From: Shinella zoogloeoides
GTDB taxonomy: Bacteria > Pseudomonadota > Alphaproteobacteria > Rhizobiales > Rhizobiaceae
Assembly: GCF_003574625.1 (NCBI RefSeq)
Contig: NZ_QNUJ01000005.1
Span: forward strand, 62,001-126,000
Length of the DNA stretch: 64,000 nt
Direction of reading: 5' to 3'
Shown piece by piece: positions 1 through 64,000 of this stretch. Positions within the stretch are counted from its first letter, which is position 1; every line of letters starts with the position of its first letter. The notes beneath the pieces are model-generated. The model was not told the origin of the DNA and did not search any database. It saw only the letters and a program-made list of their open reading frames with translations. Made by a program: the position numbers and the translations under genes.

Positions 1-1
1 C

Positions 2-871
2 TGCGCGCCCGAGGTTCTCTCCAATCTCAGCCGCTTCACCGTCGCCACGCGCCTCGCGCCGCACGAGAATTCGCCGATCTACACCAAGATGCGCGTCTAT
101 GACGGCGAGAACCTCAAGGATACCGACCCCAAGGCGAAGTCGCTGCAGGAATACCGCGATGCCGCCGGCGTCGACGAGGGCATGACGGGCATCAGCACGC
201 GCTTCGCCTTCAAGGTGCTGTCGGAGACCTTCAACTACGACACCAAGGAGGTGGCGGCCGATTCCGTCCATCTCATGTATATCCTGGAACAGGCGATCCG
301 GCGCGAGCAGTTCCCCAAGGAGGTCGAGGCGCATTATCTCGATTTCATCCGCTCGGAACTGGCGGCCCGCTATGCCGAGTTCATCGGCCACGAGATCCAG
401 AAGGCCTATCTCGAATCCTACAGCGAATACGGCCAGAACCTCTTCGACCGCTATATCGCCTATGCGGATGCCTGGCTGGAGGATCAGGACTTCAAGGATC
501 CCGATACCGGGCAGATCCTCAACCGCGAGATCCTCGACAGCGAACTGTCGCAGATCGAGAAACCCGCGGGCATCGCCAATCCGAAGGATTTCCGCAACGA
601 GGTCGTCAAGTTCACCCTGCGCGCCCGCGCCCGCAACGGCGGGCGCAATCCCTCCTGGACGAGCTACGAGAAGCTGCGCGAGGTCATCGAAAAGCGCATG
701 TTCGGCCAGGTGGAGGACCTCCTGCCGGTCATCAGCTTCGGCTCGAAGAAAGACAGCGCCACCGAGAAGCAGCACGCCGAATTCGTGCAGCGGATGACCG
801 AGCGCGGCTATACCGTGCGCCAGGTCCGCCGGCTCGTCGACTGGTACATGCGCGTCAACAAGGCCGGCTGA
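2..871 (+). CDS. prkA: PrkA-type serine protein kinase, C-terminal part
   Basis: The reading frame is open from base 2, so the gene begins before the window and only about 289 C-terminal residues are present. They include the PrkA C-terminal sequence with APHENSPIYTKMRVYDGE near the left edge and a long helical region ending in WYMRVNKAG. PrkA (YeaG) is a cytosolic AAA+-like serine kinase of about 640 residues, so a little under half is visible and the ATP-binding part lies outside. The next two genes encode YeaH (DUF444) and SpoVR, and this kinase-YeaH-SpoVR order is a conserved stationary-phase and stress operon in proteobacteria. The family and context are clear; the phosphorylation targets are not known from sequence. 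Confidence 0.93.
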   Translation, partial: CAPEVLSNLSRFTVATRLAPHENSPIYTKMRVYDGENLKDTDPKAKSLQEYRDAAGVDEGMTGISTRFAFKVLSETFNYDTKEVAADSVHLMYILEQAIRREQFPKEVEAHYLDFIRSELAARYAEFIGHEIQKAYLESYSEYGQNLFDRYIAYADAWLEDQDFKDPDTGQILNREILDSELSQIEKPAGIANPKDFRNEVVKFTLRARARNGGRNPSWTSYEKLREVIEKRMFGQVEDLLPVISFGSKKDSATEKQHAEFVQRMTERGYTVRQVRRLVDWYMRVNKAG

Positions 872-895
872 TGCCGGCCCCCCGGGGGGTGAGCC

Positions 896-2209
896 ATGCC
901 GCATTTCATCGATCGCCGGCTCAATCCCAAGGACCGCAGCCTCGGCAATCGCCAGCGTTTCCTGAAAAGGGTGCATGACGAGCTGAAGCGGTCGATCCGC
1001 GATCAGGTGAAGACCGACCGGATCGCCGACGTGGATGCCGCCCATGGCGTGCCGGTGCCGCGGCGCGGCGCCGACGAACCGACCTTCCGGAATTCCCCCG
1101 CCAGCGGCCAGCGCGACTATGTGCTGCCCGGAAACGAAACCTTCTCGCCCGGCGACCGGCTGGGAAAGCCGGAAGGCGGTGGCGGCGCGGGTGGCCGCGG
1201 CCCGGGGCGTGGCGAGAGTGACGACGAATTCCTGTTCGTCCTTTCCCGCGAGGAGGTGCTCGACCTCTTCTTCGAAGATCTGGAGCTGCCCGACATGGTC
1301 AAGCTCAACCTCAAGGAAACGGTGACCTACAAGCCCCACCGGGTCGGCTTCACGACCAGCGGCACGCCGAGCAACATCAATGTCGGCCGCACCATGCGCA
1401 ACAGCTTCGGCCGGCGCATCGCACTTCGCCGGCCGAGCGAGAAGGAGTTCCTGACGCTCGCCGCCGAGATGGCCGCGCTGGAGGGCGAGGCCAATCCGAC
1501 GCAGCAGCAGCGCCGCCGGCTGGCGCTGGCGCGCGAGGAGATGGAAAGGCTGGAGCGGCGGCGCAAGCGCATCGCCTATGTCGATCCCGTCGACGTGCGC
1601 TTCAACCGCTTCGAGCGCCAGCCGATGCCGAATGCCAGTGCCGTGATGTTCTGCCTGATGGACGTCTCCGCCTCGATGGGTGAGCGCGAGAAGGACCTCG
1701 CCAAGCGGTTCTTCGTGCTGCTCCACCTCTTCCTCAAGCGCCGCTACGAGCGCATCGACATCGTCTTCATCCGCCACACCGACGAGGCGCGGGAAGTGGA
1801 CGAGGAGACTTTCTTCTTCAGCCGCCAGAGCGGCGGCACGATCGTCTCGACCGCGCTGGAGGAGATGCAGCGCATCATCCTCGACCGCTATCCCTCGAAC
1901 CTCTGGAACATCTATGCCGCGCAGGCCTCGGACGGCGACAATGCGGCGGGCGATTCCGAACGCTGCGCGCAGCTCCTGCGCGACGAGCTGATGAAGCTCT
2001 GCCAGTATTATGCCTATGTCGAGATCATCGACGAGCGGGAGAGCGAGATTTTCGGCTCGACCGACAACGGCACCTCGCTGTGGCGGGCCTATCGCACCGT
2101 CGACGGCGCGGCGCCGCATTTCCAGATGACGCGCATCGCCCGGCCGGCGGATATCTATCCGGTTTTCCGCAAGCTCTTCGCCCGCCAGCCGGTCCAGCTT
2201 CGTCGCTAG
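896..2209 (+). CDS. yeaH: YeaH/YhbH family protein (DUF444)
   Basis: This 437-residue protein starts with MPHFIDRRLNPKDRSLGNRQRF, the usual N-terminus of the YeaH/YhbH (DUF444) family. A glycine-rich low-complexity linker lies around residues 90-108. The C-terminal half carries a von Willebrand A-like fold, with the metal-site motif MDVSASMGE near residue 255 matching DxSxS. It sits 24 bases after prkA and 9 bases before spoVR, so the three are one operon. In E. coli the equivalent genes respond to nitrogen starvation and stress through the YeaG kinase; the biochemical role of YeaH is not established. The length and motifs are normal for the family. Confidence 0.93.
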   Translation: MPHFIDRRLNPKDRSLGNRQRFLKRVHDELKRSIRDQVKTDRIADVDAAHGVPVPRRGADEPTFRNSPASGQRDYVLPGNETFSPGDRLGKPEGGGGAGGRGPGRGESDDEFLFVLSREEVLDLFFEDLELPDMVKLNLKETVTYKPHRVGFTTSGTPSNINVGRTMRNSFGRRIALRRPSEKEFLTLAAEMAALEGEANPTQQQRRRLALAREEMERLERRRKRIAYVDPVDVRFNRFERQPMPNASAVMFCLMDVSASMGEREKDLAKRFFVLLHLFLKRRYERIDIVFIRHTDEAREVDEETFFFSRQSGGTIVSTALEEMQRIILDRYPSNLWNIYAAQASDGDNAAGDSERCAQLLRDELMKLCQYYAYVEIIDERESEIFGSTDNGTSLWRAYRTVDGAAPHFQMTRIARPADIYPVFRKLFARQPVQLRR

Positions 2210-2218
2210 GGGGATCAT

Positions 2219-3760
2219 ATGGCAAGACGCGGCGCCTCTTCCCTGCTGTTCGACGGATCCGAATGGAGCTTTGCGACGCTCTCGCGCGCTTATGACGCCA
2301 TCGAGACCATCGCGCTCGGCGAGATGGGGCTCGACGTCTATCCCAACCAGATCGAGGTCATCTCCTCCGAGCAGATGCTCGACGCCTATTCCTCCGTCGG
2401 CATGCCGCTGATGTACCAGCACTGGTCCTTCGGCAAGCGCTTCGTCTTCGAGGACCATCTCTACCGCAAGGGGCGCCGGGGCCTCGCCTATGAGCTGGTC
2501 ATCAATTCCAATCCCTGCATCACCTATCTGATGGAGGAGAACACGATGCCGATGCAGGCGCTGGTCACCGCGCATGCCGCCTTCGGCCACAACCATTTCT
2601 TCAAGAACAACTATCTCTTCCGCCAGTGGACGGATGCCAGCTCCATCCTCGGCTACATGGATTTCGCCAAGAAATATGTCGCGCGCTGCGAGGAGCGGCA
2701 CGGGACCGCCGCCGTGGAGGATATTCTCGATTCGGCCCATGCGCTGATGGACCAGGGCGTCTTCCACTACCGCCGCCCGCCGCGGCTTTCCTCCGAAAGG
2801 ATCACCGAGCGGGCGCGCGAGCGGTTGGAATACGAGGAGCAGACCTATAGCGACCTCTGGCGCACGCTGCCCACGGCCGGCGGCAATGCCGATATGGAAG
2901 AGGCGGAGGAGGAGGCGCTGGAGCGCAAGAAGGCGCTGAACCTGCCGGAGGAGAACCTGCTCTATTTCCTGGAAAAGCACAGCCTGATCCTGGAGCCGTG
3001 GCAGCGGGAGCTGTTGCGCATCGTCCGCGTCATCGCGCAGTATTTCTATCCGCAGGCCCAGACCAAGGTGATGAACGAGGGATGCGCGACCTTCGTCCAC
3101 TATTTCATCATCAACCGGCTCTTCGACCAGAAGAAGATGAGCGAGGGCGCCATGCTGGAGCTGCTGGCGAGCCACGCCAATGTGGTCTTCCAGCCGAGCT
3201 TCCACGATCCGCGCTTCGGCGGCATCAATCCCTATGCGCTGGGTTTCGCGATGATGCAGGACATCGAGCGCATCTGCACAGAGCCGACGGCGGAGGACAG
3301 GGACTGGTTCCCGGACATGGCCGGCAACGGCGACTGGCGGGGAACGCTGCTCGACGCCTGGGAGAACCACCGGGACGAGTCCTTCATCCTGCAATATCTG
3401 AGCCCGGCGCTGATCCGTAAATTCCGCCTGTTCCATCTGACGGACCGGTCCACCGACCGGTTCTGCGAGGTCGCCTCCATCCATGACGAGCGCGGCTATT
3501 CCGCCGTGCGCACGGCGCTCGCCCGCAGCTACGATCTCGGTGCCAACCGGCCGGATATCGAGGTGGTCGACGTCGATCTCCTCGGCGACCGGCAATTGAG
3601 GCTGAGGCATACCGTCAAGAACGGCGTTCTGCTGGAGGAGGCGGACCGGGATGCGACCCTTTCCCATATCCGCCGCCTCTGGGGCTACGATGTCAACCTT
3701 GCCGGCGTCGCAGCGTCGAGCGGGGCGGTTCTCTACGAATGCTCGTCGCGCGATCTCTAG
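2219..3760 (+). CDS. spoVR: SpoVR family protein
   Basis: This 513-residue cytosolic protein belongs to the SpoVR/YcgB family. Diagnostic stretches are the N-terminal LYRKGRRGLAYELVINSNP, the following HAAFGHNHFFKNNYLF, and the mid-protein NEGCATFVHYFIINRLFD. The family was named for a cortex-formation gene in Bacillus, but in Gram-negative bacteria it travels with prkA and yeaH as a stress operon, as here. The molecular function is unknown. The stop codon overlaps the first bases of a rhizobial palindromic repeat, so the repeat probably forms the 3' end of the operon transcript. Confidence 0.94.
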   Translation: MARRGASSLLFDGSEWSFATLSRAYDAIETIALGEMGLDVYPNQIEVISSEQMLDAYSSVGMPLMYQHWSFGKRFVFEDHLYRKGRRGLAYELVINSNPCITYLMEENTMPMQALVTAHAAFGHNHFFKNNYLFRQWTDASSILGYMDFAKKYVARCEERHGTAAVEDILDSAHALMDQGVFHYRRPPRLSSERITERARERLEYEEQTYSDLWRTLPTAGGNADMEEAEEEALERKKALNLPEENLLYFLEKHSLILEPWQRELLRIVRVIAQYFYPQAQTKVMNEGCATFVHYFIINRLFDQKKMSEGAMLELLASHANVVFQPSFHDPRFGGINPYALGFAMMQDIERICTEPTAEDRDWFPDMAGNGDWRGTLLDAWENHRDESFILQYLSPALIRKFRLFHLTDRSTDRFCEVASIHDERGYSAVRTALARSYDLGANRPDIEVVDVDLLGDRQLRLRHTVKNGVLLEEADRDATLSHIRRLWGYDVNLAGVAASSGAVLYECSSRDL

Positions 3761-3861
3761 AGCGTTTCCGCTTTTCTCCGAATCGCGAAAACGCTCTAAC
3801 TCTTGTTTTGTCGCATTTCCGGACGCAAAACCGCTTCGCACTTTTGCTGGAAATTCTCTAA
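3759..3861. repeat. Rhizobial palindromic intergenic repeat
   Basis: The element starts with AGAGCGTTTCCGC (3759-3771), which is inverted with one mismatch in GCGAAAACGCTCT (3785-3797). It continues through a GTTTTGTCGCATTTCCGG block and an ACTTTTGCTGGAAATTCTC block. I recognise this arrangement as a short dispersed intergenic repeat common in Rhizobiaceae genomes. A shorter, inverted relative lies at 31012-31060. It occupies the first third of the 345-base space between spoVR and the next gene. The remaining 240 bases hold nothing I can support beyond C/G-rich spacer. Confidence 0.75.
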
Positions 3862-4105
3862 CCATGGCGGCTTTGTACGATCCCGTACGCAGCGGGGAAA
3901 GGTTCGCGCACGGCTTTCCCTCCCGCCCCTCCGGTGGCAGGTTCCGGCTTCCCGAAACGGGAGGGTGCGGCCGCCTTGCGGCCGGGCGGATTCTCAAGCG
4001 TGTCCGTCGCCGGGGCTCCCCCGAGTCCCGGCCGCCCGTTTTTCTCCATGGACCGCCAGGCTGCGGGCGTTGCCCGCTGCGCCGGCGCCGTCCTAGGATC
4101 ATGGC

Positions 4106-4654
4106 ATGACCCTGAACCGATCCTTCTTCGCGCGCGATGCCGTCGATGTCGCGGCCGATCTTCTCGGTGTGCTGTTGCTCGTCGACGGCGTCGGCGGCAT
4201 CATCGTGGAAACCGAGGCCTATCGCCGCGACGACGAGGCCTCGCACAGCCACCGCGGGCCGACGCCCTCCAATGCCGCGATGTTCGGCGATGCCGGGCGG
4301 GCCTATGTCTACCGCTCCTACGGGCTGCACTGGTGCCTGAATTTTGTCTGCGAGCCGGGTAGCGCCGTGCTGCTGCGCGCCCTGGAGCCGACGGAAGGCG
4401 TCGAGACCATGATGGCGCGGCGCTCGCTCGCCGTGACGCGGCGGCTTTGCGCCGGGCCGGGCAATCTCTGCAAGGCGCTTGCCGTCGGCGGCGGGATGAA
4501 CGGCCTTTCCCTCTTCGAGCCGCCCTTCCGCCTGGACCTGCCGGTCGAGCCGCCCGTCTCCACCTCCGGCGTGCGGATCGGCATCAGCAAGGCGGCGGAC
4601 CGGCCGTGGCGCTTTGCGGTGCGGGGTTCTCCCTATCTCAGCAAGCCGATCTGA
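4106..4654 (+). CDS. DNA-3-methyladenine glycosylase (AAG/Mpg family)
   Basis: This 182-residue protein matches the alkyladenine DNA glycosylase (AAG/MPG) fold family, which removes 3-methyladenine, hypoxanthine and related lesions in base excision repair. The active-site segment VETEAY is at residues 34-39; Glu37 and Tyr39 correspond to the human catalytic glutamate and intercalating-pocket tyrosine. The downstream DDEASHS and YVYRSYGLHWCLN segments are also typical. The length is slightly short but complete for a bacterial enzyme. It stands alone, and the next gene begins after an EcfG-like promoter. Substrate range cannot be read from sequence. Confidence 0.9.
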   Translation: MTLNRSFFARDAVDVAADLLGVLLLVDGVGGIIVETEAYRRDDEASHSHRGPTPSNAAMFGDAGRAYVYRSYGLHWCLNFVCEPGSAVLLRALEPTEGVETMMARRSLAVTRRLCAGPGNLCKALAVGGGMNGLSLFEPPFRLDLPVEPPVSTSGVRIGISKAADRPWRFAVRGSPYLSKPI

Positions 4655-4671
4655 AGTCTCCGATCCCGCGT

Positions 4672-4697
4672 GGAACATTCGGGCGTGCCCCCGAGTT
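4672..4697 (+). promoter_or_regulatory. Putative EcfG-type promoter for the DUF892 gene
   Basis: GGAAC at 4672-4676 is followed after 17 bases by AGTT at 4694-4697. The alphaproteobacterial general stress sigma factor EcfG recognises GGAAC-N16/17-CGTT. The site is 36 bases before the start codon chosen for the downstream ferritin-like gene. Several other genes in the window have similar sites. Confidence 0.6.
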
Positions 4698-4732
4698 CGA
4701 GCATCCGTTCCCTCATACCCATGGAGACATCA

Positions 4733-5233
4733 ATGGCTACCGAGAAGACACTGGACGATCTGTTCCTCGATACTCTCAAGGACATCTATTATGCGGAAAA
4801 GCAGATCCTGAAGGCGCTGCCCAAGATGGCGCGGGCCGCGCAGTCGGAGGAGGGCAAGCAGGGCTTCCTGCATCATCGCGACGAGACGCAGGGGCAGATC
4901 GAGCGGCTGGAGGAGGTCTTCGAACTCCTCGGCAAGGCGCCCCGCGGCAAGACCTGCGAGGCGATCCAGGGCATCATCGCCGAGGCCGAGGAGATCATGG
5001 AGAGCTTCAAGGCCACCCCGGCGCTCGATGCGGGCCTCATCTCCTCCGCGCAGGCGGTCGAGCATTACGAGATCGCGCGCTACGGCACGCTGATCGCCTG
5101 GGCAAAGCAGATCGGCCTCGACAAGGCGGTTCCGCTCCTGCAGGCCAATCTGGAGGAAGAGGCCGCGACCGACAAGAAGCTGACGAAGCTTGCCGAATCT
5201 TCGGCCAATGCGAAGGCCAAAAAGGCGGCCTGA
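4733..5233 (+). CDS. YciE/YciF ferritin-like family protein (DUF892)
   Basis: This 166-residue protein has the DUF892 signature LDDLFLDTLKDIYYAEKQI at the N-terminus and a second helical pair with EHYEIARYGTLIAWA. The family folds as a four-helix ferritin-like bundle and is stress-induced in enterobacteria (YciE/YciF); its iron chemistry is unproven. The start at 4733 was chosen because GGAGA lies 5 bases upstream; an in-frame ATG at 4721 and a longer extension are possible. A GGAAC-N17-AGTT element just upstream suggests EcfG control. The C-terminus is lysine/alanine-rich, as is common in rhizobial members. Confidence 0.9.
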   Translation: MATEKTLDDLFLDTLKDIYYAEKQILKALPKMARAAQSEEGKQGFLHHRDETQGQIERLEEVFELLGKAPRGKTCEAIQGIIAEAEEIMESFKATPALDAGLISSAQAVEHYEIARYGTLIAWAKQIGLDKAVPLLQANLEEEAATDKKLTKLAESSANAKAKKAA

Positions 5234-5243
5234 CCGTCTGCTT

Positions 5244-5269
5244 GGAGGCGGCCCCGGCGGGCCGCCTCC
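5244..5269 (+). terminator. GC-rich hairpin after the DUF892 gene
   Basis: GGAGGCGGCC (5244-5253) is perfectly inverted at 5260-5269 with a 6-base loop, 11 bases after the stop codon. No U-run follows, so it may be a weak terminator or a 3'-protecting stem. Confidence 0.5.
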
Positions 5270-5318
5270 GGTCGCCCAGGCGGGGCGGGAAGATTTTCGT
5301 CAAACCCGATTTTTTCCG

Positions 5319-5343
5319 GGAACAATCGACGGACAGGCCGGTT
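5319..5343 (+). promoter_or_regulatory. Putative EcfG-type promoter for the DUF2934 gene
   Basis: GGAAC at 5319-5323, a 16-base spacer and GGTT at 5340-5343 match the EcfG consensus except at the first base of the -10 element. It lies about 100 bases before the DUF2934 start. Confidence 0.6.
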
Positions 5344-5446
5344 GATGGGTTGCAGGAAATTCCCGCCACACGATGACGGCCCCAAGCCGTCCAGAAGAAA
5401 AAGTCGGCGGGCGTTGACGCCATCAGCTCAGAAAAGGGACGCTCTC

Positions 5447-5686
5447 ATGGTCGATTTTGAAGATCTCGTTCGCAGCGAAGCCTATCGCATCTGGGAAACG
5501 GAAGGCTGCCCCGACGGCCAGCATGATCGCCACTGGCAGATGGCGGCCGAGCGGGTGAGGGAGGCACACTCGCCCACGCGGGCCGAGGCTCCCGTCGTCC
5601 CCCTTCCGCTGAAGCGCGTGGCGCTGTCGGCGCGTCGTGGCAAGCCGCGGCCGTCGGTGGCGGTCGAGCTTCGCGCTTCCGCTTGA
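5447..5686 (+). CDS. DUF2934 domain protein
   Basis: This small protein of 79 residues has the short DUF2934 motif near its N-terminus: AYRIWETEGCPDGQHDRHW followed by AAERV. The family is widespread in rhizobia, usually as short basic proteins of unknown function near stress genes. The start at 5447 is preceded by AAAAGGGA with a suitable gap; a longer in-frame extension upstream to 5342 has no family support and would overlap the promoter. The C-terminal part is proline- and arginine-rich and probably disordered. An EcfG-like promoter upstream fits a stress role, but no function can be assigned. Confidence 0.8.
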   Translation: MVDFEDLVRSEAYRIWETEGCPDGQHDRHWQMAAERVREAHSPTRAEAPVVPLPLKRVALSARRGKPRPSVAVELRASA

Positions 5687-5770
5687 TCCTCCCCGTGGAC
5701 CTGCGCCCGGCAGCGATGCCGGGCGCTGATGCGTTTCTCGTCCTTCGCGCGGAGTGTCACCTGACGGGCC

Positions 5771-7294
5771 ATGAACGTTCTGTCGACTGTTTCCGAGGTT
5801 TTTCCTCTCATCAAGACCGGGGGATTGGCGGATGTCGCGGGGGCTCTCCCCAAGGCGCTGCGGTCCCACGGCATTCTGGTCTCGACGCTCGTGCCGGGCT
5901 ATCGCGCGGTGCTGGAGCATCTGCCCCGGCGGTCGCCGGTGGCCCGGCTCGACGGCCTGCTCGGCCACGATGCGGTGCTGTCGCGGGCCGAGGCCGACGG
6001 GCTCGACTTGCTCGTGCTCGAAATCCCCGAGCTCTATGACAGGCCGGGTGGCCCCTATCTCGATGGCGAAGGGCGAGACCACCCGGACAACTGGCTGCGC
6101 TTTGCGGCCTTTTCGCTCGCCGGGGCAAGGCTCGCGCTCGGGGAGGTGCTGGCGGTGCGGGCGGATATCGTGCATGTCCACGACTGGCAGACGGCGCTCG
6201 TGCCGGTCTATCTGCGCTATGCGTTCCGCAGCTCGCTTCCGGTGGTCTGCACCGTTCACAACCTCGCCTTCCAGGGGCAGTTCTCCTTCGATATCGCCGG
6301 CCGGCTCGGCCTTCCCGACGCAGCCTTCGGCATCGAATGCCTCGAATATTACGGCGGCGTCGGCTTCCTGAAGGGCGGGCTGCTCTCGTCCGACGTGGTG
6401 ACCACCGTCAGCCCCACCTATGCGCGGGAAATCCTGTCGCCGGAGCTCGGCATGGGGCTCGACGGCGTGTTGCAGACGCGGCGCTCGGCGCTTTACGGCA
6501 TCGTCAACGGCATCGATTCCGATATCTGGAATCCGTCCTCCGATCCGCTCGTTCCCCGCCGCTACGATGCGCGCTCGCTGCCGCGCCGGCAGGCAAACCG
6601 CGCGGCGATGCTGTCGCATTTCGGCCTCGGGGATGCCGGCGGGCCGCTCTTTGCCGCCTTGACGCGCCTTGCCTGGCAGAAGGGCGCGGACATGATCCCG
6701 GACGCGGCTGAGGAAGTCGTGCAGCATGGCGGCCAGTTCGTCGTCTGCGGCCAGGGCGATGCGGCGATAGAGGACGCGCTCAGGGATTGCGCCCGGCGCC
6801 ACCCGGAACGCGTTGCCGTGCATATCGGCTACAGCGAGGAGCTCGCCCATCTCATCGTCTCGGGCTGCGACGTGCTGGTGCAGCCGTCCCGCTTCGAGCC
6901 CTGCGGCCTCACCCAGCTCTACGCCATGCGCTACGGCGCCATTCCGCTGGTCGGGCGGACGGGCGGGCTCTCCGAGACGATCATCGACGCCAACGAGGCG
7001 GCGATGGCGCGGGCCGTCGCCACGGGGTTCCAGTTCCACCCGATCGAGCCGCACAGTTTCCGCGAGGCGGTGCGCCGCGCCTGCGAGGCGTTCGAAGACC
7101 GGGAGGCCTGGGCGAGCCTGCAGCGGCAGGCGATGAAGGCGGACTTCTCCTGGGACCGCAGCGCCTTCCAGTATGCCCAGCTTTTCGAGGCGCTGCAGGC
7201 GGCATGGCAGGCGACGGCGGAGGTCGGCGCGCTGCCGGCCGGGCCGGAGCGGGCCCGATACGGAAGGACGGTGCGGAAAGGAGCCGGCCGATGA
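5771..7294 (+). CDS. glgA: Glycogen synthase (ADP-glucose type)
   Basis: This 507-residue GT5 enzyme transfers glucose from ADP-glucose to the growing alpha-1,4-glucan in the cytosol. The N-terminal Rossmann domain begins with the nucleotide-binding KTGGLADV loop, whose lysine is residue 15. The C-terminal domain carries SRFEPCGLTQLYAMRYG, containing the catalytic glutamate region, and the GRTGGLSETI loop. Length is within the usual 475-510. It is not next to glgB, glgC or glgP here. Its stop codon overlaps the start of the following Crp-family gene (ATGA at 7291-7294), so the two are translationally coupled. Rhizobia often carry more than one glgA, so this may be a secondary copy. Confidence 0.95.
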   Translation: MNVLSTVSEVFPLIKTGGLADVAGALPKALRSHGILVSTLVPGYRAVLEHLPRRSPVARLDGLLGHDAVLSRAEADGLDLLVLEIPELYDRPGGPYLDGEGRDHPDNWLRFAAFSLAGARLALGEVLAVRADIVHVHDWQTALVPVYLRYAFRSSLPVVCTVHNLAFQGQFSFDIAGRLGLPDAAFGIECLEYYGGVGFLKGGLLSSDVVTTVSPTYAREILSPELGMGLDGVLQTRRSALYGIVNGIDSDIWNPSSDPLVPRRYDARSLPRRQANRAAMLSHFGLGDAGGPLFAALTRLAWQKGADMIPDAAEEVVQHGGQFVVCGQGDAAIEDALRDCARRHPERVAVHIGYSEELAHLIVSGCDVLVQPSRFEPCGLTQLYAMRYGAIPLVGRTGGLSETIIDANEAAMARAVATGFQFHPIEPHSFREAVRRACEAFEDREAWASLQRQAMKADFSWDRSAFQYAQLFEALQAAWQATAEVGALPAGPERARYGRTVRKGAGR

Positions 7295-7983
7295 CGCGGC
7301 AGAACAGGCTTCTGGCGGCGCTCGGCCCGGAGGAGCACGATGCACTCCTGCCCCTGATGACCGACGTGGCCTTGCCGCAGGGGCTGGAACTCTCCCGTCC
7401 CCAGTCGCCGATCGACCATTGTTACTTCCCGGGCTCGGGGATCATCTCGACGGTGGTGGTGTCGCCGACCGGCAAGCAGGCCGAAATCGGCATCATCGGC
7501 CGGGAAGGCATGTCGCCGTCCTCGGCCATCCTCGGGATGGACCGCAATCCGTTCCGCACGGTCATGCAGGTGGACGGGCGCGGTTGGCGCATCCGGTGGG
7601 AGGATTTTCAAAGTCAGGTCGAGGAGCGGCCTGCCTTCCGGTCCGTCATGCTGCGCTGGGCGCAGGCCTTTTCCTGCCAGGTCGCCTTCACGGCGCTTTC
7701 GCAGGCCATCGACCATGTCGACGAGCGCCTCGCCCGCTGGATCCTGATGTGCCACGACCGGGTGGACGGCGACCGGCTGGCCCTGACGCACGAATTCCTG
7801 GCGGTGATGCTCGCCGTCCGGCGGGCGAGCGTCACGAATGCCCTGCATGTGCTGGAAGGCAACGGCTTCATCTATTCCCAGCGCGGCATCATCGTCATCC
7901 GCAACCGCGCGGCCCTGCAGGCCTTCGCGGCGAATTCCTATGGCGAAAGCGAGCGGGAATATGCCCGCCTCTTTCCCTCGTGA
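7291..7983 (+). CDS. Crp/Fnr family transcriptional regulator
   Basis: This 230-residue protein has an N-terminal cyclic-nucleotide-binding-like beta-roll (about residues 10-140, with GSGIISTVVV and GREGMSP). A C-terminal Crp-type winged helix follows (about 150-225), including EFLAVMLAVRRASVTNALHVL as the recognition region. It lacks the four-cysteine cluster of Fnr, so it is not an oxygen-sensing Fnr, and the cAMP-binding residues are not obviously conserved. It overlaps glgA by four bases (ATGA) and is therefore co-translated with it. Such single-domain regulators are common in rhizobial stress clusters; the ligand and targets are unknown. Confidence 0.88.
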   Translation: MTRQNRLLAALGPEEHDALLPLMTDVALPQGLELSRPQSPIDHCYFPGSGIISTVVVSPTGKQAEIGIIGREGMSPSSAILGMDRNPFRTVMQVDGRGWRIRWEDFQSQVEERPAFRSVMLRWAQAFSCQVAFTALSQAIDHVDERLARWILMCHDRVDGDRLALTHEFLAVMLAVRRASVTNALHVLEGNGFIYSQRGIIVIRNRAALQAFAANSYGESEREYARLFPS

Positions 7984-8059
7984 GTCCCACGAAATCTCAG
8001 GGGAACAACCGGCAGGCTTGCGGATTGAAGGGAGGCAGTCATCCGCTGGGAATACGGTC

Positions 8060-8698
8060 ATGCTGAAGAAGGCGAGCACGCCGGCGCCGGCTTTTCAGGA
8101 ACACGCGCAAGGCGATATCGAGGCGATGCACGCCGCGGCGGCGGAATGCCGGCGCTGCGACCTTTATCGCGAGGCGACTCAGGTCGTTTTCGGCGAGGGC
8201 GCGAAGCGGGCGCGGGTGCTTCTCGTCGGCGAGCAGCCGGGCGACCGGGAGGACCAGCTCGGCCATCCCTTCGTCGGCCCGGCCGGGCGCTTCCTCGACG
8301 GCTGTCTCGAGGAGGCCGGCATCGACCGCTCCGCCTGCTACCTCACCAATGCGGTCAAGCATTTCAAGTTCAAGCGCTTCGGCAAGCGGCGTATCCATGA
8401 AAGGCCGAATACCGGCGAGGTCCGGCAATGCGCCTGGTGGCTGGGCGGCGAGATCGAGCGGTTGAAGCCGGCGCTCCTCGTCGCGCTGGGCGCGACCGCG
8501 ACCTTCGCCCTTCTCGGCAAGCGCCACGCCGTCACGGCGGATCGCGGCCGCATCGTCGAGACGGAAAGCGGCGTGCCGACGCTGATCACCGTCCACCCTT
8601 CCGCGCTGCTGCGCAGCCGCGGCCGGCCCGATGCCGAGCAGGAGCGCGGCCGCTTCGTGGCGGAACTGCGCAAGATCAGGCCGTTTCTCGAAAGCTGA
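8060..8698 (+). CDS. udgX: UdgX-type uracil-DNA glycosylase (covalent uracil-DNA cross-linker)
   Basis: This 212-residue protein is a family 4-like uracil-DNA glycosylase with the UdgX hallmark. Motif A is GEQPGDREDQLGHPFVGPAG (57-76). The key loop HFKFKRFGKRRIHERP ends near residue 116 and carries His113. In mycobacterial UdgX the equivalent KRRIH histidine forms a permanent bond with the deoxyribose after uracil removal, so the protein stays cross-linked to DNA. Motif B is VHPSALLR near the C-terminus. Cysteines at 30, 33 and 124 are candidate Fe-S ligands. The start at 8060 was chosen over longer frames because the family N-terminus begins here. A GGAAC box at 8002 has a poor -10 match. 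Confidence 0.9.
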   Translation: MLKKASTPAPAFQEHAQGDIEAMHAAAAECRRCDLYREATQVVFGEGAKRARVLLVGEQPGDREDQLGHPFVGPAGRFLDGCLEEAGIDRSACYLTNAVKHFKFKRFGKRRIHERPNTGEVRQCAWWLGGEIERLKPALLVALGATATFALLGKRHAVTADRGRIVETESGVPTLITVHPSALLRSRGRPDAEQERGRFVAELRKIRPFLES

Positions 8699-8701
8699 GC
8701 G

Positions 8702-8971
8702 TCAGGCCGGCGGGTCGTCCGTCGCCGTTTCGGCGCTATCCTCCACCTCGGTCTCCGGCCGGTCCCGCCCCGCCGCCACCTCGTTGTGCCATCGGCCGTC
8801 CTCGTCCTCATAGGAGATGAAGCGGTCCTCGTCGCTTCTTTCGTGCCGTTCGGCCGCAAGGCGGGCGGCCGCGAGCGCTTCGGCATGGTTGGGGAATGTC
8901 TCGGAAAAGACGTCGTCCAGCCGGTAGGCCCAGCCGTCTTCGTGCGGCACGACATGATAGGTGATCGGCAT
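8702..8971 (-). CDS. DUF2188 domain protein
   Basis: This 89-residue protein contains the DUF2188 signature YHVVPHEDGWAYRLDD, followed by a segment with HAEALAAARLAAERH. The family is small, cytosolic and of unknown function; it is frequent in rhizobial stress gene sets. The start at 8971 has AGGGAG upstream at good spacing; a longer form to 9043 would run through the promoter. The C-terminal third is acidic and rich in Glu/Asp/Thr. It is convergent with the UdgX gene (3 bases between stops) and divergent from the BON gene, with back-to-back EcfG-like promoters in between. Confidence 0.85.
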   Translation of the reverse strand: MPITYHVVPHEDGWAYRLDDVFSETFPNHAEALAAARLAAERHERSDEDRFISYEDEDGRWHNEVAAGRDRPETEVEDSAETATDDPPA

Positions 8972-9003
8972 GATGCGCTCCCTGGTTGTCTCGATGCGGA
9001 AGA

Positions 9004-9028
9004 AACCGGCCGTGCGGCAAATGGTTCC
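9004..9028 (-). promoter_or_regulatory. Putative EcfG-type promoter for the DUF2188 gene
   Basis: Read on the minus strand, GGAAC (9028-9024) is followed after 16 bases by GGTT (9007-9004). It is about 33 bases before the DUF2188 start codon. A second site on the plus strand lies 9 bases away, giving a divergent stress promoter pair. Confidence 0.6.
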
Positions 9029-9036
9029 GGCACGGC

Positions 9037-9061
9037 GGAACAATGGGCGGGCGGATCGGTT
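9037..9061 (+). promoter_or_regulatory. Putative EcfG-type promoter for the BON-domain gene
   Basis: GGAAC at 9037-9041, a 16-base spacer and GGTT at 9058-9061 match the EcfG pattern. The site is about 32-38 bases before the BON-domain gene. Confidence 0.6.
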
Positions 9062-9092
9062 CGAACCTCCTCAGGTATAACAAGCGACGGAG

Positions 9093-9593
9093 ATGACGAT
9101 GAACGGCCGCAAGCAAGCCCCCCGCGAAGACGACTTTCGCGATTACGAACAGCGCGACATCCGCGACGGCTGGCCCTATCCGGACAATGACGGCGACCTG
9201 AACGACGGGAAGAACGCGCCCTACGGCGCGCCGGGGACCAATTTCGACGCGCGCGGCAACAAGGGCGTGGAGGTCGAGGCCGATCCCGACCTGCGGGACG
9301 TCGACGGCGCGCCCATGCCGTTTTCCGACGGGAACGAGGAGGCGATCGCCGCCGACGACCTCGAGGCGCGCATCATGCAGACGCTCGAGGACGACGAGCG
9401 GGTCGATCTCGACATGCTGGAAATCACCATCCGGGACGGTGTCGCCGAACTGGACGGGGCGGTCGACAGCGAGGACGACCGGCGCCATCTCATCGGGCTT
9501 CTACGGCGGGTGAAGGGGCTGCGGGACGTGCGGGCGGAGGGCTTGCTGGCGCGTGGCGTCGACAGCCATGTCCCGCGCGATGTCGACGAATAG
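9093..9593 (+). CDS. BON domain protein
   Basis: This 166-residue protein has an acidic, low-complexity N-terminal half (YPDNDGDLNDGKN and similar) and a C-terminal BON domain of about 70 residues, LEITIRDGVAELDGAVDSE followed by RHLIGLLRRVKGLRDV. BON domains are small alpha/beta modules linked to membrane or periplasmic stress proteins, but no signal peptide is visible, so this one is predicted to be cytosolic. There are two in-frame ATGs: the second (9099) has GGAG at a better distance and may be the real start. An EcfG-like promoter precedes it. It resembles the BON proteins found in rhizobial osmotic or desiccation gene sets. Confidence 0.85.
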   Translation: MTMNGRKQAPREDDFRDYEQRDIRDGWPYPDNDGDLNDGKNAPYGAPGTNFDARGNKGVEVEADPDLRDVDGAPMPFSDGNEEAIAADDLEARIMQTLEDDERVDLDMLEITIRDGVAELDGAVDSEDDRRHLIGLLRRVKGLRDVRAEGLLARGVDSHVPRDVDE

Positions 9594-9604
9594 AGGAGAC
9601 CGTC

Positions 9605-9772
9605 ATGGCCATCATCCCCAACGAGCCCAATCCCGGTCCGACGCCGGTGCCGGACCTTCCGCCCATCGACAAGCCGACGCCGCCGATCAAGGAGCCGGAG
9701 CCCGACCGCCTGCCCGACGAGGAACCCAACCCCAATCCGGACGAGAACGACGATCCTCCAAAGCACATATAG
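9605..9772 (+). CDS. Small proline-rich acidic protein, unrecognised
   Basis: This 55-residue frame starts at an ATG preceded by AGAGGAGACCGTC, a strong ribosome-binding site, and begins 11 bases after the BON gene stop, so it looks like the second gene of that transcript. The product is dominated by Pro, Asp, Glu and Asn (for example PNPGPTPVPDLPPIDKPTPP) and has no hydrophobic segment; it should be disordered and soluble. I do not recognise a family. Similar proline-rich short proteins follow stress genes in other rhizobia. The coding claim rests on the ribosome-binding site and position. Confidence 0.6.
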   Translation: MAIIPNEPNPGPTPVPDLPPIDKPTPPIKEPEPDRLPDEEPNPNPDENDDPPKHI

Positions 9773-9775
9773 GTG

Positions 9776-10846
9776 TCAGGCGTCGGTGCGGGAAAAGCTC
9801 GCATTGCCGAGGCCCGTGCCGATCGTCACCGCGGCCCAGTTGTCGACATCCGCCATGCGCGGCAGCTCCGAAAGCCCCTGCACGACCGCATCGTTGTGCA
9901 TGATGATGAAGGTGGGCTCGCCGGCGATCTCCGGGATCGCCTTGCGTAACGCGTCCGGCAGGTTGAAATGCGTGCTTTCCCAGTTGCCGCCCGGAAGGTT
10001 CTGCCCGCCGCGGGCGATGGCGCCGTCCGGCGCGATGATGCCGGGGCAGCCGATGCCGATCACCGGGGCGAGCGCGAGCTTGGCCTTCTCGGCCTTGCCG
10101 ATCAGTGCCCCGATCATGTCGACGAGATATTCGATGGTGGCGGTGCGGCGGGGCTCGTCGTCGGCATGGCGCCACAGCTCCGATTTCCAGACCTTCGCCT
10201 TGGAGAAATCCGGCTTGTCGTCGAGGTTGAGCTTGACCACGCCGGCGCGGATGTTCGTGCCGCCGATATCGACGGCGAGGATCGCGTCATGGCCCTTCAG
10301 CATCCAGGAGGGGATGAGATGCACCGCGCCGATGAGGCCGGCTTCGTCCGGGTGATGGGAGATCGGCACCAGTTCCAGCTTCAGGCCCTCGGCATTGAGG
10401 AGAAGCTGCGTGCGGGCGATCGCCATCAGGCCGGACCTGCTGTCGCTGAAACCGCCGCCGACGGCGATCTTCGTCGTCCCCTGCCAGTCCTTCTCCTTCA
10501 TGTAGCGGGCGAGGATGGCGGCAAGGCCCTTGGCGAAATCGTCTATCGCGGCGAGCACCAAGGCGGCGGCATCCGAGGCCTCGTCCTTGAGGAGGGCGTC
10601 GATGTCCTTCTTCGACAGGTCCTCCGTGGCAACGTCGCCGAGGGGGTCTTGGCCGCCTTCGCGCACGCGCCGGCGCCAGCCGTCGATGGCGTCGCGGAAG
10701 GCGGATTTGTTGGCCTGATCGCCGATGAAGCCGTTGCGGTCGCGCAGCTCCAGATTGCAGCTCCTGACGCGCACGGCGGGCAGGTCGGTCGCCCCGTGGG
10801 CGATGGCGGGATGGTACTCCTCGGCTTTCGCGCTCTGCTTTCCCAT
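9776..10846 (-). CDS. ROK-family sugar kinase-like protein
   Basis: This 356-residue protein has a C-terminal ROK/ASKHA kinase half with the phosphate-binding loop AVDIGGTNIRAGVV, the GIGCPGIIAPDG segment and the ITIGTGLGNA-like VTIGTGLGNASF motif. The HNDAV motif supplies the likely catalytic aspartate. The N-terminal half (about 170 residues) is not part of the standard ROK domain and includes an alpha-helical section of unknown function. The zinc-binding cysteine motif of classical ROK glucokinases is absent. The start at 10846 is supported by GGAGG 5 bases upstream; a GTG at 10858 would place that site inside the coding region. Substrate is unknown, perhaps glucose given the neighbouring trehalose and glycogen genes. 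Confidence 0.8.
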   Translation of the reverse strand: MGKQSAKAEEYHPAIAHGATDLPAVRVRSCNLELRDRNGFIGDQANKSAFRDAIDGWRRRVREGGQDPLGDVATEDLSKKDIDALLKDEASDAAALVLAAIDDFAKGLAAILARYMKEKDWQGTTKIAVGGGFSDSRSGLMAIARTQLLLNAEGLKLELVPISHHPDEAGLIGAVHLIPSWMLKGHDAILAVDIGGTNIRAGVVKLNLDDKPDFSKAKVWKSELWRHADDEPRRTATIEYLVDMIGALIGKAEKAKLALAPVIGIGCPGIIAPDGAIARGGQNLPGGNWESTHFNLPDALRKAIPEIAGEPTFIIMHNDAVVQGLSELPRMADVDNWAAVTIGTGLGNASFSRTDA

Positions 10847-10953
10847 ATCGCCTCCCACTCGGTTCCAAACTGCGAAGTGAGAATGCGGCGGGGTAAAACT
10901 TGTTCCCGGCCACCCCCTTGCCGCCCGGCAAATGCGATCTACTTGCAGGACCC

Positions 10954-11766
10954 ATGAGCGAACAGGAAAAATTGCAGCCGACCGATGCGGCGACCCGCCA
11001 CCTCGTCCGCCGCCTGATCGACGAGCCGGACCGCTGGGCGCTCTTCCTCGACATCGACGGAACGTTGCTGGACCTTGCGACGACGCCGGACGCCATTCAG
11101 GTTCCCCTGTCCCTGCCGGTCGACCTTGCCGCCGTCTCGGGCCGCCTCGGCGGCGCGCTGGCGCTGGTGACGGGCCGGAGCCTCTCCTATGCCGACGGGC
11201 TCTTCGCGCCGCATCGCTTTCCGATCGCCGGCCTGCACGGCGCGGAGTTCCGGGCGGCTGACGGGGCGACCTCGGCGGTCGCGCAGACCTCCGGCTTCGA
11301 CGCGCTCAAGCGCCGGCTGGTCGAGGAAACCGCCTGGATGGAGGGCGTGCTGATCGAGGACAAGGGCGCGGCGGTCGCGGCGCATTACCGGCTGGCGCCG
11401 GCCTACGACACCGCGCTGGAAAAGATCATGTGCGATTTCGCGGAGGCGGCGGGGCCGGCCTGGGTGCTGCAGCCCGGCAAGATGGTCTTCGAGATCCGCC
11501 CGTCGCGGGCCGACAAGGGCGAGGCGGTCGCCTCCTACCTGGAGCAGCCGCCCTTTCTCGGCCGGCTGCCGGTTGCCGTCGGCGACGACCTGACGGACGA
11601 ATCGATGTTCGCGCTTGCCAATGCGCGGGGTGGCCAGTCGATCCGGGTGGGCTCGCTCTCGACGGCGACCTGCGCCCTTGCCAAGTCCTCGTCGCCCTCG
11701 GCCATCCGCTCGGCGCTCGCCACCATCGCGGCGGCGGGCGCCCGGAAGGAGGCCGCGGCGTCCTGA
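10954..11766 (+). CDS. otsB: Trehalose-6-phosphate phosphatase
   Basis: This 270-residue HAD phosphatase converts trehalose 6-phosphate to trehalose. The nucleophile motif FLDIDGTLLD places Asp33 and Asp35 in the DxD position; the later VGDDLTDESMF is HAD motif IV, and KMVFEIRP is a segment typical of OtsB. The length is normal. No otsA (trehalose-6-phosphate synthase) is in the window, so the substrate must come from an enzyme encoded elsewhere. It is followed by the PPC-domain gene 55 bases later. Trehalose synthesis fits the stress theme of this region. Confidence 0.92.
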   Translation: MSEQEKLQPTDAATRHLVRRLIDEPDRWALFLDIDGTLLDLATTPDAIQVPLSLPVDLAAVSGRLGGALALVTGRSLSYADGLFAPHRFPIAGLHGAEFRAADGATSAVAQTSGFDALKRRLVEETAWMEGVLIEDKGAAVAAHYRLAPAYDTALEKIMCDFAEAAGPAWVLQPGKMVFEIRPSRADKGEAVASYLEQPPFLGRLPVAVGDDLTDESMFALANARGGQSIRVGSLSTATCALAKSSSPSAIRSALATIAAAGARKEAAAS

Positions 11767-11821
11767 GCCCGGGAACCGGATCGGCTCTCGCGCCTTTCCC
11801 TTCCACGAAGGGAGACGAACG

Positions 11822-12262
11822 ATGCAGCACAAACTTCTGGCAAGCGATGCGGGCGAGCGCACCTTCATCCTCGTTCTTGATGAAGGGGACGAGGCCTTTT
11901 CCTGCCTGACCGGGTTCGCGAAGCGCGAGGGCGTGACGGCGGCCTCGATCACCGCCATCGGCGCCTTCCGGGCCGCCACCATCGCCTTCTTCGAATACGA
12001 GACGAAGAATTACAAGAAGATACCCGTGGAGGTGCAGTCGGAGGTGCTGAGCCTCATCGGCGACGTCGCGCTCGATGACGACGGCCAGGCGAGCCTTCAC
12101 CTGCATGTCGTGCTCGGCCTTTCCGACGGCAGCACGAGGGGCGGGCATTTCCTCGAAGGCCATGTGCGTCCGACGCTGGAGGTGGTGCTGCGCGAAACGC
12201 CGGCCAGGCTGCGCCGCCGGCACCGCAGCGATCTCGGTATCGCCCTGATCGACGTGGGTTAG
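11822..12262 (+). CDS. PPC domain protein (DUF296)
   Basis: This 146-residue protein consists of one PPC/DUF296 domain, with LHLHVVLGLSDGSTRGGHFL (about residues 98-117) containing the conserved metal-associated histidines and the glycine-rich turn. In plants the domain is fused to AT-hooks; the bacterial single-domain proteins form trimers and their role is unknown. Strong GGGAG ribosome-binding site upstream. The stop codon (TAG, 12260-12262) lies in the first bases of an insertion-sequence remnant, so the original C-terminus may have been different. The last residues, ALIDVG, look close to the usual family end. Confidence 0.85.
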   Translation: MQHKLLASDAGERTFILVLDEGDEAFSCLTGFAKREGVTAASITAIGAFRAATIAFFEYETKNYKKIPVEVQSEVLSLIGDVALDDDGQASLHLHVVLGLSDGSTRGGHFLEGHVRPTLEVVLRETPARLRRRHRSDLGIALIDVG

Positions 12263-12601
12263 GCTGTATTGACGATTAGCTATCTAATCCAGATGGTTAT
12301 GGGCGGCGATGAGGACGAAGACTCGGAAGTTGGCGGGCGGCTTGTCGTATCACGTTGCGATGCGGCGGAACCGTTTGAATTTGGCAAAGAAGCGCTCAAT
12401 GAGCTTCGTTTCTGTAGATGCGCCAGTCGCAAGCATGAGGATGCCTTCGTTCGGCCATGGCGGAGTAGCGGCAACAGCTCCGCCATCGAGAATGGTGTCG
12501 TGGAAGTAGCACCGCTCAGCTTACCTGCATCCATGGGTGACCTTCAAAAACCGGAATGGAATCTGACCTAATTGGAACACTAAATCGTCACTACATTCTA
12601 A
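12259..12601. mobile_element. Internally deleted IS5-family insertion sequence remnant
   Basis: The ends form an imperfect inverted repeat: TTAGGCTGTATTGACGATT at 12259-12277 pairs with the complement of AATCGTCACTACATTCTAA at 12583-12601, with three mismatches. The interior is only about 300 bases, against roughly 850 for an intact IS5/IS427-type element, and it encodes a decayed transposase tail. The base composition is clearly lower in GC than the flanks. It lies between the PPC gene and the TrpA-like gene. No target-site duplication could be called with confidence. Confidence 0.72.
12284..12440 (-). pseudogene. IS5-type transposase C-terminal fragment, frameshifted with a stop
   Basis: On the minus strand the sequence reads KLIERFFAKFKRFRRIAT, then a TGA stop where family members have arginine, then YDK, ending at TAG 12284-12286. 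This is the conserved C-terminal LIERFF..RRIATRYDK block of IS5-family (IS427-like) DDE transposases. Upstream, DWRIYRN continues the homology in another frame, so there is also a frameshift near 12405-12410. The remainder of the transposase is deleted. The fragment cannot encode an active enzyme. Confidence 0.75.
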
Positions 12602-12606
12602 GCCGG

Positions 12607-13431
12607 TTACCGGCCATCGATGGCCTGCCGGTAGCCGCCGACCAGCCCGGCGGCCGTGCGGCGGAAGGCCTCGGCATCCCCTTGCCCGCGCATCGCCTCG
12701 AACCGGTCGATGAGGGCCGTTGCGACGATGACGCCATCCGCGACTTCCGCGACTTCCGCCGCCATGTCGGGCGTCTTGACGCCGAAGCCGACGAGGACGG
12801 GCAGGCGGCTGGCCGTCCGGCAGCGCGCCACCGCATCCGAGATCGCCTCGATGGAGGCGGAAGGCCCGCCCGTCGGCCCGACGACGGGAATGCAATAGAG
12901 AAAGCCGCCGACGCCCTTGCTGGCGGAAACGAAATCCTCGGCCGGCAGCGACGGGGCGGCAAGCGGGATCATCACCAGCCCATGCCTGCCGAGCGCCTTC
13001 AGCAGCGGCTCGGCCTCGCGAAGCGGCAGGTCGGCGGCAATGAGGCCGTCGACGCCCGCCGCCGCGGCGCGCGCGGCAAAGGCCTCGTAGCCCATGGCGA
13101 GAAGCGGATTGGCATAGCCCATCAGCACGATGGGCGTCGTATCGTCCTCTTCCCGGAAGGCGGCGCAGAGGTCCAGCGTGCGGGAGAGATTGCCGCCCGC
13201 CGCGAGCGCCCGCCGGTTGGCGGTCTGGATCGTCGCGCCGTCGAGAATGGGGTCCGAATAGGGATGGCCGATCTCCAGGAGATCGATGCCGTTTCCGACA
13301 AGCAGCCGCAGCCGCTCGAGGCTCCCAGTGAAATCCGGATCGCAGGCGACGGTGAAGGTGACGAAGGCGCTGCGGCCCTCCGCCTTGAGGCGCGCGAACA
13401 TACGGTCGATGCGGTTGGGGGAACGCGCCAT
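12607..13431 (-). CDS. TrpA-like TIM-barrel lyase in a sugar-transport operon
   Basis: This 274-residue protein is homologous to tryptophan synthase alpha, which cleaves indole-3-glycerol phosphate by retro-aldol to indole and glyceraldehyde 3-phosphate. The catalytic pair is kept: Glu53 in LLEIGHPYSD and Asp64 in PILDG, matching Glu49 and Asp60 of the enteric enzyme with the same 11-residue spacing. IVLMGYANPL and the phosphate-site GFGVKTP are also kept. It diverges at TVACDPD (usually TAGDPD), at the loop YCIPVVGPTGG and at VATALI (usually a Gly-Ser/Thr). It starts 2 bases after the TrpB-like gene and is the last gene of the FGGY-kinase/ABC-transporter operon. That context, not a trp operon, points to a catabolic lyase on a phosphorylated import product. 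Whether it uses indole glycerol phosphate is unknown. Confidence 0.8.
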   Translation of the reverse strand: MARSPNRIDRMFARLKAEGRSAFVTFTVACDPDFTGSLERLRLLVGNGIDLLEIGHPYSDPILDGATIQTANRRALAAGGNLSRTLDLCAAFREEDDTTPIVLMGYANPLLAMGYEAFAARAAAAGVDGLIAADLPLREAEPLLKALGRHGLVMIPLAAPSLPAEDFVSASKGVGGFLYCIPVVGPTGGPSASIEAISDAVARCRTASRLPVLVGFGVKTPDMAAEVAEVADGVIVATALIDRFEAMRGQGDAEAFRRTAAGLVGGYRQAIDGR

Positions 13432-13433
13432 GG

Positions 13434-14621
13434 TCAGCTTTCCGGCCAGATGACGTCGAGGTCCTTGTCGCCGGCGGAAGCCACCATGACGACGACGGCG
13501 TCGTTGCGGTCGTAGAGCCGGGCGATGCGCTCGGCGGCCGCCACCGCATGGCCCGCCTCCAGCGAGACGAGGATCCCTTCGCTTTTCGCCAGCCGCAGCA
13601 CGGCCTGGCGAGCCTCCTCGTCGGTGACGGCGACGGTCTCCACGCGGCCGCGCTCGACGAGATCGGCGATCTCCGGCGCCGAGCCGGGATAGGCGAGCCC
13701 CGGCGCGATCGAGGCGGTCGGCAGGATCTGGCCGTGTTCATCCGCCAGCACCAGCGTCTCGGCGCCGTGGAAGATGCCGCGCCGCCCCTTGCCGAGCCGG
13801 GCGGAATGCGGCGCATCCCCGCCGGACTGGCCGCCGGCCTCGACCGCGACGAGCCGGATCTGCGGATCGCCGACGAAGGCGGAGAAGATGCCGATGGTCG
13901 AGGAGCCGCCGCCGACCGCCGAGACGATGGCGCGCGGCAGCACGCCGGCCTCGATAAGCTGAAGCCGCGTCTCGCGGCCGATCACCGCCTGGAAGGCGCC
14001 GACCATAGCCGGATAGGGATGGGCGCCGATGGGCGCGCCGGCGAGATAGGCCGTCGTCGCGCTGTTGCCCATCCAGTGGCGGATGGCGGCGGAGGTCGCC
14101 GCGCTCAAGGTCCGGTCGGCATCCTCCACGATCCTGAGATCGGCCCCGAAGGCGCGCATCTTCCTGATCGTCGCGGCGTGCCGCGCCGCATCGCTGCTGC
14201 CCATGTAGATGGTGCAGGAAAGCCCGAGCCGGGCGGCGACCGCCGCCGCCGCGACGCCGTTCTGGCCGGAGCCGGTATCCGTGACCACCGAGCCGAGCCC
14301 CATGCGCACGGCGAGGAGGCACTGGCCGAGAGCGGAATTGGCGTAGTTGCCGCCATTGAACGTCAGGTCGTCGCGCTTGAGGATGATGCGCGCCCCGCCG
14401 TTGGCCGAGGCGAGCGTCACCGTTTCGAAGACCGGCGTCGGCCGGCCGACGAAGCGCTCCAGCAGGTCCTCGAAGGTGCGGCGGAAGATGGGGTCCGCCC
14501 AGGCCTGATCGAAGGCGGCTTCGAGGCGGTCGAGCACCGGCAGCAGCACCGGCGCCACGAACTGCCCGCCGAACCGGCCATAGCGCCCCGGCCGCCCTCT
14601 TGCCGCGCCCGCCGCCGTCAT
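13434..14621 (-). CDS. TrpB-like protein lacking the PLP lysine
   Basis: This 395-residue protein aligns along its whole length with tryptophan synthase beta: GRFGGQFVAPVLLPVL at the N-terminus, VGRPTPVFE, KRDDLTFNGG, GGGSSTIG (237-244) and SEGILVSLEAGHA. The catalytic residues are replaced. The HK pair that holds the Schiff-base lysine is Asn92-Tyr93, the AETGAGQHG glutamate is Asp115 and its His is Asn121, the GLDYPG aspartate is Ala310, and the SGRGDKD serine is Ala381. The phosphate loop is kept. It therefore probably cannot do PLP beta-replacement and may be a partner or ligand-binding subunit for the TrpA-like protein. Its start overlaps the permease stop (ATGA at 14621-14618). A longer in-frame extension upstream is the permease region in a wrong frame. 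Confidence 0.82.
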   Translation of the reverse strand: MTAAGAARGRPGRYGRFGGQFVAPVLLPVLDRLEAAFDQAWADPIFRRTFEDLLERFVGRPTPVFETVTLASANGGARIILKRDDLTFNGGNYANSALGQCLLAVRMGLGSVVTDTGSGQNGVAAAAVAARLGLSCTIYMGSSDAARHAATIRKMRAFGADLRIVEDADRTLSAATSAAIRHWMGNSATTAYLAGAPIGAHPYPAMVGAFQAVIGRETRLQLIEAGVLPRAIVSAVGGGSSTIGIFSAFVGDPQIRLVAVEAGGQSGGDAPHSARLGKGRRGIFHGAETLVLADEHGQILPTASIAPGLAYPGSAPEIADLVERGRVETVAVTDEEARQAVLRLAKSEGILVSLEAGHAVAAAERIARLYDRNDAVVVMVASAGDKDLDVIWPES

Positions 14622-15550
14622 GCCGCCCCCCTGCCGATGCGGCGCACCAGCACGGCGGAGAGGATGATCGTGCCGGTGATGATGTCCTGCAGGAAGGTCG
14701 AGACGCCGAGAATGGTGAGGCCGTTGCCGATGACGGCGATGATCGCCGCGCCGACCACCGTGCCCGGCAGGTTCGCCTCGCCCTCGCGGAAGGCCGTCAT
14801 GCCGAGGAAGACGGCGGCATAGGCCGTCAGCAGATAGCCGCCCCCGCCCGTCGGGCTCGCGCTGCCGATGCGGGCTGTGAGCAGGATGCCGACCAGCGCC
14901 GAGAGAACCGCCGAGACGACGAAGGCCGCCGTCGTGTTGGAGACGATCCGGACGCCCGCCAGCCGCGCCGCCTCGCGGTTTCCGCCGATGGCATAGAGTC
15001 GGCGGCCGAATTCCAGCTTGTCGAGCAGGACCCAGACGACGAGCGCGATGGCGATCAGCCACCAGGTCAGCGTCGGCAGGCCCAGCACGTGCCCGCGCGC
15101 CATGTCGCGGAAGCCGGCCGGGATATCGCCGAGCAGCGTCGCACCGTCGGAGACCCAGAAGGTGATGCCGCCGATGATGGTGCCGGTCGCGAGCGTCGCG
15201 ATGAAGGAAAGCACCTGGAAGCGCGAGACCACATAACCCGAGACCGCGCCGAAGAGCGCCGCAACCGCCAGCACGAGGAGGCAGGCGAGCGGCGCGGGCA
15301 CGCCGAGCTTGAAGAGATAGACGACGAAGATGCCGCCGAAGGAGACGATGGAGGCGGTCGATAGGTCGAACTCGCCGACGGCCATCACGACAGTCGCGCC
15401 GATGGCGACAATGGCGAGCAGCGTCATCTGCTGGGTGATGTTGACGAGGTTCGACATGGAGCCGAACGCCCCCGGCGAGGCGATGGAGAAGACGATGACG
15501 ATGGCGATGAGCGCGATGAGCGTTCCGTATTGTCTGACAAGGCCGGTCAT
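14618..15550 (-). CDS. Sugar ABC transporter permease (CUT2, RbsC/XylH type)
   Basis: This 310-residue inner-membrane protein has about eight to ten hydrophobic segments and the branched-chain/ribose permease (BPD_transp_2) pattern, with SIVSFGGIFVVYLF early and AGVRIVSNTTAAFVVSAVLSA in the middle, followed by FLGMTAFREG. It forms the channel of a CUT2 sugar importer with the ATPase and binding protein just upstream. The start codon overlaps the ATPase stop (ATGA) and its own stop overlaps the TrpB-like start (ATGA), so three proteins are translationally chained. The substrate cannot be told from the permease; the family takes pentoses, hexoses, polyols and autoinducer-2. Confidence 0.9.
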   Translation of the reverse strand: MTGLVRQYGTLIALIAIVIVFSIASPGAFGSMSNLVNITQQMTLLAIVAIGATVVMAVGEFDLSTASIVSFGGIFVVYLFKLGVPAPLACLLVLAVAALFGAVSGYVVSRFQVLSFIATLATGTIIGGITFWVSDGATLLGDIPAGFRDMARGHVLGLPTLTWWLIAIALVVWVLLDKLEFGRRLYAIGGNREAARLAGVRIVSNTTAAFVVSAVLSALVGILLTARIGSASPTGGGGYLLTAYAAVFLGMTAFREGEANLPGTVVGAAIIAVIGNGLTILGVSTFLQDIITGTIILSAVLVRRIGRGAA

Positions 15551-17061
15551 GCGGCGGGTTCTCTTCTGGTCTCGTGATGGAATGCGGCGTCGATGATGCG
15601 CGGCGGCGCGATGGCCTCGCCCTCCAGCCGCGCCGTGATCTCGCCATCGGCGAAGACGGCAACGCGGTGCGAGAGCGCCAGCAGTTCATCCATGTCGCTG
15701 GTCGTCATCAGCACGGCCGCGCCCTCAGCGGCGATGCGCCGGACGATGGCATGGATTTCCGCCTTGGCGCCGACATCGACCCCGCGTGTCGGCTCGTCGA
15801 GGATGAGCAGGCGGATGCGCCCGCCGAACCAGCGGCCGAACAGCAGCTTCTGCTGGTTCCCGCCGGAAAGCGTCAGCGGCAGGGCGAAGGGCGAGCCCAT
15901 CTTCACCGAAAGCTGCGTGCGGATATCCTCCGCCCGCGCCGCCAGCCGGCTGCGGCTGGTGACCGGCAGCGCCGGATGGGACCGCACCCGCGAAAGGTCG
16001 CTGATCGCCAGGTTCTCCGCGATGGAGCGGGCCGTCACCAGCCCCTCGTGCCGGCGATCCTCCGGCACATAGGCCCCGCCGTGGCGGATGCGCGCGTGGA
16101 TGTCGCCCGGCTTCAGGACATGGCCGTCGAGGAGGACCGTTCCGCCCTCCGTCCGGCGCGCGCCCCAGATCATCTTCATGAAGGACGACCGGCCCGCGCC
16201 GACCAGCCCGTAGAGGCCGAGGATTTCGCCTTCGCCGACCATCAGCGACAGCGTGTTGCCGCGTTGCCCGAACGGCAGGTCGCGAACCTCCAGCACCGGC
16301 CTGCCGGCGGCGGGCACGGCGGGACGACCGGAGGTTATTTCCTCGTGGCCGGACATCATGCGCACCAGATCGGCCCGTGTCGCGCCTTGCATGACACCGG
16401 TCCCGGCCGTCGCGCCGTTGCGCAGCACCGTGAAGGCGTCACAGATCTCGGCCACCTCGTCGAGCCGGTGGGAAATGTAGATGACGGCGACGCCGCGCGC
16501 CGCCAGCGCCCGCACCGCCTCGTGCAGCCGCCGCGCCTCGCCTTCGGAAAGCGAGGCCGTCGGCTCGTCCATCACGACCAGCCGCGCCGGCTCGTTCATC
16601 AGCGCGCGGATGATCTCGACGAGTTGCTTCTGCCCAGTGGTCAGCCGCCCGGCCGGCACGTCGAGCGGCAGGTCCGGCGCGATCGCCGCCGCCGTCGCCG
16701 CCACCGCGCGCCGCATGGCGGCGCGGTCGATGAAGGGGCCGCGCTTCGGATAGGACCGGCCGACGAAGGCGTTCTCGACGGCGTCGAACTGCGGCACGAG
16801 GCTGAGTTCCTGGTGGATGAAGCGGAAGCCGAGCGCCTCCGCCTCCCGCACGCTGCTGATCGCGATCGCCTCGCCGTCGACCCGGATTTCGCCGGCGTCC
16901 GGCCGCACGAGGCCGGAGAGCGTCTTGATCAGCGTCGACTTGCCCGCGCCGTTCTCGCCGAGCAGGCCATGCACCGAGCCGGCGGCCACGGAAAGGTTCG
17001 CCCCGGCCAGCGCCCGCGCGCCGCCGAAGCGTTTTTCGAGGCCCTTGATCTCAAGCAGCAT
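15547..17061 (-). CDS. Sugar ABC transporter ATP-binding protein (CUT2, two ABC domains)
   Basis: This 504-residue cytoplasmic ATPase has two ABC modules in tandem as in RbsA, XylG and MglA. The first has Walker A GENGAGKST near residue 38 and the LTTGQKQLVEI signature; the second has the degenerate P-loop GLVGAGRSS near 290 and the intact LSGGNQQKLLFGRW signature, followed by LDEPTRGVD. A weakened second Walker A is normal for this family. It follows the binding-protein gene after 16 bases and overlaps the permease by four. It powers import of the unknown substrate of this operon. Confidence 0.93.
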   Translation of the reverse strand: MLLEIKGLEKRFGGARALAGANLSVAAGSVHGLLGENGAGKSTLIKTLSGLVRPDAGEIRVDGEAIAISSVREAEALGFRFIHQELSLVPQFDAVENAFVGRSYPKRGPFIDRAAMRRAVAATAAAIAPDLPLDVPAGRLTTGQKQLVEIIRALMNEPARLVVMDEPTASLSEGEARRLHEAVRALAARGVAVIYISHRLDEVAEICDAFTVLRNGATAGTGVMQGATRADLVRMMSGHEEITSGRPAVPAAGRPVLEVRDLPFGQRGNTLSLMVGEGEILGLYGLVGAGRSSFMKMIWGARRTEGGTVLLDGHVLKPGDIHARIRHGGAYVPEDRRHEGLVTARSIAENLAISDLSRVRSHPALPVTSRSRLAARAEDIRTQLSVKMGSPFALPLTLSGGNQQKLLFGRWFGGRIRLLILDEPTRGVDVGAKAEIHAIVRRIAAEGAAVLMTTSDMDELLALSHRVAVFADGEITARLEGEAIAPPRIIDAAFHHETRREPAA

Positions 17062-17077
17062 GTCCGGCGATCCTTCG

Positions 17078-17992
17078 TTACGGGCAGGTCACGCCGAGCG
17101 TCTCGGGCGTGATCATGACGGCCGGAACGAAGAGCTCGTCCTTGTCCGCCTTGCCGCCGCCAAGGATCTTCTCGAGCTGCTCGGCGCCGACGGCCGCCAT
17201 CTTCGGGAAGTCCTGGCGGAAGGTCGCCTTGTAGCGCGTGCAGGACTTGATCATCTCGATCGCCTGCTCGCTGCCGTCGATGCCCATGATGATGAACTTT
17301 GCATCCGGCTTTTCCGATTCCGTCGCCAGCTCCGCGCCGACGCCCGGATCGTCCCAGGCCGCCCACACGCCGTTGATCTCGTCGCCATGCTGGCGAAGGA
17401 TGTTCTCCATCGCGATGCGACCGTCATCCACCGGCCCCGGCACCTTCACGAAATGATCGGCGATGACCTTGATGTCGGGGTTCTTCTTCAGGGCCTCGTC
17501 GAGCGCCAGCTCGCGCTGGTGCACGCCCGGATGCGCCGAATGGAAGAATTTTACGATATTGCCCTTGCCGCCGAGCGCCTTGAAGAGCGCGTCGGAAAGC
17601 TGGGTGCCGAGATCGAAATTGTTGGAGGTGACGTTGACCGCGACATGCGCGTTCTTCGAACCGTCGAGCGAGATGACAGGGATGCCGGCATTCGCCGCAA
17701 GCGCCACCTGGTCCTCGACCTGCGCCGGATCCGTCGAGACCAGCACGATGGCCGAGGCCTTGGCGTTGATCGTGTCCTCCATGCGCGAGGCGAGCTGGCC
17801 GAAATCGCTGCGGGTATCGATGATGGTGACGTTCCAGCCGCGCTTCTCACCCTCCGCCTTGAAGCTCTGCGCCATCTCGTTGGTCGGCACCGAGCCGATA
17901 TAGGGCGTCAGGATGGTGACGTCGGTGGCGAAGGCGGCAGAAGTCGACGCCATGAGCGCCGCGATGGCCGCTGCAAATACGAATTTCTTCAT
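17078..17992 (-). CDS. Periplasmic sugar-binding protein (CUT2 family)
   Basis: This 304-residue protein has a Sec signal peptide (MKKFVFAAAIAALMASTSAAFA, cleavage before TDVTILTP). A Peripla_BP_4 fold follows, with ISLDGSKNAHVAVNVTSNN and the hinge-proximal AAWDDPGVGAEL. It delivers the substrate to the CUT2 permease encoded downstream. The family includes ribose-, xylose- and polyol-binding proteins; the ligand-contacting residues were not identifiable here. Its leader carries GAGGAGAAC at 18005-17997 (minus strand), which matches the anti-Shine-Dalgarno loop of the AbcR-like RNA at 49.6 kb in eight of nine positions. Confidence 0.92.
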   Translation of the reverse strand: MKKFVFAAAIAALMASTSAAFATDVTILTPYIGSVPTNEMAQSFKAEGEKRGWNVTIIDTRSDFGQLASRMEDTINAKASAIVLVSTDPAQVEDQVALAANAGIPVISLDGSKNAHVAVNVTSNNFDLGTQLSDALFKALGGKGNIVKFFHSAHPGVHQRELALDEALKKNPDIKVIADHFVKVPGPVDDGRIAMENILRQHGDEINGVWAAWDDPGVGAELATESEKPDAKFIIMGIDGSEQAIEMIKSCTRYKATFRQDFPKMAAVGAEQLEKILGGGKADKDELFVPAVMITPETLGVTCP

Positions 17993-18023
17993 TGGGGTTC
18001 TCCTCTCCGGAAAGGTCGTTTCT

Positions 18024-19472
18024 TCATTGGGTGCGGATCAGCCCGATGGGGCGAAGCGCGTCTATGGCGTTGCGATAGGCATGGAACATGGCGTCGTAGC
18101 GCGAAGCGCGCCGCGGATCTGGCTCGAAGACCCGCTCGACGCTGGTCATCGCCGGCACGGCCTCGGCTATCGAGCCGAAGGCGCCGATGCCGACGGCCGC
18201 GAGGATGGCCGCGCCGAGGCAGCCCACATCGACGAAGGCGAAGCGATGCAGCGGAATGCCGAGGCAGTCGGCACGGATCTGGCTCCAGAGGTCCGAGCGC
18301 CCGCCGCCGCCGCCATAGAGCATGTGGTCCGGCCGGAAGCCCGCCGCATCGATGAGCGAGCCCATGGCATGGCGCGCCGCCAGCGCCACGCCTTCCAGCA
18401 CGGCGAGCGCGAAATCCGGCCCGCCGGCCCGGCTGTCGAGGCCGATGAAGGCGCCGCGAATCTCGGAATCCCAGAGCGGCGCACGCTCGCCCTCGAGATG
18501 CGGCAGGAAGAGGATCGGCCGGTCATCGCGGCTGGCAAGGCCAGCGAGCCGCGGCACCTCGCCCGGCTCCACGCCCGCCGTCGCCGCCCACCAGCGCAGC
18601 GAATCCGCCCCGCTCTGCGTCGGCCCGGCATTGACCACCAGCCCGTCGATGGTGGCGAAGGTGACGATGCCGGGCGCCCCGATGCGCTGCGATCCGGCCA
18701 GCGCGAGGATCTCGGAGGTGCCGCTGACATACATGCCCTGCCCCGGCCGGCAGACGCCGCAGCCGAAGAGATTGCCCCAGGCATCCATCGTGCCCGTCAC
18801 CACCGGCACCTTGCGGCCGGAGGAACCGAGCGCCATCTCGCCGGCGATCTCGGTGAAATGCCGGAGCGGCGGCAGCTTGCTCGCCGCGCCGGGCACCCGG
18901 GCGATCAGCGCGTCGATATAGCGGAGGTCCTGCCCGACATGGCCGAAAGCGGAGATGGGATCGGACGAGGCCCCGCCCGTCAGGTGCAGGAGGCAGAAAT
19001 CGCGCGTCGAGAGAACCTGATGCGTGCGCTCCCAGAGATCGGGGCGGTGCTTGGAAAACCACAGCATCTTCGCCAGCACATGGCTCGCGCCGATCGGCAT
19101 TTCGGCGCCCCACCAGCTGCGCTTTTCCGCGGGCGTGATCGTGGCATCGAGCGCCGCCGCTTCCGCGCCGGCCCGGATATCCTGCCAGCAGATCGCGGGC
19201 GCCAGCGGCGTGCCGTCCCGGTCGACGAAGACATCCGTATTGACCTGGCTGCAAAGACCGACCGCGCGGATCTCGGCCGGGTTGCGGCCGACGAGCAGGG
19301 CATCGATCGCATCGCGGATGCCGTCGAGCCAGTGCTGCGGGTCCTGCTCGACCATGCCGGATGCGGGACGCTCGGTCGGATAGCCGCGGCTCCAATGGTC
19401 GAGCACCGTGCCGTTCATGTCGAACAGCGCCGCCTTGATCGAGGTCGAACCGACATCGAAGCCGATCAGCAT
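18024..19472 (-). CDS. FGGY-family carbohydrate kinase
   Basis: This 482-residue kinase has the ASKHA phosphate loop FDVGSTSIKAALFD at its N-terminus and the catalytic aspartate Asp230 in VTGTMDAWGN. The second FGGY signature is near MLYGGGGGRSDLW. The substrate-contact segment CSQVNTDVFVDRDG (normally SGQMHG in xylulokinase) is divergent, so the sugar is probably not D-xylulose. Start 19472 is supported by GGGAGAATGAA just upstream; an extension to 19517 lacks a site. It lies 31 bases before the binding-protein gene. A kinase next to a TrpA-like lyase suggests phosphorylation of a hydroxyl so that the lyase can release glyceraldehyde 3-phosphate. Confidence 0.9.
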   Translation of the reverse strand: MLIGFDVGSTSIKAALFDMNGTVLDHWSRGYPTERPASGMVEQDPQHWLDGIRDAIDALLVGRNPAEIRAVGLCSQVNTDVFVDRDGTPLAPAICWQDIRAGAEAAALDATITPAEKRSWWGAEMPIGASHVLAKMLWFSKHRPDLWERTHQVLSTRDFCLLHLTGGASSDPISAFGHVGQDLRYIDALIARVPGAASKLPPLRHFTEIAGEMALGSSGRKVPVVTGTMDAWGNLFGCGVCRPGQGMYVSGTSEILALAGSQRIGAPGIVTFATIDGLVVNAGPTQSGADSLRWWAATAGVEPGEVPRLAGLASRDDRPILFLPHLEGERAPLWDSEIRGAFIGLDSRAGGPDFALAVLEGVALAARHAMGSLIDAAGFRPDHMLYGGGGGRSDLWSQIRADCLGIPLHRFAFVDVGCLGAAILAAVGIGAFGSIAEAVPAMTSVERVFEPDPRRASRYDAMFHAYRNAIDALRPIGLIRTQ

Positions 19473-19618
19473 TTCATTCTCCCGCCCGCCGCCCTCACGC
19501 GGCGTCCGGGCGGACATTAGGGTCCCGTCATGAAGCTGTCATGGGGAATGATGCCGCGGCGGGGCGATCCGGCGCGAATTCTGCAGGATGTGGATAGTGC
19601 CGGCCGGGGCCGGCGCCG

Positions 19619-20680
19619 TCAGTGATCACGGCGGATATCCGCCGAGGGAAGCACGCCGAAGGCCTCCCGGTAGGTGGCGGAAAAACGGCCGAGGTGATGG
19701 ATGCCAACGCGCCGTGCCGCCTCGGCCGCGCAAAGGCCCTCCTCGCGGATCAGCCTACGCGCCGCCTCCATGCGGATGCGCGTCAGGATCTCATGCGGCG
19801 TGCGCTGGTAATAGGTCCGGAACCCCTCGTAGAGCGCCCGCTCGGAAACGCCGATCTCGCCCGCGATCGCCGGCATCAGCAGGCGTTCGGGATAGCGGGA
19901 TCGCAGCGCATCCATCGCCTGCTTCACATGGCGGGGCGAAACATGCAGCCGCTCGGGGACCACCGATGCGGCGCTGGTGAAGGCGACATTGCCGAGGAGC
20001 TGGTCGACGACGGAACCGAGCGCCGCGTCGACGGCCTGCGGCGCATCCGAAAAGGCGTCGTCCGCAAGCATTTCGGAAAAGGCGCTGAGGACCGAGGCGA
20101 GCTGCCGCCCATGCCGGCTGGAAAGGTCGATGACGGGATTGAACACCGGACTGCCGCCACGCCGGCGCGATATCGCCGCGAGGCGCTCCTCGACCAGCCT
20201 GCGGTCGATCTGCAACATCCGCTGCCGCGTGCCCCGCCGCCAGCGCGACTGGAACTTCGGCCCCGGCGACAGGATCAGCGCCTTGCCCGCTTCCGAGCGG
20301 ATGGTCTCGGTTCCGAAGGCGATGTCCACGCCGCCGGAAACCGGCATTTCGAGCATGTAGAAATCCTCGAAGCGGGAGCTGATCGTGACCTCGTGGCCAT
20401 ATTGCAGGAAATTGAAGCCGGAGCCGGAGAACTGCACGCAGCGATGACGGAAATCGACGGCGCCCGTCCGATCCTGCGGCGCCAGCCGGTGGTCGCAATA
20501 GGAGGCCGAGAGGTAGGCTTCCGCCTCCCCGAGCGCCGTCGCCCTTGTTTCCCTGACCTCCAACGGCAAGCGTCCGCCCTCTGCCCCCTGTTCGACGGTG
20601 CCACTATCGCAATGGCGGCCGGCAACGGCAAGGCTTCCTTGCGACGCTTTGTCCGGAAGCGGTGGATGACAGGCGGGCAT
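19619..20680 (-). CDS. AraC-family transcriptional regulator
   Basis: This protein, up to 353 residues, has an N-terminal AraC-binding-like domain (about 50-220, with the segment ending SRFEDFYMLEMPVSGG). A C-terminal double helix-turn-helix (about 250-345) includes IGVSERALYEGFRTYYQRTP and AARRVGIHHLGRFSATYREA, ending in the usual FGVLPS. It is on the same strand as, and upstream of, the FGGY kinase, with 146 bases between, so it most likely activates the kinase/transporter/TrpAB-like operon. The first 40-50 residues are not typical and the true start may be later. It is divergent from the MocR gene; the two promoters share a 45-base space. Confidence 0.88.
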   Translation of the reverse strand: MPACHPPLPDKASQGSLAVAGRHCDSGTVEQGAEGGRLPLEVRETRATALGEAEAYLSASYCDHRLAPQDRTGAVDFRHRCVQFSGSGFNFLQYGHEVTISSRFEDFYMLEMPVSGGVDIAFGTETIRSEAGKALILSPGPKFQSRWRRGTRQRMLQIDRRLVEERLAAISRRRGGSPVFNPVIDLSSRHGRQLASVLSAFSEMLADDAFSDAPQAVDAALGSVVDQLLGNVAFTSAASVVPERLHVSPRHVKQAMDALRSRYPERLLMPAIAGEIGVSERALYEGFRTYYQRTPHEILTRIRMEAARRLIREEGLCAAEAARRVGIHHLGRFSATYREAFGVLPSADIRRDH

Positions 20681-20700
20681 GCAGGCAATATACAGTCAAT
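20676..20700. promoter_or_regulatory. Candidate MocR/AraC regulatory motif
   Basis: On the minus strand this stretch reads ATTGACTGTAT, then 7 bases, then GCATGC. The same arrangement, ATTGACTGCAT followed 4 bases later by GCATGC, is found at 22211-22231 upstream of the DUF983 gene. Two copies flanking a MocR gene suggest its operator. This is a visual match only. Confidence 0.35.
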
Positions 20701-20725
20701 ATCCGCAGCGCATGGAATCCCCGGC

Positions 20726-22132
20726 ATGAAGAACTGGCATCCCGATCTGGGCCAAAGTGACAGCCCCCTCTACATGGCGATTGCCGACCTGATCGCGGCG
20801 GACCTGCGCAGCGGCGTGCTGGCGGCCGGTGACAAGCTGCCGACGCACCGGGCGCTGGCCAAGCGCCTTGCCATCGACGTTACCACGGTGGCGCGCGGCT
20901 ATCTGGAGGCGCAGAAGCGCGGACTCGTGCAATCGCATGTCGGCCGCGGCACCTTCGTGACCGGCAATGCTGCGGCCCCGGCCAGTGTCCCGCCTGCCGA
21001 CACGCCCGCCGATCCGCGTCGTGCCGCCATCGTCGACCCGTCGATGAACATGCCGCCCGAGCCCGACGATCCAGCCCTTCTCGCCCGCATGCGCGGCGGG
21101 CTCGCTGCGCTTTCGGCCGATCTCGTCCCGCTCCTGCGCTATCAGGGCTTCGGCGGCGCGGCCGTGGACAAGGAGGCCGCCGCGCTGTGGCTCGCGCGCC
21201 GCGGCCTGACACCGCGGCAGGAGCGCATCTTCGTCACGCCGGGCGCGCACCCGACGCTGCTTGCGATCCTCGGTACGCTCGCCGCCGCGGGAGACACGGT
21301 GCTCTCGGAAAACATTACCTATCCCGGCATCCGCTCCATCGCCGCCCAGCTCCGCCTGCGCCTTGTCGGCCTGCCGATGGACGGCGACGGCATCCTGCCG
21401 GACGCCTTCGCGGCGGCCTGCGAGCGCGAAAGGCCGAAGGCGCTCTATCTCAACCCGACACTGCACAATCCCCTGACTTTCACCATGCCCGCCGCGCGCC
21501 GCGCGGAAATCGCCGCCGTGGCGCAAAGATACCGCGTGCCCATCGTCGAGGACGACGCCTACGGCTTTATTCCCGCCGACGGGCCGGCGCCCCTCGCCGC
21601 CCATGCGCCGGACCTTACCTGGCATATCGGCGGGCTTTCGAAATGCATCGGCGCGGGCCTGCGCCTTGCCTATGTCGCCGCGCCGGACGACAGCCGCGCG
21701 CTCTGGTCCTTCGCCGGCGCGATGCGGGCCGGCAGCGTCATGGCCTCGCCGCTCTCCGCCGCGCTCGCGACGCGCTGGACCGAGGACGGCACGGCCGAGG
21801 CGATCCTCGCGGCCCTCCGCATCGAAACGGCGGAGCGCCAGGCGCTCGCCGCAAGCCTGCTGCCGACAGGCAGCCATGTCGCCGACCCGCTGAGCTTCAA
21901 CATCTGGCTGCCCCTGCCGCATGGCTGGACCCGCTCCACCTTCAGCGCCTATATGCGCGACAGCGGCCTCGGCGTCGTCGCGAGCGACGCCTTCACGGTC
22001 GACAGCACGCCGCCGGAGGCCGTGCGCGTCTGCCTCGGCGGCCCCATCGCCCGCCCGCAGCTCCGCTCCGCCCTCGAATTCATGGCGCATGCCCTCGAAG
22101 GCCCGCCCGAAATGGCCGGCTCGTTCTTCTGA
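20726..22132 (+). CDS. MocR-type regulator (GntR helix-turn-helix fused to aminotransferase fold)
   Basis: This 468-residue protein has an N-terminal GntR winged helix (about 10-80, with LPTHRALAKRLAIDVTTVAR). A linker follows, then a fold-type I aminotransferase-like domain (about 110-460). The PLP lysine is in WHIGGLSKCIGAGLR and the partner aspartate in VPIVEDDAYGFI. MocR regulators sense PLP or an amino compound and usually control a neighbouring gene. The start at 20726 was chosen because the GntR domain begins here; the frame is open much further upstream but overlaps the AraC gene. The ribosome-binding site is weak. It is divergent from the AraC gene and followed by DUF983. Confidence 0.9.
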   Translation: MKNWHPDLGQSDSPLYMAIADLIAADLRSGVLAAGDKLPTHRALAKRLAIDVTTVARGYLEAQKRGLVQSHVGRGTFVTGNAAAPASVPPADTPADPRRAAIVDPSMNMPPEPDDPALLARMRGGLAALSADLVPLLRYQGFGGAAVDKEAAALWLARRGLTPRQERIFVTPGAHPTLLAILGTLAAAGDTVLSENITYPGIRSIAAQLRLRLVGLPMDGDGILPDAFAAACERERPKALYLNPTLHNPLTFTMPAARRAEIAAVAQRYRVPIVEDDAYGFIPADGPAPLAAHAPDLTWHIGGLSKCIGAGLRLAYVAAPDDSRALWSFAGAMRAGSVMASPLSAALATRWTEDGTAEAILAALRIETAERQALAASLLPTGSHVADPLSFNIWLPLPHGWTRSTFSAYMRDSGLGVVASDAFTVDSTPPEAVRVCLGGPIARPQLRSALEFMAHALEGPPEMAGSFF

Positions 22133-22210
22133 ATCAATCCTCTTCCCGCCCTCGGGGCAGTCGCGCGCGAACTCCGTCCGCGCGCCTGCGTCAGTATGTC
22201 TGCTCGACAG

Positions 22211-22231
22211 ATTGACTGCATTCAAGCATGC
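22211..22231. promoter_or_regulatory. Second copy of the ATTGACTG-N-AT/GCATGC motif, upstream of DUF983
   Basis: ATTGACTGCAT at 22211-22221 and GCATGC at 22226-22231 repeat the motif seen in the AraC/MocR intergenic space. It lies about 50 bases before the DUF983 start, in an AT-richer stretch likely to hold the promoter. Confidence 0.35.
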
Positions 22232-22281
22232 ATATGACAGCATTAATGATTGGATTGAATGCCATAGAAAGGATGCATGCC

Positions 22282-22662
22282 ATGAATGACACTTATCCCT
22301 CGCTGCCACCGATGCAGACGGGGATCCGCGGCCGCTGCCCGCGTTGCGGCCAGGGTCATCTCTTCAAGGGGTTCCTGACCCTCGCGCCGAAATGCGAGGC
22401 CTGCGGCCTCGACTATTCCTTCGCCGACCCGGCCGATGGCCCGGCCTTCTTCGTCATCTGCTTCGCCTGCGTGCCGAGCGTCGCGCTCGCCGTCTGGCTG
22501 GAGGTCGCCTTTGGCGCCTCGCTCCTGACGCAGCTTCTGGTGACCGGCCCCTTCATGCTGCTCACCTGCATTCCGCCGCTGCGCCCGCTCAAGGGATGGC
22601 TCGTCGCAAGCCAGTTCTTCTACAAGGCGGAAGAGGGCAAGCTGGTGCGCCGGCAGGAATAG
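22282..22662 (+). CDS. DUF983 membrane protein
   Basis: This 126-residue protein has a zinc-ribbon-like N-terminus, RGRCPRCGQGHLFKGFLTL followed by KCEACGLDY, with two CxxC pairs. Two hydrophobic helices follow (AFFVICFACVPSVALAVWL and LLTQLLVTGPFMLLTCIPP). This is the DUF983 family, typical of alphaproteobacteria, often encoded near cytochrome oxidase or isolated; its function is unknown. The start at 22282 has AAAGG 10 bases upstream; ATGs at 22228, 22234 and 22273 are alternatives. It follows the MocR gene by 149 bases and shares a sequence motif with that gene's promoter region. Confidence 0.88.
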   Translation: MNDTYPSLPPMQTGIRGRCPRCGQGHLFKGFLTLAPKCEACGLDYSFADPADGPAFFVICFACVPSVALAVWLEVAFGASLLTQLLVTGPFMLLTCIPPLRPLKGWLVASQFFYKAEEGKLVRRQE

Positions 22663-22919
22663 AGACAGCCCGCGGTCCCCACCCGGAACGCCTCCTGCCA
22701 AAGGACAATTGAACAGCGGCCTCAGGCCGGCTAAAGAGGCCCCGTGCCCCGTCTTCCGGGACACTTTCACCGGGCCGCAAGACACGTTAAAGCTTTTCGT
22801 GAGACCGAGAGCGACAGGATGTGACAGCGGGTCGCCCCCAACCGGATGGCCTTGCATCTCGCAAGGGCACCGCAGCGATGCTATCTCCTCCAGGATCTGA
22901 CTGAAAGCGTGAACCGAAC

Positions 22920-24014
22920 ATGACACTTCCAACCGCCGCGGGCAGCACCGCCTCGCATGAGCGAGCGGATCTTGCGCCCATGGTTACCTTCGAAGGCCTG
23001 ACCAAGCGCTACGGCACGGCCGCGGATGCCTTCCTCGCCCTCGACGGCGTCGACATGACGGTCGGGCGCGGCGCGATCACCGGCATCATCGGCCGCTCGG
23101 GCGCGGGAAAATCGACGCTCATCCGCCTCGTCAACGGGCTGGAAAAGGCGTCCTCCGGCAGGGTCGTCGTCGACGGCACGGAAGTCGGCGGGCTGAACGA
23201 CGCGGGCCTCAGGGGCCTGCGCCGCGAAGTCGGCATGATCTTCCAGCATTTCAATCTCCTGTCCTCGCGCACCGCCTTCGACAATGTCGCCCTACCGCTC
23301 GAGATCGCCGGGCTGGACCGCGCCGCGATCCGCGCCAAGGTCGGCCCGCTTCTCGATCTCGTCGGCCTCGGCGACAAGGCGGAGCGTTATCCTTCCGAAC
23401 TTTCCGGCGGACAGAAGCAGCGCGTCGGCATCGCCCGCGCGCTCGCCACCGCGCCGAAGCTGCTGCTCTCCGACGAGGCGACTTCGGCGCTCGACCCGGA
23501 AACCACCCAGTCGATCCTCGCCCTTCTCAAGCAGATCAACGCCGATCTCGGCCTGACCGTGCTGCTGATCACGCATGAGATGGAGGTGGTGAAGACCATC
23601 GCCTCGCATGTCGCGGTCATCGACAGGGGCCGCATCGTCGAGCAGGGGCCGACCTTCGACATCTTCACGGCGCCCAGGCACGAGACGACGAAGATCCTTC
23701 TTTCCTCCACGCTCGGCACCAGCCTGCCGGAATGGCTGCGCTCCGGCGTGAAGGCCGCGCCCTCGGCGGGCGACCGCGTCCTCGTGCGCCTCACCTTCTT
23801 CGGCGCGACGGCCTTCCAGCCGCTGACGGCGCGGCTCGTCACCGAGATCGGCGGCAACGTCAACATCCTCGCCGGCTCCATCGAGGAGATCGCGGGCGAG
23901 CCCTTCGGCACGCTCGTCGTCGCCTATCCGGCGACGCCCGAGGTCATCGAGCGCGCCGACCGCTTCTATGCCGCAACCGGCCTTTCCACGGAGGTGCTCG
24001 GCTATGTCGCCTGA
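22920..24014 (+). CDS. metN: Methionine ABC transporter ATP-binding protein
   Basis: This 364-residue ATPase has Walker [10 protein letters not shown] near residue 60, Q-loop [11 protein letters not shown], signature LSGGQKQR and Walker [18 protein letters not shown]-terminal NIL (ACT-like) domain of about 80 residues follows ([18 protein letters not shown] to the end). The NIL domain binds methionine and inhibits transport when the cell is replete, which marks this as MetN. It heads metNIQ. The first 20 residues are not typical and Met21 (22980) is an alternative start. The leader contains a short SAM-II-like string (see findings), but I cannot fold a complete riboswitch. Confidence 0.94.
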
Positions 24015-24672
24015 CATGCTTTTCGACCTGCTCTGGAAATCCCTGCTGCAGACGCTGCACATGGTCGCCGTCTCCGGCCTCGTCGGCTCGCTGATCGGCC
24101 TGCCGATCGGCGTGTTCCTCGCCACCTCCGGCCGGAACGAGCTCTTCCCCGCGCCGGCGCTGAACTATGCCATCGGGCTGATCGTCAACGCGGCGCGCTC
24201 GACACCCTTCATCATCCTCGTCGTCGCGATCATTCCCTTCACCCGCCTCCTGACCGGCACGTCGATCGGCACCACGGCGGCCATCGTGCCGCTGACCATC
24301 GCGACCGTTCCCTTCTTCGCGCGCCTCGTCGAGGCGGCGATCCGGGAAATCGACAAGGGACTGATCGAGGCGGCCCGCGCCATGGGCGCGACGCCCATGC
24401 AGATCGTCTTCAAGGTGCTTCTCGCCGAGGCCCGCCCGGCGATCCTGCTGGCCTTCACCATGACCATCGTCAGCCTGATTGGCTATTCGGCCATGGTCGG
24501 CGCGGTCGGCGGCGGCGGTCTGGGCGACCTCGGCATCCGCTACGGCTACCAGCGCTTCATGCCCGAGGTGATGCTGGCCGTGGTGGTCGTGCTCATCGTC
24601 CTCGTGCAACTCGTCCAGAGCGCGGGCGACGCGCTCGCCCGGCGCTTCGACAAGCGTAACCGCAAGAGCTGA
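24004..24672 (+). CDS. metI: Methionine ABC transporter permease
   Basis: This 222-residue inner-membrane permease has about five transmembrane helices and the MetI pattern: [23 protein letters not shown] in the middle, then the EAA loop with [26 protein letters not shown], which contacts MetN. The C-terminus [26 protein letters not shown] is diagnostic. It overlaps the end of metN by 11 bases; an alternative ATG at 24016 begins just after the metN stop. The pair forms the D/L-methionine importer with the lipoprotein or periplasmic MetQ encoded next. Confidence 0.94.
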
Positions 24673-24713
24673 CGCCTTTCCTTTCAAATCCATGTAACCT
24701 CAAGGAGATACAC

Positions 24714-25490
24714 ATGATGAAGTTCCTCGTCTCGGCGGCCCTCGCCGCCCTCATCAGCGTTCCGGCGCTCGCCGAAGACATCAAGATCGGCGTCACGCCC
24801 GGCGAGCACGCGCAGATCATGGAAAAGGTCAAGGACGTCGCCGCCAAGAAGGGCCTCAACATCGAGATCCTGGAATTCTCCGACTATGTCGTGCCGAACC
24901 AGGCGCTGGCCGATGGCGACCTCAACGCCAATTCCTTCCAGCATCAGCCCTATCTCGACAACCAGATCGCCGATCGCGGCTTCGATCTCGTCAGCGTCGG
25001 CAAGACCATCACCACGCCGATGGGCGTCTATTCCAAGAAGGTGAAGAACCTCGGCGAGCTTGCCGAAGGCGCGACCGTCGCCATCCCGAACGACCCGACG
25101 AACGGCGGCCGCGCGCTGCTCATCCTCGCCAAGGAAGGCCTCATCAAGGTCAAGCCGGAAGCGGGCCTGAAGGCCGGCCCCGCCGACGTCATCGAGAACC
25201 CGAAGAACATCCAGTTCTCCGAACTCGACGCCGCGCAGCTTCCCCGCTCGCTGGATGACGTCGACGCCGCCGTCATCAACACGAACTATGCGATGGAAGC
25301 GGGCCTTCACCCGAAGACCGACGCCATCGCCATGGAAGGCAGCGAGTCGCCCTATGCCAACGTGATCGTCGTGCGCCGCGCCGACAAGGACGCCCCCTGG
25401 GTCAAGACCCTTGTCGAAGCCTATCACGATGACAGCATCAAGGCCTTCATCAACGACGAGTTCAAGGGCGCCCTGATCCCCGCCTGGTAA
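24714..25490 (+). CDS. metQ: Methionine-binding protein (NlpA/MetQ family)
   Basis: This 258-residue periplasmic protein has a signal peptide ending ALISVPALA before EDIKIGVTPGEHAQ; there is no lipobox cysteine, so it is soluble, unlike E. coli MetQ. The body contains the family stretches QALADGDLNANSFQHQPYL and VAIPNDPTNGGRALLIL, ending in FKGALIPAW, the typical MetQ C-terminus. AAGGAGATACACATG gives a strong start. It is last in metNIQ and is followed by a stable hairpin at 25521. Confidence 0.94.
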   Translation: MMKFLVSAALAALISVPALAEDIKIGVTPGEHAQIMEKVKDVAAKKGLNIEILEFSDYVVPNQALADGDLNANSFQHQPYLDNQIADRGFDLVSVGKTITTPMGVYSKKVKNLGELAEGATVAIPNDPTNGGRALLILAKEGLIKVKPEAGLKAGPADVIENPKNIQFSELDAAQLPRSLDDVDAAVINTNYAMEAGLHPKTDAIAMEGSESPYANVIVVRRADKDAPWVKTLVEAYHDDSIKAFINDEFKGALIPAW

Positions 25491-25520
25491 GCCCAGGGCA
25501 CCAGCCCGAGCATGCGATGC

Positions 25521-25546
25521 GGCGCTCTTCCCGACGGAAGGGCGCC
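25521..25546 (+). terminator. Hairpin terminator after metQ
   Basis: GGCGCTCTTCC (25521-25531) pairs with GGAAGGGCGCC (25536-25546), with one G-U pair and a 4-base loop, 31 bases after the metQ stop. The following TATCCGTTTC is only a weak U-run, so termination may be partial. Confidence 0.6.
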
Positions 25547-25575
25547 GTATCCGTTTCAGGCCCACCCGCCACGCG

Positions 25576-25600
25576 GGAACAATCGCGGCCCGTCCGCATT
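25576..25600 (+). promoter_or_regulatory. Possible EcfG-like promoter for the first Ku gene
   Basis: GGAAC at 25576-25580 is followed after 16 bases by CATT at 25597-25600, one base off the CGTT -10 element. It is 28 bases before the Ku start. The match is weaker than the other EcfG candidates in the window. Confidence 0.35.
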
Positions 25601-25628
25601 GCACCCGCTTTGAAGCGGGAGTGCGGAT

Positions 25629-26489
25629 GTGGCGCCGAGAGCGAACTGGAAAGGTTTCCTGAAGGCGGGCGAGCTGGTCTGCCCGGTCGCGCTCTACACC
25701 GCCGCCTCGACAAGCGAGCGCATCTCCTTCCACATGCTCAACCGCCGCACCGGCAACCGGCTGCACCGGGAATTCGTCGACAGCCAGACCGGCAAGGTGG
25801 TGGAGCGCGAAGACCAGGCGAAAGGCTACGAGGCCGGCGAGAACGATTATATCGTGCTCGACGCCGAGGAAGTCGCCTCGGCGGTGCCGCAGAGCGACAA
25901 GACGATGGATATCGAGGCCTTCATCGCCTGCGCCGATATCGATGATCTCTATTTCGACAAACCGTATTATCTCGCGCCGTCCGACCGCCACGGCGCAGAG
26001 GCCTTCGCGCTGATCCGCGACGGCATGAAGGCGAAGAACGTGGCGGCACTCGCCGCCACGGTGCTCTTCCGCCGCATGCGCACCCTCCTCATCCGCCCGC
26101 ATGGCGAGGGGCTCGTCGCCACCACGCTCAACTTCGACTACGAAGTGCGCCCGGCCGAGGAGGCCTTCGCGGACATTCCCGACATCAGGCTCAAGGGCGA
26201 GATGCTGGATCTCGCCGAGCACATCATCCGCACCAAGAGCAGCCGCTTCGACCCGAAGACATTCGACGATCGCTACGATACCGCGCTGGCCGAGGTGGTG
26301 AAGGCAAAGATCGAAGGCCGCAAGATCAGGCCCGTCAGGCCGAAGGCCGAGGGCAAGGTCATCGACCTCATGGAAGCGCTGCGCCAGAGCGCCGGCGAGA
26401 CGGGCAAGCCCGGCAAGGCAAAACGCGGCGGCGCGAAAAAGGCAGCATCGACACGCAAGCCGGCAGCGACCCGGCGAAAGGCAGGGTGA
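25629..26489 (+). CDS. ku: Ku protein (non-homologous end joining), first copy
   Basis: This 286-residue protein starts with a GTG codon giving MAPRANWKGFLKAGELVCPV, the standard bacterial Ku N-terminus, with GGGAG upstream. The Ku core runs to about residue 255 and includes FHMLNRRTGNRLHREFVD and DYIVLDAEEVASAV. The C-terminus is a lysine/arginine/alanine-rich tail (about 260-286) that in other Kus binds DNA and helps recruit LigD. Ku homodimers bind double-strand ends. It is followed 3 bases later by ligD, so the two are co-transcribed. A second Ku gene lies on the other side of ligD in the opposite direction; rhizobia commonly have several. Confidence 0.94.
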   Translation: MAPRANWKGFLKAGELVCPVALYTAASTSERISFHMLNRRTGNRLHREFVDSQTGKVVEREDQAKGYEAGENDYIVLDAEEVASAVPQSDKTMDIEAFIACADIDDLYFDKPYYLAPSDRHGAEAFALIRDGMKAKNVAALAATVLFRRMRTLLIRPHGEGLVATTLNFDYEVRPAEEAFADIPDIRLKGEMLDLAEHIIRTKSSRFDPKTFDDRYDTALAEVVKAKIEGRKIRPVRPKAEGKVIDLMEALRQSAGETGKPGKAKRGGAKKAASTRKPAATRRKAG

Positions 26490-26492
26490 TCC

Positions 26493-29057
26493 ATGGCGAC
26501 GCTGGACGTCTACCGGCAGAAACGCGACTTCACGTCCACCGCCGAACCGAAGGGCAGGAAGGGCCGCAGGAGCGGCCACAGCTTCGTCATCCAGAAGCAC
26601 GACGCCACGCGGCTGCATTACGACTTCCGCCTCGAAATGGACGGGGTGCTGAAAAGCTGGGCGGTGACGCGCGGGCCGAGCCTCGTGCCGAGCGAGAAGC
26701 GCCTCGCCGTGCATGTGGAGGACCACCCGCTGGACTATGGCGATTTCGAGGGCACGATCCCCAAGGGCGAATATGGCGGCGGCACGGTGATCGTCTGGGA
26801 TCGCGGCACCTGGACGCCACTCGGCGACGCCCGCAAGGCCTATGCCAAGGGCCATATGGAATTCGAGCTCGACGGCGAGAAGCTGCACGGTCGCTGGCAT
26901 CTCATGCGCATGCACGGCAGGCCGGGCGAAAAGCGCGAGAACTGGCTGCTGATCAAGGGCGACGACGAATTCGCGGTGCCCGAGGGCGAGGACGACCTTC
27001 TCGAAGAGCGGCCGGAATCGGTGAAGACCGGGCGAGACATCGCCGATGTCGCCGGCGAGGAACCCGGCTGGTCCTCAAAGACCGGACGCATCCGCAAATC
27101 GGCCGCCGGAAAGACGGCGAGGGCGAAGAAGACGGAACCGGTGGCCGAGGAGGCAACGGCCCCCGACCCCGCCGGCCTCAAGGGTGCCCGCAAGGCGAAG
27201 CTGCCCGACTTCCTGCCCCCGACGCTGGCGACACTCGCCGCCGCCCCGCCGGTCGGCGAGCGCTGGCTGCACGAGATCAAGTTCGACGGCTACCGGCTTC
27301 AGGCCCGCATCGAGGCCGGCCGCGTCAGGCTCCTCACCCGCAGCGGGCTCGACTGGACGAAGAAATTCGGCAAGGCCGTCGTCGCGGCGCTCAAGGACCT
27401 GCCCGTCGGCACGGCGCTGATCGACGGCGAGCTCGTCGTGGAGAACGGCGCAGGAGCATCGGACTTCTCCGCGCTTCAGGCCGATCTCAGCGAGGGGCGC
27501 GACAACCGGTTCGTCTTCTACCTCTTCGACCTTCTCCATCTCGACGGCTACGACCTGACGCGCATGCCGCTGGAGGGGCGGAAATCCCTCCTCGAAAAGC
27601 TCGTGCCGGGAACCGGGGGCATCCTGCGCTACAGCCAGCATTTCGACGAGAACGGCGCGCTGGTGCTGAACCATGCCTGCCGCCTCAGCCTCGAAGGCGT
27701 CGTCTCGAAACTGCGCGACGCGCCGTACCGGGAGGGCCGCAGCAAGAGCTGGATCAAGTCGAAATGCTCGGCACGGCAGGAATTCGTCATCGGCGGCTAT
27801 GTCCCATCCACCGTCTCGCGCCAGGCGATCGGCTCGCTGGTGCTCGGCGTCTACCGCAACGGCAAGCTGGACCCCGTCGGCCGCGTCGGCACCGGCTTCA
27901 GCGCGAGCGTCGCCGCCGATCTCTTCCGGCGGCTGAACCGCATGCGGACGGACGAGAGCCCCTTTTCCCGCAAGCTGACGGCGGAGGAAGCGCGGCAGGC
28001 GCGCTATGTGCGGCCGGAACTGGTGGCGGAAGTGGAATTCCGGGCCTGGACGGCCGACGGGCATCTGCGCCATGCTGCCTTCCGGGGTCTGAGGGAAGAC
28101 AAGCCAGCCACGGAGGTCGTTGCCGAAGTGCCGAAGTCGAAAGCCACTGAAAAAGCCAGGGCTGCCCCCAAGGCCGAAAAGCCGCCACGCCGCACCGTGC
28201 GCCTCACCCATCCCGACCGGGTCTACTGGCCCGCAGAGGGTGTCACCAAGGAGGGGCTTGCGGACTATTACACGGACGTCTGGCGCTATATCGCGCCGCA
28301 TATCGTCGGCCGGCCGCTCGCCCTCTTGCGCGCGCCGGGCGGCATCGACGGGCAGACCTTCTTCCAGAAGCACGCCTGGAAGGGCATCAACGCCCATGTC
28401 ATCGAGGTACAGGACCCGGCGGAGAAGGACGACGAGCCCTATGTCGCCATCGAGGATCTCGACGGCCTGATCGGGCTGGTGCAGGCGGGTACGCTGGAAA
28501 TCCACCCCTGGGGCTCGACGCTGGCCGACTGGGAACGGCCGGACCGCATCATCATGGACCTCGACCCCGGCGAGGGCGTGGCATGGCAGGCCGTCATCGA
28601 CGCGGCGGAGGAGACCCGCAAGCGCCTCGAAGCGGCGGGCCTTGCTGCTTTCGTCAAGACCTCCGGCGGCAAGGGCCTGCATGTCTGCGCCCCGCTCAAG
28701 CCCTCCGCTCGCTGGCCTTCCGTCAAGGCCTTCTGCAAGGGCATCGCCGACGCCATGGCGAAGGACAGCCCCGACAGATACGTCTCCACCATCACCAAGT
28801 CGAAACGGCACGGCAAGATCCTCATAGACTACCTGCGCAACCAGCGCGGCATGACCGCCGTGGCGCCCTATTCCACGCGCGCCCGCCCCGGTGCGGCGGT
28901 CTCCATGCCGCTGGCATGGAGCGAGCTCAGCCCCGATATCGGCCCGGCCTATTTCACCGTCGACAACACGCCGACGCGCCTTGCGGCGCTTCGCTCCGAC
29001 CCGTGGGAGGATTTCAGGAAGACGGCCAAGCCGCTGAAGGCGAAGGCGGGGGGCTGA
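26493..29057 (+). CDS. ligD: ATP-dependent DNA ligase D (phosphoesterase-ligase-polymerase)
   Basis: This 854-residue enzyme seals double-strand breaks with Ku. Domain order is phosphoesterase (about 10-170; HDATRLHYDFRLEMDG and DYGDFEGTIPKGEYGGG), ATP ligase (about 235-540; catalytic Lys263 in HEIKFDGYRLQ) and primase-like polymerase (about 565-850; metal-binding IIMDLDPGEG with Asp689 and Asp691). A charged linker rich in Lys and Ala separates the parts. All three activities look intact, and length is typical of rhizobial and pseudomonad LigD. It follows ku by 3 bases and converges on the second Ku gene, with only 1 base between the stops. Confidence 0.96.
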   Translation: MATLDVYRQKRDFTSTAEPKGRKGRRSGHSFVIQKHDATRLHYDFRLEMDGVLKSWAVTRGPSLVPSEKRLAVHVEDHPLDYGDFEGTIPKGEYGGGTVIVWDRGTWTPLGDARKAYAKGHMEFELDGEKLHGRWHLMRMHGRPGEKRENWLLIKGDDEFAVPEGEDDLLEERPESVKTGRDIADVAGEEPGWSSKTGRIRKSAAGKTARAKKTEPVAEEATAPDPAGLKGARKAKLPDFLPPTLATLAAAPPVGERWLHEIKFDGYRLQARIEAGRVRLLTRSGLDWTKKFGKAVVAALKDLPVGTALIDGELVVENGAGASDFSALQADLSEGRDNRFVFYLFDLLHLDGYDLTRMPLEGRKSLLEKLVPGTGGILRYSQHFDENGALVLNHACRLSLEGVVSKLRDAPYREGRSKSWIKSKCSARQEFVIGGYVPSTVSRQAIGSLVLGVYRNGKLDPVGRVGTGFSASVAADLFRRLNRMRTDESPFSRKLTAEEARQARYVRPELVAEVEFRAWTADGHLRHAAFRGLREDKPATEVVAEVPKSKATEKARAAPKAEKPPRRTVRLTHPDRVYWPAEGVTKEGLADYYTDVWRYIAPHIVGRPLALLRAPGGIDGQTFFQKHAWKGINAHVIEVQDPAEKDDEPYVAIEDLDGLIGLVQAGTLEIHPWGSTLADWERPDRIIMDLDPGEGVAWQAVIDAAEETRKRLEAAGLAAFVKTSGGKGLHVCAPLKPSARWPSVKAFCKGIADAMAKDSPDRYVSTITKSKRHGKILIDYLRNQRGMTAVAPYSTRARPGAAVSMPLAWSELSPDIGPAYFTVDNTPTRLAALRSDPWEDFRKTAKPLKAKAGG

Positions 29058-29058
29058 G

Positions 29059-29856
29059 CTACCTGCCCTTGCCTTCCGCCTTGATGCTCTTGCGCAGCGC
29101 ATCCATGATATTGACGACATTGCCCGACGTCGGCGCCGGCACCTTGGCCTTCGCGGGACGCTTGCGGCCCTTCTTCTTGGCCGCGATGATGTCGAGCAGC
29201 CGCTCCTGCACCGGATCGTCCGCCATCTTCGGGTCCCAGTCCTTGGTCCGCTCCTTGATGAGCGTCTTCACCAGCGAGAGGGCTTTGGATTCGGGCTTGG
29301 CGTCCTTCAGCCCCGCGAAATAATCCTTCTCGTCGCGCACCTCGTCGCCGTAGCGCAGCGTCCAGAGCACGATGCCCTTGCCGCGCGGCTCCAGCATCAC
29401 CGCCCGCTCGCGGCGATAGAGCACGAGCCGTGATATGCCGACCGTGCCGGTCGCGGCCATGGCCTCGCGGATGACGGAGAACGCTTCCTCGCCCACCGTA
29501 TCGTTCGGCACGAGATAATGCGGGGAATCGTACCAGATCCATTCGATGCTCTCGCGCGGCACGAAGCTCTCGATATCGATGGTGCGCGTGCTTTCCAGCG
29601 CCACCGCCTCGATCTCCTCGTCCTCCAGCATCACATAGTCGTCCTCCCCGCGGGGATAGCCCTTCACCTCGTCGTCCTCGTTCACCGCCTTGCCGGTGAC
29701 GGCATCGACATAGCGGCTGACGACGGGATTGCCGGTCTTCACGTTCAGCGTGCGAAAGCGGACCTTGTCCTCCGCGGAAATCGCCGGCGACATCGCCACC
29801 GGACAGGTGACGAGCGAAAGCTTGAGATAGCCCTTCCAGAACGAGCGCGGCGCCAT
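29059..29856 (-). CDS. ku: Ku protein (non-homologous end joining), second copy
   Basis: This 265-residue Ku begins MAPRSFWKGYLKLSLVTCPVAM and contains RTLNVKTGNPVVSRYVD and DDYVMLEDEEIEAVALEST. It lacks the long lysine/alanine tail of the first copy but ends with a shorter basic segment (AKKKGRKRPAKAK, then GNVVNIMDALRKSIKAEGKGR). Divergence between the two copies is clear, which fits heterodimer or condition-specific use as reported for Sinorhizobium Kus. Its ATG overlaps the stop of the small upstream gene (TGATG), so both are translated together. It converges on ligD. Confidence 0.94.
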   Translation of the reverse strand: MAPRSFWKGYLKLSLVTCPVAMSPAISAEDKVRFRTLNVKTGNPVVSRYVDAVTGKAVNEDDEVKGYPRGEDDYVMLEDEEIEAVALESTRTIDIESFVPRESIEWIWYDSPHYLVPNDTVGEEAFSVIREAMAATGTVGISRLVLYRRERAVMLEPRGKGIVLWTLRYGDEVRDEKDYFAGLKDAKPESKALSLVKTLIKERTKDWDPKMADDPVQERLLDIIAAKKKGRKRPAKAKVPAPTSGNVVNIMDALRKSIKAEGKGR

Positions 29857-30077
29857 CAGCCCTTCCCCCCGATCGGCAGGTGACGGGACATGGCGAAGCG
29901 CTCGGCGAATTCGATGTCCTCCTGCGTGACGATGGGAATGGGATCGGACAGGATGGCAAGAAGCGCCTCGCGCGAGATGGAATCCTCCTCCAGCGCCTCC
30001 ATCAGGGCGCCGCGGGTCTCGCGCTCTGCGCGCAGCAGCGCCGCCAGCGCCAGGATCAGCCGGTCCTTGTTGTCCAT
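29856..30077 (-). CDS. Small unrecognised protein coupled to the second Ku
   Basis: This 73-residue frame starts at an ATG with GGAGG 9 bases upstream and ends in TGATG, sharing one base with the Ku start. The protein is predicted helical, with LILALAALLRAERETRGALM and then an acidic stretch EALEEDSISREALLAIL, ending SRHLPIGGKG. There is no membrane segment or cysteine. I do not recognise the family. The tight coupling suggests a role in end joining or a translational control element for Ku. A longer minus-strand frame from 30878 overlaps it, but its upstream part is antisense to DUF3175 and the cupin gene and has no ribosome-binding site. Confidence 0.7.
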   Translation of the reverse strand: MDNKDRLILALAALLRAERETRGALMEALEEDSISREALLAILSDPIPIVTQEDIEFAERFAMSRHLPIGGKG

Positions 30078-30139
30078 GGGTTCGAACCTCCGCAAACGCG
30101 CATCGTCTCCTCTAATGCGCCATATCGCCCTGGGTTCCC

Positions 30140-30164
30140 GGAACATTCGGCCGGCGGCGCGGTT
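30140..30164 (+). promoter_or_regulatory. Putative EcfG-type promoter for the DUF3175 gene
   Basis: GGAAC at 30140-30144, a 16-base spacer and GGTT at 30161-30164 fit the EcfG pattern. The element lies 27 bases before the DUF3175 start. Confidence 0.6.
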
Positions 30165-30191
30165 CGACTCGCACGGTGAAGGAGAAGGAAG

Positions 30192-30491
30192 ATGACAAAG
30201 AGCAGGAAGAAGAAATGGTCGCAGGACGTGACCGAAAACAGCGACGCGCTCGACCTGAAAGACGGCGTCTTCAAGCAGCGCAGCGCCAGCAGGATCGCCG
30301 AATCCCTGAAGCAGTCCGCCGAACGGAGCGACCGGCGCAAATCGAGCCCTTTCCGTTCGGCCATGTCCATGCTCACATTCTATATCAACCGGGCCGGCGA
30401 CCAGCTCTCGGCGCAGCGGCGCCATACGCTGGAAAAGGCCAAGGACGAATTGCGCAAGGATTTCGGCAAGGCCCCGAAAGGCGGCAAGTGA
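30192..30491 (+). CDS. DUF3175 family protein
   Basis: This 99-residue basic protein has the DUF3175 pattern: KKWSQDVTENSDALDLKDGVF, then RKSSPFRSAMSMLTFYINRAG, and the end of the domain LEKAKDELRKDFGKAP. The family is short, cytosolic and of unknown function, found in proteobacterial stress and DNA-repair neighbourhoods. The ATG is preceded by AAGGAGAAGGAAG, a strong ribosome-binding site, and by an EcfG-like promoter. The cupin gene starts 6 bases after its stop, so the two form a short operon. Confidence 0.85.
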   Translation: MTKSRKKKWSQDVTENSDALDLKDGVFKQRSASRIAESLKQSAERSDRRKSSPFRSAMSMLTFYINRAGDQLSAQRRHTLEKAKDELRKDFGKAPKGGK

Positions 30492-30497
30492 GGCGAC

Positions 30498-31013
30498 ATG
30501 AAGCAACCGGAAACGCTGTTCTTCCCCCCGAGCGAATGGGTGCCCAATCATCCCTTCCTGCCGGTGCTGGTCTACCGCGACCTCTTCGGCGGCAAGGAGG
30601 ACGACCCGGCCCGCGCCTTCGAAGGGATGTTCCACGACGCGGGCTGGCAGGGGCTCTGGCGCAACGGCGTCTTCTCCTACCAGCACTACCATGTCGGCGC
30701 GCATGAAGTGCTCGGCATCGCAGGCGGCAAGGCGGAGCTCCTGATCGGCGGACCGGAGGGCGCCACCCTCGATGTCCGCTCCGGCGACTGCCTGGTGCTG
30801 CCCGCCGGCACCGGGCACAGGCGGATGTCCGCAAGCGACGATTTCCTGGTGGTCGGCGGCTATCCGCCGGGCCAGCACGCGGATATTGAAACGGAGGCCG
30901 CGACGCCCGGCGAACTGAAGATCATCGCCGCCTTGCCGATCCCGGCAAGCGATCCGGTCTACGGCATCGCCGGCCCGCTTCTCTCGCTCTGGCGAGAGGG
31001 TGCCACGCGCTAA
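30498..31013 (+). CDS. Cupin-domain protein (YjlB-like)
   Basis: This 171-residue protein carries one cupin barrel (about 55-125), with YQHYHVGAHEVLGIAGGKAEL as the first motif and GDCLVLPAGTGHRRM as the second. The likely metal ligands are the histidines and glutamate of HYHVGAHEVL and His of GTGHRR. It resembles the YjlB subfamily; the substrate is unknown. It is the second gene after DUF3175, separated by 6 bases, with GTGAGG as the ribosome-binding site. The stop codon adjoins a short rhizobial repeat. Confidence 0.82.
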   Translation: MKQPETLFFPPSEWVPNHPFLPVLVYRDLFGGKEDDPARAFEGMFHDAGWQGLWRNGVFSYQHYHVGAHEVLGIAGGKAELLIGGPEGATLDVRSGDCLVLPAGTGHRRMSASDDFLVVGGYPPGQHADIETEAATPGELKIIAALPIPASDPVYGIAGPLLSLWREGATR

Positions 31014-31060
31014 AGCAATGCCGGCAAAAGTGCGCAGCGGTTTCGCTGGGATTGCTCCAG
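31012..31060. repeat. Short relative of the 3.8-kb rhizobial repeat, opposite orientation
   Basis: AAGCAATGCCGGCAAAAGTGCGCAG followed by CGGTTTCGCTGGGATTGCT corresponds, inverted, to the ACTTTTGCTGGAAATTCTC and GCAAAACCGCTTC parts of the repeat at 3759-3861. It fills most of the 54 bases between the cupin and exporter genes, which converge, so it may serve as a shared 3' end. Confidence 0.55.
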
Positions 31061-31067
31061 CGTCGGC

Positions 31068-32552
31068 CTATTCGACGACCGCCGCTATCTCGCTCTCGGC
31101 GCGGCCGCGCAGGGGGCGCTCCGGCATGAGGTGGTAGACGACCAGCGACAGCGCCATGGCCAGGGCGCAGGCGATGAAGATATAGGCGAAGGGCATGGCG
31201 GAGGCCGCGCCGGCTGCTGCCGCCTGCACGCCCTCGCCGCCGAGCGGCAGGCCGTTGCCGAGCGCGATGGCGCCCAGCGCCGCGACGCCGAGGGCGCCGC
31301 CGAGCGAGCGCAGGAAGGTCAGGAGGCCGGTGGCGACGCCGAGATGCGCCTGGTCGACCGCGTTCTGCACGGAAACCGTGGTGACCGGGAACGTCATGCC
31401 GGTGCCGAAGCCGACGCCGATGGTCAGCAGCTCCAGCACGACCAGCGATGACCGGCCGGCGACGGCCGCAAGGGCGGCAAGGCAGATCAGGCTGAGCACG
31501 CCGCCGACAAGGGCGATCCGCTTGTAATGGGTAAAGCGCGGGATCGCCCGGCCGCTCGTCGTGGCGCCGAAGACGGTGCCGAGCAGCAGGCCGAGCATCG
31601 CCATGCCCGAGCCGCCGGCCGTCAGCCCGTGGGCCGACTGCACATAGACCGGAAGGTAGACCGAGAGGCCGACATTGGCTGCCTGCACGAGGAAGATGGC
31701 GATCGTGCCCCAGCGCACGACGGGATCGGCGAGGACTTCCAGCGAGATCAGCGGCTCGGCGGCATGGCGCAGGCGCAGTGCGAAGAGGGCCCAGAGGACG
31801 ACAGAGCAGGCGAGGAGCCCGAGGATTTCAGGCGAAAGCCAGGGATAGGTGCTGCCGCCCCAGTTGAGCGCCAGAAGGAGCAGCGAGGTTGCCGCGACGA
31901 GGAGCGTCGCGCCCGCCGCGTCGATGCTGTGCGTGCGCGCCACCCGCGGCAGCTTCTTCAGCGGGTTGTTGATGATCGCCAGCGCCACGATGCCGAGCGG
32001 AATGTTGATCCAGAAGATCAGCGACCAGTGGAGATGTTCGGCGAAGGTGCCGCCGAGGAGCGGGCCGGCGATGCTGGCGACCGCCCAGGTGCCAGAGATC
32101 CAGGCGGCGTAGCGGGCGCGCTCGCGCGGCGGCACGAGGTCGCCGATCACCGTCTGCGACAGCGCGAAGAGGCCGCCGCCGCCGAGGCCCTGCACGGCGC
32201 GACCGACGATCAGCGTCAGCATGTTGGGCGCCAGTGCGCTCACCAGCGAGCCGATGAGGAAAATGACGATGGCGGCGAAGATCGTCGTGCGGCGGCCGTG
32301 CACGTCCGAGATCTTTCCGTAGAGCGGCGCCATGGCCGTTGCGGTCAGGAGATAGCCCGTCACCACCCAGGGCAGGTAGTCCGCATGGCCGAGCGCGTGG
32401 CCGATGGTCGGCATGGCGGGCGCGACGATCGTCTGGTCGAGCGCGGCGAGGAGCATGGAGAGAAGGACGCCGCCGATGATGACGTTCTTTTCCTGCTCCG
32501 AAAGGGCGGGAGCCGTTGCCGACGTTCCGTGCGGGTGACGTGCCTCGTTCAT
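31068..32552 (-). CDS. MFS multidrug exporter (DHA2, EmrB/QacA type)
   Basis: This 494-residue inner-membrane protein has about 14 hydrophobic segments and the DHA2 motifs: LAALDQTIVAPAMPTIGHAL at helix 1, then GKISDVHGRRTTIF (motif A) and AVASIAGPLLGGTFAEHLHW (motif C). Such proteins exchange drugs or metabolites for protons. Start 32552 was chosen from the family N-terminus; the frame is open far upstream without homology. The upstream 176 bases hold no regulator gene and nothing else I can support. It converges on the cupin gene. It may export products of the amidohydrolase island, but nothing proves this. Confidence 0.9.
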   Translation of the reverse strand: MNEARHPHGTSATAPALSEQEKNVIIGGVLLSMLLAALDQTIVAPAMPTIGHALGHADYLPWVVTGYLLTATAMAPLYGKISDVHGRRTTIFAAIVIFLIGSLVSALAPNMLTLIVGRAVQGLGGGGLFALSQTVIGDLVPPRERARYAAWISGTWAVASIAGPLLGGTFAEHLHWSLIFWINIPLGIVALAIINNPLKKLPRVARTHSIDAAGATLLVAATSLLLLALNWGGSTYPWLSPEILGLLACSVVLWALFALRLRHAAEPLISLEVLADPVVRWGTIAIFLVQAANVGLSVYLPVYVQSAHGLTAGGSGMAMLGLLLGTVFGATTSGRAIPRFTHYKRIALVGGVLSLICLAALAAVAGRSSLVVLELLTIGVGFGTGMTFPVTTVSVQNAVDQAHLGVATGLLTFLRSLGGALGVAALGAIALGNGLPLGGEGVQAAAAGAASAMPFAYIFIACALAMALSLVVYHLMPERPLRGRAESEIAAVVE

Positions 32553-32728
32553 GGTGCTGTCCGGTCTGAGATGGCGTATGCAGCCGCCGGTTTCGTGAAT
32601 CGGGCCGCCGCCGCGCTGGGGAAAACACCGTAAAACATCTTCCGCAGCGGGATGTCCACCCATTTGCGCCCGCCCGGCCGGTGGCGCGGGCGAATGCACG
32701 GAAACGTGATCGGCGGCGGCAGGGCGCG

Positions 32729-33925
32729 TCAGGCGATGTCCGGCAGGTCCGCGGCCGGCTCGCCGTCGCGCACGACGACGCGGCCGCGGCGGATGACGGT
32801 GCGCTTCTGCGGTGTCAGGGCCACGGCCTCGGCAAGGGTGCGGGCGGGCACCAGAACGAGGTCGCCATGGTCGCCTTCGGCAAAGCCGTAGCCGGAAAGG
32901 CCGATGCCCTCGGCGCCGCCGAAGGTGCAGATGCGCATGGTCTCCGCAAGGTCGGCGTCGTTGGTCATGCCGTTGCGCTGGGCGAGGTACTTCGCCCGCT
33001 CCAGCATGTCGCCATTGCCCCACGGTTCCCAGGTGCCCTGGATGCCATCCGAGCCGGAGGCGACGACGAGGCCACTCTGCCGCATCAGCCGGAGCGGCAG
33101 GGCGGGGGCCGAGGGGCTGCCGACCGTCATCAACGCGATGCGCTCGGCCGCCAGCGCCTCTATCAGGGCCTTCTGCCGCGCGGCGTCCAGCATGCCGAGG
33201 CAGTAGCCGTGGCTGACCATGACCTTGTCCTGCATGGAAAGGGCGCGCGTGCGCTCGATGATGAGCTCCAGGCAGAAGGCGCCGAGCTCGCCGAGTTCGT
33301 GCAGGTGGATGTCGATGGGCTTCCCGTGGCGCTCGGCGAGCGAGAAGATCGCATCGAGATGGCGCACCGGATCGCGCTCGATGGTGGCGGGGTCGATGCC
33401 GCCGACGATATCGGCGCCGGCCTTCATCGCTTCGTCCATCAGCTCGAACGTGCCCTCGCGCGGCAGCATGCCGCTCTGCGGGAAGGCGACGATCTGCACA
33501 TCCACGAGATCGCGCAGCGCCTCGCGGGTTTCCAGCACGCCCTCGATATTGGCGATGCCGATTTCCGTGTCGACGTCGACATGGCTGCGGATGTGGAGGA
33601 CGCCGAGCTTCAGCGTCTGGAAGATCTGCCGGGCGGACTGCCTTCGGGCGTCGATGCCAAGCTCGCGCTTGGCGTTGCGGTCGGCGAGGATGCGGTGGTC
33701 GCGGGTCGGGCCGACGCGGTTTTCGAACCAGTCCATGCCGATCAGCGTCTTGTCGAGATGGGTGTGCGCTTCTACGAGGCCGGGCAGGGCGATGAAGCCC
33801 GCGGCGTCGATTTCCCGGGCGGGACGGTCGCCGCCCGCGGCGCTGAAACGCCCGCCGCGGATGAGGAGGTCCACCGGCGCGGCGCCCATCGGGCGGGCGT
33901 TGCGGATGATGATGTCTTCGGTCAT
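32729..33925 (-). CDS. Cytosine deaminase-like amidohydrolase
   Basis: This 398-residue enzyme belongs to the CodA-type amidohydrolases. The metal site is complete: HTHLDKTL (HxH), HIRSHVDVD, DIHLHELGELG, VSHGYCLGML and GSDGIQGTWEP with the catalytic aspartate. Family members deaminate cytosine, isoguanine or related ring nucleobases, or hydrolyse cyclic amides. It follows another amidohydrolase gene (33942-35309) after 16 bases, in one operon that is divergent from a dipeptide-type ABC transporter. The neighbours suggest breakdown of an N-heterocycle or a cyclic amide; the exact substrate is not readable. Confidence 0.85.
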   Translation of the reverse strand: MTEDIIIRNARPMGAAPVDLLIRGGRFSAAGGDRPAREIDAAGFIALPGLVEAHTHLDKTLIGMDWFENRVGPTRDHRILADRNAKRELGIDARRQSARQIFQTLKLGVLHIRSHVDVDTEIGIANIEGVLETREALRDLVDVQIVAFPQSGMLPREGTFELMDEAMKAGADIVGGIDPATIERDPVRHLDAIFSLAERHGKPIDIHLHELGELGAFCLELIIERTRALSMQDKVMVSHGYCLGMLDAARQKALIEALAAERIALMTVGSPSAPALPLRLMRQSGLVVASGSDGIQGTWEPWGNGDMLERAKYLAQRNGMTNDADLAETMRICTFGGAEGIGLSGYGFAEGDHGDLVLVPARTLAEAVALTPQKRTVIRRGRVVVRDGEPAADLPDIA

Positions 33926-33941
33926 GTCCGGTTTCCTTTCT

Positions 33942-35309
33942 TCACGCGATGCCGGCGCGCCGCATGGCGAGCCGGAAGGCCTTTTCCGCCCGGTCGAGGA
34001 TGGCGTCCTCGTCCTGACCGACCAGTTTGCGCCCGCGCATCAGGATGCGCCCGCCGACGATGGTCGTGTCCACGTCCGCGCCGTTGGCGAAGCGCGCGAG
34101 GCGCTGCACCGGATCGACCGGCGGCCAGAGATGCGGCTGGCGCATGTTGACGAGCAGGATGTCGGCGCGCTTGCCCACTTCCAGCGAGCCGATCTCGTTT
34201 TCCATGGAGAGGGCGCGGGCGCCCTCGATGGTCGCCATTTCGAGAAGCTCGGACGGCGGCAGCACGGCATCGTCGCGGAAATGGCGTGCGTGGTAGCGGT
34301 GCGCCTGGAACATGTTGCGGAACATGTCGAAGGAACGGTCGGGCGCGGCGGCATCGGTACCGAGCGAGACGGTGACGCCTTCCGCCCGCAGTTCCGGCGC
34401 AGGGCAGCGGCCGGAGACCGACATCAGCGCGCTCGGATTGTGCGCGACCTTGGCGCCGGTGCGCTTCAGAACGGCCCTGTCCCCATCGGTGAGGTCGACG
34501 CAATGGGCAAGCAGCGACCGGCCGTCGAAGAGGGCCATTTTCTCGTCGGCAGCGGAAATCGAACCGTCGCGGTGGCCGTCCTGGACGAGCAGGACGCCTT
34601 TTTCCCGCGCGAGCCGCTTCGCTTTTTTCGAAAGGTCGATTGCCGCGCCGTCTTCCAGTTCCGCCGCATTGAAGACCGGGAGCGACACCGCCAGTTGTAT
34701 GCGGTCGCTGCGGCCGGCCCAGGCGTCGATCAGCCCGGCGCTGACGTCGAGCTGGGTATCCGGGGAGACGACGACATCGTCATGGTCCTCGCCGCGCCAG
34801 GCGCGGTATACGCTTGCGGCGGACGGCCGGTTGGGGCCGACGGCGAGCACTTCGCGCACGCCCATGGCAAGGATCGCGGCCAGATGGGCTTCGGCGGCCT
34901 CGGGGGCCTCCGTGCGCATGATGTCCGGGCCGCCGCCGAAGAGCAGCGCGGCGGTGGTGGTGCCGCACTTGATGCGCTCGGCTGCCGACAGGGCCGCCTC
35001 CGCCGCCCAGAATTCCGGGTCCGTGGCCTCCGCATAGATGCGGCCGGTGGTCGTCATCCAGTCGTCGGAATCGCCGCCGAGGCCCTTGGTCAGCATGTGG
35101 CCGGCATGGGCGTGGGTGTCGATCAGGCCGGGCATGATGACCATGCCGGCAGCGTCGATGCGCTCCGCATCCGCCATGCCGTCCGCTGCACCCGCGCCGA
35201 CCGCGGTTATGCGCCCATCCTCCACCAGAACGTGGCCGCGCTCGAATAGGCGCCGATCGGCATCCATGGTGATGACCACACCGTTCTCGATCAGCAGAGC
35301 CTTCGTCAT
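33942..35309 (-). CDS. ATZ/TRZ-type amidohydrolase, first paralog
   Basis: This 455-residue enzyme has the TIM-barrel amidohydrolase metal motifs: PGLIDTHAHAGHMLTKGLG (HxH), VQDGHRDGSI, LLAHCVDLTDGD and SLGTDAAAPDRSFDMFR. It is a clear paralog of the enzyme at 40800-42242, sharing GTDA/SDAxAPDRS, MENEIGSLEVGKRADI and a C-terminal FANGADVDTTIVGG. The family deaminates or dechlorinates N-heterocycles. GGGAGGAAATTCG gives a strong start. Divergent from the dpp-type operon across a 160-base AT-rich region with TGCATGC and GTATGC motifs. Likely co-transcribed with the cytosine deaminase-like gene. Confidence 0.85.
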   Translation of the reverse strand: MTKALLIENGVVITMDADRRLFERGHVLVEDGRITAVGAGAADGMADAERIDAAGMVIMPGLIDTHAHAGHMLTKGLGGDSDDWMTTTGRIYAEATDPEFWAAEAALSAAERIKCGTTTAALLFGGGPDIMRTEAPEAAEAHLAAILAMGVREVLAVGPNRPSAASVYRAWRGEDHDDVVVSPDTQLDVSAGLIDAWAGRSDRIQLAVSLPVFNAAELEDGAAIDLSKKAKRLAREKGVLLVQDGHRDGSISAADEKMALFDGRSLLAHCVDLTDGDRAVLKRTGAKVAHNPSALMSVSGRCPAPELRAEGVTVSLGTDAAAPDRSFDMFRNMFQAHRYHARHFRDDAVLPPSELLEMATIEGARALSMENEIGSLEVGKRADILLVNMRQPHLWPPVDPVQRLARFANGADVDTTIVGGRILMRGRKLVGQDEDAILDRAEKAFRLAMRRAGIA

Positions 35310-35328
35310 CGAATTTCCTCCCGCAGTG

Positions 35329-35456
35329 ATTGCATGCGAATTGCGCCATGTCATGTGCGCAAGGCCTAATCTTTGTATCTTGATATTGCGCGCATGTTAT
35401 GTACAGTCATATTGAAAATAATCGTATGCAAATTTTTTGGGAACAAGCATACAAAC
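35329..35456. promoter_or_regulatory. Divergent promoter region with GntR-like TGCATGC/GTATGC sites
   Basis: ATTGCATGCGAATT lies at 35329-35342, CGTATGCAAAT at 35423-35433 and AAGCATACAAAC at 35445-35456; the last two form an inverted pair GTATGC...GCATAC 17 bases apart. FCD-type GntR regulators often bind TTGTATGCAA-like palindromes. A perfect TTGCATGCAA is found at 57348-57357 before a GntR gene in this window. The region is unusually AT-rich and separates the divergent amidohydrolase and transporter operons. Confidence 0.5.
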
Positions 35457-35469
35457 TTGGGAGATCCTG

Positions 35470-37043
35470 GTGAAGACCTATCTGAAGACCGTTTTGGCGG
35501 GGCTTGCCGTACTGGCGCCGCTTTCCACGTCCGCCCTTGCCGAAACGCTGCGCTGGTCGGCCTCGGGCGACGTCATCTCCTACGATCCGAACGCCCAGGT
35601 CGACAGCTTCACGCAGAGCGTCCAGCACATGGTCTTCGACCCGCTGGTCCGCCGCAACAAGGAGCTGAAGCTCGAGCCGGCGCTCGCCACATCCTGGGAG
35701 ATCGTCGAGCCGACCCGCTGGCGCTTCAAGCTGCGCCAGGGCGTGAAGTTCCATGAAGGCCAGCCCTTCAATGCCGACGATGTGGTGGCCACCATCGAGC
35801 GCCAGATCGATCCCGGCGCGCGCAACCGCGAGAACCTCTCCGCCGTCACCGGCGTCGAGAAGGTGGACGACTACACGGTCGACCTCATCCTGCGCGGCCC
35901 CTATCCGCTGCTGCTCAACGACCTTGCCGCCATCTACATCATGAGCAAGCCGTGGATGGCCGAGCACGATGCGCTGAAGCCGGGCAACACGGCGACCGGC
36001 GTCGTCACCTATGCCAGCGCCCACGCCAACGGCACCGGTCCCTTCAAGCTGAAGAGCTACGAGCCGGATTCCCGCTCGGTCTTCGAGGTCAACAAGGACT
36101 GGTGGGACAAGCCCGAGCATAACCTGACGGAAGTGGAATTCCGCCCGATCGCCTCCGACGCGACGCGCGTCGCCGCGCTGCTTTCCGGCGAGGTCGACAT
36201 GATCGCGCCGGTTCCGCTGCAGGACATCGACCGCATCGCCTCCACCGACGGGCTGAAGGTCGTGAAAATCCCTCGCTGCGCACCATCATGCTGGCGCTGA
36301 ACTTCAAGAAGGAACTGCATGCCGATCCGGGCGTGCCGAATCCCATGCTGAACGAGAAGGTGCGCCAGGCGCTCTGGCACGCCATCGACCTCAACACGAT
36401 CCAGAAGCGGCTGATGCGCGGCAAGTCGCGCGTCGCCGGCATGCTCGTCGCCCCGGCCGTCACCGGCCATGACGACGCCATCGACGTGCCGCTGGAATAC
36501 GATGTCGACAAGGCGAAGGCACTGATGGCCGAGGCGGGTTATCCGGACGGCTTCAAGACGGGTCTTTCCTGCTCCAACGACCGCTACATCGCCGACGAGC
36601 AGATCTGCCTTGCGATCTCCTCCATGTGGGCGAAGATCGGCGTGAAGGTCGACCTCAACGTCGAAAGCAAGACGACCTATTTCCCGCGCATGGACAATGG
36701 CGAACTCGACGTCTACCTGCTCGGCTGGGCCTCGCTGCCGGCAATGGACGGCTACAGCGTCCTGCAGGCGCTGCTCGCCACCAATGACGGCACCTATGGG
36801 GGCTCCAATCCGAACGGCCTTTCGGACCCGCGCATCGACGCGCTCGCCCGCTCGGCCGCGGTGGAGCTCGACGAGACCAAGCGCATCGACATGCTGAAGG
36901 AAGCCTTCCGCATCACCCATGACGAGGCCCTGTTCATTCCGCTGCACCAGCAGCCGGTCGCCTGGGCCATGAGCGACAAGGTCGACATCCCGCAGTTCCC
37001 GGACGAATACGTTCGCCCGTGGTTCGCGCAGGTCAAAAAGTAG
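35470..37043 (+). pseudogene. Dipeptide/opine-type ABC substrate-binding protein, frameshifted
   Basis: The gene begins at a GTG with GGGAG upstream and encodes a signal peptide ending STSALA before ETLRW, then an SBP_bac_5 protein (RWRFKLRQGVKFHEGQPFNADD, VVKI). At 36271-36273 one base is missing: KIP is followed by RCAPSCWR and a stop, while the second frame continues with the expected LNFKKELHADPGVPNPMLNEKVRQ. Restoring one C gives a continuous protein of about 525 residues. Either the gene is broken, which would disable the transporter, or the base is an error in the CCCT run. Its leader TGGGAG perfectly complements the CUCCCA loop of the AbcR-like RNA. It heads the dpp-type operon. Confidence 0.85.
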
Positions 37044-37060
37044 CGGGTTCTCCCACGGCT

Positions 37061-37090
37061 GGTCCCGGCAGGCGAAAGCAGGCCGGGACC
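37061..37090 (+). terminator. Intercistronic hairpin after the binding-protein gene
   Basis: GGTCCCGGC (37061-37069) is inverted as GCCGGGACC (37082-37090) with a 12-base loop. It lies between the binding-protein gene and the first permease, where such stems commonly raise the amount of binding protein over permease by partial termination or 3' protection. Confidence 0.5.
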
Positions 37091-37200
37091 GATCGGCATC
37101 CGGGCTCCATTTTCCGCAGGCGAGAAGCCGGGAGGAAGCGGGAGCGCAACGGCCCGGTTTCCGCCCCCAGGGCATGATCGCTCCCTGAAGGACCATTCCG

Positions 37201-38166
37201 ATGCTCAGACTTCTTTCCGTGAGGCTTCTGCAGGCCATCCTCGTGATGCTCGCCGTGACGGCCGTCGCCTTCGTCATGTTCCGCTTTGTCGGCGATCCCG
37301 TCGCCTCCATGGTGCGCGAAGGCGCGACCCAGGCGGAAAAGGACGCCCTGCGCATGGCGCTCGGCCTCGATAAGCCCATCGTCACGCAGTTCCTCGATTT
37401 CGTCGGCCAGGTGCTGACCGGCAATCTCGGCACGAGCTTCCGCTACCAGCAGCCGGTCGTCGGCCTCCTGATGAGCCGCCTTCCGGCGACGCTGGAACTG
37501 GTGATCGTCGCCACGCTGCTGGCGCTCTGCATCGGCATTCCGCTCGGCGTGCTCTGCGCGCTGAAGCCGCATTCCTTCCTCTCGCGCTTCACCCAGTCGG
37601 CAACGCTCGTCGGCATCTCCATGCCCACTTTCGTCACCGGCCTGCTGCTGATCCTCGTCTTCGCGGTCAACCTGCGCTGGCTGCCTTCGTCGGGCCGCGG
37701 CGATCTCGTCGATCTCGGCTTCTGGCAGACGGGCTTCCTCACTCTTTCGGGCCTGAAGTCGCTGATCCTGCCGTCGATCACGCTGGCGCTCTTCCAGCTC
37801 ACGCTGATCATGCGGCTGGTGCGCTCGGAGATGATCGACGTGCTGTCGTCGGATTATATCCGCTTCGCCTTCGCCCGCGGCCTGCCGCGCGCCTATATCT
37901 ACGGCCGCCTTGCGCTGCGCAACGCGCTGATGCCCGTCGTCACCGTTACCGGCCTTCAGATCGGCCAGCTCATCGCCTTCGCCATCGTCACCGAGACGGT
38001 GTTCCAGTGGCCGGGCATGGGCCTGCTCTTCACCAATGCCGTCGGCTATCCCGACATGCCGGTGCTCGCCGCCTACCTGCTCTTCGTCGGCTTCCTCTTC
38101 GTCATGATCAACATGATCGTCGACATTCTCTACACCTTCATCGATCCGCGCCTGAGGACACGATAA
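37201..38166 (+). CDS. Dipeptide-type ABC transporter permease, DppB-like
   Basis: This 321-residue permease has the DppB/OppB pattern: an N-terminal helix with LLQAILVMLAVTAVAFVMF, the periplasmic GLDKPIVTQFLDF segment, five further helices and the EAA-type cytoplasmic loop FARGLPRAYIYGRLALRNA. The C-terminus is AYLLFVGFLFVMINMIVDIL followed by IDPRLR. Its stop overlaps the next start (TAATG at 38164-38168). It pairs with the DppC-like protein to form the channel. Functional if the binding protein is. Confidence 0.92.
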   Translation: MLRLLSVRLLQAILVMLAVTAVAFVMFRFVGDPVASMVREGATQAEKDALRMALGLDKPIVTQFLDFVGQVLTGNLGTSFRYQQPVVGLLMSRLPATLELVIVATLLALCIGIPLGVLCALKPHSFLSRFTQSATLVGISMPTFVTGLLLILVFAVNLRWLPSSGRGDLVDLGFWQTGFLTLSGLKSLILPSITLALFQLTLIMRLVRSEMIDVLSSDYIRFAFARGLPRAYIYGRLALRNALMPVVTVTGLQIGQLIAFAIVTETVFQWPGMGLLFTNAVGYPDMPVLAAYLLFVGFLFVMINMIVDILYTFIDPRLRTR

Positions 38167-39062
38167 TGGCCACGCAATCCCTGATGCGCCGGCTTCCGCC
38201 GGTTTCCGTGATGATCGCCGGCCTCGTGCTCGCCGTCATGCTCGTGCTCGTCCTCTTCGCGCCGATGATCGCGCCGATGGACCCGCGCGACGTCTCCTCC
38301 TACTCGCTCATCGACATGGAGATCCCGCCCTCCTTCATGGACGGCGGCGATCCGCGCTTCCTGCTCGGTACGGACAACCAGGGCCGCGACCTCGTCTCGG
38401 TCATCCTGTTCGGCCTGCGCATCTCCGTGGTCATCGGCCTCGGTGCGGTGCTGTTTTCCGCCGCGCTCGGCGTGATCCTCGGTCTTGTCGCCGGCTTCTT
38501 CGGCGGTATCGTCGACAGCATCGTCATGCGCATCGCCGACGTGCTCGTCAGCTTCCCGACCATCCTCGTCGCGCTCCTCATCAGCGGCATCGCCCGGGCG
38601 CAGTTCAGCGCCGACACGATGCTGACCTGGGCGCCGCTGGTGCTGATCTTCTCCATCGCCGTCAACGAATGGGTGCAATATGCCCGCACGGTGCGCGCCT
38701 CGACCATGGTGGAAGTGGCGCGCGACTATGTGCGCGCCGCCAAGGTGATCGGCCTGCCCTCCGGGCGCATCATGGGCCGGCATATCCTGCCGAACGTCAT
38801 GAGCTCGGTCATGGTCATCGCCACGATCAACCTTGCCGGCGCGATCCTGACGGAGGCGACGCTGTCCTTCCTCGGCGCCGGCATGCCGCCGACCTATCCT
38901 TCGCTCGGCACGCTCATCCGCATCGGCAACCAGTTCCTGTTCTCCGGCCTCTGGTGGATCGCCGTCATGCCGGCGGCGGTGCTCGTCATCCTCGTGCTCG
39001 CCGTCAACGTGATCGGCGACTATCTGCGCGACCGCTTCAACCCGAAACTGATGGCCCGCTGA
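38166..39062 (+). CDS. Dipeptide-type ABC transporter permease, DppC-like
   Basis: This 298-residue permease has an N-terminal transmembrane helix, then the family PRFLLGTDNQGRDLVSVILFG segment and five more helices. The EAA loop is VRAAKVIGLPSGRIMGRHILP, and the C-terminal part contains TEATLSFLGAGMPPTYPS. These are standard DppC/OppC features. It starts in the stop of the DppB-like gene and is followed by the ATPase gene after 1 base, so the three are tightly coupled. Confidence 0.92.
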   Translation: MATQSLMRRLPPVSVMIAGLVLAVMLVLVLFAPMIAPMDPRDVSSYSLIDMEIPPSFMDGGDPRFLLGTDNQGRDLVSVILFGLRISVVIGLGAVLFSAALGVILGLVAGFFGGIVDSIVMRIADVLVSFPTILVALLISGIARAQFSADTMLTWAPLVLIFSIAVNEWVQYARTVRASTMVEVARDYVRAAKVIGLPSGRIMGRHILPNVMSSVMVIATINLAGAILTEATLSFLGAGMPPTYPSLGTLIRIGNQFLFSGLWWIAVMPAAVLVILVLAVNVIGDYLRDRFNPKLMAR

Positions 39063-39063
39063 G

Positions 39064-40782
39064 ATGACCGAAACAAAGCCCCCCGTTCTCGACATCCGCA
39101 AGCTGCGCGTCGAATATCCGCTGGCCAACGGCGACGCGCTCGTCGCCGTCAAGGACATCGACCTTCTCATCCGCCCGGGCGAGATCCACGCCCTCGTCGG
39201 CGAATCCGGCGCCGGCAAGACCACGGTCGGCAATGCGCTGATGGGCCTGTTGCAGGCCCCCGGCAAGATCGCTTCCGGCTCCATCGAGATCGCCGGCAAG
39301 CCGATCGATCTGCGCACCGGCCGCACCGAGGGCATCGTGCCCGGCCGCGACGTCGGTGCGATCTTCCAGGACCCGATGACGAGCCTCAATCCGCTCTTCA
39401 CCGTCGAAAGCCAGCTCTGCGAGGGCATGCTCGCCCATCTGAAGCTTTCCCGCCCGGCGGCGAGGGCGCGTGCTCTGGAATTGATGAAGGCCGTCGGCAT
39501 TCCCGAGCCGGAGCGCCGGCTCGGCTCCTATCCGCACCAGCTTTCCGGCGGCCAGCGCCAGCGCGTCGTCATCGCGACGGCGCTCGCCTGCAACCCGCAG
39601 CTTATCGTCGCCGACGAGCCGACCACGGCGCTCGATGTGTCGGTGCAGGCGCAGATCCTCAAGCTGATCCGCGACCTTGCCGACGAGCGCGGCGTCGGCG
39701 TGCTGCTCGTCACGCACAATATGGGCGTCGTCGCCGAGATCGCCGACCGCGTCACCATCATGCAGAACGGCGCGGTGGTGGAGAGCGGTACGGCGCGCGA
39801 GGTGCTGACCAATCCGCAGGCGCCCTATGCCCGCACGCTGATCGCCGCCGTGCCGCCGATCGAGCACCGCCTCGAGCGCCTGCCGGTGCCGAGTGAGGAA
39901 ACGCAGGTGACGCTCAATGCCCGCGCCAGCGTGCGCGGCAAGAGCACGAAGAGCGAAACGGGCAGCAGGGACGACGTCGTCCTCTCCGTTCGTGATCTCG
40001 CCGTCGAATATGGCGGGCGTTCGCTGATCCCCGGCCGCAAGGCGTCCGTCTTCAAGGCGGTGAAGGGCGTTTCCTTCGATGTCCGTCGCGGGGAGATCTT
40101 CGGCCTCGTCGGCGAATCCGGCTGCGGCAAGACCACCGTCGCCAACACAATCGCCGGCCTCGTCACCCAGAGTTCCGGCAGCATCGACTTCCAGGGCACG
40201 GCGCTCGGCGCGAAGCGTGAGAAATCCGTCCGGCAGTCGCTGCAGATGGTGTTCCAGGACCCCTATTCGGCGCTCAATCCGCGCCTGCGCATCAATTCCG
40301 CCATTGCCGAGCCGATCCTGTTCTACAAGCTCGCTTCCAACGCGGAAGAGGCGCGGCAGGATGCGAAGACCCTGCTGGAGGCGGTAGGCCTGCCCGCCGA
40401 TGCGGGCGGGCGCTTCTCGCATGCCTTCTCCGGCGGCCAGCGCCAGCGCATCGCGATTGCCCGCGCGCTCGGCCCGCGCCCGTCGCTGCTGATCTGCGAC
40501 GAGCCGACCTCGGCTCTTGACGTGTCGGTGCAGGCGCAGCTTCTGAACCTCCTCAAGGACCTGCGCGACCTTGCCGGCCTCTCCATGCTGTTCATCAGCC
40601 ACGACCTCGCGGTGATCCGCCAGATGTGCGACCGCATCGCGGTGATGAAGGCGGGCGAGATCGTCGAGCTGGCCGATACGGAGACGCTGTTCACCGCGCC
40701 GCAGCACGACTACACCAAGGAGCTGCTGCGGCTCGCGCCCTCGCTCGATCGTATCCTTTCGCGCCAGACGGCCGCGGAGTGA
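39064..40782 (+). CDS. Fused DppD-DppF-type ABC ATPase
   Basis: This 572-residue protein joins the two ATPases that are usually separate. The first domain (about 1-270) has Walker A GESGAGKTT and [15 protein letters not shown]; the second (about 300-565) has Walker A GESGCGKTT and FSGGQRQRIAIARALG. Both have Walker B DEPTTALDVSVQAQ / DEPTSALDVSVQAQ. A short linker around residues 275-300 replaces the end of DppD. Such fusions are frequent in rhizobial peptide and opine importers (GsiA-like). It is followed by an amidohydrolase gene 17 bases later, in the same operon. Confidence 0.93.
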   Translation: MTETKPPVLDIRKLRVEYPLANGDALVAVKDIDLLIRPGEIHALVGESGAGKTTVGNALMGLLQAPGKIASGSIEIAGKPIDLRTGRTEGIVPGRDVGAIFQDPMTSLNPLFTVESQLCEGMLAHLKLSRPAARARALELMKAVGIPEPERRLGSYPHQLSGGQRQRVVIATALACNPQLIVADEPTTALDVSVQAQILKLIRDLADERGVGVLLVTHNMGVVAEIADRVTIMQNGAVVESGTAREVLTNPQAPYARTLIAAVPPIEHRLERLPVPSEETQVTLNARASVRGKSTKSETGSRDDVVLSVRDLAVEYGGRSLIPGRKASVFKAVKGVSFDVRRGEIFGLVGESGCGKTTVANTIAGLVTQSSGSIDFQGTALGAKREKSVRQSLQMVFQDPYSALNPRLRINSAIAEPILFYKLASNAEEARQDAKTLLEAVGLPADAGGRFSHAFSGGQRQRIAIARALGPRPSLLICDEPTSALDVSVQAQLLNLLKDLRDLAGLSMLFISHDLAVIRQMCDRIAVMKAGEIVELADTETLFTAPQHDYTKELLRLAPSLDRILSRQTAAE

Positions 40783-40799
40783 CTGAAGGGAGACTCTCC

Positions 40800-42242
40800 A
40801 TGGCCGATATCCTCATCAAGAACGGCACCGTCATCGCCATCGACCCGGAGCGCCGGATCATCGCCGACGGGGCGGTGGCCATCACCGGGGACCGTATCGT
40901 CGCCGTCGGCCCGACGGCGGAGGTCGAGGCGGCGCATCCTGCCCGCGAGGTCATCGATGCGCGCGGCATGGCGATCATGCCGGGCTTCGTGGACGCCCAC
41001 GCCCATGCCGGCCACGGCCTGATCAAGACGCTGGGCGGCGGCAAAAGCGATCCGTGGTACCAGGCGTGCCGCGGGGCCTATACGGTCGGCTCGACGCCGG
41101 AATTCTGGTTCGCCGAGGCGCAGCTTGCCGCGCTGGAGCGCCTGCGCTTTGGCGTCACCACGGGCGTCTCGCTGCTCGGCGGCGGCGATTCCGTCATGCG
41201 CACGGACGAGCCGGTCTATGGCGATGCGCATATGGAAGGCGTGCTCGGCATCGGCACGCGCTCGGTGGTCGCCGTCGGCACGACGCGCCCGCCGCATCCG
41301 CTGACCTATGCGCGCTGGGATGGCGAGACGCGGACGGATTATCCGGTTTCCTTCGACCGCCAGTTCGCCACGTGCAAGACCCTCGTCGACCGCTGGCACG
41401 GCAGCCATGACGGCCGCCTGCACGTCGCCCTGCTGACGCCGACGCTGCATCGCGGCTATCGGGAGGCGGCCGGTGCCGAAGAGGCCGTCGCCCAGTCGCG
41501 CGCGGTCAAGCAATATGCGGAAGAGCGCGGCCTCGTCTTCACGCAGGACGGCCACACCACGGGCAGCGTCCGCATCGCGAACGAGATCGGCATTCTCGGC
41601 CCGCGCACGCTGCTGTCTCATGCGACCGGACTGGACGCGGAGGAGATCGCGATCTGCGCCAAGACCGGCACGACCATCGTGCACAATCCGAGCGCCGTCG
41701 CCGCCATCCTCGCGCGTTGCCCGGTGACGGAACTTCTCGATGCCGGCGTCACCGTCGTCATCGGCTCGGATGCGACCGCGCCGGACCGTTCGGCGGACAT
41801 GTTCCGCCACATGCAGCAATGCATGCACTACCACCGCACCCATTTCCACGACCCGAGCTGGCTGCCACCGGGCAAAGCGCTGGAAATGTGCACCATCGAC
41901 GCCGCCCGCGTGGTCGGCCTCGAAAGCGAGATCGGCTCGCTGGAACCGGGCAAGAAGGCCGACGTCATCCTCGTCGACCTGCGCCGGCCGCATCTCTATC
42001 CCGCCCATATGCCGGAATACCGCGTCACCTATTTCGCCAATGGCAACGACGTGCACACCGTCCTCGTCGGCGGCAAGGTGCTGCTGCGCGACCGCAAGCC
42101 GGTCCATGTCGACCAGGACGCGGTGCTGGACGCCGCCCAGCGCGAGGCCGACCTGATGATCGACCGCCTCGGCCTGCGTTATGCACTGGAGACGCCCCGG
42201 ATGTTCTGGGGGCACAGCCGCGACCTCGACCTTATCGAATAG
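40800..42242 (+). CDS. ATZ/TRZ-type amidohydrolase, second paralog
   Basis: This 480-residue enzyme has the metal motifs GFVDAHAHAGHGLIKTLGG (HxH), TQDGHTTGSVRIANE, LLSHATGLDAEE and VIGSDATAPDRSADMFR. It is about 40-50% similar by eye to the enzyme at 33942-35309, with the same C-terminal SEIGSLEPGKKAD, so the two are recent paralogs on either side of the transporter. The start at 40800 has GGGAGACTCTCC upstream. It is in the operon with the dpp-type transporter and the next, aberrant amidohydrolase. Substrate unknown; the import route suggests a peptide- or amide-linked N-heterocycle. Confidence 0.85.
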   Translation: MADILIKNGTVIAIDPERRIIADGAVAITGDRIVAVGPTAEVEAAHPAREVIDARGMAIMPGFVDAHAHAGHGLIKTLGGGKSDPWYQACRGAYTVGSTPEFWFAEAQLAALERLRFGVTTGVSLLGGGDSVMRTDEPVYGDAHMEGVLGIGTRSVVAVGTTRPPHPLTYARWDGETRTDYPVSFDRQFATCKTLVDRWHGSHDGRLHVALLTPTLHRGYREAAGAEEAVAQSRAVKQYAEERGLVFTQDGHTTGSVRIANEIGILGPRTLLSHATGLDAEEIAICAKTGTTIVHNPSAVAAILARCPVTELLDAGVTVVIGSDATAPDRSADMFRHMQQCMHYHRTHFHDPSWLPPGKALEMCTIDAARVVGLESEIGSLEPGKKADVILVDLRRPHLYPAHMPEYRVTYFANGNDVHTVLVGGKVLLRDRKPVHVDQDAVLDAAQREADLMIDRLGLRYALETPRMFWGHSRDLDLIE

Positions 42243-42274
42243 TTTGAAATCCGATTGCCAGACTGGATAGATCC

Positions 42275-43753
42275 ATGACCCTTTCCGACCTCGTCCTCGG
42301 CCGCCGCCCGGAAGGCCGCACCGCGCTTTCCGCCCGCTGGATCGTCGCCCATGAAAACGGCCGCCACCGGCTTCTGACCGACGGCGAGATCGTCATCGAG
42401 GGGCAGGAGGTCGTCTATGTCGGCCCGCGCTTTCCCGGCGAGGTGGCGCGGCGCATCGCGCTTGGCGATGCGCTGGTCTCGCCCGGCTTCGTCGATCTCG
42501 ACGCCCTGTCGGATCTCGACACCACGGTCCTGACCATCGACTACGGTCCCGGCTGGGCGACGGGCCGCGTCTGGCCGCGCAGCTATGTCGAGCGCGGTCC
42601 CTACGAGATGTACACCCCGGAACAGCTCGTCTTCCAGAAGCGCTTCGCCTTTGCGCAGCTGCTCCTGAGCGGCGTCACCTCGGCGCTGCCCATCGCCTCG
42701 CTGTTCTATCGCGAATGGGCGGAGACGGTCGCCGAGTTCGAGGGTGCGGCGGATGCGGCGGGCGATCTCGGCCTGCGCGTCTGGCTCGGCCCGGCCTATC
42801 GCTCGGGCGGCATGGTCTGCGAGGCGCCCGGCGTGCTGGAGCCGGTCTTCGACGAGGCGCGCGGGCTCAAGGGACTGGAGGACGCCATCGCCTTTGCCGG
42901 CCGCATCGCCGGCCGCCACGAGGGGCTGGTGCAGGGCATGCTCGCGCCGGACCGGGTGGAGACCTCGACGCTGGCGCTTCTCCAGCGCACCATGGCCGCC
43001 TCCGCCGAGATGAACCTGCCGGTGCGCCTGCACATGGCGCAGGGCAAGATGGAGCGCCAGACCGTCGCCCGCCTGCACGGCACCACCGCGCCGCAATGGA
43101 TGGCGCGTCACGGCCTTCTCAACGAGCGGCTGATCGCGCCGCATGCGGTGCAGGCCGAGCCGGAGGACCTCGACCTCTATGCGAAGCATGGCGTGACCAT
43201 CGCCCATTGCCCGCTGGTCTATGCCCGCGGCGGCGAATATCTCAACTCCTTCCGCCGCTGCCGCGATCTCGGCATCCGCATCGGCATGGGCACCGACACG
43301 ACGCCGCCCGACATGGTGCTGAACATGGCCGTCGCGCTGATGACCGGCCGCATCGCGGCGGGCGAGGCGGGGCTTTCGACGGCGGAGGTCTTCGATGCGG
43401 CGACGCTCGGCGGCGCGGATGCGCTCGGCCGCACGGATATCGGCCGCCTGCAGCCGGGCTCCAAGGCCGACATCGCCATCTTCGACCTCTCCGACCCGCG
43501 TTTCGCGCCGACGGTCGACCCGGTGCAATCGCTGATCTTCGGCGCGACCGGCCGGGTCACGCGCGCCGTCTTCGTCGACGGGCGGCTCTCCATGCGCGAC
43601 GGCGAGGTGGCCGGCATCGACATCAAGGCGGCGCGGAGACAGGCGCAGGCGCAGTTCGACGGGCTGGTCGCCAAATATCCCGAGCGGAGCTGGGGCCATC
43701 CTTCCGTCGAGACGATGTTCCCGCCGACCTATCCGCACTGGAAGGCCGACTAA
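42275..43753 (+). CDS. Amidohydrolase-like protein without the HxH metal motif
   Basis: This 492-residue protein has the amidohydrolase architecture: an N-terminal beta-sandwich, then the TIM barrel, with LHMAQGKMERQ, IAPHAVQAEPEDL, IAHCPLVYARGG, GMGTDTTPPDMVLNMA and RLQPGSKADIAIF in order. Where family members have PGFVDAHTHL, this protein reads PGFVDLDALSDLD (70-82): the two histidines of HxH are Asp76 and Leu78. The metal centre must therefore be different or absent. The ribosome-binding site is weak. It is the third gene of its family in this island and follows its neighbour by 32 bases. It could be a divergent hydrolase or an inactive partner. Confidence 0.82.
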   Translation: MTLSDLVLGRRPEGRTALSARWIVAHENGRHRLLTDGEIVIEGQEVVYVGPRFPGEVARRIALGDALVSPGFVDLDALSDLDTTVLTIDYGPGWATGRVWPRSYVERGPYEMYTPEQLVFQKRFAFAQLLLSGVTSALPIASLFYREWAETVAEFEGAADAAGDLGLRVWLGPAYRSGGMVCEAPGVLEPVFDEARGLKGLEDAIAFAGRIAGRHEGLVQGMLAPDRVETSTLALLQRTMAASAEMNLPVRLHMAQGKMERQTVARLHGTTAPQWMARHGLLNERLIAPHAVQAEPEDLDLYAKHGVTIAHCPLVYARGGEYLNSFRRCRDLGIRIGMGTDTTPPDMVLNMAVALMTGRIAAGEAGLSTAEVFDAATLGGADALGRTDIGRLQPGSKADIAIFDLSDPRFAPTVDPVQSLIFGATGRVTRAVFVDGRLSMRDGEVAGIDIKAARRQAQAQFDGLVAKYPERSWGHPSVETMFPPTYPHWKAD

Positions 43754-43820
43754 GGACGGATAGCGGGGCGATTGCCGGACGGGCCCTCCTGTGCGACCAT
43801 GCGCGCGGGAGGATGTCTGG

Positions 43821-45692
43821 ATGGTGTCGACGCTGTCGCACATACGGGAGATCGAACGCGTCGGCATGGGCGCGGTCAGCCCGCGCGATGCGCCCGTCAT
43901 CCAGTCCTGGCTGCGCTGCCTCAACGACTACAAGCTCGATCCGGCCGTCGCGCAGGAAGCCTATATCGTTCCCGAACTGAAGCTGCGCGAGCATCGCGAG
44001 CAGGCCGAGGAGCTGATCCGCATCGGCCGTTCGGGCCTGGAAGCGCTGTTCAATCAGGTGGCCGGGCAGAACTACGTGCTGCTGCTTTCCGATGCGCGCG
44101 GCGTTACCGTCGATTTCATGGGCGATCCGACCTTCGACAACCAGTTGCGCAAGGCGGGGCTCTATCTCGGCTCGGAATGGTCGGAGAACCGGGCGGGCAC
44201 CTGCGCGGTCGGGGCCTGCATGGTCTCCGGCGAGCCGGTGATCATCCATCAGGACGACCATTTCGACACCAGCCATATCGGGCTTACCTGCACCGCCGCG
44301 CCGGTCTTCGACACGCTGGGCAGCCTGACGGCCGTGCTCGACATCTCGCAGCTCCGATCGCCGACGGTGAAGACCAGCCAGCAGCTCGCACTGCATCTCG
44401 TCGCCTCCACCGCGCGGCGCATCGAGCTTGCCAATCTCATGACCCGCACCCGCAACGACTGGGTGCTGCGCCTTGCCCGCTCGCCGGAATTCCTCGATGT
44501 CGATCCCGATGCCGCCATCGCGCTCGACGGCAGCGGCCGCATCACCGGTCTCACCCATGGTGGCTTCGGCGCGCTCGCCCGTTCGATGAACCTTGCCGGC
44601 CTTTCCACCCGCGATTTCCTCGGCCAGCCGATTTCGCAGGTCTTCGACATCGACGTCGACGACCTGCCGCGCTTCATGCGCGGCCGGTCGAACGGCGAGC
44701 GGCTGCTTCAGGCGCGCAACGGGCTGGTGCTGTTCGCGAGCGCCGTCGCGCCGGCGGTCAATCTTCGTTCGGCCGTGCCGGCGCAGCCGCGCCTGCCGCG
44801 GGCGCTCCGGGACCTCAGCAACGGTGACGCCGCGATGGAACGGGTGCAGGCGCGCGCGGCAAAGCTCGCGGCGCGCGATATTCCGATCCTCATCCAGGGC
44901 GAGACGGGTAGCGGCAAGGAGTTCCTGGCGCGGGCGATCCATGACGGTTGCGGCGGCAGCGGGGCCTTCGTCGCGGTAAATTGCGCGGCGATCCCCGAAC
45001 ACCTCATCGAATCCGAGCTCTTCGGCTATGCGCCGGGCGCCTTCACCGGCGCCAGCCAGAAGGGCAAGCGCGGCCTGATCGAGGAGGCGAGCGGCGGCAC
45101 GCTCTTCCTCGACGAGATCGGCGACATGCCGCTTGTCCTGCAAAGCCGGCTCCTGCGCGTGCTCTCGGAAAACGAGGTGCAGCCGGTCGGGGCGCTCAAG
45201 GCGCGGGCGGTGCGCCTCAGGGTTCTCTCCGCCTCGCATCGCGACCTTGCCGAACTGGTGCGGGAGGGCCGCTTCCGGCAGGACCTCTATTATCGCCTCA
45301 ACGCGGCGACGCTCAGCCTGCCGGCGCTTCGGGAGCGGCAGGATCTCGGCTGGCTCGTCGACCAGCTCCTCGCCCGCATCGAGAAGGAGAACGGCGCGTC
45401 CTACCGGCTCGACAGGGCGGCGCGGGCCGTGCTGCTCGCCCATGACTGGCCGGGCAACCTGCGGGAACTCTCCAATGCGCTGCGCGTGGCGGCGGCGCTG
45501 TCGGAGGGCGGCGTCATCGGCACCGATAGCCTGCCGGATCACCTTTTCGCCGAACCGGCCGCCGCCCGGCCCGGCGACGAGGACGCCCTGCGCCAGGCCC
45601 TTACCGACTGCGGCAACAATGTTTCCGCGCTCGCCCGCAAGCTCGGGATCAACCGCTCCACCATCCACCGCCGCCTCAAGCGGCTCAACTGA
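43821..45692 (+). CDS. Sigma54-dependent activator (AcoR type)
   Basis: This 623-residue regulator has an N-terminal GAF-like sensor (about 60-200), a linker, an AAA+ domain (about 335-560) and a Fis-type helix-turn-helix at the end. The AAA+ core has Walker A GETGSGKE near residue 360 and the GAFTGA loop at 406-411 that contacts sigma54, followed by GGTLFLDEIGDM (Walker B). The helix-turn-helix is ALARKLGINRSTIHRRLKRLN. AcoR-like activators sense acetoin or related diols. The start at 43821 has GGGAGG 8 bases upstream. A sigma54 promoter and a palindromic site lie directly downstream, before the dehydrogenase gene, so this is the local regulator. Confidence 0.92.
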   Translation: MVSTLSHIREIERVGMGAVSPRDAPVIQSWLRCLNDYKLDPAVAQEAYIVPELKLREHREQAEELIRIGRSGLEALFNQVAGQNYVLLLSDARGVTVDFMGDPTFDNQLRKAGLYLGSEWSENRAGTCAVGACMVSGEPVIIHQDDHFDTSHIGLTCTAAPVFDTLGSLTAVLDISQLRSPTVKTSQQLALHLVASTARRIELANLMTRTRNDWVLRLARSPEFLDVDPDAAIALDGSGRITGLTHGGFGALARSMNLAGLSTRDFLGQPISQVFDIDVDDLPRFMRGRSNGERLLQARNGLVLFASAVAPAVNLRSAVPAQPRLPRALRDLSNGDAAMERVQARAAKLAARDIPILIQGETGSGKEFLARAIHDGCGGSGAFVAVNCAAIPEHLIESELFGYAPGAFTGASQKGKRGLIEEASGGTLFLDEIGDMPLVLQSRLLRVLSENEVQPVGALKARAVRLRVLSASHRDLAELVREGRFRQDLYYRLNAATLSLPALRERQDLGWLVDQLLARIEKENGASYRLDRAARAVLLAHDWPGNLRELSNALRVAAALSEGGVIGTDSLPDHLFAEPAAARPGDEDALRQALTDCGNNVSALARKLGINRSTIHRRLKRLN

Positions 45693-45701
45693 CGCAACGG
45701 C

Positions 45702-45731
45702 TGCAACACCTGTCGCACGCCACCTGTTGCA
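45702..45731. promoter_or_regulatory. Palindromic upstream activating site for the AcoR-type regulator
   Basis: TGCAACA (45702-45708) is inverted as TGTTGCA (45725-45731), with the inner CACCTG/CACCTG partly shared. The centre is about 90 bases upstream of the -24/-12 promoter, the normal distance for an enhancer-binding protein. It starts 9 bases after the regulator gene ends. Confidence 0.65.
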
Positions 45732-45803
45732 TCCCGTCCCGCGGTCCGGCTTCCCTTGATGGAAGCCGTTGATAATAATTGGAAATTCTTCCATCGGCCG
45801 TTC

Positions 45804-45819
45804 TGGCACGGTGCTTGCT
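45804..45819 (+). promoter_or_regulatory. Sigma54 (-24/-12) promoter
   Basis: TGGCACG at 45804-45810 and TTGCT at 45815-45819 match the consensus TGGCACG-N4-TTGCW exactly, with GG and GC 12 bases apart. It lies 35 bases before the dehydrogenase start and is the expected target of the sigma54 activator encoded upstream. Confidence 0.9.
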
Positions 45820-45853
45820 GATCCTCCTGCGCAAGAACGACAGGAGGAACTCA

Positions 45854-46927
45854 ATGAAAGCTCTGCGCTTCCACGCCGCCAGGGACCTGCGTATCGAGGA
45901 GGTCGATGCGCCGCCGTCGCCCGGCCCGGGCGAGGTGCTGGTCGAGAACCGCTTCTGCGGTATCTGCGGGACGGACCTGCATGAATACGCCTATGGTCCG
46001 ATCTTCGTGCCGAAGGAACCGCATCCGTTTACCGGCGCGCACGGCCCGCAGATCCTCGGCCACGAATTCGGCGGGGTCGTCAAGGCCGTTGGCGAAGGGG
46101 TCGGCCATGTAAAGCCGGGGGATCGTGTCTCGATCCAGCCGCTGATCATGCCCCGCCGTGGCGACTACTATGCCGACCGCGGCCTGTTCCACCTCAGCGG
46201 CAACCTCGCGCTCGCCGGCCTGTCCTGGCATTCCGGCGGCATGGCGCAGGCAGCGCTTGTCAACGACTATAACGTCCAGCCCATTCCCGATGCGCTGAGC
46301 GACGAGGAAGCCGCCCTGATCGAGCCGACGGCGGTCGCCGTCTACGCCTGCGATCGTGGTGGCGTGACGGCCGGCAACAGCGTGCTCGTCACCGGCGCGG
46401 GACCGATCGGCATTCTCGTCGCCATGGCAGCGCGGGCGGCCGGGGCCTCGCAGATCTTCCTGTCCGATCTCAACGATACCCGGCTGGCTCTGGCGCGGGA
46501 GGCGCTGGGCGAGGTGCGCACCATAAACCCCCGGACGGAAAAGGTCGGCGACGTCATCCGCGCCGAGACGGAGGGCGGCGTCGGCTGCGATGTCGCCATC
46601 GAATGCGTCGGCAACGAACATGCGTTGAAGAATTGCGCGGATGCCGTGCGCAAGCAGGGCGTCGTGGTGCAGACCGGGCTTCACCCCGGCGAGAACCCGC
46701 TGAACTGGTTCGACGTCACGTTCAAGGACATCGACATCCGCGGCTCCTGGGCCTACCCGACCCACTACTGGCCGCGCGTCGCCCGGCTGATCGCCAGCGG
46801 CCAGATTCCGGCGAGCCGCATCGTCACGAAACGTGTCTCGCTCGGCGAGGCCGTCACCGAAGGGTTCGACCAGTTGCTCGACCCTGCCGGCAGGCACCTG
46901 AAGATCCTGATCGACCTCACGCGATAG
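45854..46927 (+). CDS. Zinc-dependent 2,3-butanediol dehydrogenase-like enzyme
   Basis: This 357-residue medium-chain dehydrogenase has the catalytic zinc residues Cys38 in CGICGTDLHEY and His70-Glu71 in LGHEFGGVV, and the NAD-binding VTGAGPIGILVAMAA. The four-cysteine structural zinc lobe is missing, as in butanediol dehydrogenases (BdhA). The segment PLIMPRRGDYYADRGLFHL replaces it. BdhA interconverts acetoin and 2,3-butanediol. The sigma54 promoter and an AcoR-type regulator upstream support diol or acetoin catabolism, although other secondary alcohols are possible. AGGAGGAACTCA gives a strong start. Confidence 0.85.
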   Translation: MKALRFHAARDLRIEEVDAPPSPGPGEVLVENRFCGICGTDLHEYAYGPIFVPKEPHPFTGAHGPQILGHEFGGVVKAVGEGVGHVKPGDRVSIQPLIMPRRGDYYADRGLFHLSGNLALAGLSWHSGGMAQAALVNDYNVQPIPDALSDEEAALIEPTAVAVYACDRGGVTAGNSVLVTGAGPIGILVAMAARAAGASQIFLSDLNDTRLALAREALGEVRTINPRTEKVGDVIRAETEGGVGCDVAIECVGNEHALKNCADAVRKQGVVVQTGLHPGENPLNWFDVTFKDIDIRGSWAYPTHYWPRVARLIASGQIPASRIVTKRVSLGEAVTEGFDQLLDPAGRHLKILIDLTR

Positions 46928-46941
46928 GCCGGTCTGTTCTG

Positions 46942-46965
46942 CGGGACGGTTGAGGAGCCGTCCCG
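46942..46965 (+). terminator. Hairpin between dehydrogenase and monooxygenase genes
   Basis: CGGGACGG (46942-46949) pairs with CCGTCCCG (46958-46965) around an 8-base loop, followed by TTTCC. It could be a partial terminator reducing expression of the downstream monooxygenase. Confidence 0.5.
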
Positions 46966-46991
46966 TTTCCCACTGAGCAGGAGGAGAAACG

Positions 46992-48791
46992 ATGCTCGAG
47001 AAAACCCCCACCACCCGCGTCCAGGCACTTCTCGATACGCTCGGCGCGGCCCTTGTTGCCGGCCGGATCGACGATGCCGTCAACCTTTTCGCCGAGGAGT
47101 GCTACTGGCGCGACCTCGTCGCCTTCACCTGGAACATCAAGACCGTCGAGGGCCGCGACCAGGTGCGCGACATGCTGCAATCGCAGCTTTCCACCGCCAA
47201 GCCGTCGAACTGGCGGGTCGCTTCGGGCGAGGAGGCGACGGAGAGCGACGGTGTCCTCGAAAGCTGGATCACCTTCGAGACGGCGACCGGGCGCGGCTAC
47301 GGCCTCGTGCGCTTCAAGGACGGACTCATCTGGACGTTGCTGACGGCGCTTTCCGAGCTGAAGGGCCATGAGGAGAAATCCGGCTTCACCCGCCCGCTCG
47401 GTGCGAAGCATGGCCAGAATCTCGGCGCGAAGACCTGGAAGGAGGAGCGCGAGGAGGAGGAGCGCACGCTCGGCTACGAGAAGCAGCCCTATGTCGTCAT
47501 CATCGGCGGCGGGCAGGGCGGCATCGCGCTCGGCGCACGGCTGCGCCAGCTCGGCGTGCCCACCATCATCCTCGAGAAGAACGACCGGCCGGGCGACAGC
47601 TGGCGCAAGCGCTACAAGTCGCTCTGCCTGCACGATCCCGTCTGGTACGACCATCTGCCCTATATCGACTTTCCGAAGAACTGGCCGATCTTCGCGCCGA
47701 AGGACAAGATCGGCGACTGGCTGGAATTCTACACCAAGGTCATGGAGCTGAACTACTGGACCCGCTCCACCGCGAAGTCCGCGAAATGGGACGAGGCGGC
47801 GCAGGAGTGGACCATTATCGTCGACCGCGACGGCGAGGAGGTCGTGCTGCGGCCAAAGCAGCTCGTCTTCGCGACCGGCATGTCCGGCAAGGCGAACATC
47901 CCCGACTTCAAGGGACGCGAGCGCTTTGCCGGCGACCAGCACCATTCCTCGCAGCATCCCGGGCCGGACGGCTACAAGGGTAAAAAGGTCGTCGTCATCG
48001 GCTCGAACAATTCGGCCCATGACATCTGCGCGGCGCTCCACGAAGCCGGCGTCGACGTCACCATGATCCAGCGCTCGACGACCCATATCGTCAAGTCGGA
48101 CACGCTGATGGATATCGGCCTCGGCGCGCTCTATTCCGAGGAGGCGCTGGCGAATGGCGTGACGACGCAGAAGGCCGATCTCATCTTCGCCTCGCTTCCC
48201 TACCGGATCATGCACGAATTCCAGATCCCGCTCTACGACAGGATGCGCGAGCGCGACGCCGAATTCTACGCGGCGCTGGAAAAGGCCGGCTTCCAGCTCG
48301 ACTGGGGCGCGGACGGCTCGGGCCTCTTCATGAAGTACCTGCGGCGCGGCTCCGGCTATTATATCGATATCGGCGCCTCGCAGCTCATCATCGACGGCAA
48401 GGTGAAGCTTGCCGCCGGGCAGGTCGAGGAGATCACGGAGAATGCCGTGAAGCTTTCGGACGGCAGGGAGATCCCGGCCGATGTCATCGTCTATGCGACA
48501 GGCTACGGCTCGATGAACGGCTGGGTCGCCGACCTCATCGACCAGGAGACGGCCGACCGGGTCGGCAAGGTCTGGGGCCTCGGCTCCGATACGCCGAAGG
48601 ATCCGGGTCCCTGGGAGGGCGAGCAGCGCAACATGTGGAAGCCGACGCAGCAGGCCGCGCTGTGGTTCCACGGCGGCAACCTGCACCAGTCGCGCCACTA
48701 TTCCCAGTATCTGGCGCTTCAGCTCAAGGCGCGCCTGGAAAACCTCCCCACGCCGGTCTATGGCCTCCAACCGGTTCACCACCGGAAATAG
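46992..48791 (+). CDS. Flavin-containing monooxygenase with an N-terminal SnoaL-like domain
   Basis: This 599-residue protein has an N-terminal NTF2/SnoaL-like domain (about 5-125; LLDTLGAALVAGRIDDAVNLF) followed by a class B flavin monooxygenase. FAD binding is VVIIGGGQGGIALGARL, NADPH binding is VVVIGSNNSAHDICAAL, and the fingerprint FAGDQHHSSQH fits FxGxxxHxxx. The C-terminal VIVYATGYGSMNGWV is the ATG-type motif. Related plant enzymes (YUCCA) make auxin, but bacterial members oxidise ketones, amines or sulfur compounds. It follows the butanediol dehydrogenase-like gene and may share its sigma54 control. A Baeyer-Villiger-like step after alcohol oxidation is possible but unproven. Confidence 0.85.
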   Translation: MLEKTPTTRVQALLDTLGAALVAGRIDDAVNLFAEECYWRDLVAFTWNIKTVEGRDQVRDMLQSQLSTAKPSNWRVASGEEATESDGVLESWITFETATGRGYGLVRFKDGLIWTLLTALSELKGHEEKSGFTRPLGAKHGQNLGAKTWKEEREEEERTLGYEKQPYVVIIGGGQGGIALGARLRQLGVPTIILEKNDRPGDSWRKRYKSLCLHDPVWYDHLPYIDFPKNWPIFAPKDKIGDWLEFYTKVMELNYWTRSTAKSAKWDEAAQEWTIIVDRDGEEVVLRPKQLVFATGMSGKANIPDFKGRERFAGDQHHSSQHPGPDGYKGKKVVVIGSNNSAHDICAALHEAGVDVTMIQRSTTHIVKSDTLMDIGLGALYSEEALANGVTTQKADLIFASLPYRIMHEFQIPLYDRMRERDAEFYAALEKAGFQLDWGADGSGLFMKYLRRGSGYYIDIGASQLIIDGKVKLAAGQVEEITENAVKLSDGREIPADVIVYATGYGSMNGWVADLIDQETADRVGKVWGLGSDTPKDPGPWEGEQRNMWKPTQQAALWFHGGNLHQSRHYSQYLALQLKARLENLPTPVYGLQPVHHRK

Positions 48792-48980
48792 GCCGGCACC
48801 TCGAGCGGGCAGCGCAGGTCGCTGCCCGCCTTTTATTGCGAACAGGTCTCCAGGTCTCGACGAAGCGGGCGAGCCGGCTATTGGTCTGGTGGCTGCCGCT
48901 GTGAGCGGCGCGCTTCATTCTTGCCAGAAGCGGCAAGCGGGTCTATCGACGGGCGACCCCAGCCCTTCAGGAACCCTGCC

Positions 48981-49472
48981 ATGTTCGACATCCGCAAGAT
49001 CGAAGCCGCCGACAAGCCCGGCTTCTACCGCGAGCTTCTCGCCCAGGCGGAAGGCCTGCTGCACGGCGAGCGCGATGCGATCGCCAATGCGGCGAACCTC
49101 TCCGCACTGATCTACGATGCCGTCGCCGACCTCAACTGGGCCGGCTTCTATTTCCTGAAGACGCCCGGCGAACTCGTGCTGGGGCCGTTCCAGGGCAAGG
49201 TCGCCTGCGTGCGCATTCCGGTCGGCAAAGGCGTCTGCGGCACGGCGGTCGCCGAGGCGCGCAGCCAGCTCGTGGCGGACGTGCATGCCTTTCCCGGCCA
49301 TATCGCCTGCGATGCCGCCTCGCGCTCCGAGGTGGTGGTGCCGCTGATCCGCGCGGGCGCTGTGCTCGGCGTGCTCGATCTCGACAGCCCTTCGCCCGGC
49401 CGCTTCACGGCGGAGGACCAGGCGGGCTTCGAGGCGCTTGCCGCGCTCTATGTGGCGGGCAGCGATTTTTGA
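48981..49472 (+). CDS. msrC: Free methionine-R-sulfoxide reductase (GAF domain)
   Basis: This 163-residue GAF-domain enzyme reduces free methionine-R-sulfoxide. Conserved Cys76, Cys86 and Cys110 have the same spacing (10 and 24 residues) as the catalytic set of E. coli fRMsr, in QGKVACVRIPVGKGVCGTA and HIACDAASRSE. The WAGFYFL and LDLDSPSPGRF segments are also typical. Start 48981 was chosen from the family N-terminus; an upstream extension is possible. It is a single-gene unit upstream of the AbcR-like RNA, 82 bases away. Confidence 0.92.
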   Translation: MFDIRKIEAADKPGFYRELLAQAEGLLHGERDAIANAANLSALIYDAVADLNWAGFYFLKTPGELVLGPFQGKVACVRIPVGKGVCGTAVAEARSQLVADVHAFPGHIACDAASRSEVVVPLIRAGAVLGVLDLDSPSPGRFTAEDQAGFEALAALYVAGSDF

Positions 49473-49542
49473 GGTGGTGAGCGATGCAGCATGCGCATAG
49501 CTGCACTGCACAATAAATGTTTTCCATCTGATCAAAAAACGA

Positions 49543-49548
49543 CCATAT
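49543..49548 (+). promoter_or_regulatory. Likely -10 box of the AbcR-like sRNA
   Basis: CCATAT at 49543-49548 resembles the CTATAT -10 element of rhizobial sRNA promoters and would place transcription start near 49555. The upstream 60 bases are AT-rich and contain GCATGCGCAT, which could be an activator site (a LysR-type regulator, VtlR/LsrB, controls AbcR RNAs in relatives). Confidence 0.5.
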
Positions 49549-49554
49549 TGCACA

Positions 49555-49668
49555 CAGCTGATGCGCATGGCGGTTTTCCTCCCAGTGCCGCTGTATCAGC
49601 TGTTCCCCTCTGGAGGTTTTTGACCTTCACACCTCATGGGCCGCGAATTTCGCCGGCCCATTTTTTTT
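49555..49668 (+). ncRNA. abcR: AbcR-like trans-acting small RNA (alpha-r15 family)
   Basis: This stretch of about 114 bases has the layout of rhizobial AbcR RNAs: a 5' stem-loop region, two unpaired anti-Shine-Dalgarno segments and a strong terminator. The segments are CTCCCA at 49579-49584 (in TTTTCCTCCCAGTGCC) and GTTCCCCTC at 49602-49610, the two motifs described for AbcR1/AbcR2 of Sinorhizobium and Agrobacterium. The RNA ends with a 7-base-pair hairpin and eight Ts. AbcR RNAs bind Hfq and repress many ABC-transporter binding-protein mRNAs. The family assignment is from memory of the motifs, not a covariance search; the 5' end is inferred from the -10 box. Confidence 0.8.
49637..49668 (+). 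terminator. Rho-independent terminator of the AbcR-like RNA
   Basis: TGGGCCG (49637-49643) and CGGCCCA (49654-49660) form a perfect 7-base-pair stem with a 10-base loop, followed directly by eight Ts (49661-49668). It is the clearest intrinsic terminator in the window. Confidence 0.88.
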
Positions 49669-49758
49669 GCCCTTATGGCAGGGCTCAGCGGAACAGGTAC
49701 GGTATTGGCGGGGCGAGGGCTAGTCGGCCCCTTTCGCGCTGGTAGCAGCGGGCTGCGT

Positions 49759-50862
49759 TCAGCCTTCCTCTTCCGGCGGACGGCGGTGCTCGTCGCGGCG
49801 CAATCGGCCGCTTTCCCGCAGGATGGCGGCAAGATGCGGGGAGGGCGATGCTTCCCCCACCGGCGCAGTGCCGGCCTGGCGAAGGGCGGCGGCGGCGTCT
49901 TCGGCGGCGGCAAGGGCCGCTGCCGCCGCGAGAAAAGCATTCGTCCGGTGCTGTCCGGTTAGCCCGATCTGCGCGGCATCGATGGCGCGTCCCGCCTCGC
50001 CGGCCATCGCTTCGGCGGCGGCGAGCCGGGCGGCAAGACGGCCGGTCTCGATGGGGTCGCCGGCGTCGTCGTCCAGCAGATGCCGCATCGCTTCGCGGGC
50101 GGCGCCGATCCGGCGCGCCGCTTCCAGCAGCAGGTCGAGGGAACGGGGGACGCCGTGCAATGCTGTCTCCCCGGCGGAATGCAGCAGGGTGTCGCCATCG
50201 ATCGCCACGTCCTTGAAGAGCACGTGCTCGGCGGGCTGGACGCCACCTTTCGCCGGCTCGCAACTGTTGGCGACATAGTGGAGGCCGTCGATGCGGGTCG
50301 CAAGCAGGAGGCCCGCCGACCGTCCGCCGTCGAGATGGGCCGGCACCAGCAGCCAGTCGGCATGCCTCGCGCAGGGGGTACAGAGGGCCTCGCCGCCGAG
50401 CCGCCAGGCAAGGCCGCTCGCGACGAGGGGAAGGGCGTCGACGCTCTCTCCGTTGCGGCGGGCCGATGCCCGCGCCAGCCGTCCGCCGGCGAGGGCGGCG
50501 GAAAAGACCGTGCCCTGCTGGCTTTCGCTGCCATGGCTGCGGACTTCTTCGACGGCGCCGAAATGGGCGGCGAGAACATCCGCGAGCGCCGCGGACCGGC
50601 TGGCGGCGACAGTGCAGACCTCGGCCAGAACGGTGTTCGAGACGTCTATTCCGCCGTGTTCCGTCGGAACGGAAATGCCGAAGAGGCCCGAGCGGGAGAG
50701 AAGATCGAGGCGGGCCTCGGCCGTTCCGGCGGTGGCGCCGGCCTCCGCGGGAAAGCTGAAAACCTCGGCGACCGTGCCGGCAACGGTGATCGCCTCATCT
50801 TCGGTTCCGATGACCGCGGCCGTTCGGGCCGGGCGGTCGAGTGCCGATGAAAACGTACCCAT
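49759..50862 (-). CDS. SfnB-like acyl-CoA dehydrogenase-fold flavoprotein
   Basis: This 367-residue protein has the acyl-CoA dehydrogenase/DszC flavin-monooxygenase fold, with LFGISVPTEHGGIDVSNTVLAEV and GSESQQGTVFSAALAGGRLA as the recognisable parts. The closest named group is SfnB, a putative FMN-dependent oxidoreductase for organosulfur use. It is shorter than typical members (about 400), with an alanine-rich, low-information C-terminal half, so it may be degenerate. No catalytic residue assignment is safe. It is convergent with the AbcR-like RNA and divergent from an FAD/NAD(P) protein; the sulfate transporter operon lies beyond, which supports a sulfur role. Confidence 0.7.
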   Translation of the reverse strand: MGTFSSALDRPARTAAVIGTEDEAITVAGTVAEVFSFPAEAGATAGTAEARLDLLSRSGLFGISVPTEHGGIDVSNTVLAEVCTVAASRSAALADVLAAHFGAVEEVRSHGSESQQGTVFSAALAGGRLARASARRNGESVDALPLVASGLAWRLGGEALCTPCARHADWLLVPAHLDGGRSAGLLLATRIDGLHYVANSCEPAKGGVQPAEHVLFKDVAIDGDTLLHSAGETALHGVPRSLDLLLEAARRIGAAREAMRHLLDDDAGDPIETGRLAARLAAAEAMAGEAGRAIDAAQIGLTGQHRTNAFLAAAAALAAAEDAAAALRQAGTAPVGEASPSPHLAAILRESGRLRRDEHRRPPEEEG

Positions 50863-51222
50863 GTCGTCTGCTCCTTACGGAATGCGGTTCCAGGGCGCAT
50901 AGGCATTATCGGGATAGAAAGATCACATTCTATAAAGATTGTATAGATTGGTTCTGGCCAGCTCGGGCGACATCGCCGGATCGTTTCGCGGCGCCTGCCA
51001 TGTGCCGCGCCGCCGACGGGACGGGCATGCGATCCCTGTGGCCGCCCGCCCAACTCCGCCATTTTAATGGAGGAACGCGTTCCTGAGAAGGAAGTTCGCC
51101 GGCCTCGCTTTCGGGCTCGGAATCGGCGAAATTTATTATCTACAAAAAAGGTAGAAAATTATCGAAGGCTGCGCTATCGTGTCTTCCGCTTCTTGCTTCA
51201 CGGTGCAGGGGAGGGACAGGAC
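50863..51222. other. Intergenic region between two divergent flavoprotein genes
   Basis: This 360-base stretch holds no convincing gene. It contains an AT-rich segment around 50920-50950 (likely minus-strand promoter) and a perfect 12-base palindrome GGAACGCGTTCC at 51072-51083. A spaced inverted repeat TCTAC...GTAGA at 51139-51155 sits inside another AT-rich segment. A frame that extends the downstream FAD/NAD(P) gene to 51067 covers the palindrome but lacks family support. Confidence 0.5.
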
Positions 51223-52539
51223 ATGTTCTTCGAAAGGGTCGCAGCAGAAGACGCCCGCTGTCCGGGCGCATCGCCGATGGCGCGCATCGCGGTCGTCGGC
51301 GCGGGACCGTCGGGGCTCGCCACGATCATCGCGCTGATGCGCCGGCTTCACCGGCCCTTCGAAGCCTGGATGATCGATGCCGAGGATGCGCCCGGCGCCT
51401 TCGGCGACGGCCCTGCCGGCGAGGCGCTGACTACCGAGCCCGCCCGCGACCTTTCCGTCCTTCCCGAGCGGCCGGACGATTTTTCCCGCTGGCTGAAGGA
51501 TACGCTTCTTGCCGCCGGCACGGTGTCTGCATTGCGCGGCCCGCAGGATATCCATGTGCCGCGCGCGCTCTTTCGCGACTATCTGATGGCACGGTTCGGC
51601 GAGGCGCTTTCGCAGCGCCCGGACGTGCATATCCGCACCATCCGCGGCACGGTGCGCCATCTCCTTGCGGAGGCGGGTGGGGTGCGCCTTGCATTTCGGG
51701 ATGGCGAAGGCGCCGTCTTCGACCATGTCTTCATCGCGACCGGCTTCGGCATGGCGCAGCGCGAGGCGGCGTCCTGGCGGGAGGCGTTCGCCGCCGCCGC
51801 GCGCCTTTCGGGGCAGGACGATCCGCCGCCGCTGACCCTTGTCGGCAACGGCCCGCGCCTTGCCGCCATCCTGCTCGAACTGCGCCGGCGCGGGTTCTCC
51901 GGGCCCATCGAGGTCGCCGCCGCGGCGGGCCGCCTGCCGCAGCCGCATGGCCGGGGCCATGAGGGCATGGTCTTCGGCGAGCCGCCCACCAGCCGCTCGC
52001 TGAGGGACGCCTTCCGCTATATCCGGCAGGAATGTAGCATCGCGGAGGCGCGGCACGGCGGCCAATGGCAGACCGTCGTCGATGCAGCCTCCGCCCGTCT
52101 TTCCGTCGTCTGGCGCAACCTGCCCCAGGCCGAGCGCAACCATTACCGCCGCCATATCCTGCGCCTGCACCGGCATTTCTCCGTGCGCCTCGCCGGCGAT
52201 ATCCACCGGCACCTTGCCGCGGAATTCGAGAGCGGCCGCACGCGCTTCGTTCCCCCGCGCGATCCGAAATCCCCCGACGAGACCGTCATCGACTGCCGCG
52301 AGGCGCCGTCCGCCCGCGCGCTTGCGGGATTGCTCGGCTGCGATGTAGCGCTGCTCTCTGCCGATGATTGCGGCCAGCTCCTGAACGACGGCGCGCCCCT
52401 GCGCGGGCTCTCGGCGGTGGGGGCCATCGCCTCCAGCCTGCGCCCCGGCCCCTTCACCTTCGCCGAGACGGTGCGGCAGGTCTATCGCGGCGTTCTCGCC
52501 GTGCCCCTTTCCGGTCACGGGCGGGTGTCGAATGGCTGA
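51223..52539 (+). CDS. FAD/NAD(P)-binding oxidoreductase-like protein
   Basis: This 438-residue protein has an N-terminal dinucleotide fold, MARIAVVGAGPSGLATIIAL, and a second NAD-type loop near LTLVGNGPRLAAILLELRRRG. Between them lies EALTTEPARDLSVLPERPDDFSRWL. It fits the FAD-NAD(P)-binding (NAD_binding_9) group of uncharacterised oxidoreductases, which often accompany sulfur or siderophore genes. The start at 51223 was chosen because GGAGGGACAGGAC precedes it and the fold starts soon after. It points toward the sulfate operon, 226 bases upstream of the sulfate-binding protein gene. Substrate unknown. Confidence 0.78.
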   Translation: MFFERVAAEDARCPGASPMARIAVVGAGPSGLATIIALMRRLHRPFEAWMIDAEDAPGAFGDGPAGEALTTEPARDLSVLPERPDDFSRWLKDTLLAAGTVSALRGPQDIHVPRALFRDYLMARFGEALSQRPDVHIRTIRGTVRHLLAEAGGVRLAFRDGEGAVFDHVFIATGFGMAQREAASWREAFAAAARLSGQDDPPPLTLVGNGPRLAAILLELRRRGFSGPIEVAAAAGRLPQPHGRGHEGMVFGEPPTSRSLRDAFRYIRQECSIAEARHGGQWQTVVDAASARLSVVWRNLPQAERNHYRRHILRLHRHFSVRLAGDIHRHLAAEFESGRTRFVPPRDPKSPDETVIDCREAPSARALAGLLGCDVALLSADDCGQLLNDGAPLRGLSAVGAIASSLRPGPFTFAETVRQVYRGVLAVPLSGHGRVSNG

Positions 52540-52765
52540 AAAAAAATCCGGCGGGCGGCCGGAAAACCTGAATTTTTCGCGGATGCATTTTGCGTTCGCC
52601 CGGGCGTTTTCGAGATGAACTGTGCGCTTGCCGCCGGGTGGGACAGTGCGCCCATTGCGTCGTTGCGGCCCGTTTGGAACCGGTTTTGCGAAGTTTCCGG
52701 CCATTGTTGACTAAGTCTACTAATTCTCTAGGGTTTTGACCGAGGCAGAGACCAGGAGGTTGGAG

Positions 52766-53791
52766 ATGTCGAAATTTCTGAAAGGTGTTGGGGCTTTCGC
52801 CCTTGGTGTGAGCCTCGTGCTCGGCGGTGTTTCGGCGGCGATGGCCGAGACCACGCTGCTGAACGTTTCCTACGATCCGACGCGGGAACTCTACAAGGAT
52901 TTCAACGCCGCCTTCGCGGCGCACTGGAAGGCCGAGACCGGCGAGGACGTCACGATCCAGCAGTCGCATGGCGGCTCCGGCAAGCAGGCCCGCGCGGTGA
53001 TCGACGGGCTGGAGGCCGACGTGGTGACGCTGGCGCTCGAAAGCGATATCGACGCCATCGTCGAGAAGACCGGCAAGATCGCCAAGGACTGGCGCTCGCG
53101 CCTGCCGAACAATTCGGCGCCCTATACGTCGACCATCGTCTTCCTCGTGCGCAAGGGCAATCCGAAGAACATCCATAACTGGGGCGATCTCGTGAAGGGC
53201 GACGTGCAGATCGTCACCCCGAACCCGAAGACCTCCGGCGGCGCACGCTGGAACTACCTTGCGGCCTGGGCCTGGGCCAACCAGGAATTCGGCGGCGACC
53301 AGGACAAGATCAAGGCCTATATCGCCGAGCTCTACAAGCGGGCGCCGGTGCTCGACACGGGTGCGCGCGGCGCGCTGACCACCTTCGCCCAGCGCCAGAT
53401 CGGCGACGTGCTGCTCGCCTGGGAAAACGAGGCCTATCTGGCGGGCGCCGAATTCGGCGCGGATTCCTTCGACATCGTCGCCCCGCCGATCTCGATCCTC
53501 GCCGAGCCGCCGGTCGCGGTGGTCGACGGCAATGTCGATGCCAAGGGCACGCGCAAGCAGGCCGAAGCCTATCTCGAATATCTCTACTCGGAAGAGGGCC
53601 AGAACATCGCGGCCAAGCACTTCTATCGCCCCTCCAAGCGGGAGTTGGTGAAACCCGAGTTGCTGCAACAGCTTCCCGACATTAAGCTGGTGACGATCGA
53701 CGACCCGATCTTCGGCGGCTGGGCAAAGGCACAGCCCGAGCATTTCGGTGACGGCGGGGTCTTCGACCAGATCTACAAGCCGGGGAACTGA
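52766..53791 (+). CDS. sbp: Sulfate-binding periplasmic protein
   Basis: This 341-residue protein has a signal peptide ending VSAAMA before [16 protein letters not shown], the classic start of mature Sbp/CysP. Further signatures are [31 protein letters not shown] and [19 protein letters not shown], which hold sulfate through backbone amides. It heads cysT-cysW-cysA. The start at 52766 has AGGAGGTTGGAG upstream. The leader contains an AT-rich segment TTGACTAAGTCTACTAATT (52707-52725) that may be the promoter or the site of a sulfur regulator; I cannot name the regulator. Confidence 0.95.
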
Positions 53792-53796
53792 GTAAC

Positions 53797-54660
53797 GTGT
53801 CGACTTCTGCTGCCGCTTCGGTGCGGTGGCGACTGAGACAGCCAAGCGTCATTCCGGGCTTCGGACTGACGCTTGGCTTTTCGCTCGCCTACCTCACGCT
53901 CATCATCCTGATCCCGCTCGCCGGCCTCGTCTGGCGTTCCGCCTCGCTGTCGGGTCCGGAATTCCTCGCCATCCTTGCCGACGCGCGCACGTTGAATGCG
54001 CTCAAGGTGTCCTTCGGCACGGCCTTTCTCGCCGCGCTGATCAATGTCGTCTTCGGCGTCATGGTCGCCTGGGTGATCGTGCGTTACGATTTTCCCGGCC
54101 GGCGCATCGTTGATGCGGTGGTCGACCTGCCCTTCGCCCTGCCGACGGCCGTCGCGGGCATCGCCCTTGCCGCGCTTTATGCGCCGAACGGCTGGGTCGG
54201 GCAGGTGCTGAACGTCTTCGGCATCAAGGCGGCCTTCAACCCGACCGGCATCGTCATCGCCCTCGTCTTCATCGGCCTGCCCTTCGTGGTGCGCACGGTG
54301 CAGCCCGTCATGGAGGAGATCGACGGCGAGGTCGAGGAGGCGGCGGCGACGCTTGGCGCCAACCGTTTCCAGACGGTCTTCCGCGTGCTGCTGCCGGGGC
54401 TCGCGCCGGCGATCCTGACGGGCTTCGCGCTCGCCTTTGCGCGCGGCGTCGGCGAATACGGCTCGGTGATCTTCATCGCCGGCAACATTCCCTATGTCTC
54501 GGAGATCGCGCCGCTGCTCATCGTCATCCGGCTCGAAGAATTCAACTACGGCGCGGCGACGGCGATCGCCACGATCATGCTGGCGCTGTCCTTCGCCATG
54601 CTGCTCGTCATCAACCTCATCCAGGCGTGGAGCCGCAGGAGGTACGGTCATGGCGCGTGA
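53797..54660 (+). CDS. cysT: Sulfate ABC transporter permease CysT
   Basis: This 287-residue permease starts at GTG, 5 bases after the sbp stop, and has about six transmembrane helices. Signatures are [20 protein letters not shown] at the N-terminus, [19 protein letters not shown], and the cytoplasmic loop [21 protein letters not shown], ending in the [19 protein letters not shown] block that marks CysT (CysU). Partner of CysW in the sulfate/thiosulfate importer. Its stop lies 11 bases inside cysW. Confidence 0.95.
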
Positions 54661-55510
54661 ATCCCGCCCCTTCCGCTCGCCGACGACGGAAGCGCCCGCC
54701 GCCCGCTATACGCTGATGGCGCTCGCTTTCCTGTTCCTGGCGCTCTTCCTGCTCCTGCCGCTGGCCGCGGTGTTCATCGAGGCCTTCCGCAAGGGGGCGG
54801 GTGCGTTCTTCGCCGCCTTCGGCGATCCCGATACGCTCGCCGCCATTCGCCTCACGCTGCTGGTCGCCGGCATCGCGGTGCCGCTCAACCTCGTCTTCGG
54901 CGTGGCGGCGGCCTGGGCCATCGCCAAGTTCGAGTTCAAGGGCAAGGCGTTCCTGACGACCCTGATCGACCTGCCCTTCTCGGTCTCGCCGGTCATTTCC
55001 GGCCTCGTCTATGTGCTGCTCTTCGGCTCGGGCAGCGTTCTCGGGCCTTGGCTGAAGAGCCATGGCATCGAGGTGCTCTTCGCCGTGCCGGGCATCGTGC
55101 TCGCCACCGTCTTCGTGACCTTTCCCTTCGTCGCGCGCGAGCTGATTCCGCTCATGCAGGAGCAGGGCACGGGCGACGAGGAGGCGGCGCTGTCGCTCGG
55201 GGCCTCCGGCTGGCAGACCTTCTGGTACGTGACGCTGCCCAATATCAAATGGGGCCTGCTCTATGGCGTGCTGCTCTGCAATGCCCGCGCCATGGGCGAG
55301 TTCGGGGCGGTCTCTGTGGTTTCGGGCCACATCCGCGGCCTCACCAACACCATGCCGCTGCATGTCGAGATACTCTACAACGAGTACAATTTCGTCGCGG
55401 CCTTCGCTGTGGCCTCGCTGCTCGCCGCCCTCGCGCTCGTGACGCTGGTCGTCAAGACGGTCCTCGAACTTCACTACGGCGCGGAAATCGCCGCCGGTCG
55501 CAAGCATTGA
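54650..55510 (+). CDS. cysW: Sulfate ABC transporter permease CysW
   Basis: This 286-residue permease has an N-terminal charged segment, then [40 protein letters not shown], the coupling loop [20 protein letters not shown], and [20 protein letters not shown], which is typical of CysW. It overlaps cysT by 11 bases and has AGGAGG 7 bases before its ATG. It works with CysT, CysA and Sbp. Confidence 0.95.
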
Positions 55511-55529
55511 TCTGAAAGGCACGCCCGCA

Positions 55530-56582
55530 ATGGACGTCAGTGTAAAGAACATCCGCAAGGAATTCGACCGCTATCCGGCGCTCAACGATGTCTCGCTCGA
55601 CATCCGCTCCGGCGAGCTGATCGCGCTCCTCGGCCCGTCGGGCTCCGGCAAGACGACGCTGCTGCGCCTCATCGCCGGCCTGGAGCAGCCGACGCTCGGC
55701 AGCATCCATTTCGGCGCGGAGGATGCCTCGCACAAGACGGTGCAGGAGCGCCATGTCGGCTTCGTCTTCCAGCATTATGCGCTGTTCCGCCATATGACGG
55801 TTGCCGACAACATCGCCTTCGGCCTCACCGTGCGCCCGCGCGGGGAACGCCCGCCCAAGGCCGAGATCCGCCGCCGGGTCGGCGAACTGCTGGAGATGGT
55901 GCAGCTTTCCGGCCTCGAGAAGCGCCATCCGAACCAGCTTTCCGGCGGCCAGCGCCAGCGCGTGGCGCTTGCCCGCGCCATGGCGATCGAGCCGAAGGTG
56001 CTGCTGCTCGACGAGCCTTTCGGCGCGCTCGACGCCAAGGTCCGCAAGGAGCTGCGCCGCTGGCTGCGCGAATTCCACGACCGCACCGGCCACACCACCG
56101 TCTTCGTCACGCATGACCAGGAAGAGGCGCTGGAGCTCGCCGACCGCGTCGTCGTCATGAGCCAGGGCAAGATCGAGCAGGTCGGCTCGTCCGACGATGT
56201 CTATGACCGGCCGAACTCGCCCTTCGTCTTCTCCTTCATCGGCGACAGCGCGAGCCTTCCCGTGACCGTGGCGGAGGGCGGCATCCTCTTCCAGGAGACG
56301 CCGATCGGCATCACATCCGCTGCCGGGGACGCTGCCGCCGGCACGCTGTTCTTCCGGCCGCAGGATGTGGTGCTGGTCGCCGACCCGCAGGCGCCGGCGC
56401 TCGAAGGGCGCGTCGCGACGTCGCGGCGGCTCGCCGGCACCCGCATCGCCGATATCGACATCGGCAGGGCCGGTGCGGCGCACCATGTCGAGATCGAAAT
56501 CCCGCTCGATGCGCAGGCGGCGAACGGCTCGACGCTCCGCTTCAGGCCGACGCGGTGGAAGCTGTTCGGCGAGCAGGCCTGA
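55530..56582 (+). CDS. cysA: Sulfate/thiosulfate import ATP-binding protein CysA
   Basis: This 350-residue ATPase has Walker [10 protein letters not shown] near residue 36, Q-loop [11 protein letters not shown], signature [16 protein letters not shown] and Walker [20 protein letters not shown], the last being characteristic of CysA. A C-terminal TOBE-like domain (about 240-350) follows. It is the last gene of the sulfate operon, 19 bases after cysW, and converges on the GntR gene (26 bases between stops). No terminator is visible in that gap. Confidence 0.95.
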
Positions 56583-56608
56583 CGTGTTTCGCGTAAGGCC
56601 TGGCTATC

Positions 56609-57313
56609 CTAGACTAGGCCTTCCGCAACGGCATAGGCGGAGAGGACGTCCTTGATGTTGCGGTCGTCCTCCTTCGGTAGAAGGGCGCGGGTGGTGATCG
56701 AATCGAGGTGATGCGCCATCAGCTTGGCGGCCGCGTCGGTCTTGCCGGCGATCAGGTGGTCGAGAAGGTCCTGATGCTCCGACACCGCGCATTCGGACGA
56801 ATGCGGCCGGCCGTAGAGCGCGAGGATCAGCGAGCTGCGGGCGACCGTCTCGTTCACGTAGCGGATGAGGCTGGCATTGTTCGTCATCTGCGCGAGCAGG
56901 GTGTGGAACTCGCCGGCAAGGCGGATCGACTGGGCGTGCTCCATCCGCGCGGCATCCTCGGCGGCGATATGCGCCGAAAGCGTGTCGATCTGCTCTTTGG
57001 TCAGCTTGCCCGACAGGGTTTCCACGACAAGGCGCTCTAGCGCCATGCGGGTGAGAAACAGGTTGCGTCCCTCTTCCAGCGTCGGCCGGGCCACCGTCGC
57101 GCCCTTGTTGGGACGCAGGTCGACAAGGCCCTCCTCGCTCAGCCGCACGAGGGCCTCGCGCACCAGCGTGCGGCTGACGCCGAGGCGCTCGCCGATGGAA
57201 TCTTCCGGCAGCTTGGCGCCGGGCGACAGGGCCTGGTCCAGAATCGCGCGCTTCAAGGCGCGATGTACGGCTTGCGACCGGCCGCGGCCCGTTTCGCCCA
57301 CCTTCTGTGTCAT
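56609..57313 (-). CDS. GntR/FCD transcriptional regulator, first
   Basis: This 234-residue regulator has a GntR winged helix (about 10-75; LPEDSIGERLGVSRTLVREAL) and an all-helical FCD ligand domain (about 85-220) with the metal-histidine pattern FHTLLAQ, EHQDLLDHL and MAHHLDS. It is probably a dimeric repressor responding to a small carboxylate or amide. A perfect palindrome TTGCATGCAA lies 34 bases before its start. The gene is downstream of, and on the same strand as, the racemase/liv cluster, which it likely controls; a start up to 84 bases earlier is possible. Confidence 0.9.
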   Translation of the reverse strand: MTQKVGETGRGRSQAVHRALKRAILDQALSPGAKLPEDSIGERLGVSRTLVREALVRLSEEGLVDLRPNKGATVARPTLEEGRNLFLTRMALERLVVETLSGKLTKEQIDTLSAHIAAEDAARMEHAQSIRLAGEFHTLLAQMTNNASLIRYVNETVARSSLILALYGRPHSSECAVSEHQDLLDHLIAGKTDAAAKLMAHHLDSITTRALLPKEDDRNIKDVLSAYAVAEGLV

Positions 57314-57347
57314 GCGGCTTTCTCCCGTCCCGAAATGAGCCTGCAAA

Positions 57348-57357
57348 TTGCATGCAA
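57348..57357. promoter_or_regulatory. Perfect GntR-type palindrome upstream of the GntR gene
   Basis: TTGCATGCAA is a 10-base perfect palindrome placed for autoregulation. Related TGCATGC and GTATGC elements occur in the 35.3-kb divergent promoter. FCD-type GntR proteins commonly bind such sites. The 174 bases between this GntR gene and the racemase hold nothing else I can support. Confidence 0.55.
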
Positions 57358-57487
57358 ACAGCGAGTCTGTCCACCCGTGCGCATCCGGCACAGGCAATCA
57401 GCCGACGGCGGCGGGCCTTTCGAATGGCCGCGCGCTTGTTCGGGGAGCAATGTATGCGATCCTGTCCCGGGAATGCGTACTTTCGCG

Positions 57488-58207
57488 CTATTCCCCGGGA
57501 AAGATGCTTTTCAGTTTCGCCGGCGGCGGCGGGGCGTAGCCGCCGAGGCGCGAGGTGCGCATGTTGAGGCCGGCCATGGCTTCGGCGAGCTTGACCGCGC
57601 AGGTGACGCCGTCGAGCACCGGCAGGCCGTGTTCCTGCGCGAGATCGGCGGCGAGGCTGGCCATGCCGGCGCAGCCGAGCACGATGGCCTCGGCACGATC
57701 CTCGGCGATGGCGGTGCCGATTTCGGCGCTGATCTTCTGACGGGCGTTGGAGCCCGGCTGCTCCAGTTCCAGCACGGCGACTTCCGAGGAGCGCACCTTG
57801 GCGCAGCGGGCATCGAGCCCGTAGCGGGCAAGATTGTGCTCCAGTGCCGGCACGGAGCGGGCAAGCGTCGTCACCACGGAGAACTTGTTCGAGATCATCG
57901 AGGCGAAGTGATAGGCGGCCTCGCCGATGCCGATCACCGGCCGGTCGGTGAGGCAGCGCGCCGCGTCGAGGCCGGTATCGTCGAAGCAGGCGATGACGAC
58001 GGCGTCGCAATCCGGGTTGCGGCGGATCGTGTCGAGCAGGCCGGCAAGGCTCATCGCCTCGTCGAAATAGCCTTCGATGGAAACGGGGCCGTGCGTCGGG
58101 TTGACGGCGGTGATTTCGGTGCCGGGAGAGGCGGCGCCGCGCGCCGCCTTCCCGATGTGATCCGTCATCGATGCGGTCGTGTTGGGGTTGATGACGAGGA
58201 TTTTCAT
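57488..58207 (-). CDS. Asp/Glu/hydantoin racemase family protein
   Basis: This 239-residue enzyme begins MKILVINPNTTASMTDHI, the hallmark of hydantoin racemase-like proteins, and carries the two catalytic cysteines Cys74 (VVIACFDDTG) and Cys179 (IVLGCAGM). Such enzymes racemise hydantoins or amino acids without cofactor; some members isomerise maleate or decarboxylate malonates. It is co-transcribed with livFGMH (1 base between livF stop and this start), so it acts on the imported compound. The amidohydrolase island at 32-43 kb contains cyclic-amide-type hydrolases, which makes a hydantoin- or ureide-like substrate plausible. Confidence 0.88.
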   Translation of the reverse strand: MKILVINPNTTASMTDHIGKAARGAASPGTEITAVNPTHGPVSIEGYFDEAMSLAGLLDTIRRNPDCDAVVIACFDDTGLDAARCLTDRPVIGIGEAAYHFASMISNKFSVVTTLARSVPALEHNLARYGLDARCAKVRSSEVAVLELEQPGSNARQKISAEIGTAIAEDRAEAIVLGCAGMASLAADLAQEHGLPVLDGVTCAVKLAEAMAGLNMRTSRLGGYAPPPPAKLKSIFPGE

Positions 58208-58208
58208 G

Positions 58209-58931
58209 TCAGAGTTCGCCTCCGAGGTAGGCAGCCTTGATGCGGTCGTCGTTCATCAGTTCCCTGGAATTGCCGGAAAGCGCGATCGAGCCGGTGGAGA
58301 GCGCATAAGCGCGGTTGGAGATGGAAAGGGCCATGCGGCTGTTCTGCTCGACGAGGAGGATGGAGACCTTCTCGTCGCGGCTGATGGCCACGATGGCGCG
58401 GGCGATGTCCTGCACGATCTTCGGCGCGATGCCGAGGGAAGGCTCGTCGAGGAGCAGGAGCTTGGGGCGGGCCATCAGGGCGCGGGCGATCACCATCATC
58501 TGCTGCTCGCCGCCGGACATGGTGCTCGCCTGCTGGTGATAGCGTTCCTTAAGACGGGGAAAGCGCGTCAGCACGTTTTCCAGCGTCCGCTCGATCTCCG
58601 CCTTGTCGGTGCGGGTGAAGGCCCCCATCAGGAGATTGTCCTTCACCGACATCAGCGGGAAGGCGCGGCGGCCCTCCGGCACCATGGAGATGCCCCGGCG
58701 GACGATCTCGGCGGCGGGCGTGCCGTCGAGCTTTTCGCCCTGGTAGGTGATCCGGCCGGACTTGATCGGCCGGAGGCCCGTGATCGCCCGCAGGATCGAG
58801 GACTTGCCCGCGCCGTTCGCGCCGATCAGCGCCACGGTCTCGCCTTCGCCCACATCGATGGAAACGCCTTTCAGCGCATAGATGTGGTCGTAGTAGAGTT
58901 CGACATTTTCAACGCTCAATATGTTCGTCAT
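58209..58931 (-). CDS. livF: Branched-chain-type ABC transporter ATPase, LivF-like
   Basis: This 240-residue ATPase has Walker A GANGAGKSS near residue 38, signature MSGGEQQMMVIARALM and Walker B LLLDEPSLGIAPKIV, all characteristic of LivF. It follows the LivG-like gene by 3 bases and is followed by the racemase. Together with LivG it powers the HAAT importer encoded here. The substrate need not be leucine: the binding protein resembles amide- and urea-type ligands. Confidence 0.93.
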   Translation of the reverse strand: MTNILSVENVELYYDHIYALKGVSIDVGEGETVALIGANGAGKSSILRAITGLRPIKSGRITYQGEKLDGTPAAEIVRRGISMVPEGRRAFPLMSVKDNLLMGAFTRTDKAEIERTLENVLTRFPRLKERYHQQASTMSGGEQQMMVIARALMARPKLLLLDEPSLGIAPKIVQDIARAIVAISRDEKVSILLVEQNSRMALSISNRAYALSTGSIALSGNSRELMNDDRIKAAYLGGEL

Positions 58932-58934
58932 GGC

Positions 58935-59717
58935 TTACATCCCGATCGCGGCATCTTCGGAGCCGAGATAGGCTTCGATGACCTTCTCGTCCTGGCGGAT
59001 TTCCTGGGGCGTGCCCTCGGCGATCTTCTGGCCGAAGTTGATGCACACGATGCGGTCGCTGATCTTCATCACCGCGGGCATGTCGTGCTCGACGAGGAGC
59101 ACGGTGACGCCACGCTCGTCGCGAAGCCGGCGCACGAGGGCCACCATCTTCATCGTCTCGTCGTGGTTCATGCCGGCGAAGGGCTCGTCGAGCAGGATGA
59201 CCTTCGGGTCGGTGGCAAGGCCGATGGCCATGCCGAGCGCGCGAAGATGGCCCTGCGGCAGGTTGGAGGCGAGTTCGTTGCGGATCGCCTGCAGGCCGAG
59301 GAAATCGACGATGTCGTCGGCCGACGCTGCGAAGGCCGCCTCGTCCTCGCGCGCCTGCTTCGAGCCGAGGAAGAAGCCGAGAAGGTTCGCCTTCGAGCGC
59401 AGGTGATGCGAGACGATGATGTTCTCGCGCACCGTCATGGAGCGGAAGATCGTCGTTTCCTGGAAGGTGCGCACGACCCCGAGACGCGCCACCTTGTGCG
59501 GGGCGAGGCTGGAAATGCGGCTTCCCCTGAAGAGCACTTCGCCGCTCGTCGCCGGCACGAAGGAGGAGATCAGCTTGAAGAGCGTGGACTTGCCCGCGCC
59601 GTTCGGACCGATCACCGAGAGGATCTCGCCTTCCTTGACGTTGAACGACACGTCGTTCACCGCCGTCAGGCCGCCATAGCGCTTGGTGATGTTGTTGATC
59701 TGCAGGATCGGGCTCAT
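58935..59717 (-). CDS. livG: Branched-chain-type ABC transporter ATPase, LivG-like
   Basis: This 260-residue ATPase has Walker [10 protein letters not shown] near residue 38, the LivG-typical [21 protein letters not shown], a degenerate signature [16 protein letters not shown], and Walker [16 protein letters not shown]. Its ATG overlaps the livM stop (ATGA at 59717-59714). A longer minus-strand frame up to 60539 is livM in the wrong frame and was not used. It is the partner of LivF. Confidence 0.93.
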
Positions 59718-60685
59718 GCGCGGCCCTCCTTCTTGTCGAGCAGGCTCAGGACCCCGTTCGGCAGGACCAGCATGAGCAGGATCATGACGCCGGAATAAAT
59801 GAGGAGCTGGTATTCCCTGGCGATCGACAGCAGGTCCCAGCCGAAATAGAGCAGGAGCGTGCCGAGCATCGGGCCGAAGACGTATCCGAGGCCGCCGAGG
59901 AAGCAGTAGAGCATGAAGTTCACGCTGTCCGCGACGACGAAGGAGGACGGATAGATCGACTGCGAGATCGCCGCGAACATGGCCCCGGCTATGCCACCGA
60001 AGAAGGACGAGATCGCATAGGCGAGGACCCTGAGATAGGCGGTGTTGACGCCGATCGAGGCCGAAAGCTCCTCGTTCTGCTGCAGGCTGCGGCACAGGTG
60101 CCCGAGGCGCGAGTTCACGATGCGCCAGAGCACCAGATAGGTCACGATCATCAGCACCACGGCCATGATGTAGAAGCCGAAGCGCGGATTGGAGAGCGTG
60201 CCGAAGGCCGGGATGATCGTCAGGCCGAAGAGGGAGAGTTCCCCCGGCAGCGGGATCGAGGTGATGCCCTTGGCGCCGTTGGTGACCGGCAGGGCGAGCG
60301 CGGAAAGGCGCGCGACCTCGGTGAGCACCAGCGTCACCATGGCGAAGTAGACGCCGCGAAGACGCAGGATCGGCAGGCCGATGACGACGGAGATGAAGGC
60401 GCAGAACAGGCCGGCGAGCGGCAGCGTCAGCCAGAAGGAGACATTCGCCTGCGTCACGAGGATGGCTGAGACGTAGCCGCCGACCAGCGCATAGGCGCCC
60501 TGGCCGATATTGATGCGGCCGATATAGAAGGTGAGCCACACGCCGGCGGCACCGACGGACAGCAGCGCGACCGAGGTCAGGGTGTAGAAGAAGTCCCAGC
60601 GGCCGGTGGCGCGGATGAACAGCGGCACGAGCACGAGAACGGCGATCAGGAAGACGGCGAAGCCGAGAATTTTCTTGATATTCAT
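59714..60685 (-). CDS. livM: Branched-chain-type ABC transporter permease, LivM-like
   Basis: This 323-residue permease has about nine hydrophobic segments, including FYIGRINIGQGAYALVGGYV, LILTEVARL-like VTLVLTEVARLSALALPVT and FFGGIAGAMFAAISQSIYPS, matching LivM. It pairs with LivH, whose gene ends 4 bases before this one starts. The four-base overlap with livG indicates translational coupling. Confidence 0.92.
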   Translation of the reverse strand: MNIKKILGFAVFLIAVLVLVPLFIRATGRWDFFYTLTSVALLSVGAAGVWLTFYIGRINIGQGAYALVGGYVSAILVTQANVSFWLTLPLAGLFCAFISVVIGLPILRLRGVYFAMVTLVLTEVARLSALALPVTNGAKGITSIPLPGELSLFGLTIIPAFGTLSNPRFGFYIMAVVLMIVTYLVLWRIVNSRLGHLCRSLQQNEELSASIGVNTAYLRVLAYAISSFFGGIAGAMFAAISQSIYPSSFVVADSVNFMLYCFLGGLGYVFGPMLGTLLLYFGWDLLSIAREYQLLIYSGVMILLMLVLPNGVLSLLDKKEGRA

Positions 60686-60689
60686 TGTC

Positions 60690-61559
60690 TCAACCCCACG
60701 GCTTGCCCATCAGCCCCTGCGGGCGGAATGCCAGGAACACCATCAGCGAGGCGAAGATCACGAGATAGGTGATGTCGCCATAGGCCGAGAGCACGGTAAG
60801 GCCGACGCTTTCCATCATGCCGAGGATGAAGCCGCCGGCGATCGCGCCGGAAATCACGCCCGCGCCGCCGATCATGATCATCAGGAAGGCCTTGATCGAG
60901 GTCGGACCGCCCATGCCGAGATTGACGCCGGTGATGGTGACGAGAAGGCCGCCGACGAGGCCGGCAAGCATCGCGCCGAGCGCAAAGCCCAGCATCGAAT
61001 AGCGCGAGACGTCGACGCCCATCAACTGGGCCGCCATGCGGTCCTGCGCCAGCGCCCGCATGGCGCGGCCGGCACGGGAATAGTTCATGAAGCCGATGAA
61101 GACGACGATGAGGAGGATCGCGAGGACGCCGATCAGGATGCGGTCATAGGGCATGATGATGCGCATGTCCCAGTTGAACACGCCGCTCACGATCTTCGGC
61201 ACGCCGCGCTGCTTCTCGCCGAAGAGCAGCAGGATGACGGCATCGAGGAAGAAGGCGACGCCGGCGGCGAGCAGCATGGTCGATTCATCGCGCTTGGAGC
61301 GGCGCACGACCGGCGCGAAGAGGAATTTCTCGATGAGCGCGCCCATGACCGCGAGGATCACGGCCGAGGCGACAAGGCCGACGACGAAGGGCAGGCCGAA
61401 CTGGACGACCACCGTATAGGTGACGAAGCCGCCGAAGACGTACATCTGCCCGTGGGCGAAGTTCAGCACGTTCATCAGCGAGAAGATCAGCGTCAGCCCG
61501 AGGGCTATCAACGCATATTGCGCACCAAGGTAGAGACCGTTGGCGATTATCTGTTCCAT
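60690..61559 (-). CDS. livH: Branched-chain-type ABC transporter permease, LivH-like
   Basis: This 289-residue permease has eight or so transmembrane segments with GAQYALIALGLTLIFSLMNVL at the N-terminus, the FAHGQMYVFGG segment, ALAQDRMAAQLMGVDVSRYS (coupling loop) and AFLMIMIGGAGVISGAIAGG. These are standard LivH features. It is preceded by the binding-protein gene after a 147-base spacer that contains a hairpin. Confidence 0.92.
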   Translation of the reverse strand: MEQIIANGLYLGAQYALIALGLTLIFSLMNVLNFAHGQMYVFGGFVTYTVVVQFGLPFVVGLVASAVILAVMGALIEKFLFAPVVRRSKRDESTMLLAAGVAFFLDAVILLLFGEKQRGVPKIVSGVFNWDMRIIMPYDRILIGVLAILLIVVFIGFMNYSRAGRAMRALAQDRMAAQLMGVDVSRYSMLGFALGAMLAGLVGGLLVTITGVNLGMGGPTSIKAFLMIMIGGAGVISGAIAGGFILGMMESVGLTVLSAYGDITYLVIFASLMVFLAFRPQGLMGKPWG

Positions 61560-61600
61560 CGTGAGCCTCCAATGGAAAGGTCAGGCAGAGAGAAACCCGG

Positions 61601-61622
61601 CCGGACGACAGGTGCGGTCCGG
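61601..61622 (-). terminator. Intercistronic hairpin between the binding protein and livH
   Basis: CCGGAC (61601-61606) pairs with GTCCGG (61617-61622) around a 10-base loop, with extra partial pairing on both sides. On the transcribed (minus) strand it is followed by TTTCTCTC. Such a stem after the binding-protein gene usually lowers permease relative to binding protein. A stretch at about 61640-61690 resembles a decayed copy of the 3.8-kb repeat. Confidence 0.45.
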
Positions 61623-61706
61623 GTCCCGTTTCTGAAGCGCTGCGCGCCGTTCGGACGGGTGCGAAGCACTTTTCCTGGATTTGCCTCCAGGCGCCTCAGG
61701 CGCCGG

Positions 61707-62894
61707 TCAGTCGACCTGGCCGACGAACAGCGTCTCGAACTTGCCGTCCTTGTACTCGTTGACGACGAGCGGGACGGAGATCTGGCGCTTCTGGCCGAAG
61801 GAGGTCATGCCCACATATTTCAGCTTCGCGTCGCCCTTCATGAAGGGGTTGGGCGCTTCGAAGGTGTCGATCGTCTTCTTGAACTCATCGACATTGTCGA
61901 TGGCCGCCGGGTTCGCCTTGATCGTCTCGATGATGTATTCGAGCGCATAGACCTTGGTGTTGGACTCGTCGTTGTATTCGCCGAACATCTTGGTGTAGCG
62001 GTCGACGAATTCCTTCATCGTGTCGCTGGCAAGCTCCGGCGTGGAGGCGCCGCCGACGGAGATGAAGCCTTCGGCAAGTTCGCCGGCGCCTTCCTTGAGA
62101 ACGGCCGCGTCCTGCGCCGTCTCGGTCGAGATGAGGCCGGTATAGCCGAGCTCGCGCGCCGAGCGGATGAGCTGTGGGGCGTTGGCCGGAGACACGCCGG
62201 AGAGCACGAGGAGATCCGGCGCGGACTGGATGACCGGCAGGAGGACCGGCGTGAAGTCCGTCGTGTCAACCTGGTAGGTCACGTTGCTGGAGACCACGTC
62301 GAGGCCGAGGGCCTGAGCGGCGGCGACGCCGGATTCACGCTGGCTGAGCGGGTCGGATTCGTTGGCCGCGACGAAGGCCACCTTCTTCACGCCCTTGTTT
62401 TCCATCAGGTACTTATAGATGGCCGGGCCGGACTGGTAGTTCGCCACCATGCTGAGGATGGCGTTGGAGGCCGGCGGCGAGAAGAGCGCCTTCGGGAAGG
62501 AATAGGGGAAATACATGATGCCGTTCTGCTCGGCGGCCGGGCGAACCGCCGCCGCGCCGTCGTCGACATTCGGGCCGACGACGTAGTGGACGCCGTCCTG
62601 CGCCATCTTTTCCATGCCGGCGATGGCGCGCTTGGGATCCTTCTGGTCGTCGAAGGGGACGATCTCGATATTGTAGGTCTTGTCGCCGATCTTGACGCCG
62701 CCGAGTTCGTTCAGCCAGGTCGCCCGTGCCTCCATCGAGCGCTGGTTGGAGATGCCCCAGGCCGCGGCCGGGCCGGAAGTGACGCCGACAAAGCCGACCT
62801 TCAGCGTCGCGTTCTCGGCATGGGCCATCAGCGGCAGCGACAGGACGGTCGCTGCAGCGAGGGCGGAAAACTTCAGGAATGTGCGCTTGTGCAT
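61707..62894 (-). CDS. Periplasmic HAAT-family substrate-binding protein
   Basis: This 395-residue protein has a signal peptide ending LPLMAHA before ENATLKVGFVGVTSG and a Peripla_BP_6 fold with DPKRAIAGMEKMAQDGVHYVVGP and YFPYSFPKALFSPP. It belongs to the branched-chain/amide-binding group rather than to classical LivJ, which would have a different N-terminal binding loop. GAGGAAG precedes the ATG. It is the first gene of the liv-like operon and is divergent from a GntR regulator; a TTGACA box on the minus strand (63006-63001) is the probable -35. The ligand is unknown; the racemase downstream suggests an amino-acid- or hydantoin-like molecule. Confidence 0.88.
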   Translation of the reverse strand: MHKRTFLKFSALAAATVLSLPLMAHAENATLKVGFVGVTSGPAAAWGISNQRSMEARATWLNELGGVKIGDKTYNIEIVPFDDQKDPKRAIAGMEKMAQDGVHYVVGPNVDDGAAAVRPAAEQNGIMYFPYSFPKALFSPPASNAILSMVANYQSGPAIYKYLMENKGVKKVAFVAANESDPLSQRESGVAAAQALGLDVVSSNVTYQVDTTDFTPVLLPVIQSAPDLLVLSGVSPANAPQLIRSARELGYTGLISTETAQDAAVLKEGAGELAEGFISVGGASTPELASDTMKEFVDRYTKMFGEYNDESNTKVYALEYIIETIKANPAAIDNVDEFKKTIDTFEAPNPFMKGDAKLKYVGMTSFGQKRQISVPLVVNEYKDGKFETLFVGQVD

Positions 62895-63053
62895 GATGTT
62901 CTTCCTCTGGGCCATTGATCTTTATCGGTATAGGCACGCGGGCCGCGAGAGGCGGCCATATCGGCCTTGGCTTGAGCATTGAGCGTATTGTTAACGATCT
63001 TGTCAAGTGGTGTGAACAACGGCGAGATATGGCGTCGACGAAATTGACGCTTG

Positions 63054-63065
63054 TTGGTCAACCAA
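63054..63065. promoter_or_regulatory. FadR/FCD-type GntR operator
   Basis: TTGGTCAACCAA fits the FadR-subfamily consensus TNGTNNNACNA and is nearly palindromic. It lies 58 bases before the GntR start and 160 bases from the divergent binding-protein gene, so the regulator probably controls both itself and the liv-like operon. Confidence 0.6.
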
Positions 63066-63122
63066 AACGGCCCTATCTAGGGGCTTACGAGGCAGAGAAC
63101 GCATGTAAAGGTCAATGCGGCC

Positions 63123-63830
63123 ATGGATGTAAGCACGCGGAACCCGGTGGCGGAATCGGACGAGATCGACGAGAGCGATATCGTCGAGCGCATTTTCGAG
63201 GCCGTTATCGAGCAGCGGTTGCCGCCGGGCACCAAGCTTTCCGAATCCGCACTTTGCGATGCCTTCGGCGTCGGACGGATGCGCATCCGCCGCAGCCTGC
63301 TGCTGCTTGCAAGCCGCGAGGTCGTCGAGCTGCATGCCAATCGCGGCGCCTTCGTCGCCTCCCCCACGGCCGAGCAGGCCCGCGAGGTCTTCGAGGCCCG
63401 TCTGGCGCTCGAGCCGAACATCGCGCGCCTCGCCGTCCAGCGTGCGACGGACGAGGATATCGCGACGCTGAACCTTCATCTGGAAATGGAGCATCTCGCC
63501 CACAAGGAGCGGCGTCGGCACGATGCGATCCGCCTGTCCGGCCAGTTCCATACGCTGATGGCGCAGGTCGCCGGCAATGCCGTGCTCCTGCGCACCATGA
63601 AGGAACTGGTGACGCGCACCTCGCTGATCATCGGCATTTTCGGCGCGCCCGGCGTCAGCAATTGTCGCGACGACGACCATGCGGCGATCGTCGGCGCGTT
63701 CCATACCCGCGACGCCGAAAAGGCGGCGTGGATGATGACGCAGCACCTGCGCCACATCGAGAGCCATCTCCAGCTCGGCGCCAAGGCGACGGACAGCGTC
63801 GACCTCGTCAAGCTCTTCGCCAAGCCCTGA
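63123..63830 (+). CDS. GntR/FCD transcriptional regulator, second
   Basis: This 235-residue regulator has a GntR winged helix (about 18-85; LSESALCDAFGVGRMRIRRSL) and an FCD domain (about 90-225) with FHTLMAQVAGNAV and the histidine-containing DDDHAAIVGAFHTRDAEKA and MTQHLRHIESHL segments. It is divergent from the liv-like binding-protein gene and has a FadR-type operator upstream. It differs clearly from the first GntR (56609-57313) but shares the same FCD group, and both flank the same cluster. Ligand unknown. Confidence 0.9.
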   Translation: MDVSTRNPVAESDEIDESDIVERIFEAVIEQRLPPGTKLSESALCDAFGVGRMRIRRSLLLLASREVVELHANRGAFVASPTAEQAREVFEARLALEPNIARLAVQRATDEDIATLNLHLEMEHLAHKERRRHDAIRLSGQFHTLMAQVAGNAVLLRTMKELVTRTSLIIGIFGAPGVSNCRDDDHAAIVGAFHTRDAEKAAWMMTQHLRHIESHLQLGAKATDSVDLVKLFAKP

Positions 63831-63836
63831 TCGTTT

Positions 63837-64000
63837 CTAGACGCTGAGGAGCAAGGCGACCGGCTCCTCCCCGAGGGCGTCCGCCACGGTAAGCGTCGCG
63901 CCCGGCGTGAGGGTGCGGCCATCGAGGACCGAGCGCAGTTTTCGCGCCTCGAAGCCGGCCGGAAGGGCGAGGCGGATATCGTCCAGCGTGCCCTCCAGCA
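63837..64000 (-). CDS. C-terminal end of an unrecognised gene
   Basis: The frame is open on the minus strand from the right edge to a TAG stop at 63837-63839, giving 53 residues including DDIRLALPAGFEARKLRSVLDG and ending GEEPVALLLSV. It lies 6 bases after the GntR stop, convergent with it. The codon use matches neighbouring genes. Too little is present to name a family; the sandwich-like pattern might be the C-terminal domain of a glycoside hydrolase, but this is a guess. Confidence 0.5.
   Translation of the reverse strand, partial: LEGTLDDIRLALPAGFEARKLRSVLDGRTLTPGATLTVADALGEEPVALLLSV

Follow-up and report, generated by a model that had tools for sequence, protein, structure and literature searches.

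A conserved alphaproteobacterial operon joining TrpA- and TrpB-like proteins to a sugar importer and kinase: a predicted pathway for indolyl polyols

Among biosynthetic enzymes, tryptophan synthase is the textbook case of channelling; its TrpA component acts by retro-aldol cleavage on a ring substrate carrying a C-linked glycerol phosphate, releasing glyceraldehyde 3-phosphate. The TrpA fold also releases free indole in maize BX1 and other stand-alone indole-3-glycerol phosphate lyases. In eudicots, a TrpB paralog termed TSB-like, which makes no tryptophan and is altered at a catalytic Glu (to Ala) and an allosteric Asp (to Glu), is reported to activate TSA, so that indole-3-glycerol phosphate is cleaved and indole released; for the Asp, that report cites work on β-D305A (PMC12727527). 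The iif and ind indole-degradation clusters of bacteria act on free indole, and no importer, kinase or TrpAB is described in the available portions of the two papers (PMC6221969, PMC9871250). CUT2 importers and FGGY kinases, finally, are found together in operons for sugars.

The locus described here lies in a window of 64,000 nucleotides (the whole stretch of DNA analysed) from Shinella zoogloeoides. We estimate at roughly 55% the probability that it is a catabolic operon for an imported indole whose side chain is a short polyol, indole-3-glycerol being the most likely compound; we infer the substrate, the specificity of the kinase, the lyase activity and an activating role for the TrpB-like protein.

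Gene content and conservation of the operon

The original prediction described a single minus-strand unit containing an AraC regulator, an FGGY kinase, a CUT2 importer and TrpB- and TrpA-like genes. All seven genes were found at the positions it gave, and Pfam or NCBIfam profile matches placed each in the family it had named. On the minus strand, these were an AraC-family regulator (19619..20680; AraC_binding_2 and HTH_18), an FGGY carbohydrate kinase (18024..19517; FGGY_N/C), a CUT2 periplasmic binding protein (SBP, 17078..17992; Peripla_BP_4, ribose-binding-like), a CUT2 double ABC ATPase (15547..17061; ABC_tran twice), a CUT2 permease (14618..15550; BPD_transp_2), a TrpB-like protein (13434..14621) and a predicted TrpA-like lyase, TrpA1 (12607..13431). 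The tight spacing claimed from the kinase onward was also borne out, with successive junctions of 31 bases, 16 bases, two ATGA overlaps and 2 bases. Scans of 12300-21000 returned 0 promoter sites, and 4 terminator sites against 3.5 in shuffled sequence.

With SBP, double ABC ATPase, permease and kinase all present, the locus shares its importer architecture, kinase family and AraC-type regulator with CUT2/FGGY sugar operons. It differs from them in that neither a sugar isomerase nor an aldolase of the usual type is found among the seven genes, the TrpA- and TrpB-like genes being present instead. The kinase, our candidate indolyl-polyol kinase, was closest to xylulokinase, yet scored under the cut-off of every family listed. 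The matches of the importer and the kinase assigned a substrate to neither, which counts against the indolyl-polyol reading. The top NCBIfam match of the regulator was AndR, at 110 bits against a cut-off of 350. Two known import systems were considered and rejected, i.e., the AI-2 (Lsr) system, whose models scored far under cut-off, and vitamin B6 import, for which ABC_ATP_B6 gave 323.6 bits against a cut-off of 670 and was not the top match. Because the importer and the xylulokinase-like kinase resemble pentose systems, we considered an ordinary sugar pathway, in which the kinase product would be a ketose phosphate. The protein with the TrpA fold would then act on it as a plain aldolase, releasing a small aldehyde or ketone along with glyceraldehyde 3-phosphate; on the evidence given below we regard this as unlikely.

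Conservation of the gene order in other species, on which the original prediction depended, was evident: FGGY-SBP-ATPase-permease-TrpB-TrpA was present in 17/17 untruncated related loci (of 18; L035 ends at a contig edge), the ATPase and permease matches of L050 being incomplete. An AraC gene stood ahead of the operon in 16 of these 17, the exception being L040. A second, divergent TrpA gene (TrpA2), which is not in the window, lay upstream of the kinase in 12/17, and a sister operon family has TrpA2 only, without the TrpB-like gene. The compared operons were all found via TrpB-like or TrpA2, so that orthologous kinase-importer operons with neither would escape.

A TrpB-like protein without the PLP lysine and a conserved TrpA

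Both proteins passed the NCBIfam cut-offs as trpB and trpA, so automatic annotation would mislead. The TrpB-like protein matched TIGR00263 trpB at 9.7e-125 (416.6 bits, barely over the cut-off of 392.45), and TrpA1 matched Trp_syntA at 5.8e-71. The original prediction had not seen that the PLP lysine is gone: the TrpB-like protein is not an ordinary TrpA partner. At position 87 (E. coli TrpB numbers) there was Tyr in 19/19 TrpB-like proteins and Lys in 70/70 ordinary TrpB, with the proviso that one of the six peptide patterns used for the search (FNGGNYAN) includes the Tyr and so favours K87Y copies; even so, no locus fell between 47% and 68% identity. The former lysine site read LKRDDLTFNGGNYANSA in 19/19. 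H86N and H115N were found in 19/19, both positions being His in 70/70 ordinary TrpB; D305A/S was likewise present in 19/19, and E109D in 18/19. The window's protein carries K87Y, H86N, E109D, H115N, D305A and S377A; its phosphate loop (GGGS) is intact, as in 18/19 overall. As no aldimine of the usual PLP kind would be possible, the TrpB-like protein should make no tryptophan.

Pairwise dN/dS of TrpB-like was 0.03-0.09 in 6/6 pairs of relatives and, judged from such sequence comparisons, the protein is a pseudoenzyme retained by purifying selection. These ratios also led us to reject a decaying pseudogene, with the exception of L057, where the kinase and ATPase frames are broken. The predicted model of TrpB-like was poor (pLDDT 66), too much so for reading its pocket; Foldseek nonetheless put TrpB chains first. 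The second TrpB of one genome (G005) retains the lysine. A tblastn search of plasmids gave 129 records, all at <60% identity, and the single one inspected was an ordinary trpB.

Of the residues that we take to form the α-β switch (D305, K167 and R141), K167 is lost along with D305 and R141 is present in only 12/19, which makes it less likely that TrpB-like activates TrpA in the usual way. We also take the Glu and Asp of plant TSB-like to be E109 and D305 in E. coli numbering. The operon resembles the eudicot TSA and TSB-like pair (PMC12727527) in that both have a TrpB paralog with substitutions at these two residues. It differs in the replacing residues (E109D and D305A/S, against Ala and Glu in the plants) and in carrying K87Y, H86N and H115N in addition. 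In plants the indole serves in defence and signalling (PMC12727527), whereas the importer and kinase of the operon suggest uptake and breakdown, with activation of TrpA being putative.

Conservation of GGGS and of the former lysine site exceeds a scaffold's apparent need, and might point to a new, PLP-independent activity of TrpB-like, in which its cavity, altered but with the phosphate loop intact, would act on the ring product of TrpA or on a phosphorylated intermediate. However, we saw no positive sign of a reaction, and a non-catalytic role suffices in eudicot TSB-like (PMC12727527), making such an activity improbable.

That the two proteins are paralogs, as the original prediction held, agreed with both the genome and the trees. 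The host's ordinary trpBA is separate, at G000:C27:232946-234731, and the operon proteins, 42% and 41% identical to its TrpB and TrpA, fell outside the clade of that pair. TrpB-like and TrpA1 each formed a clade of their own on a long stem (SH-aLRT 100, in quick trees made without bootstrap), the TrpA1 clade sitting beside alphaproteobacterial TrpA. Rows for ordinary TrpB and TrpA required a match covering 85%, with no stop, and were non-identical to other rows; one mislabelled duplicate in the TrpB tree (L145_canonB, which is the TrpB-like of L095) was excluded from the count of 70. The TrpB tree was made from non-plant sequences; an origin independent of plant TSB-like is likely. The operon shares with bacterial TrpAB the fold, the gene pair and the TrpA catalytic residues, but differs in the loss of the PLP lysine, the presence of a sugar importer and kinase, and the separate clades. 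It is most improbable that redundant tryptophan-biosynthesis paralogs, as the trpB and trpA calls above cut-off might suggest, came to lie in a sugar operon by chance, given the lysine lost in 19/19, the separate trpBA and clades, and the conserved operon order. We rejected paralogs serving biosynthesis in view of K87Y and the separate trpBA.

The Glu/Asp pair of TrpA, reported earlier as kept in the window, was present as E49 and D60 in 19/19 TrpA1, together with Y102, T183, G184, G211 and G213. The window's TrpA1 retains all of these and F212. P53, D56, P57, N104 and P132, presumably at the β contact, were also found in 19/19. In TrpA2, by comparison, P53 and F54 occurred in 0/12 and D56 in 7/12. 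The TrpA1 residues are compatible with an indole-3-glycerol phosphate lyase. Retention of all the canonical active-site residues checked argues against the plain aldolase of a sugar pathway, with which the retained TrpB paralog is also hard to account for. The top PDB match of the TrpA2 model was BX1 (1tjr, TM 0.78), a lead over Salmonella TrpA (0.77) that is uninformative on function; TrpA2 was 26% identical to BX1 in the structural match, and had Met for Y175 and Gln for L177 in 12/12.

Indole monooxygenase genes in relatives

Genes for an indole monooxygenase (IndA) and an SDR lay inside the 10 kb flanks of 4/18 loci (L041, L044, L045 and L095). In a fifth genome (G1078, locus L194) the genes were contiguous on one strand, in the order flavin reductase-SDR-IndA-AraC-TrpA2-FGGY-SBP-ATPase-permease-TrpB-TrpA. 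In all, 5 genomes had IndA next to the operon, with three arrangements seen, and the IndA cluster in the genome of L040 (L134) had an operon-type AraC gene immediately on its 3' side. Overall, IndA was found in 15/18 operon genomes; the lack of a match in the other three (G408, G416 and G421) and in the window's own genome counts against the indolyl-polyol reading.

Across the order sample, IndA occurred in 12/297 genomes, 8 of those at an identity of at least 74%. In a family sample of 394, it was present in 6/8 operon genomes versus 26/386 operon-less ones (Fisher p 4.5e-6) and, by genus, in 4/5 with the operon versus 12/104 others (p 0.0015); most of the 8 seem, from identical coordinates, to recur among the 18 loci, so these counts are not independent. 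There was also a lineage signal in IndA, since genera g409 and g475 contain IndA genomes with and without the operon. The linkage in three arrangements and the enrichment in the family sample weigh against a sugar pathway, under which the nearness of IndA would be incidental. In favour of such a pathway, no IndA was found at E 1e-100 in five genomes whose operons are of the sister type (TrpA2, kinase and importer, no TrpB-like); a kinase and importer of this kind therefore need not serve indoles.

For the relatives' IndA, the match to 7z4x and its variants scored 623-629 bits, and that to the styrene monooxygenase 3ihm scored 133. The published indole-monooxygenase fingerprint is S46-Q48-M50-V/I73-I76-A96. 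S46, Q48, V73 and I76 were present in 15/15, M50 in 12 and A96 in 11, with all six in 10/15 (in the L095 protein, the residue aligned with position 96 is number 101). The Phaeobacter genome and two Pacificibacter genomes had Gln at position 50, and both Pacificibacter also Gly at 96. These substitutions would allow a ring other than indole, e.g., anthranilate or another polyol-linked heteroaryl, with the IndA homologs acting on a derivative. So would the AraC proteins scanned, operon-type and IndA-side, which scored best, although far under cut-off, against AndR, the regulator of anthranilate dioxygenase. M50 in 12/15, the four invariant positions and the TrpA residues kept in TrpA1 speak against a non-indole ring, and we consider it quite improbable.

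The surroundings of IndA were compared in 15 genomes, and Pfam scans covered selected flanking genes. Set against the iif/ind clusters as described in the available portions of the papers, the relatives share flavin reductase, SDR, IndA-type monooxygenase and AraC; the window's genome differs in having no IndA match, and the iif oxygenase is IifA, which was outside the IndA search (PMC6221969, PMC9871250).

A predicted route from indolyl polyol to indole

The route proposed originally, i.e., phosphorylation of an imported ring-linked polyol by the kinase followed by cleavage by the TrpA-like protein, remains the best fit as a prediction, with the relatives' indole monooxygenase genes pointing to an indole ring. 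In the indolyl-polyol reading, the CUT2 importer would take up the substrate and the FGGY kinase would add phosphate at the terminal hydroxyl, giving indole-3-glycerol phosphate. TrpA1 would split this by retro-aldol cleavage into glyceraldehyde 3-phosphate, which would enter central metabolism, and indole. TrpB-like may serve TrpA as a structural and activating partner, enabling it to give off indole in free form, no tryptophan being made. In most relatives, the indole would next be oxidised by the indole-monooxygenase cluster; in the window's genome it might be excreted, taken by the ordinary TrpB or consumed by some other route.

Among the literature matches listed, we found no catabolic TrpAB operon, nor indole-3-glycerol as a growth substrate or its catabolism. 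If the reading is correct, a tryptophan synthase complex would be used for breakdown, in parallel with the recent plant finding, and Rhizobium- and Roseobacter-group bacteria would have a route that liberates the signalling molecule indole from a bound form. It also makes indole-3-glycerol a specific, testable substrate. More tentatively, and with rather less confidence, Alphaproteobacteria may have evolved a dedicated indolyl-polyol catabolism with an import-coupled, indole-releasing tryptophan synthase, the operon family holding both of the solutions at which plants arrived separately, i.e., a TrpA assisted by an inactive TrpB, and a TrpA-type lyase (TrpA2) that works alone. Were that so, the TrpA2-only sister operons would represent another pathway, one that handles different polyols, ring-linked or branched.

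As to the lyases themselves, some members of the operon family have both, the window's has only TrpA1 with TrpB-like, and some have only TrpA2, as if one sufficed.

The operon, its relatives and the host tryptophan synthase

The original prediction described a minus-strand unit of seven genes at 12607-20680 of the window (G000:C23:62001-126000 in the 5.38 Mb host genome), and all seven were found there, with the expected gaps and overlaps. Domain and family profile matches bore out each proposed family, i.e., an AraC regulator, an FGGY kinase, the substrate-binding protein (SBP), double ABC ATPase and permease of a CUT2 importer, and TrpB-like and TrpA-like proteins (the latter termed TrpA1). 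These last two had been taken to be paralogs rather than the host's biosynthetic pair, and an ordinary trpBA pair does occur separately, at C27:232946-234731. At 22920-25490 of the window, open reading frames for an ABC ATPase, permease and binding protein resemble a MetNIQ-type methionine importer.

A single scan of genome contigs yielded 61 loci, 18 of them at 68-89% identity and the next at 47% and below. The titles of the 18 name Rhizobium, Rhizobiaceae, Rhizobiales, Martelella, Mesorhizobium, Devosia, Phaeobacter, Pacificibacter, Ancalomicrobiaceae and Marinicella. Conservation of gene order had been proposed as a check, and the order FGGY-SBP-ATPase-permease-TrpB-TrpA was present in all 17 of the 18 loci that were long enough to judge, with an AraC gene ahead of the operon in 16 of the 17. 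Downstream of the operon in three Rhizobium loci (L036, 14393-19523; L048, 12444-17490; L049, 13119-18162), an apparent amidohydrolase-like gene and an opposite-strand ABC importer are shared, as read from open reading frames. The TrpB-like protein occurred in 2/21 genomes of the window's genus (both belonging to one species), in 8/394 genomes of a family sample, and in 1/385, the window's own, of an even sample of the class. In quick trees, of which that for TrpB includes one mislabelled duplicate row, the TrpB-like and TrpA1 proteins each formed one clade (support 100) apart from ordinary sequences, in line with the prediction; the TrpA1 clade adjoined alphaproteobacterial TrpA (support 94).

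A TrpB-like pseudoenzyme beside an intact TrpA site

In pairwise alignment the TrpB-like protein was 42% identical to the ordinary TrpB of the host, and alignment with the latter and with E. coli TrpB (whose numbering is used here) placed a tyrosine at the position of the PLP lysine. This site was tyrosine in 19/19 TrpB-like proteins (the window's and 18 relatives), whereas it was lysine in 70/70 ordinary TrpB in the same alignment. Both H86 and H115 were replaced by asparagine in all 19, E109 by aspartate in 18 (glutamate in one), and D305 by alanine in 15 and serine in four, while S377 was retained in only one. GGGS was retained in 18/19, LKRDDLTFNGGNYANSA was without variation across the 19 rows, and dN/dS was 0.03-0.09 in the six pairs compared. 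The TrpB-like protein is a conserved pseudoenzyme as regards PLP chemistry.

In TrpA1 the Glu/Asp pair that was said to be kept (E49 and D60) was indeed present in 19/19 proteins, as were Y102, T183, G184, G211, F212 and G213. Also retained in all 19 were P53, D56, P57, N104 and P132, which we take to be contacts with the β subunit. On the TrpB side, K167, D305 and R141 are presumably parts of the α-β switch; K167 and D305 were lost in 19/19 TrpB-like proteins and R141 was retained in 12/19, which counts against a role as activator.

TrpA2 and the sister operons

In 12 of 17 loci (L035 being left out), a second TrpA-family gene, encoding a protein of ~257 residues (TrpA2), lies between the AraC and kinase genes; it is missing from the window and five relatives. 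The one TrpA2 that was profile-scanned matched Pfam Trp_syntA (3.6e-22), and the best structure matches of a predicted model (pLDDT 93) were BX1 and TrpA chains. Among the 12 operon proteins and five from sister operons (TrpA2, kinase and importer), E49 was present in 17/17 and D60 in 16/17, but among the 12 operon proteins P53 and F54 were found in 0/12 and D56 in 7/12. At L057 (5049-8749) the operon is decaying, with broken kinase and ATPase frames and open TrpA2 and TrpB-like frames, in a genome lacking an indole-monooxygenase-type flavin monooxygenase (IndA).

The operon of genome G822 (L197, 3262-9228) is closely related to that of the window: its TrpA2, kinase and importer are at 67-84% identity, and no TrpB-like or TrpA1 gene lies 3' of the permease; this genome has IndA. 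Five sister operons, L198 (G980), L199 (G778), L200 (G928), L201 (G1054) and L202 (G1019), were at lower identity (TrpA2 38-41%, kinase 44-45%). The order AraC-TrpA2-FGGY-SBP-ATPase-permease was seen in L198, L200 and L201; in L202 the AraC gene is more distant, and in L199 the contig stops within the ATPase. No TrpB-like protein was found at E 1e-140 in these six genomes. The sister operons, which have neither a TrpB-like nor a TrpA1 gene, may represent a second pathway built on a TrpA-type lyase. Every operon examined has one TrpA-fold protein or more alongside the kinase and importer, and either kind may be missing; because all were found via the TrpB-like protein or TrpA2, this pairing is not a free test.

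A possible indole link and the proposed pathway

A Smoa_sbd flavin monooxygenase and a short-chain dehydrogenase (SDR) lay within the 10 kb flanks of 4/18 loci, with a flavin reductase in three, the cluster being upstream in L041 and L095, downstream in L044, and upstream on the opposite strand in L045. In a fifth genome, G1078 (L194), a single strand carries, in this order, flavin reductase, SDR, monooxygenase, AraC, TrpA2, FGGY, SBP, ATPase, permease, TrpB and TrpA. The L040 operon has no AraC gene ahead of it; in the same genome (L134) an AraC gene, its product 51% identical to the window's, lies directly 3' of the monooxygenase cluster. The L095 monooxygenase scored 623-629 bits against 7z4x, which we take to be the indole monooxygenase VpIndA1, and its variants; for 9lrq, a styrene/indole monooxygenase family chain and styrene monooxygenase 3ihm the scores were 551, 192 and 133 bits, respectively. 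All six residues of the indole-monooxygenase fingerprint given in PMC13101512 occurred in 10/15 IndA proteins, and S46, Q48, V73 and I76 in 15/15. Indole-degradation clusters described in PMC9871250 and PMC6221969 likewise comprise an SDR, a StyA-like monooxygenase, a flavin reductase and an AraC regulator.

IndA was encoded somewhere in 15/18 operon genomes, compared with 12/297 genomes of an order sample (E 1e-20). In the family sample (n = 394) it occurred in 6/8 operon genomes versus 26/386 others (Fisher p = 4.5e-6) or, by genus, in 4/5 with the operon versus 12/104 without (p = 0.0015); most of these eight genomes are apparently in the locus set, so the two IndA counts are not independent. 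Counting against an indole link, a genome search found no IndA in the window's own genome, and it was absent from 3/18 operon genomes; the five sister-operon genomes fell outside the 32 IndA genomes of the family sample (E 1e-100), and the TrpB-like protein occurred in 0/12 order-sample genomes with an IndA homolog.

Import and cleavage of indole-3-glycerol is the simplest reading to link the importer, kinase, intact TrpA site, disarmed TrpB and indole oxidation; we infer the substrate and all activities. The CUT2 importer would take up indole-3-glycerol or a close relative, the FGGY kinase would convert it to indole-3-glycerol phosphate, and TrpA would release glyceraldehyde 3-phosphate and indole by retro-aldol cleavage, the indole then being oxidized in IndA-bearing genomes. 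Whereas a live TrpB would divert indole to tryptophan, an inactive protein could still assist TrpA. According to PMC12727527, eudicot TSB-like supports TrpA without live TrpB activity; by analogy the bacterial protein may be its parallel in function and position, although this extends neither to the replacement residues nor to demonstrated descent. Among the literature matches listed, mostly from outside subscription journals, neither a catabolic TrpA/TrpB operon in bacteria nor catabolism of indole-3-glycerol was found. The folds and the reaction are known; what appears new, among those matches, is the arrangement with a bacterial TrpB pseudoenzyme.

Near IndA in L135 (2987-18955), Pfam matches identified an SBP_bac_5-type ABC importer, a glyoxalase-fold protein, a luciferase-like monooxygenase and an Oxidored_FMN/FAD_binding_3 fusion. 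Genes related to these occurred in three to six of 13 regions around IndA (related regions L136, L138, L141, L142 and L144), and they perhaps serve further catabolism of indole compounds.
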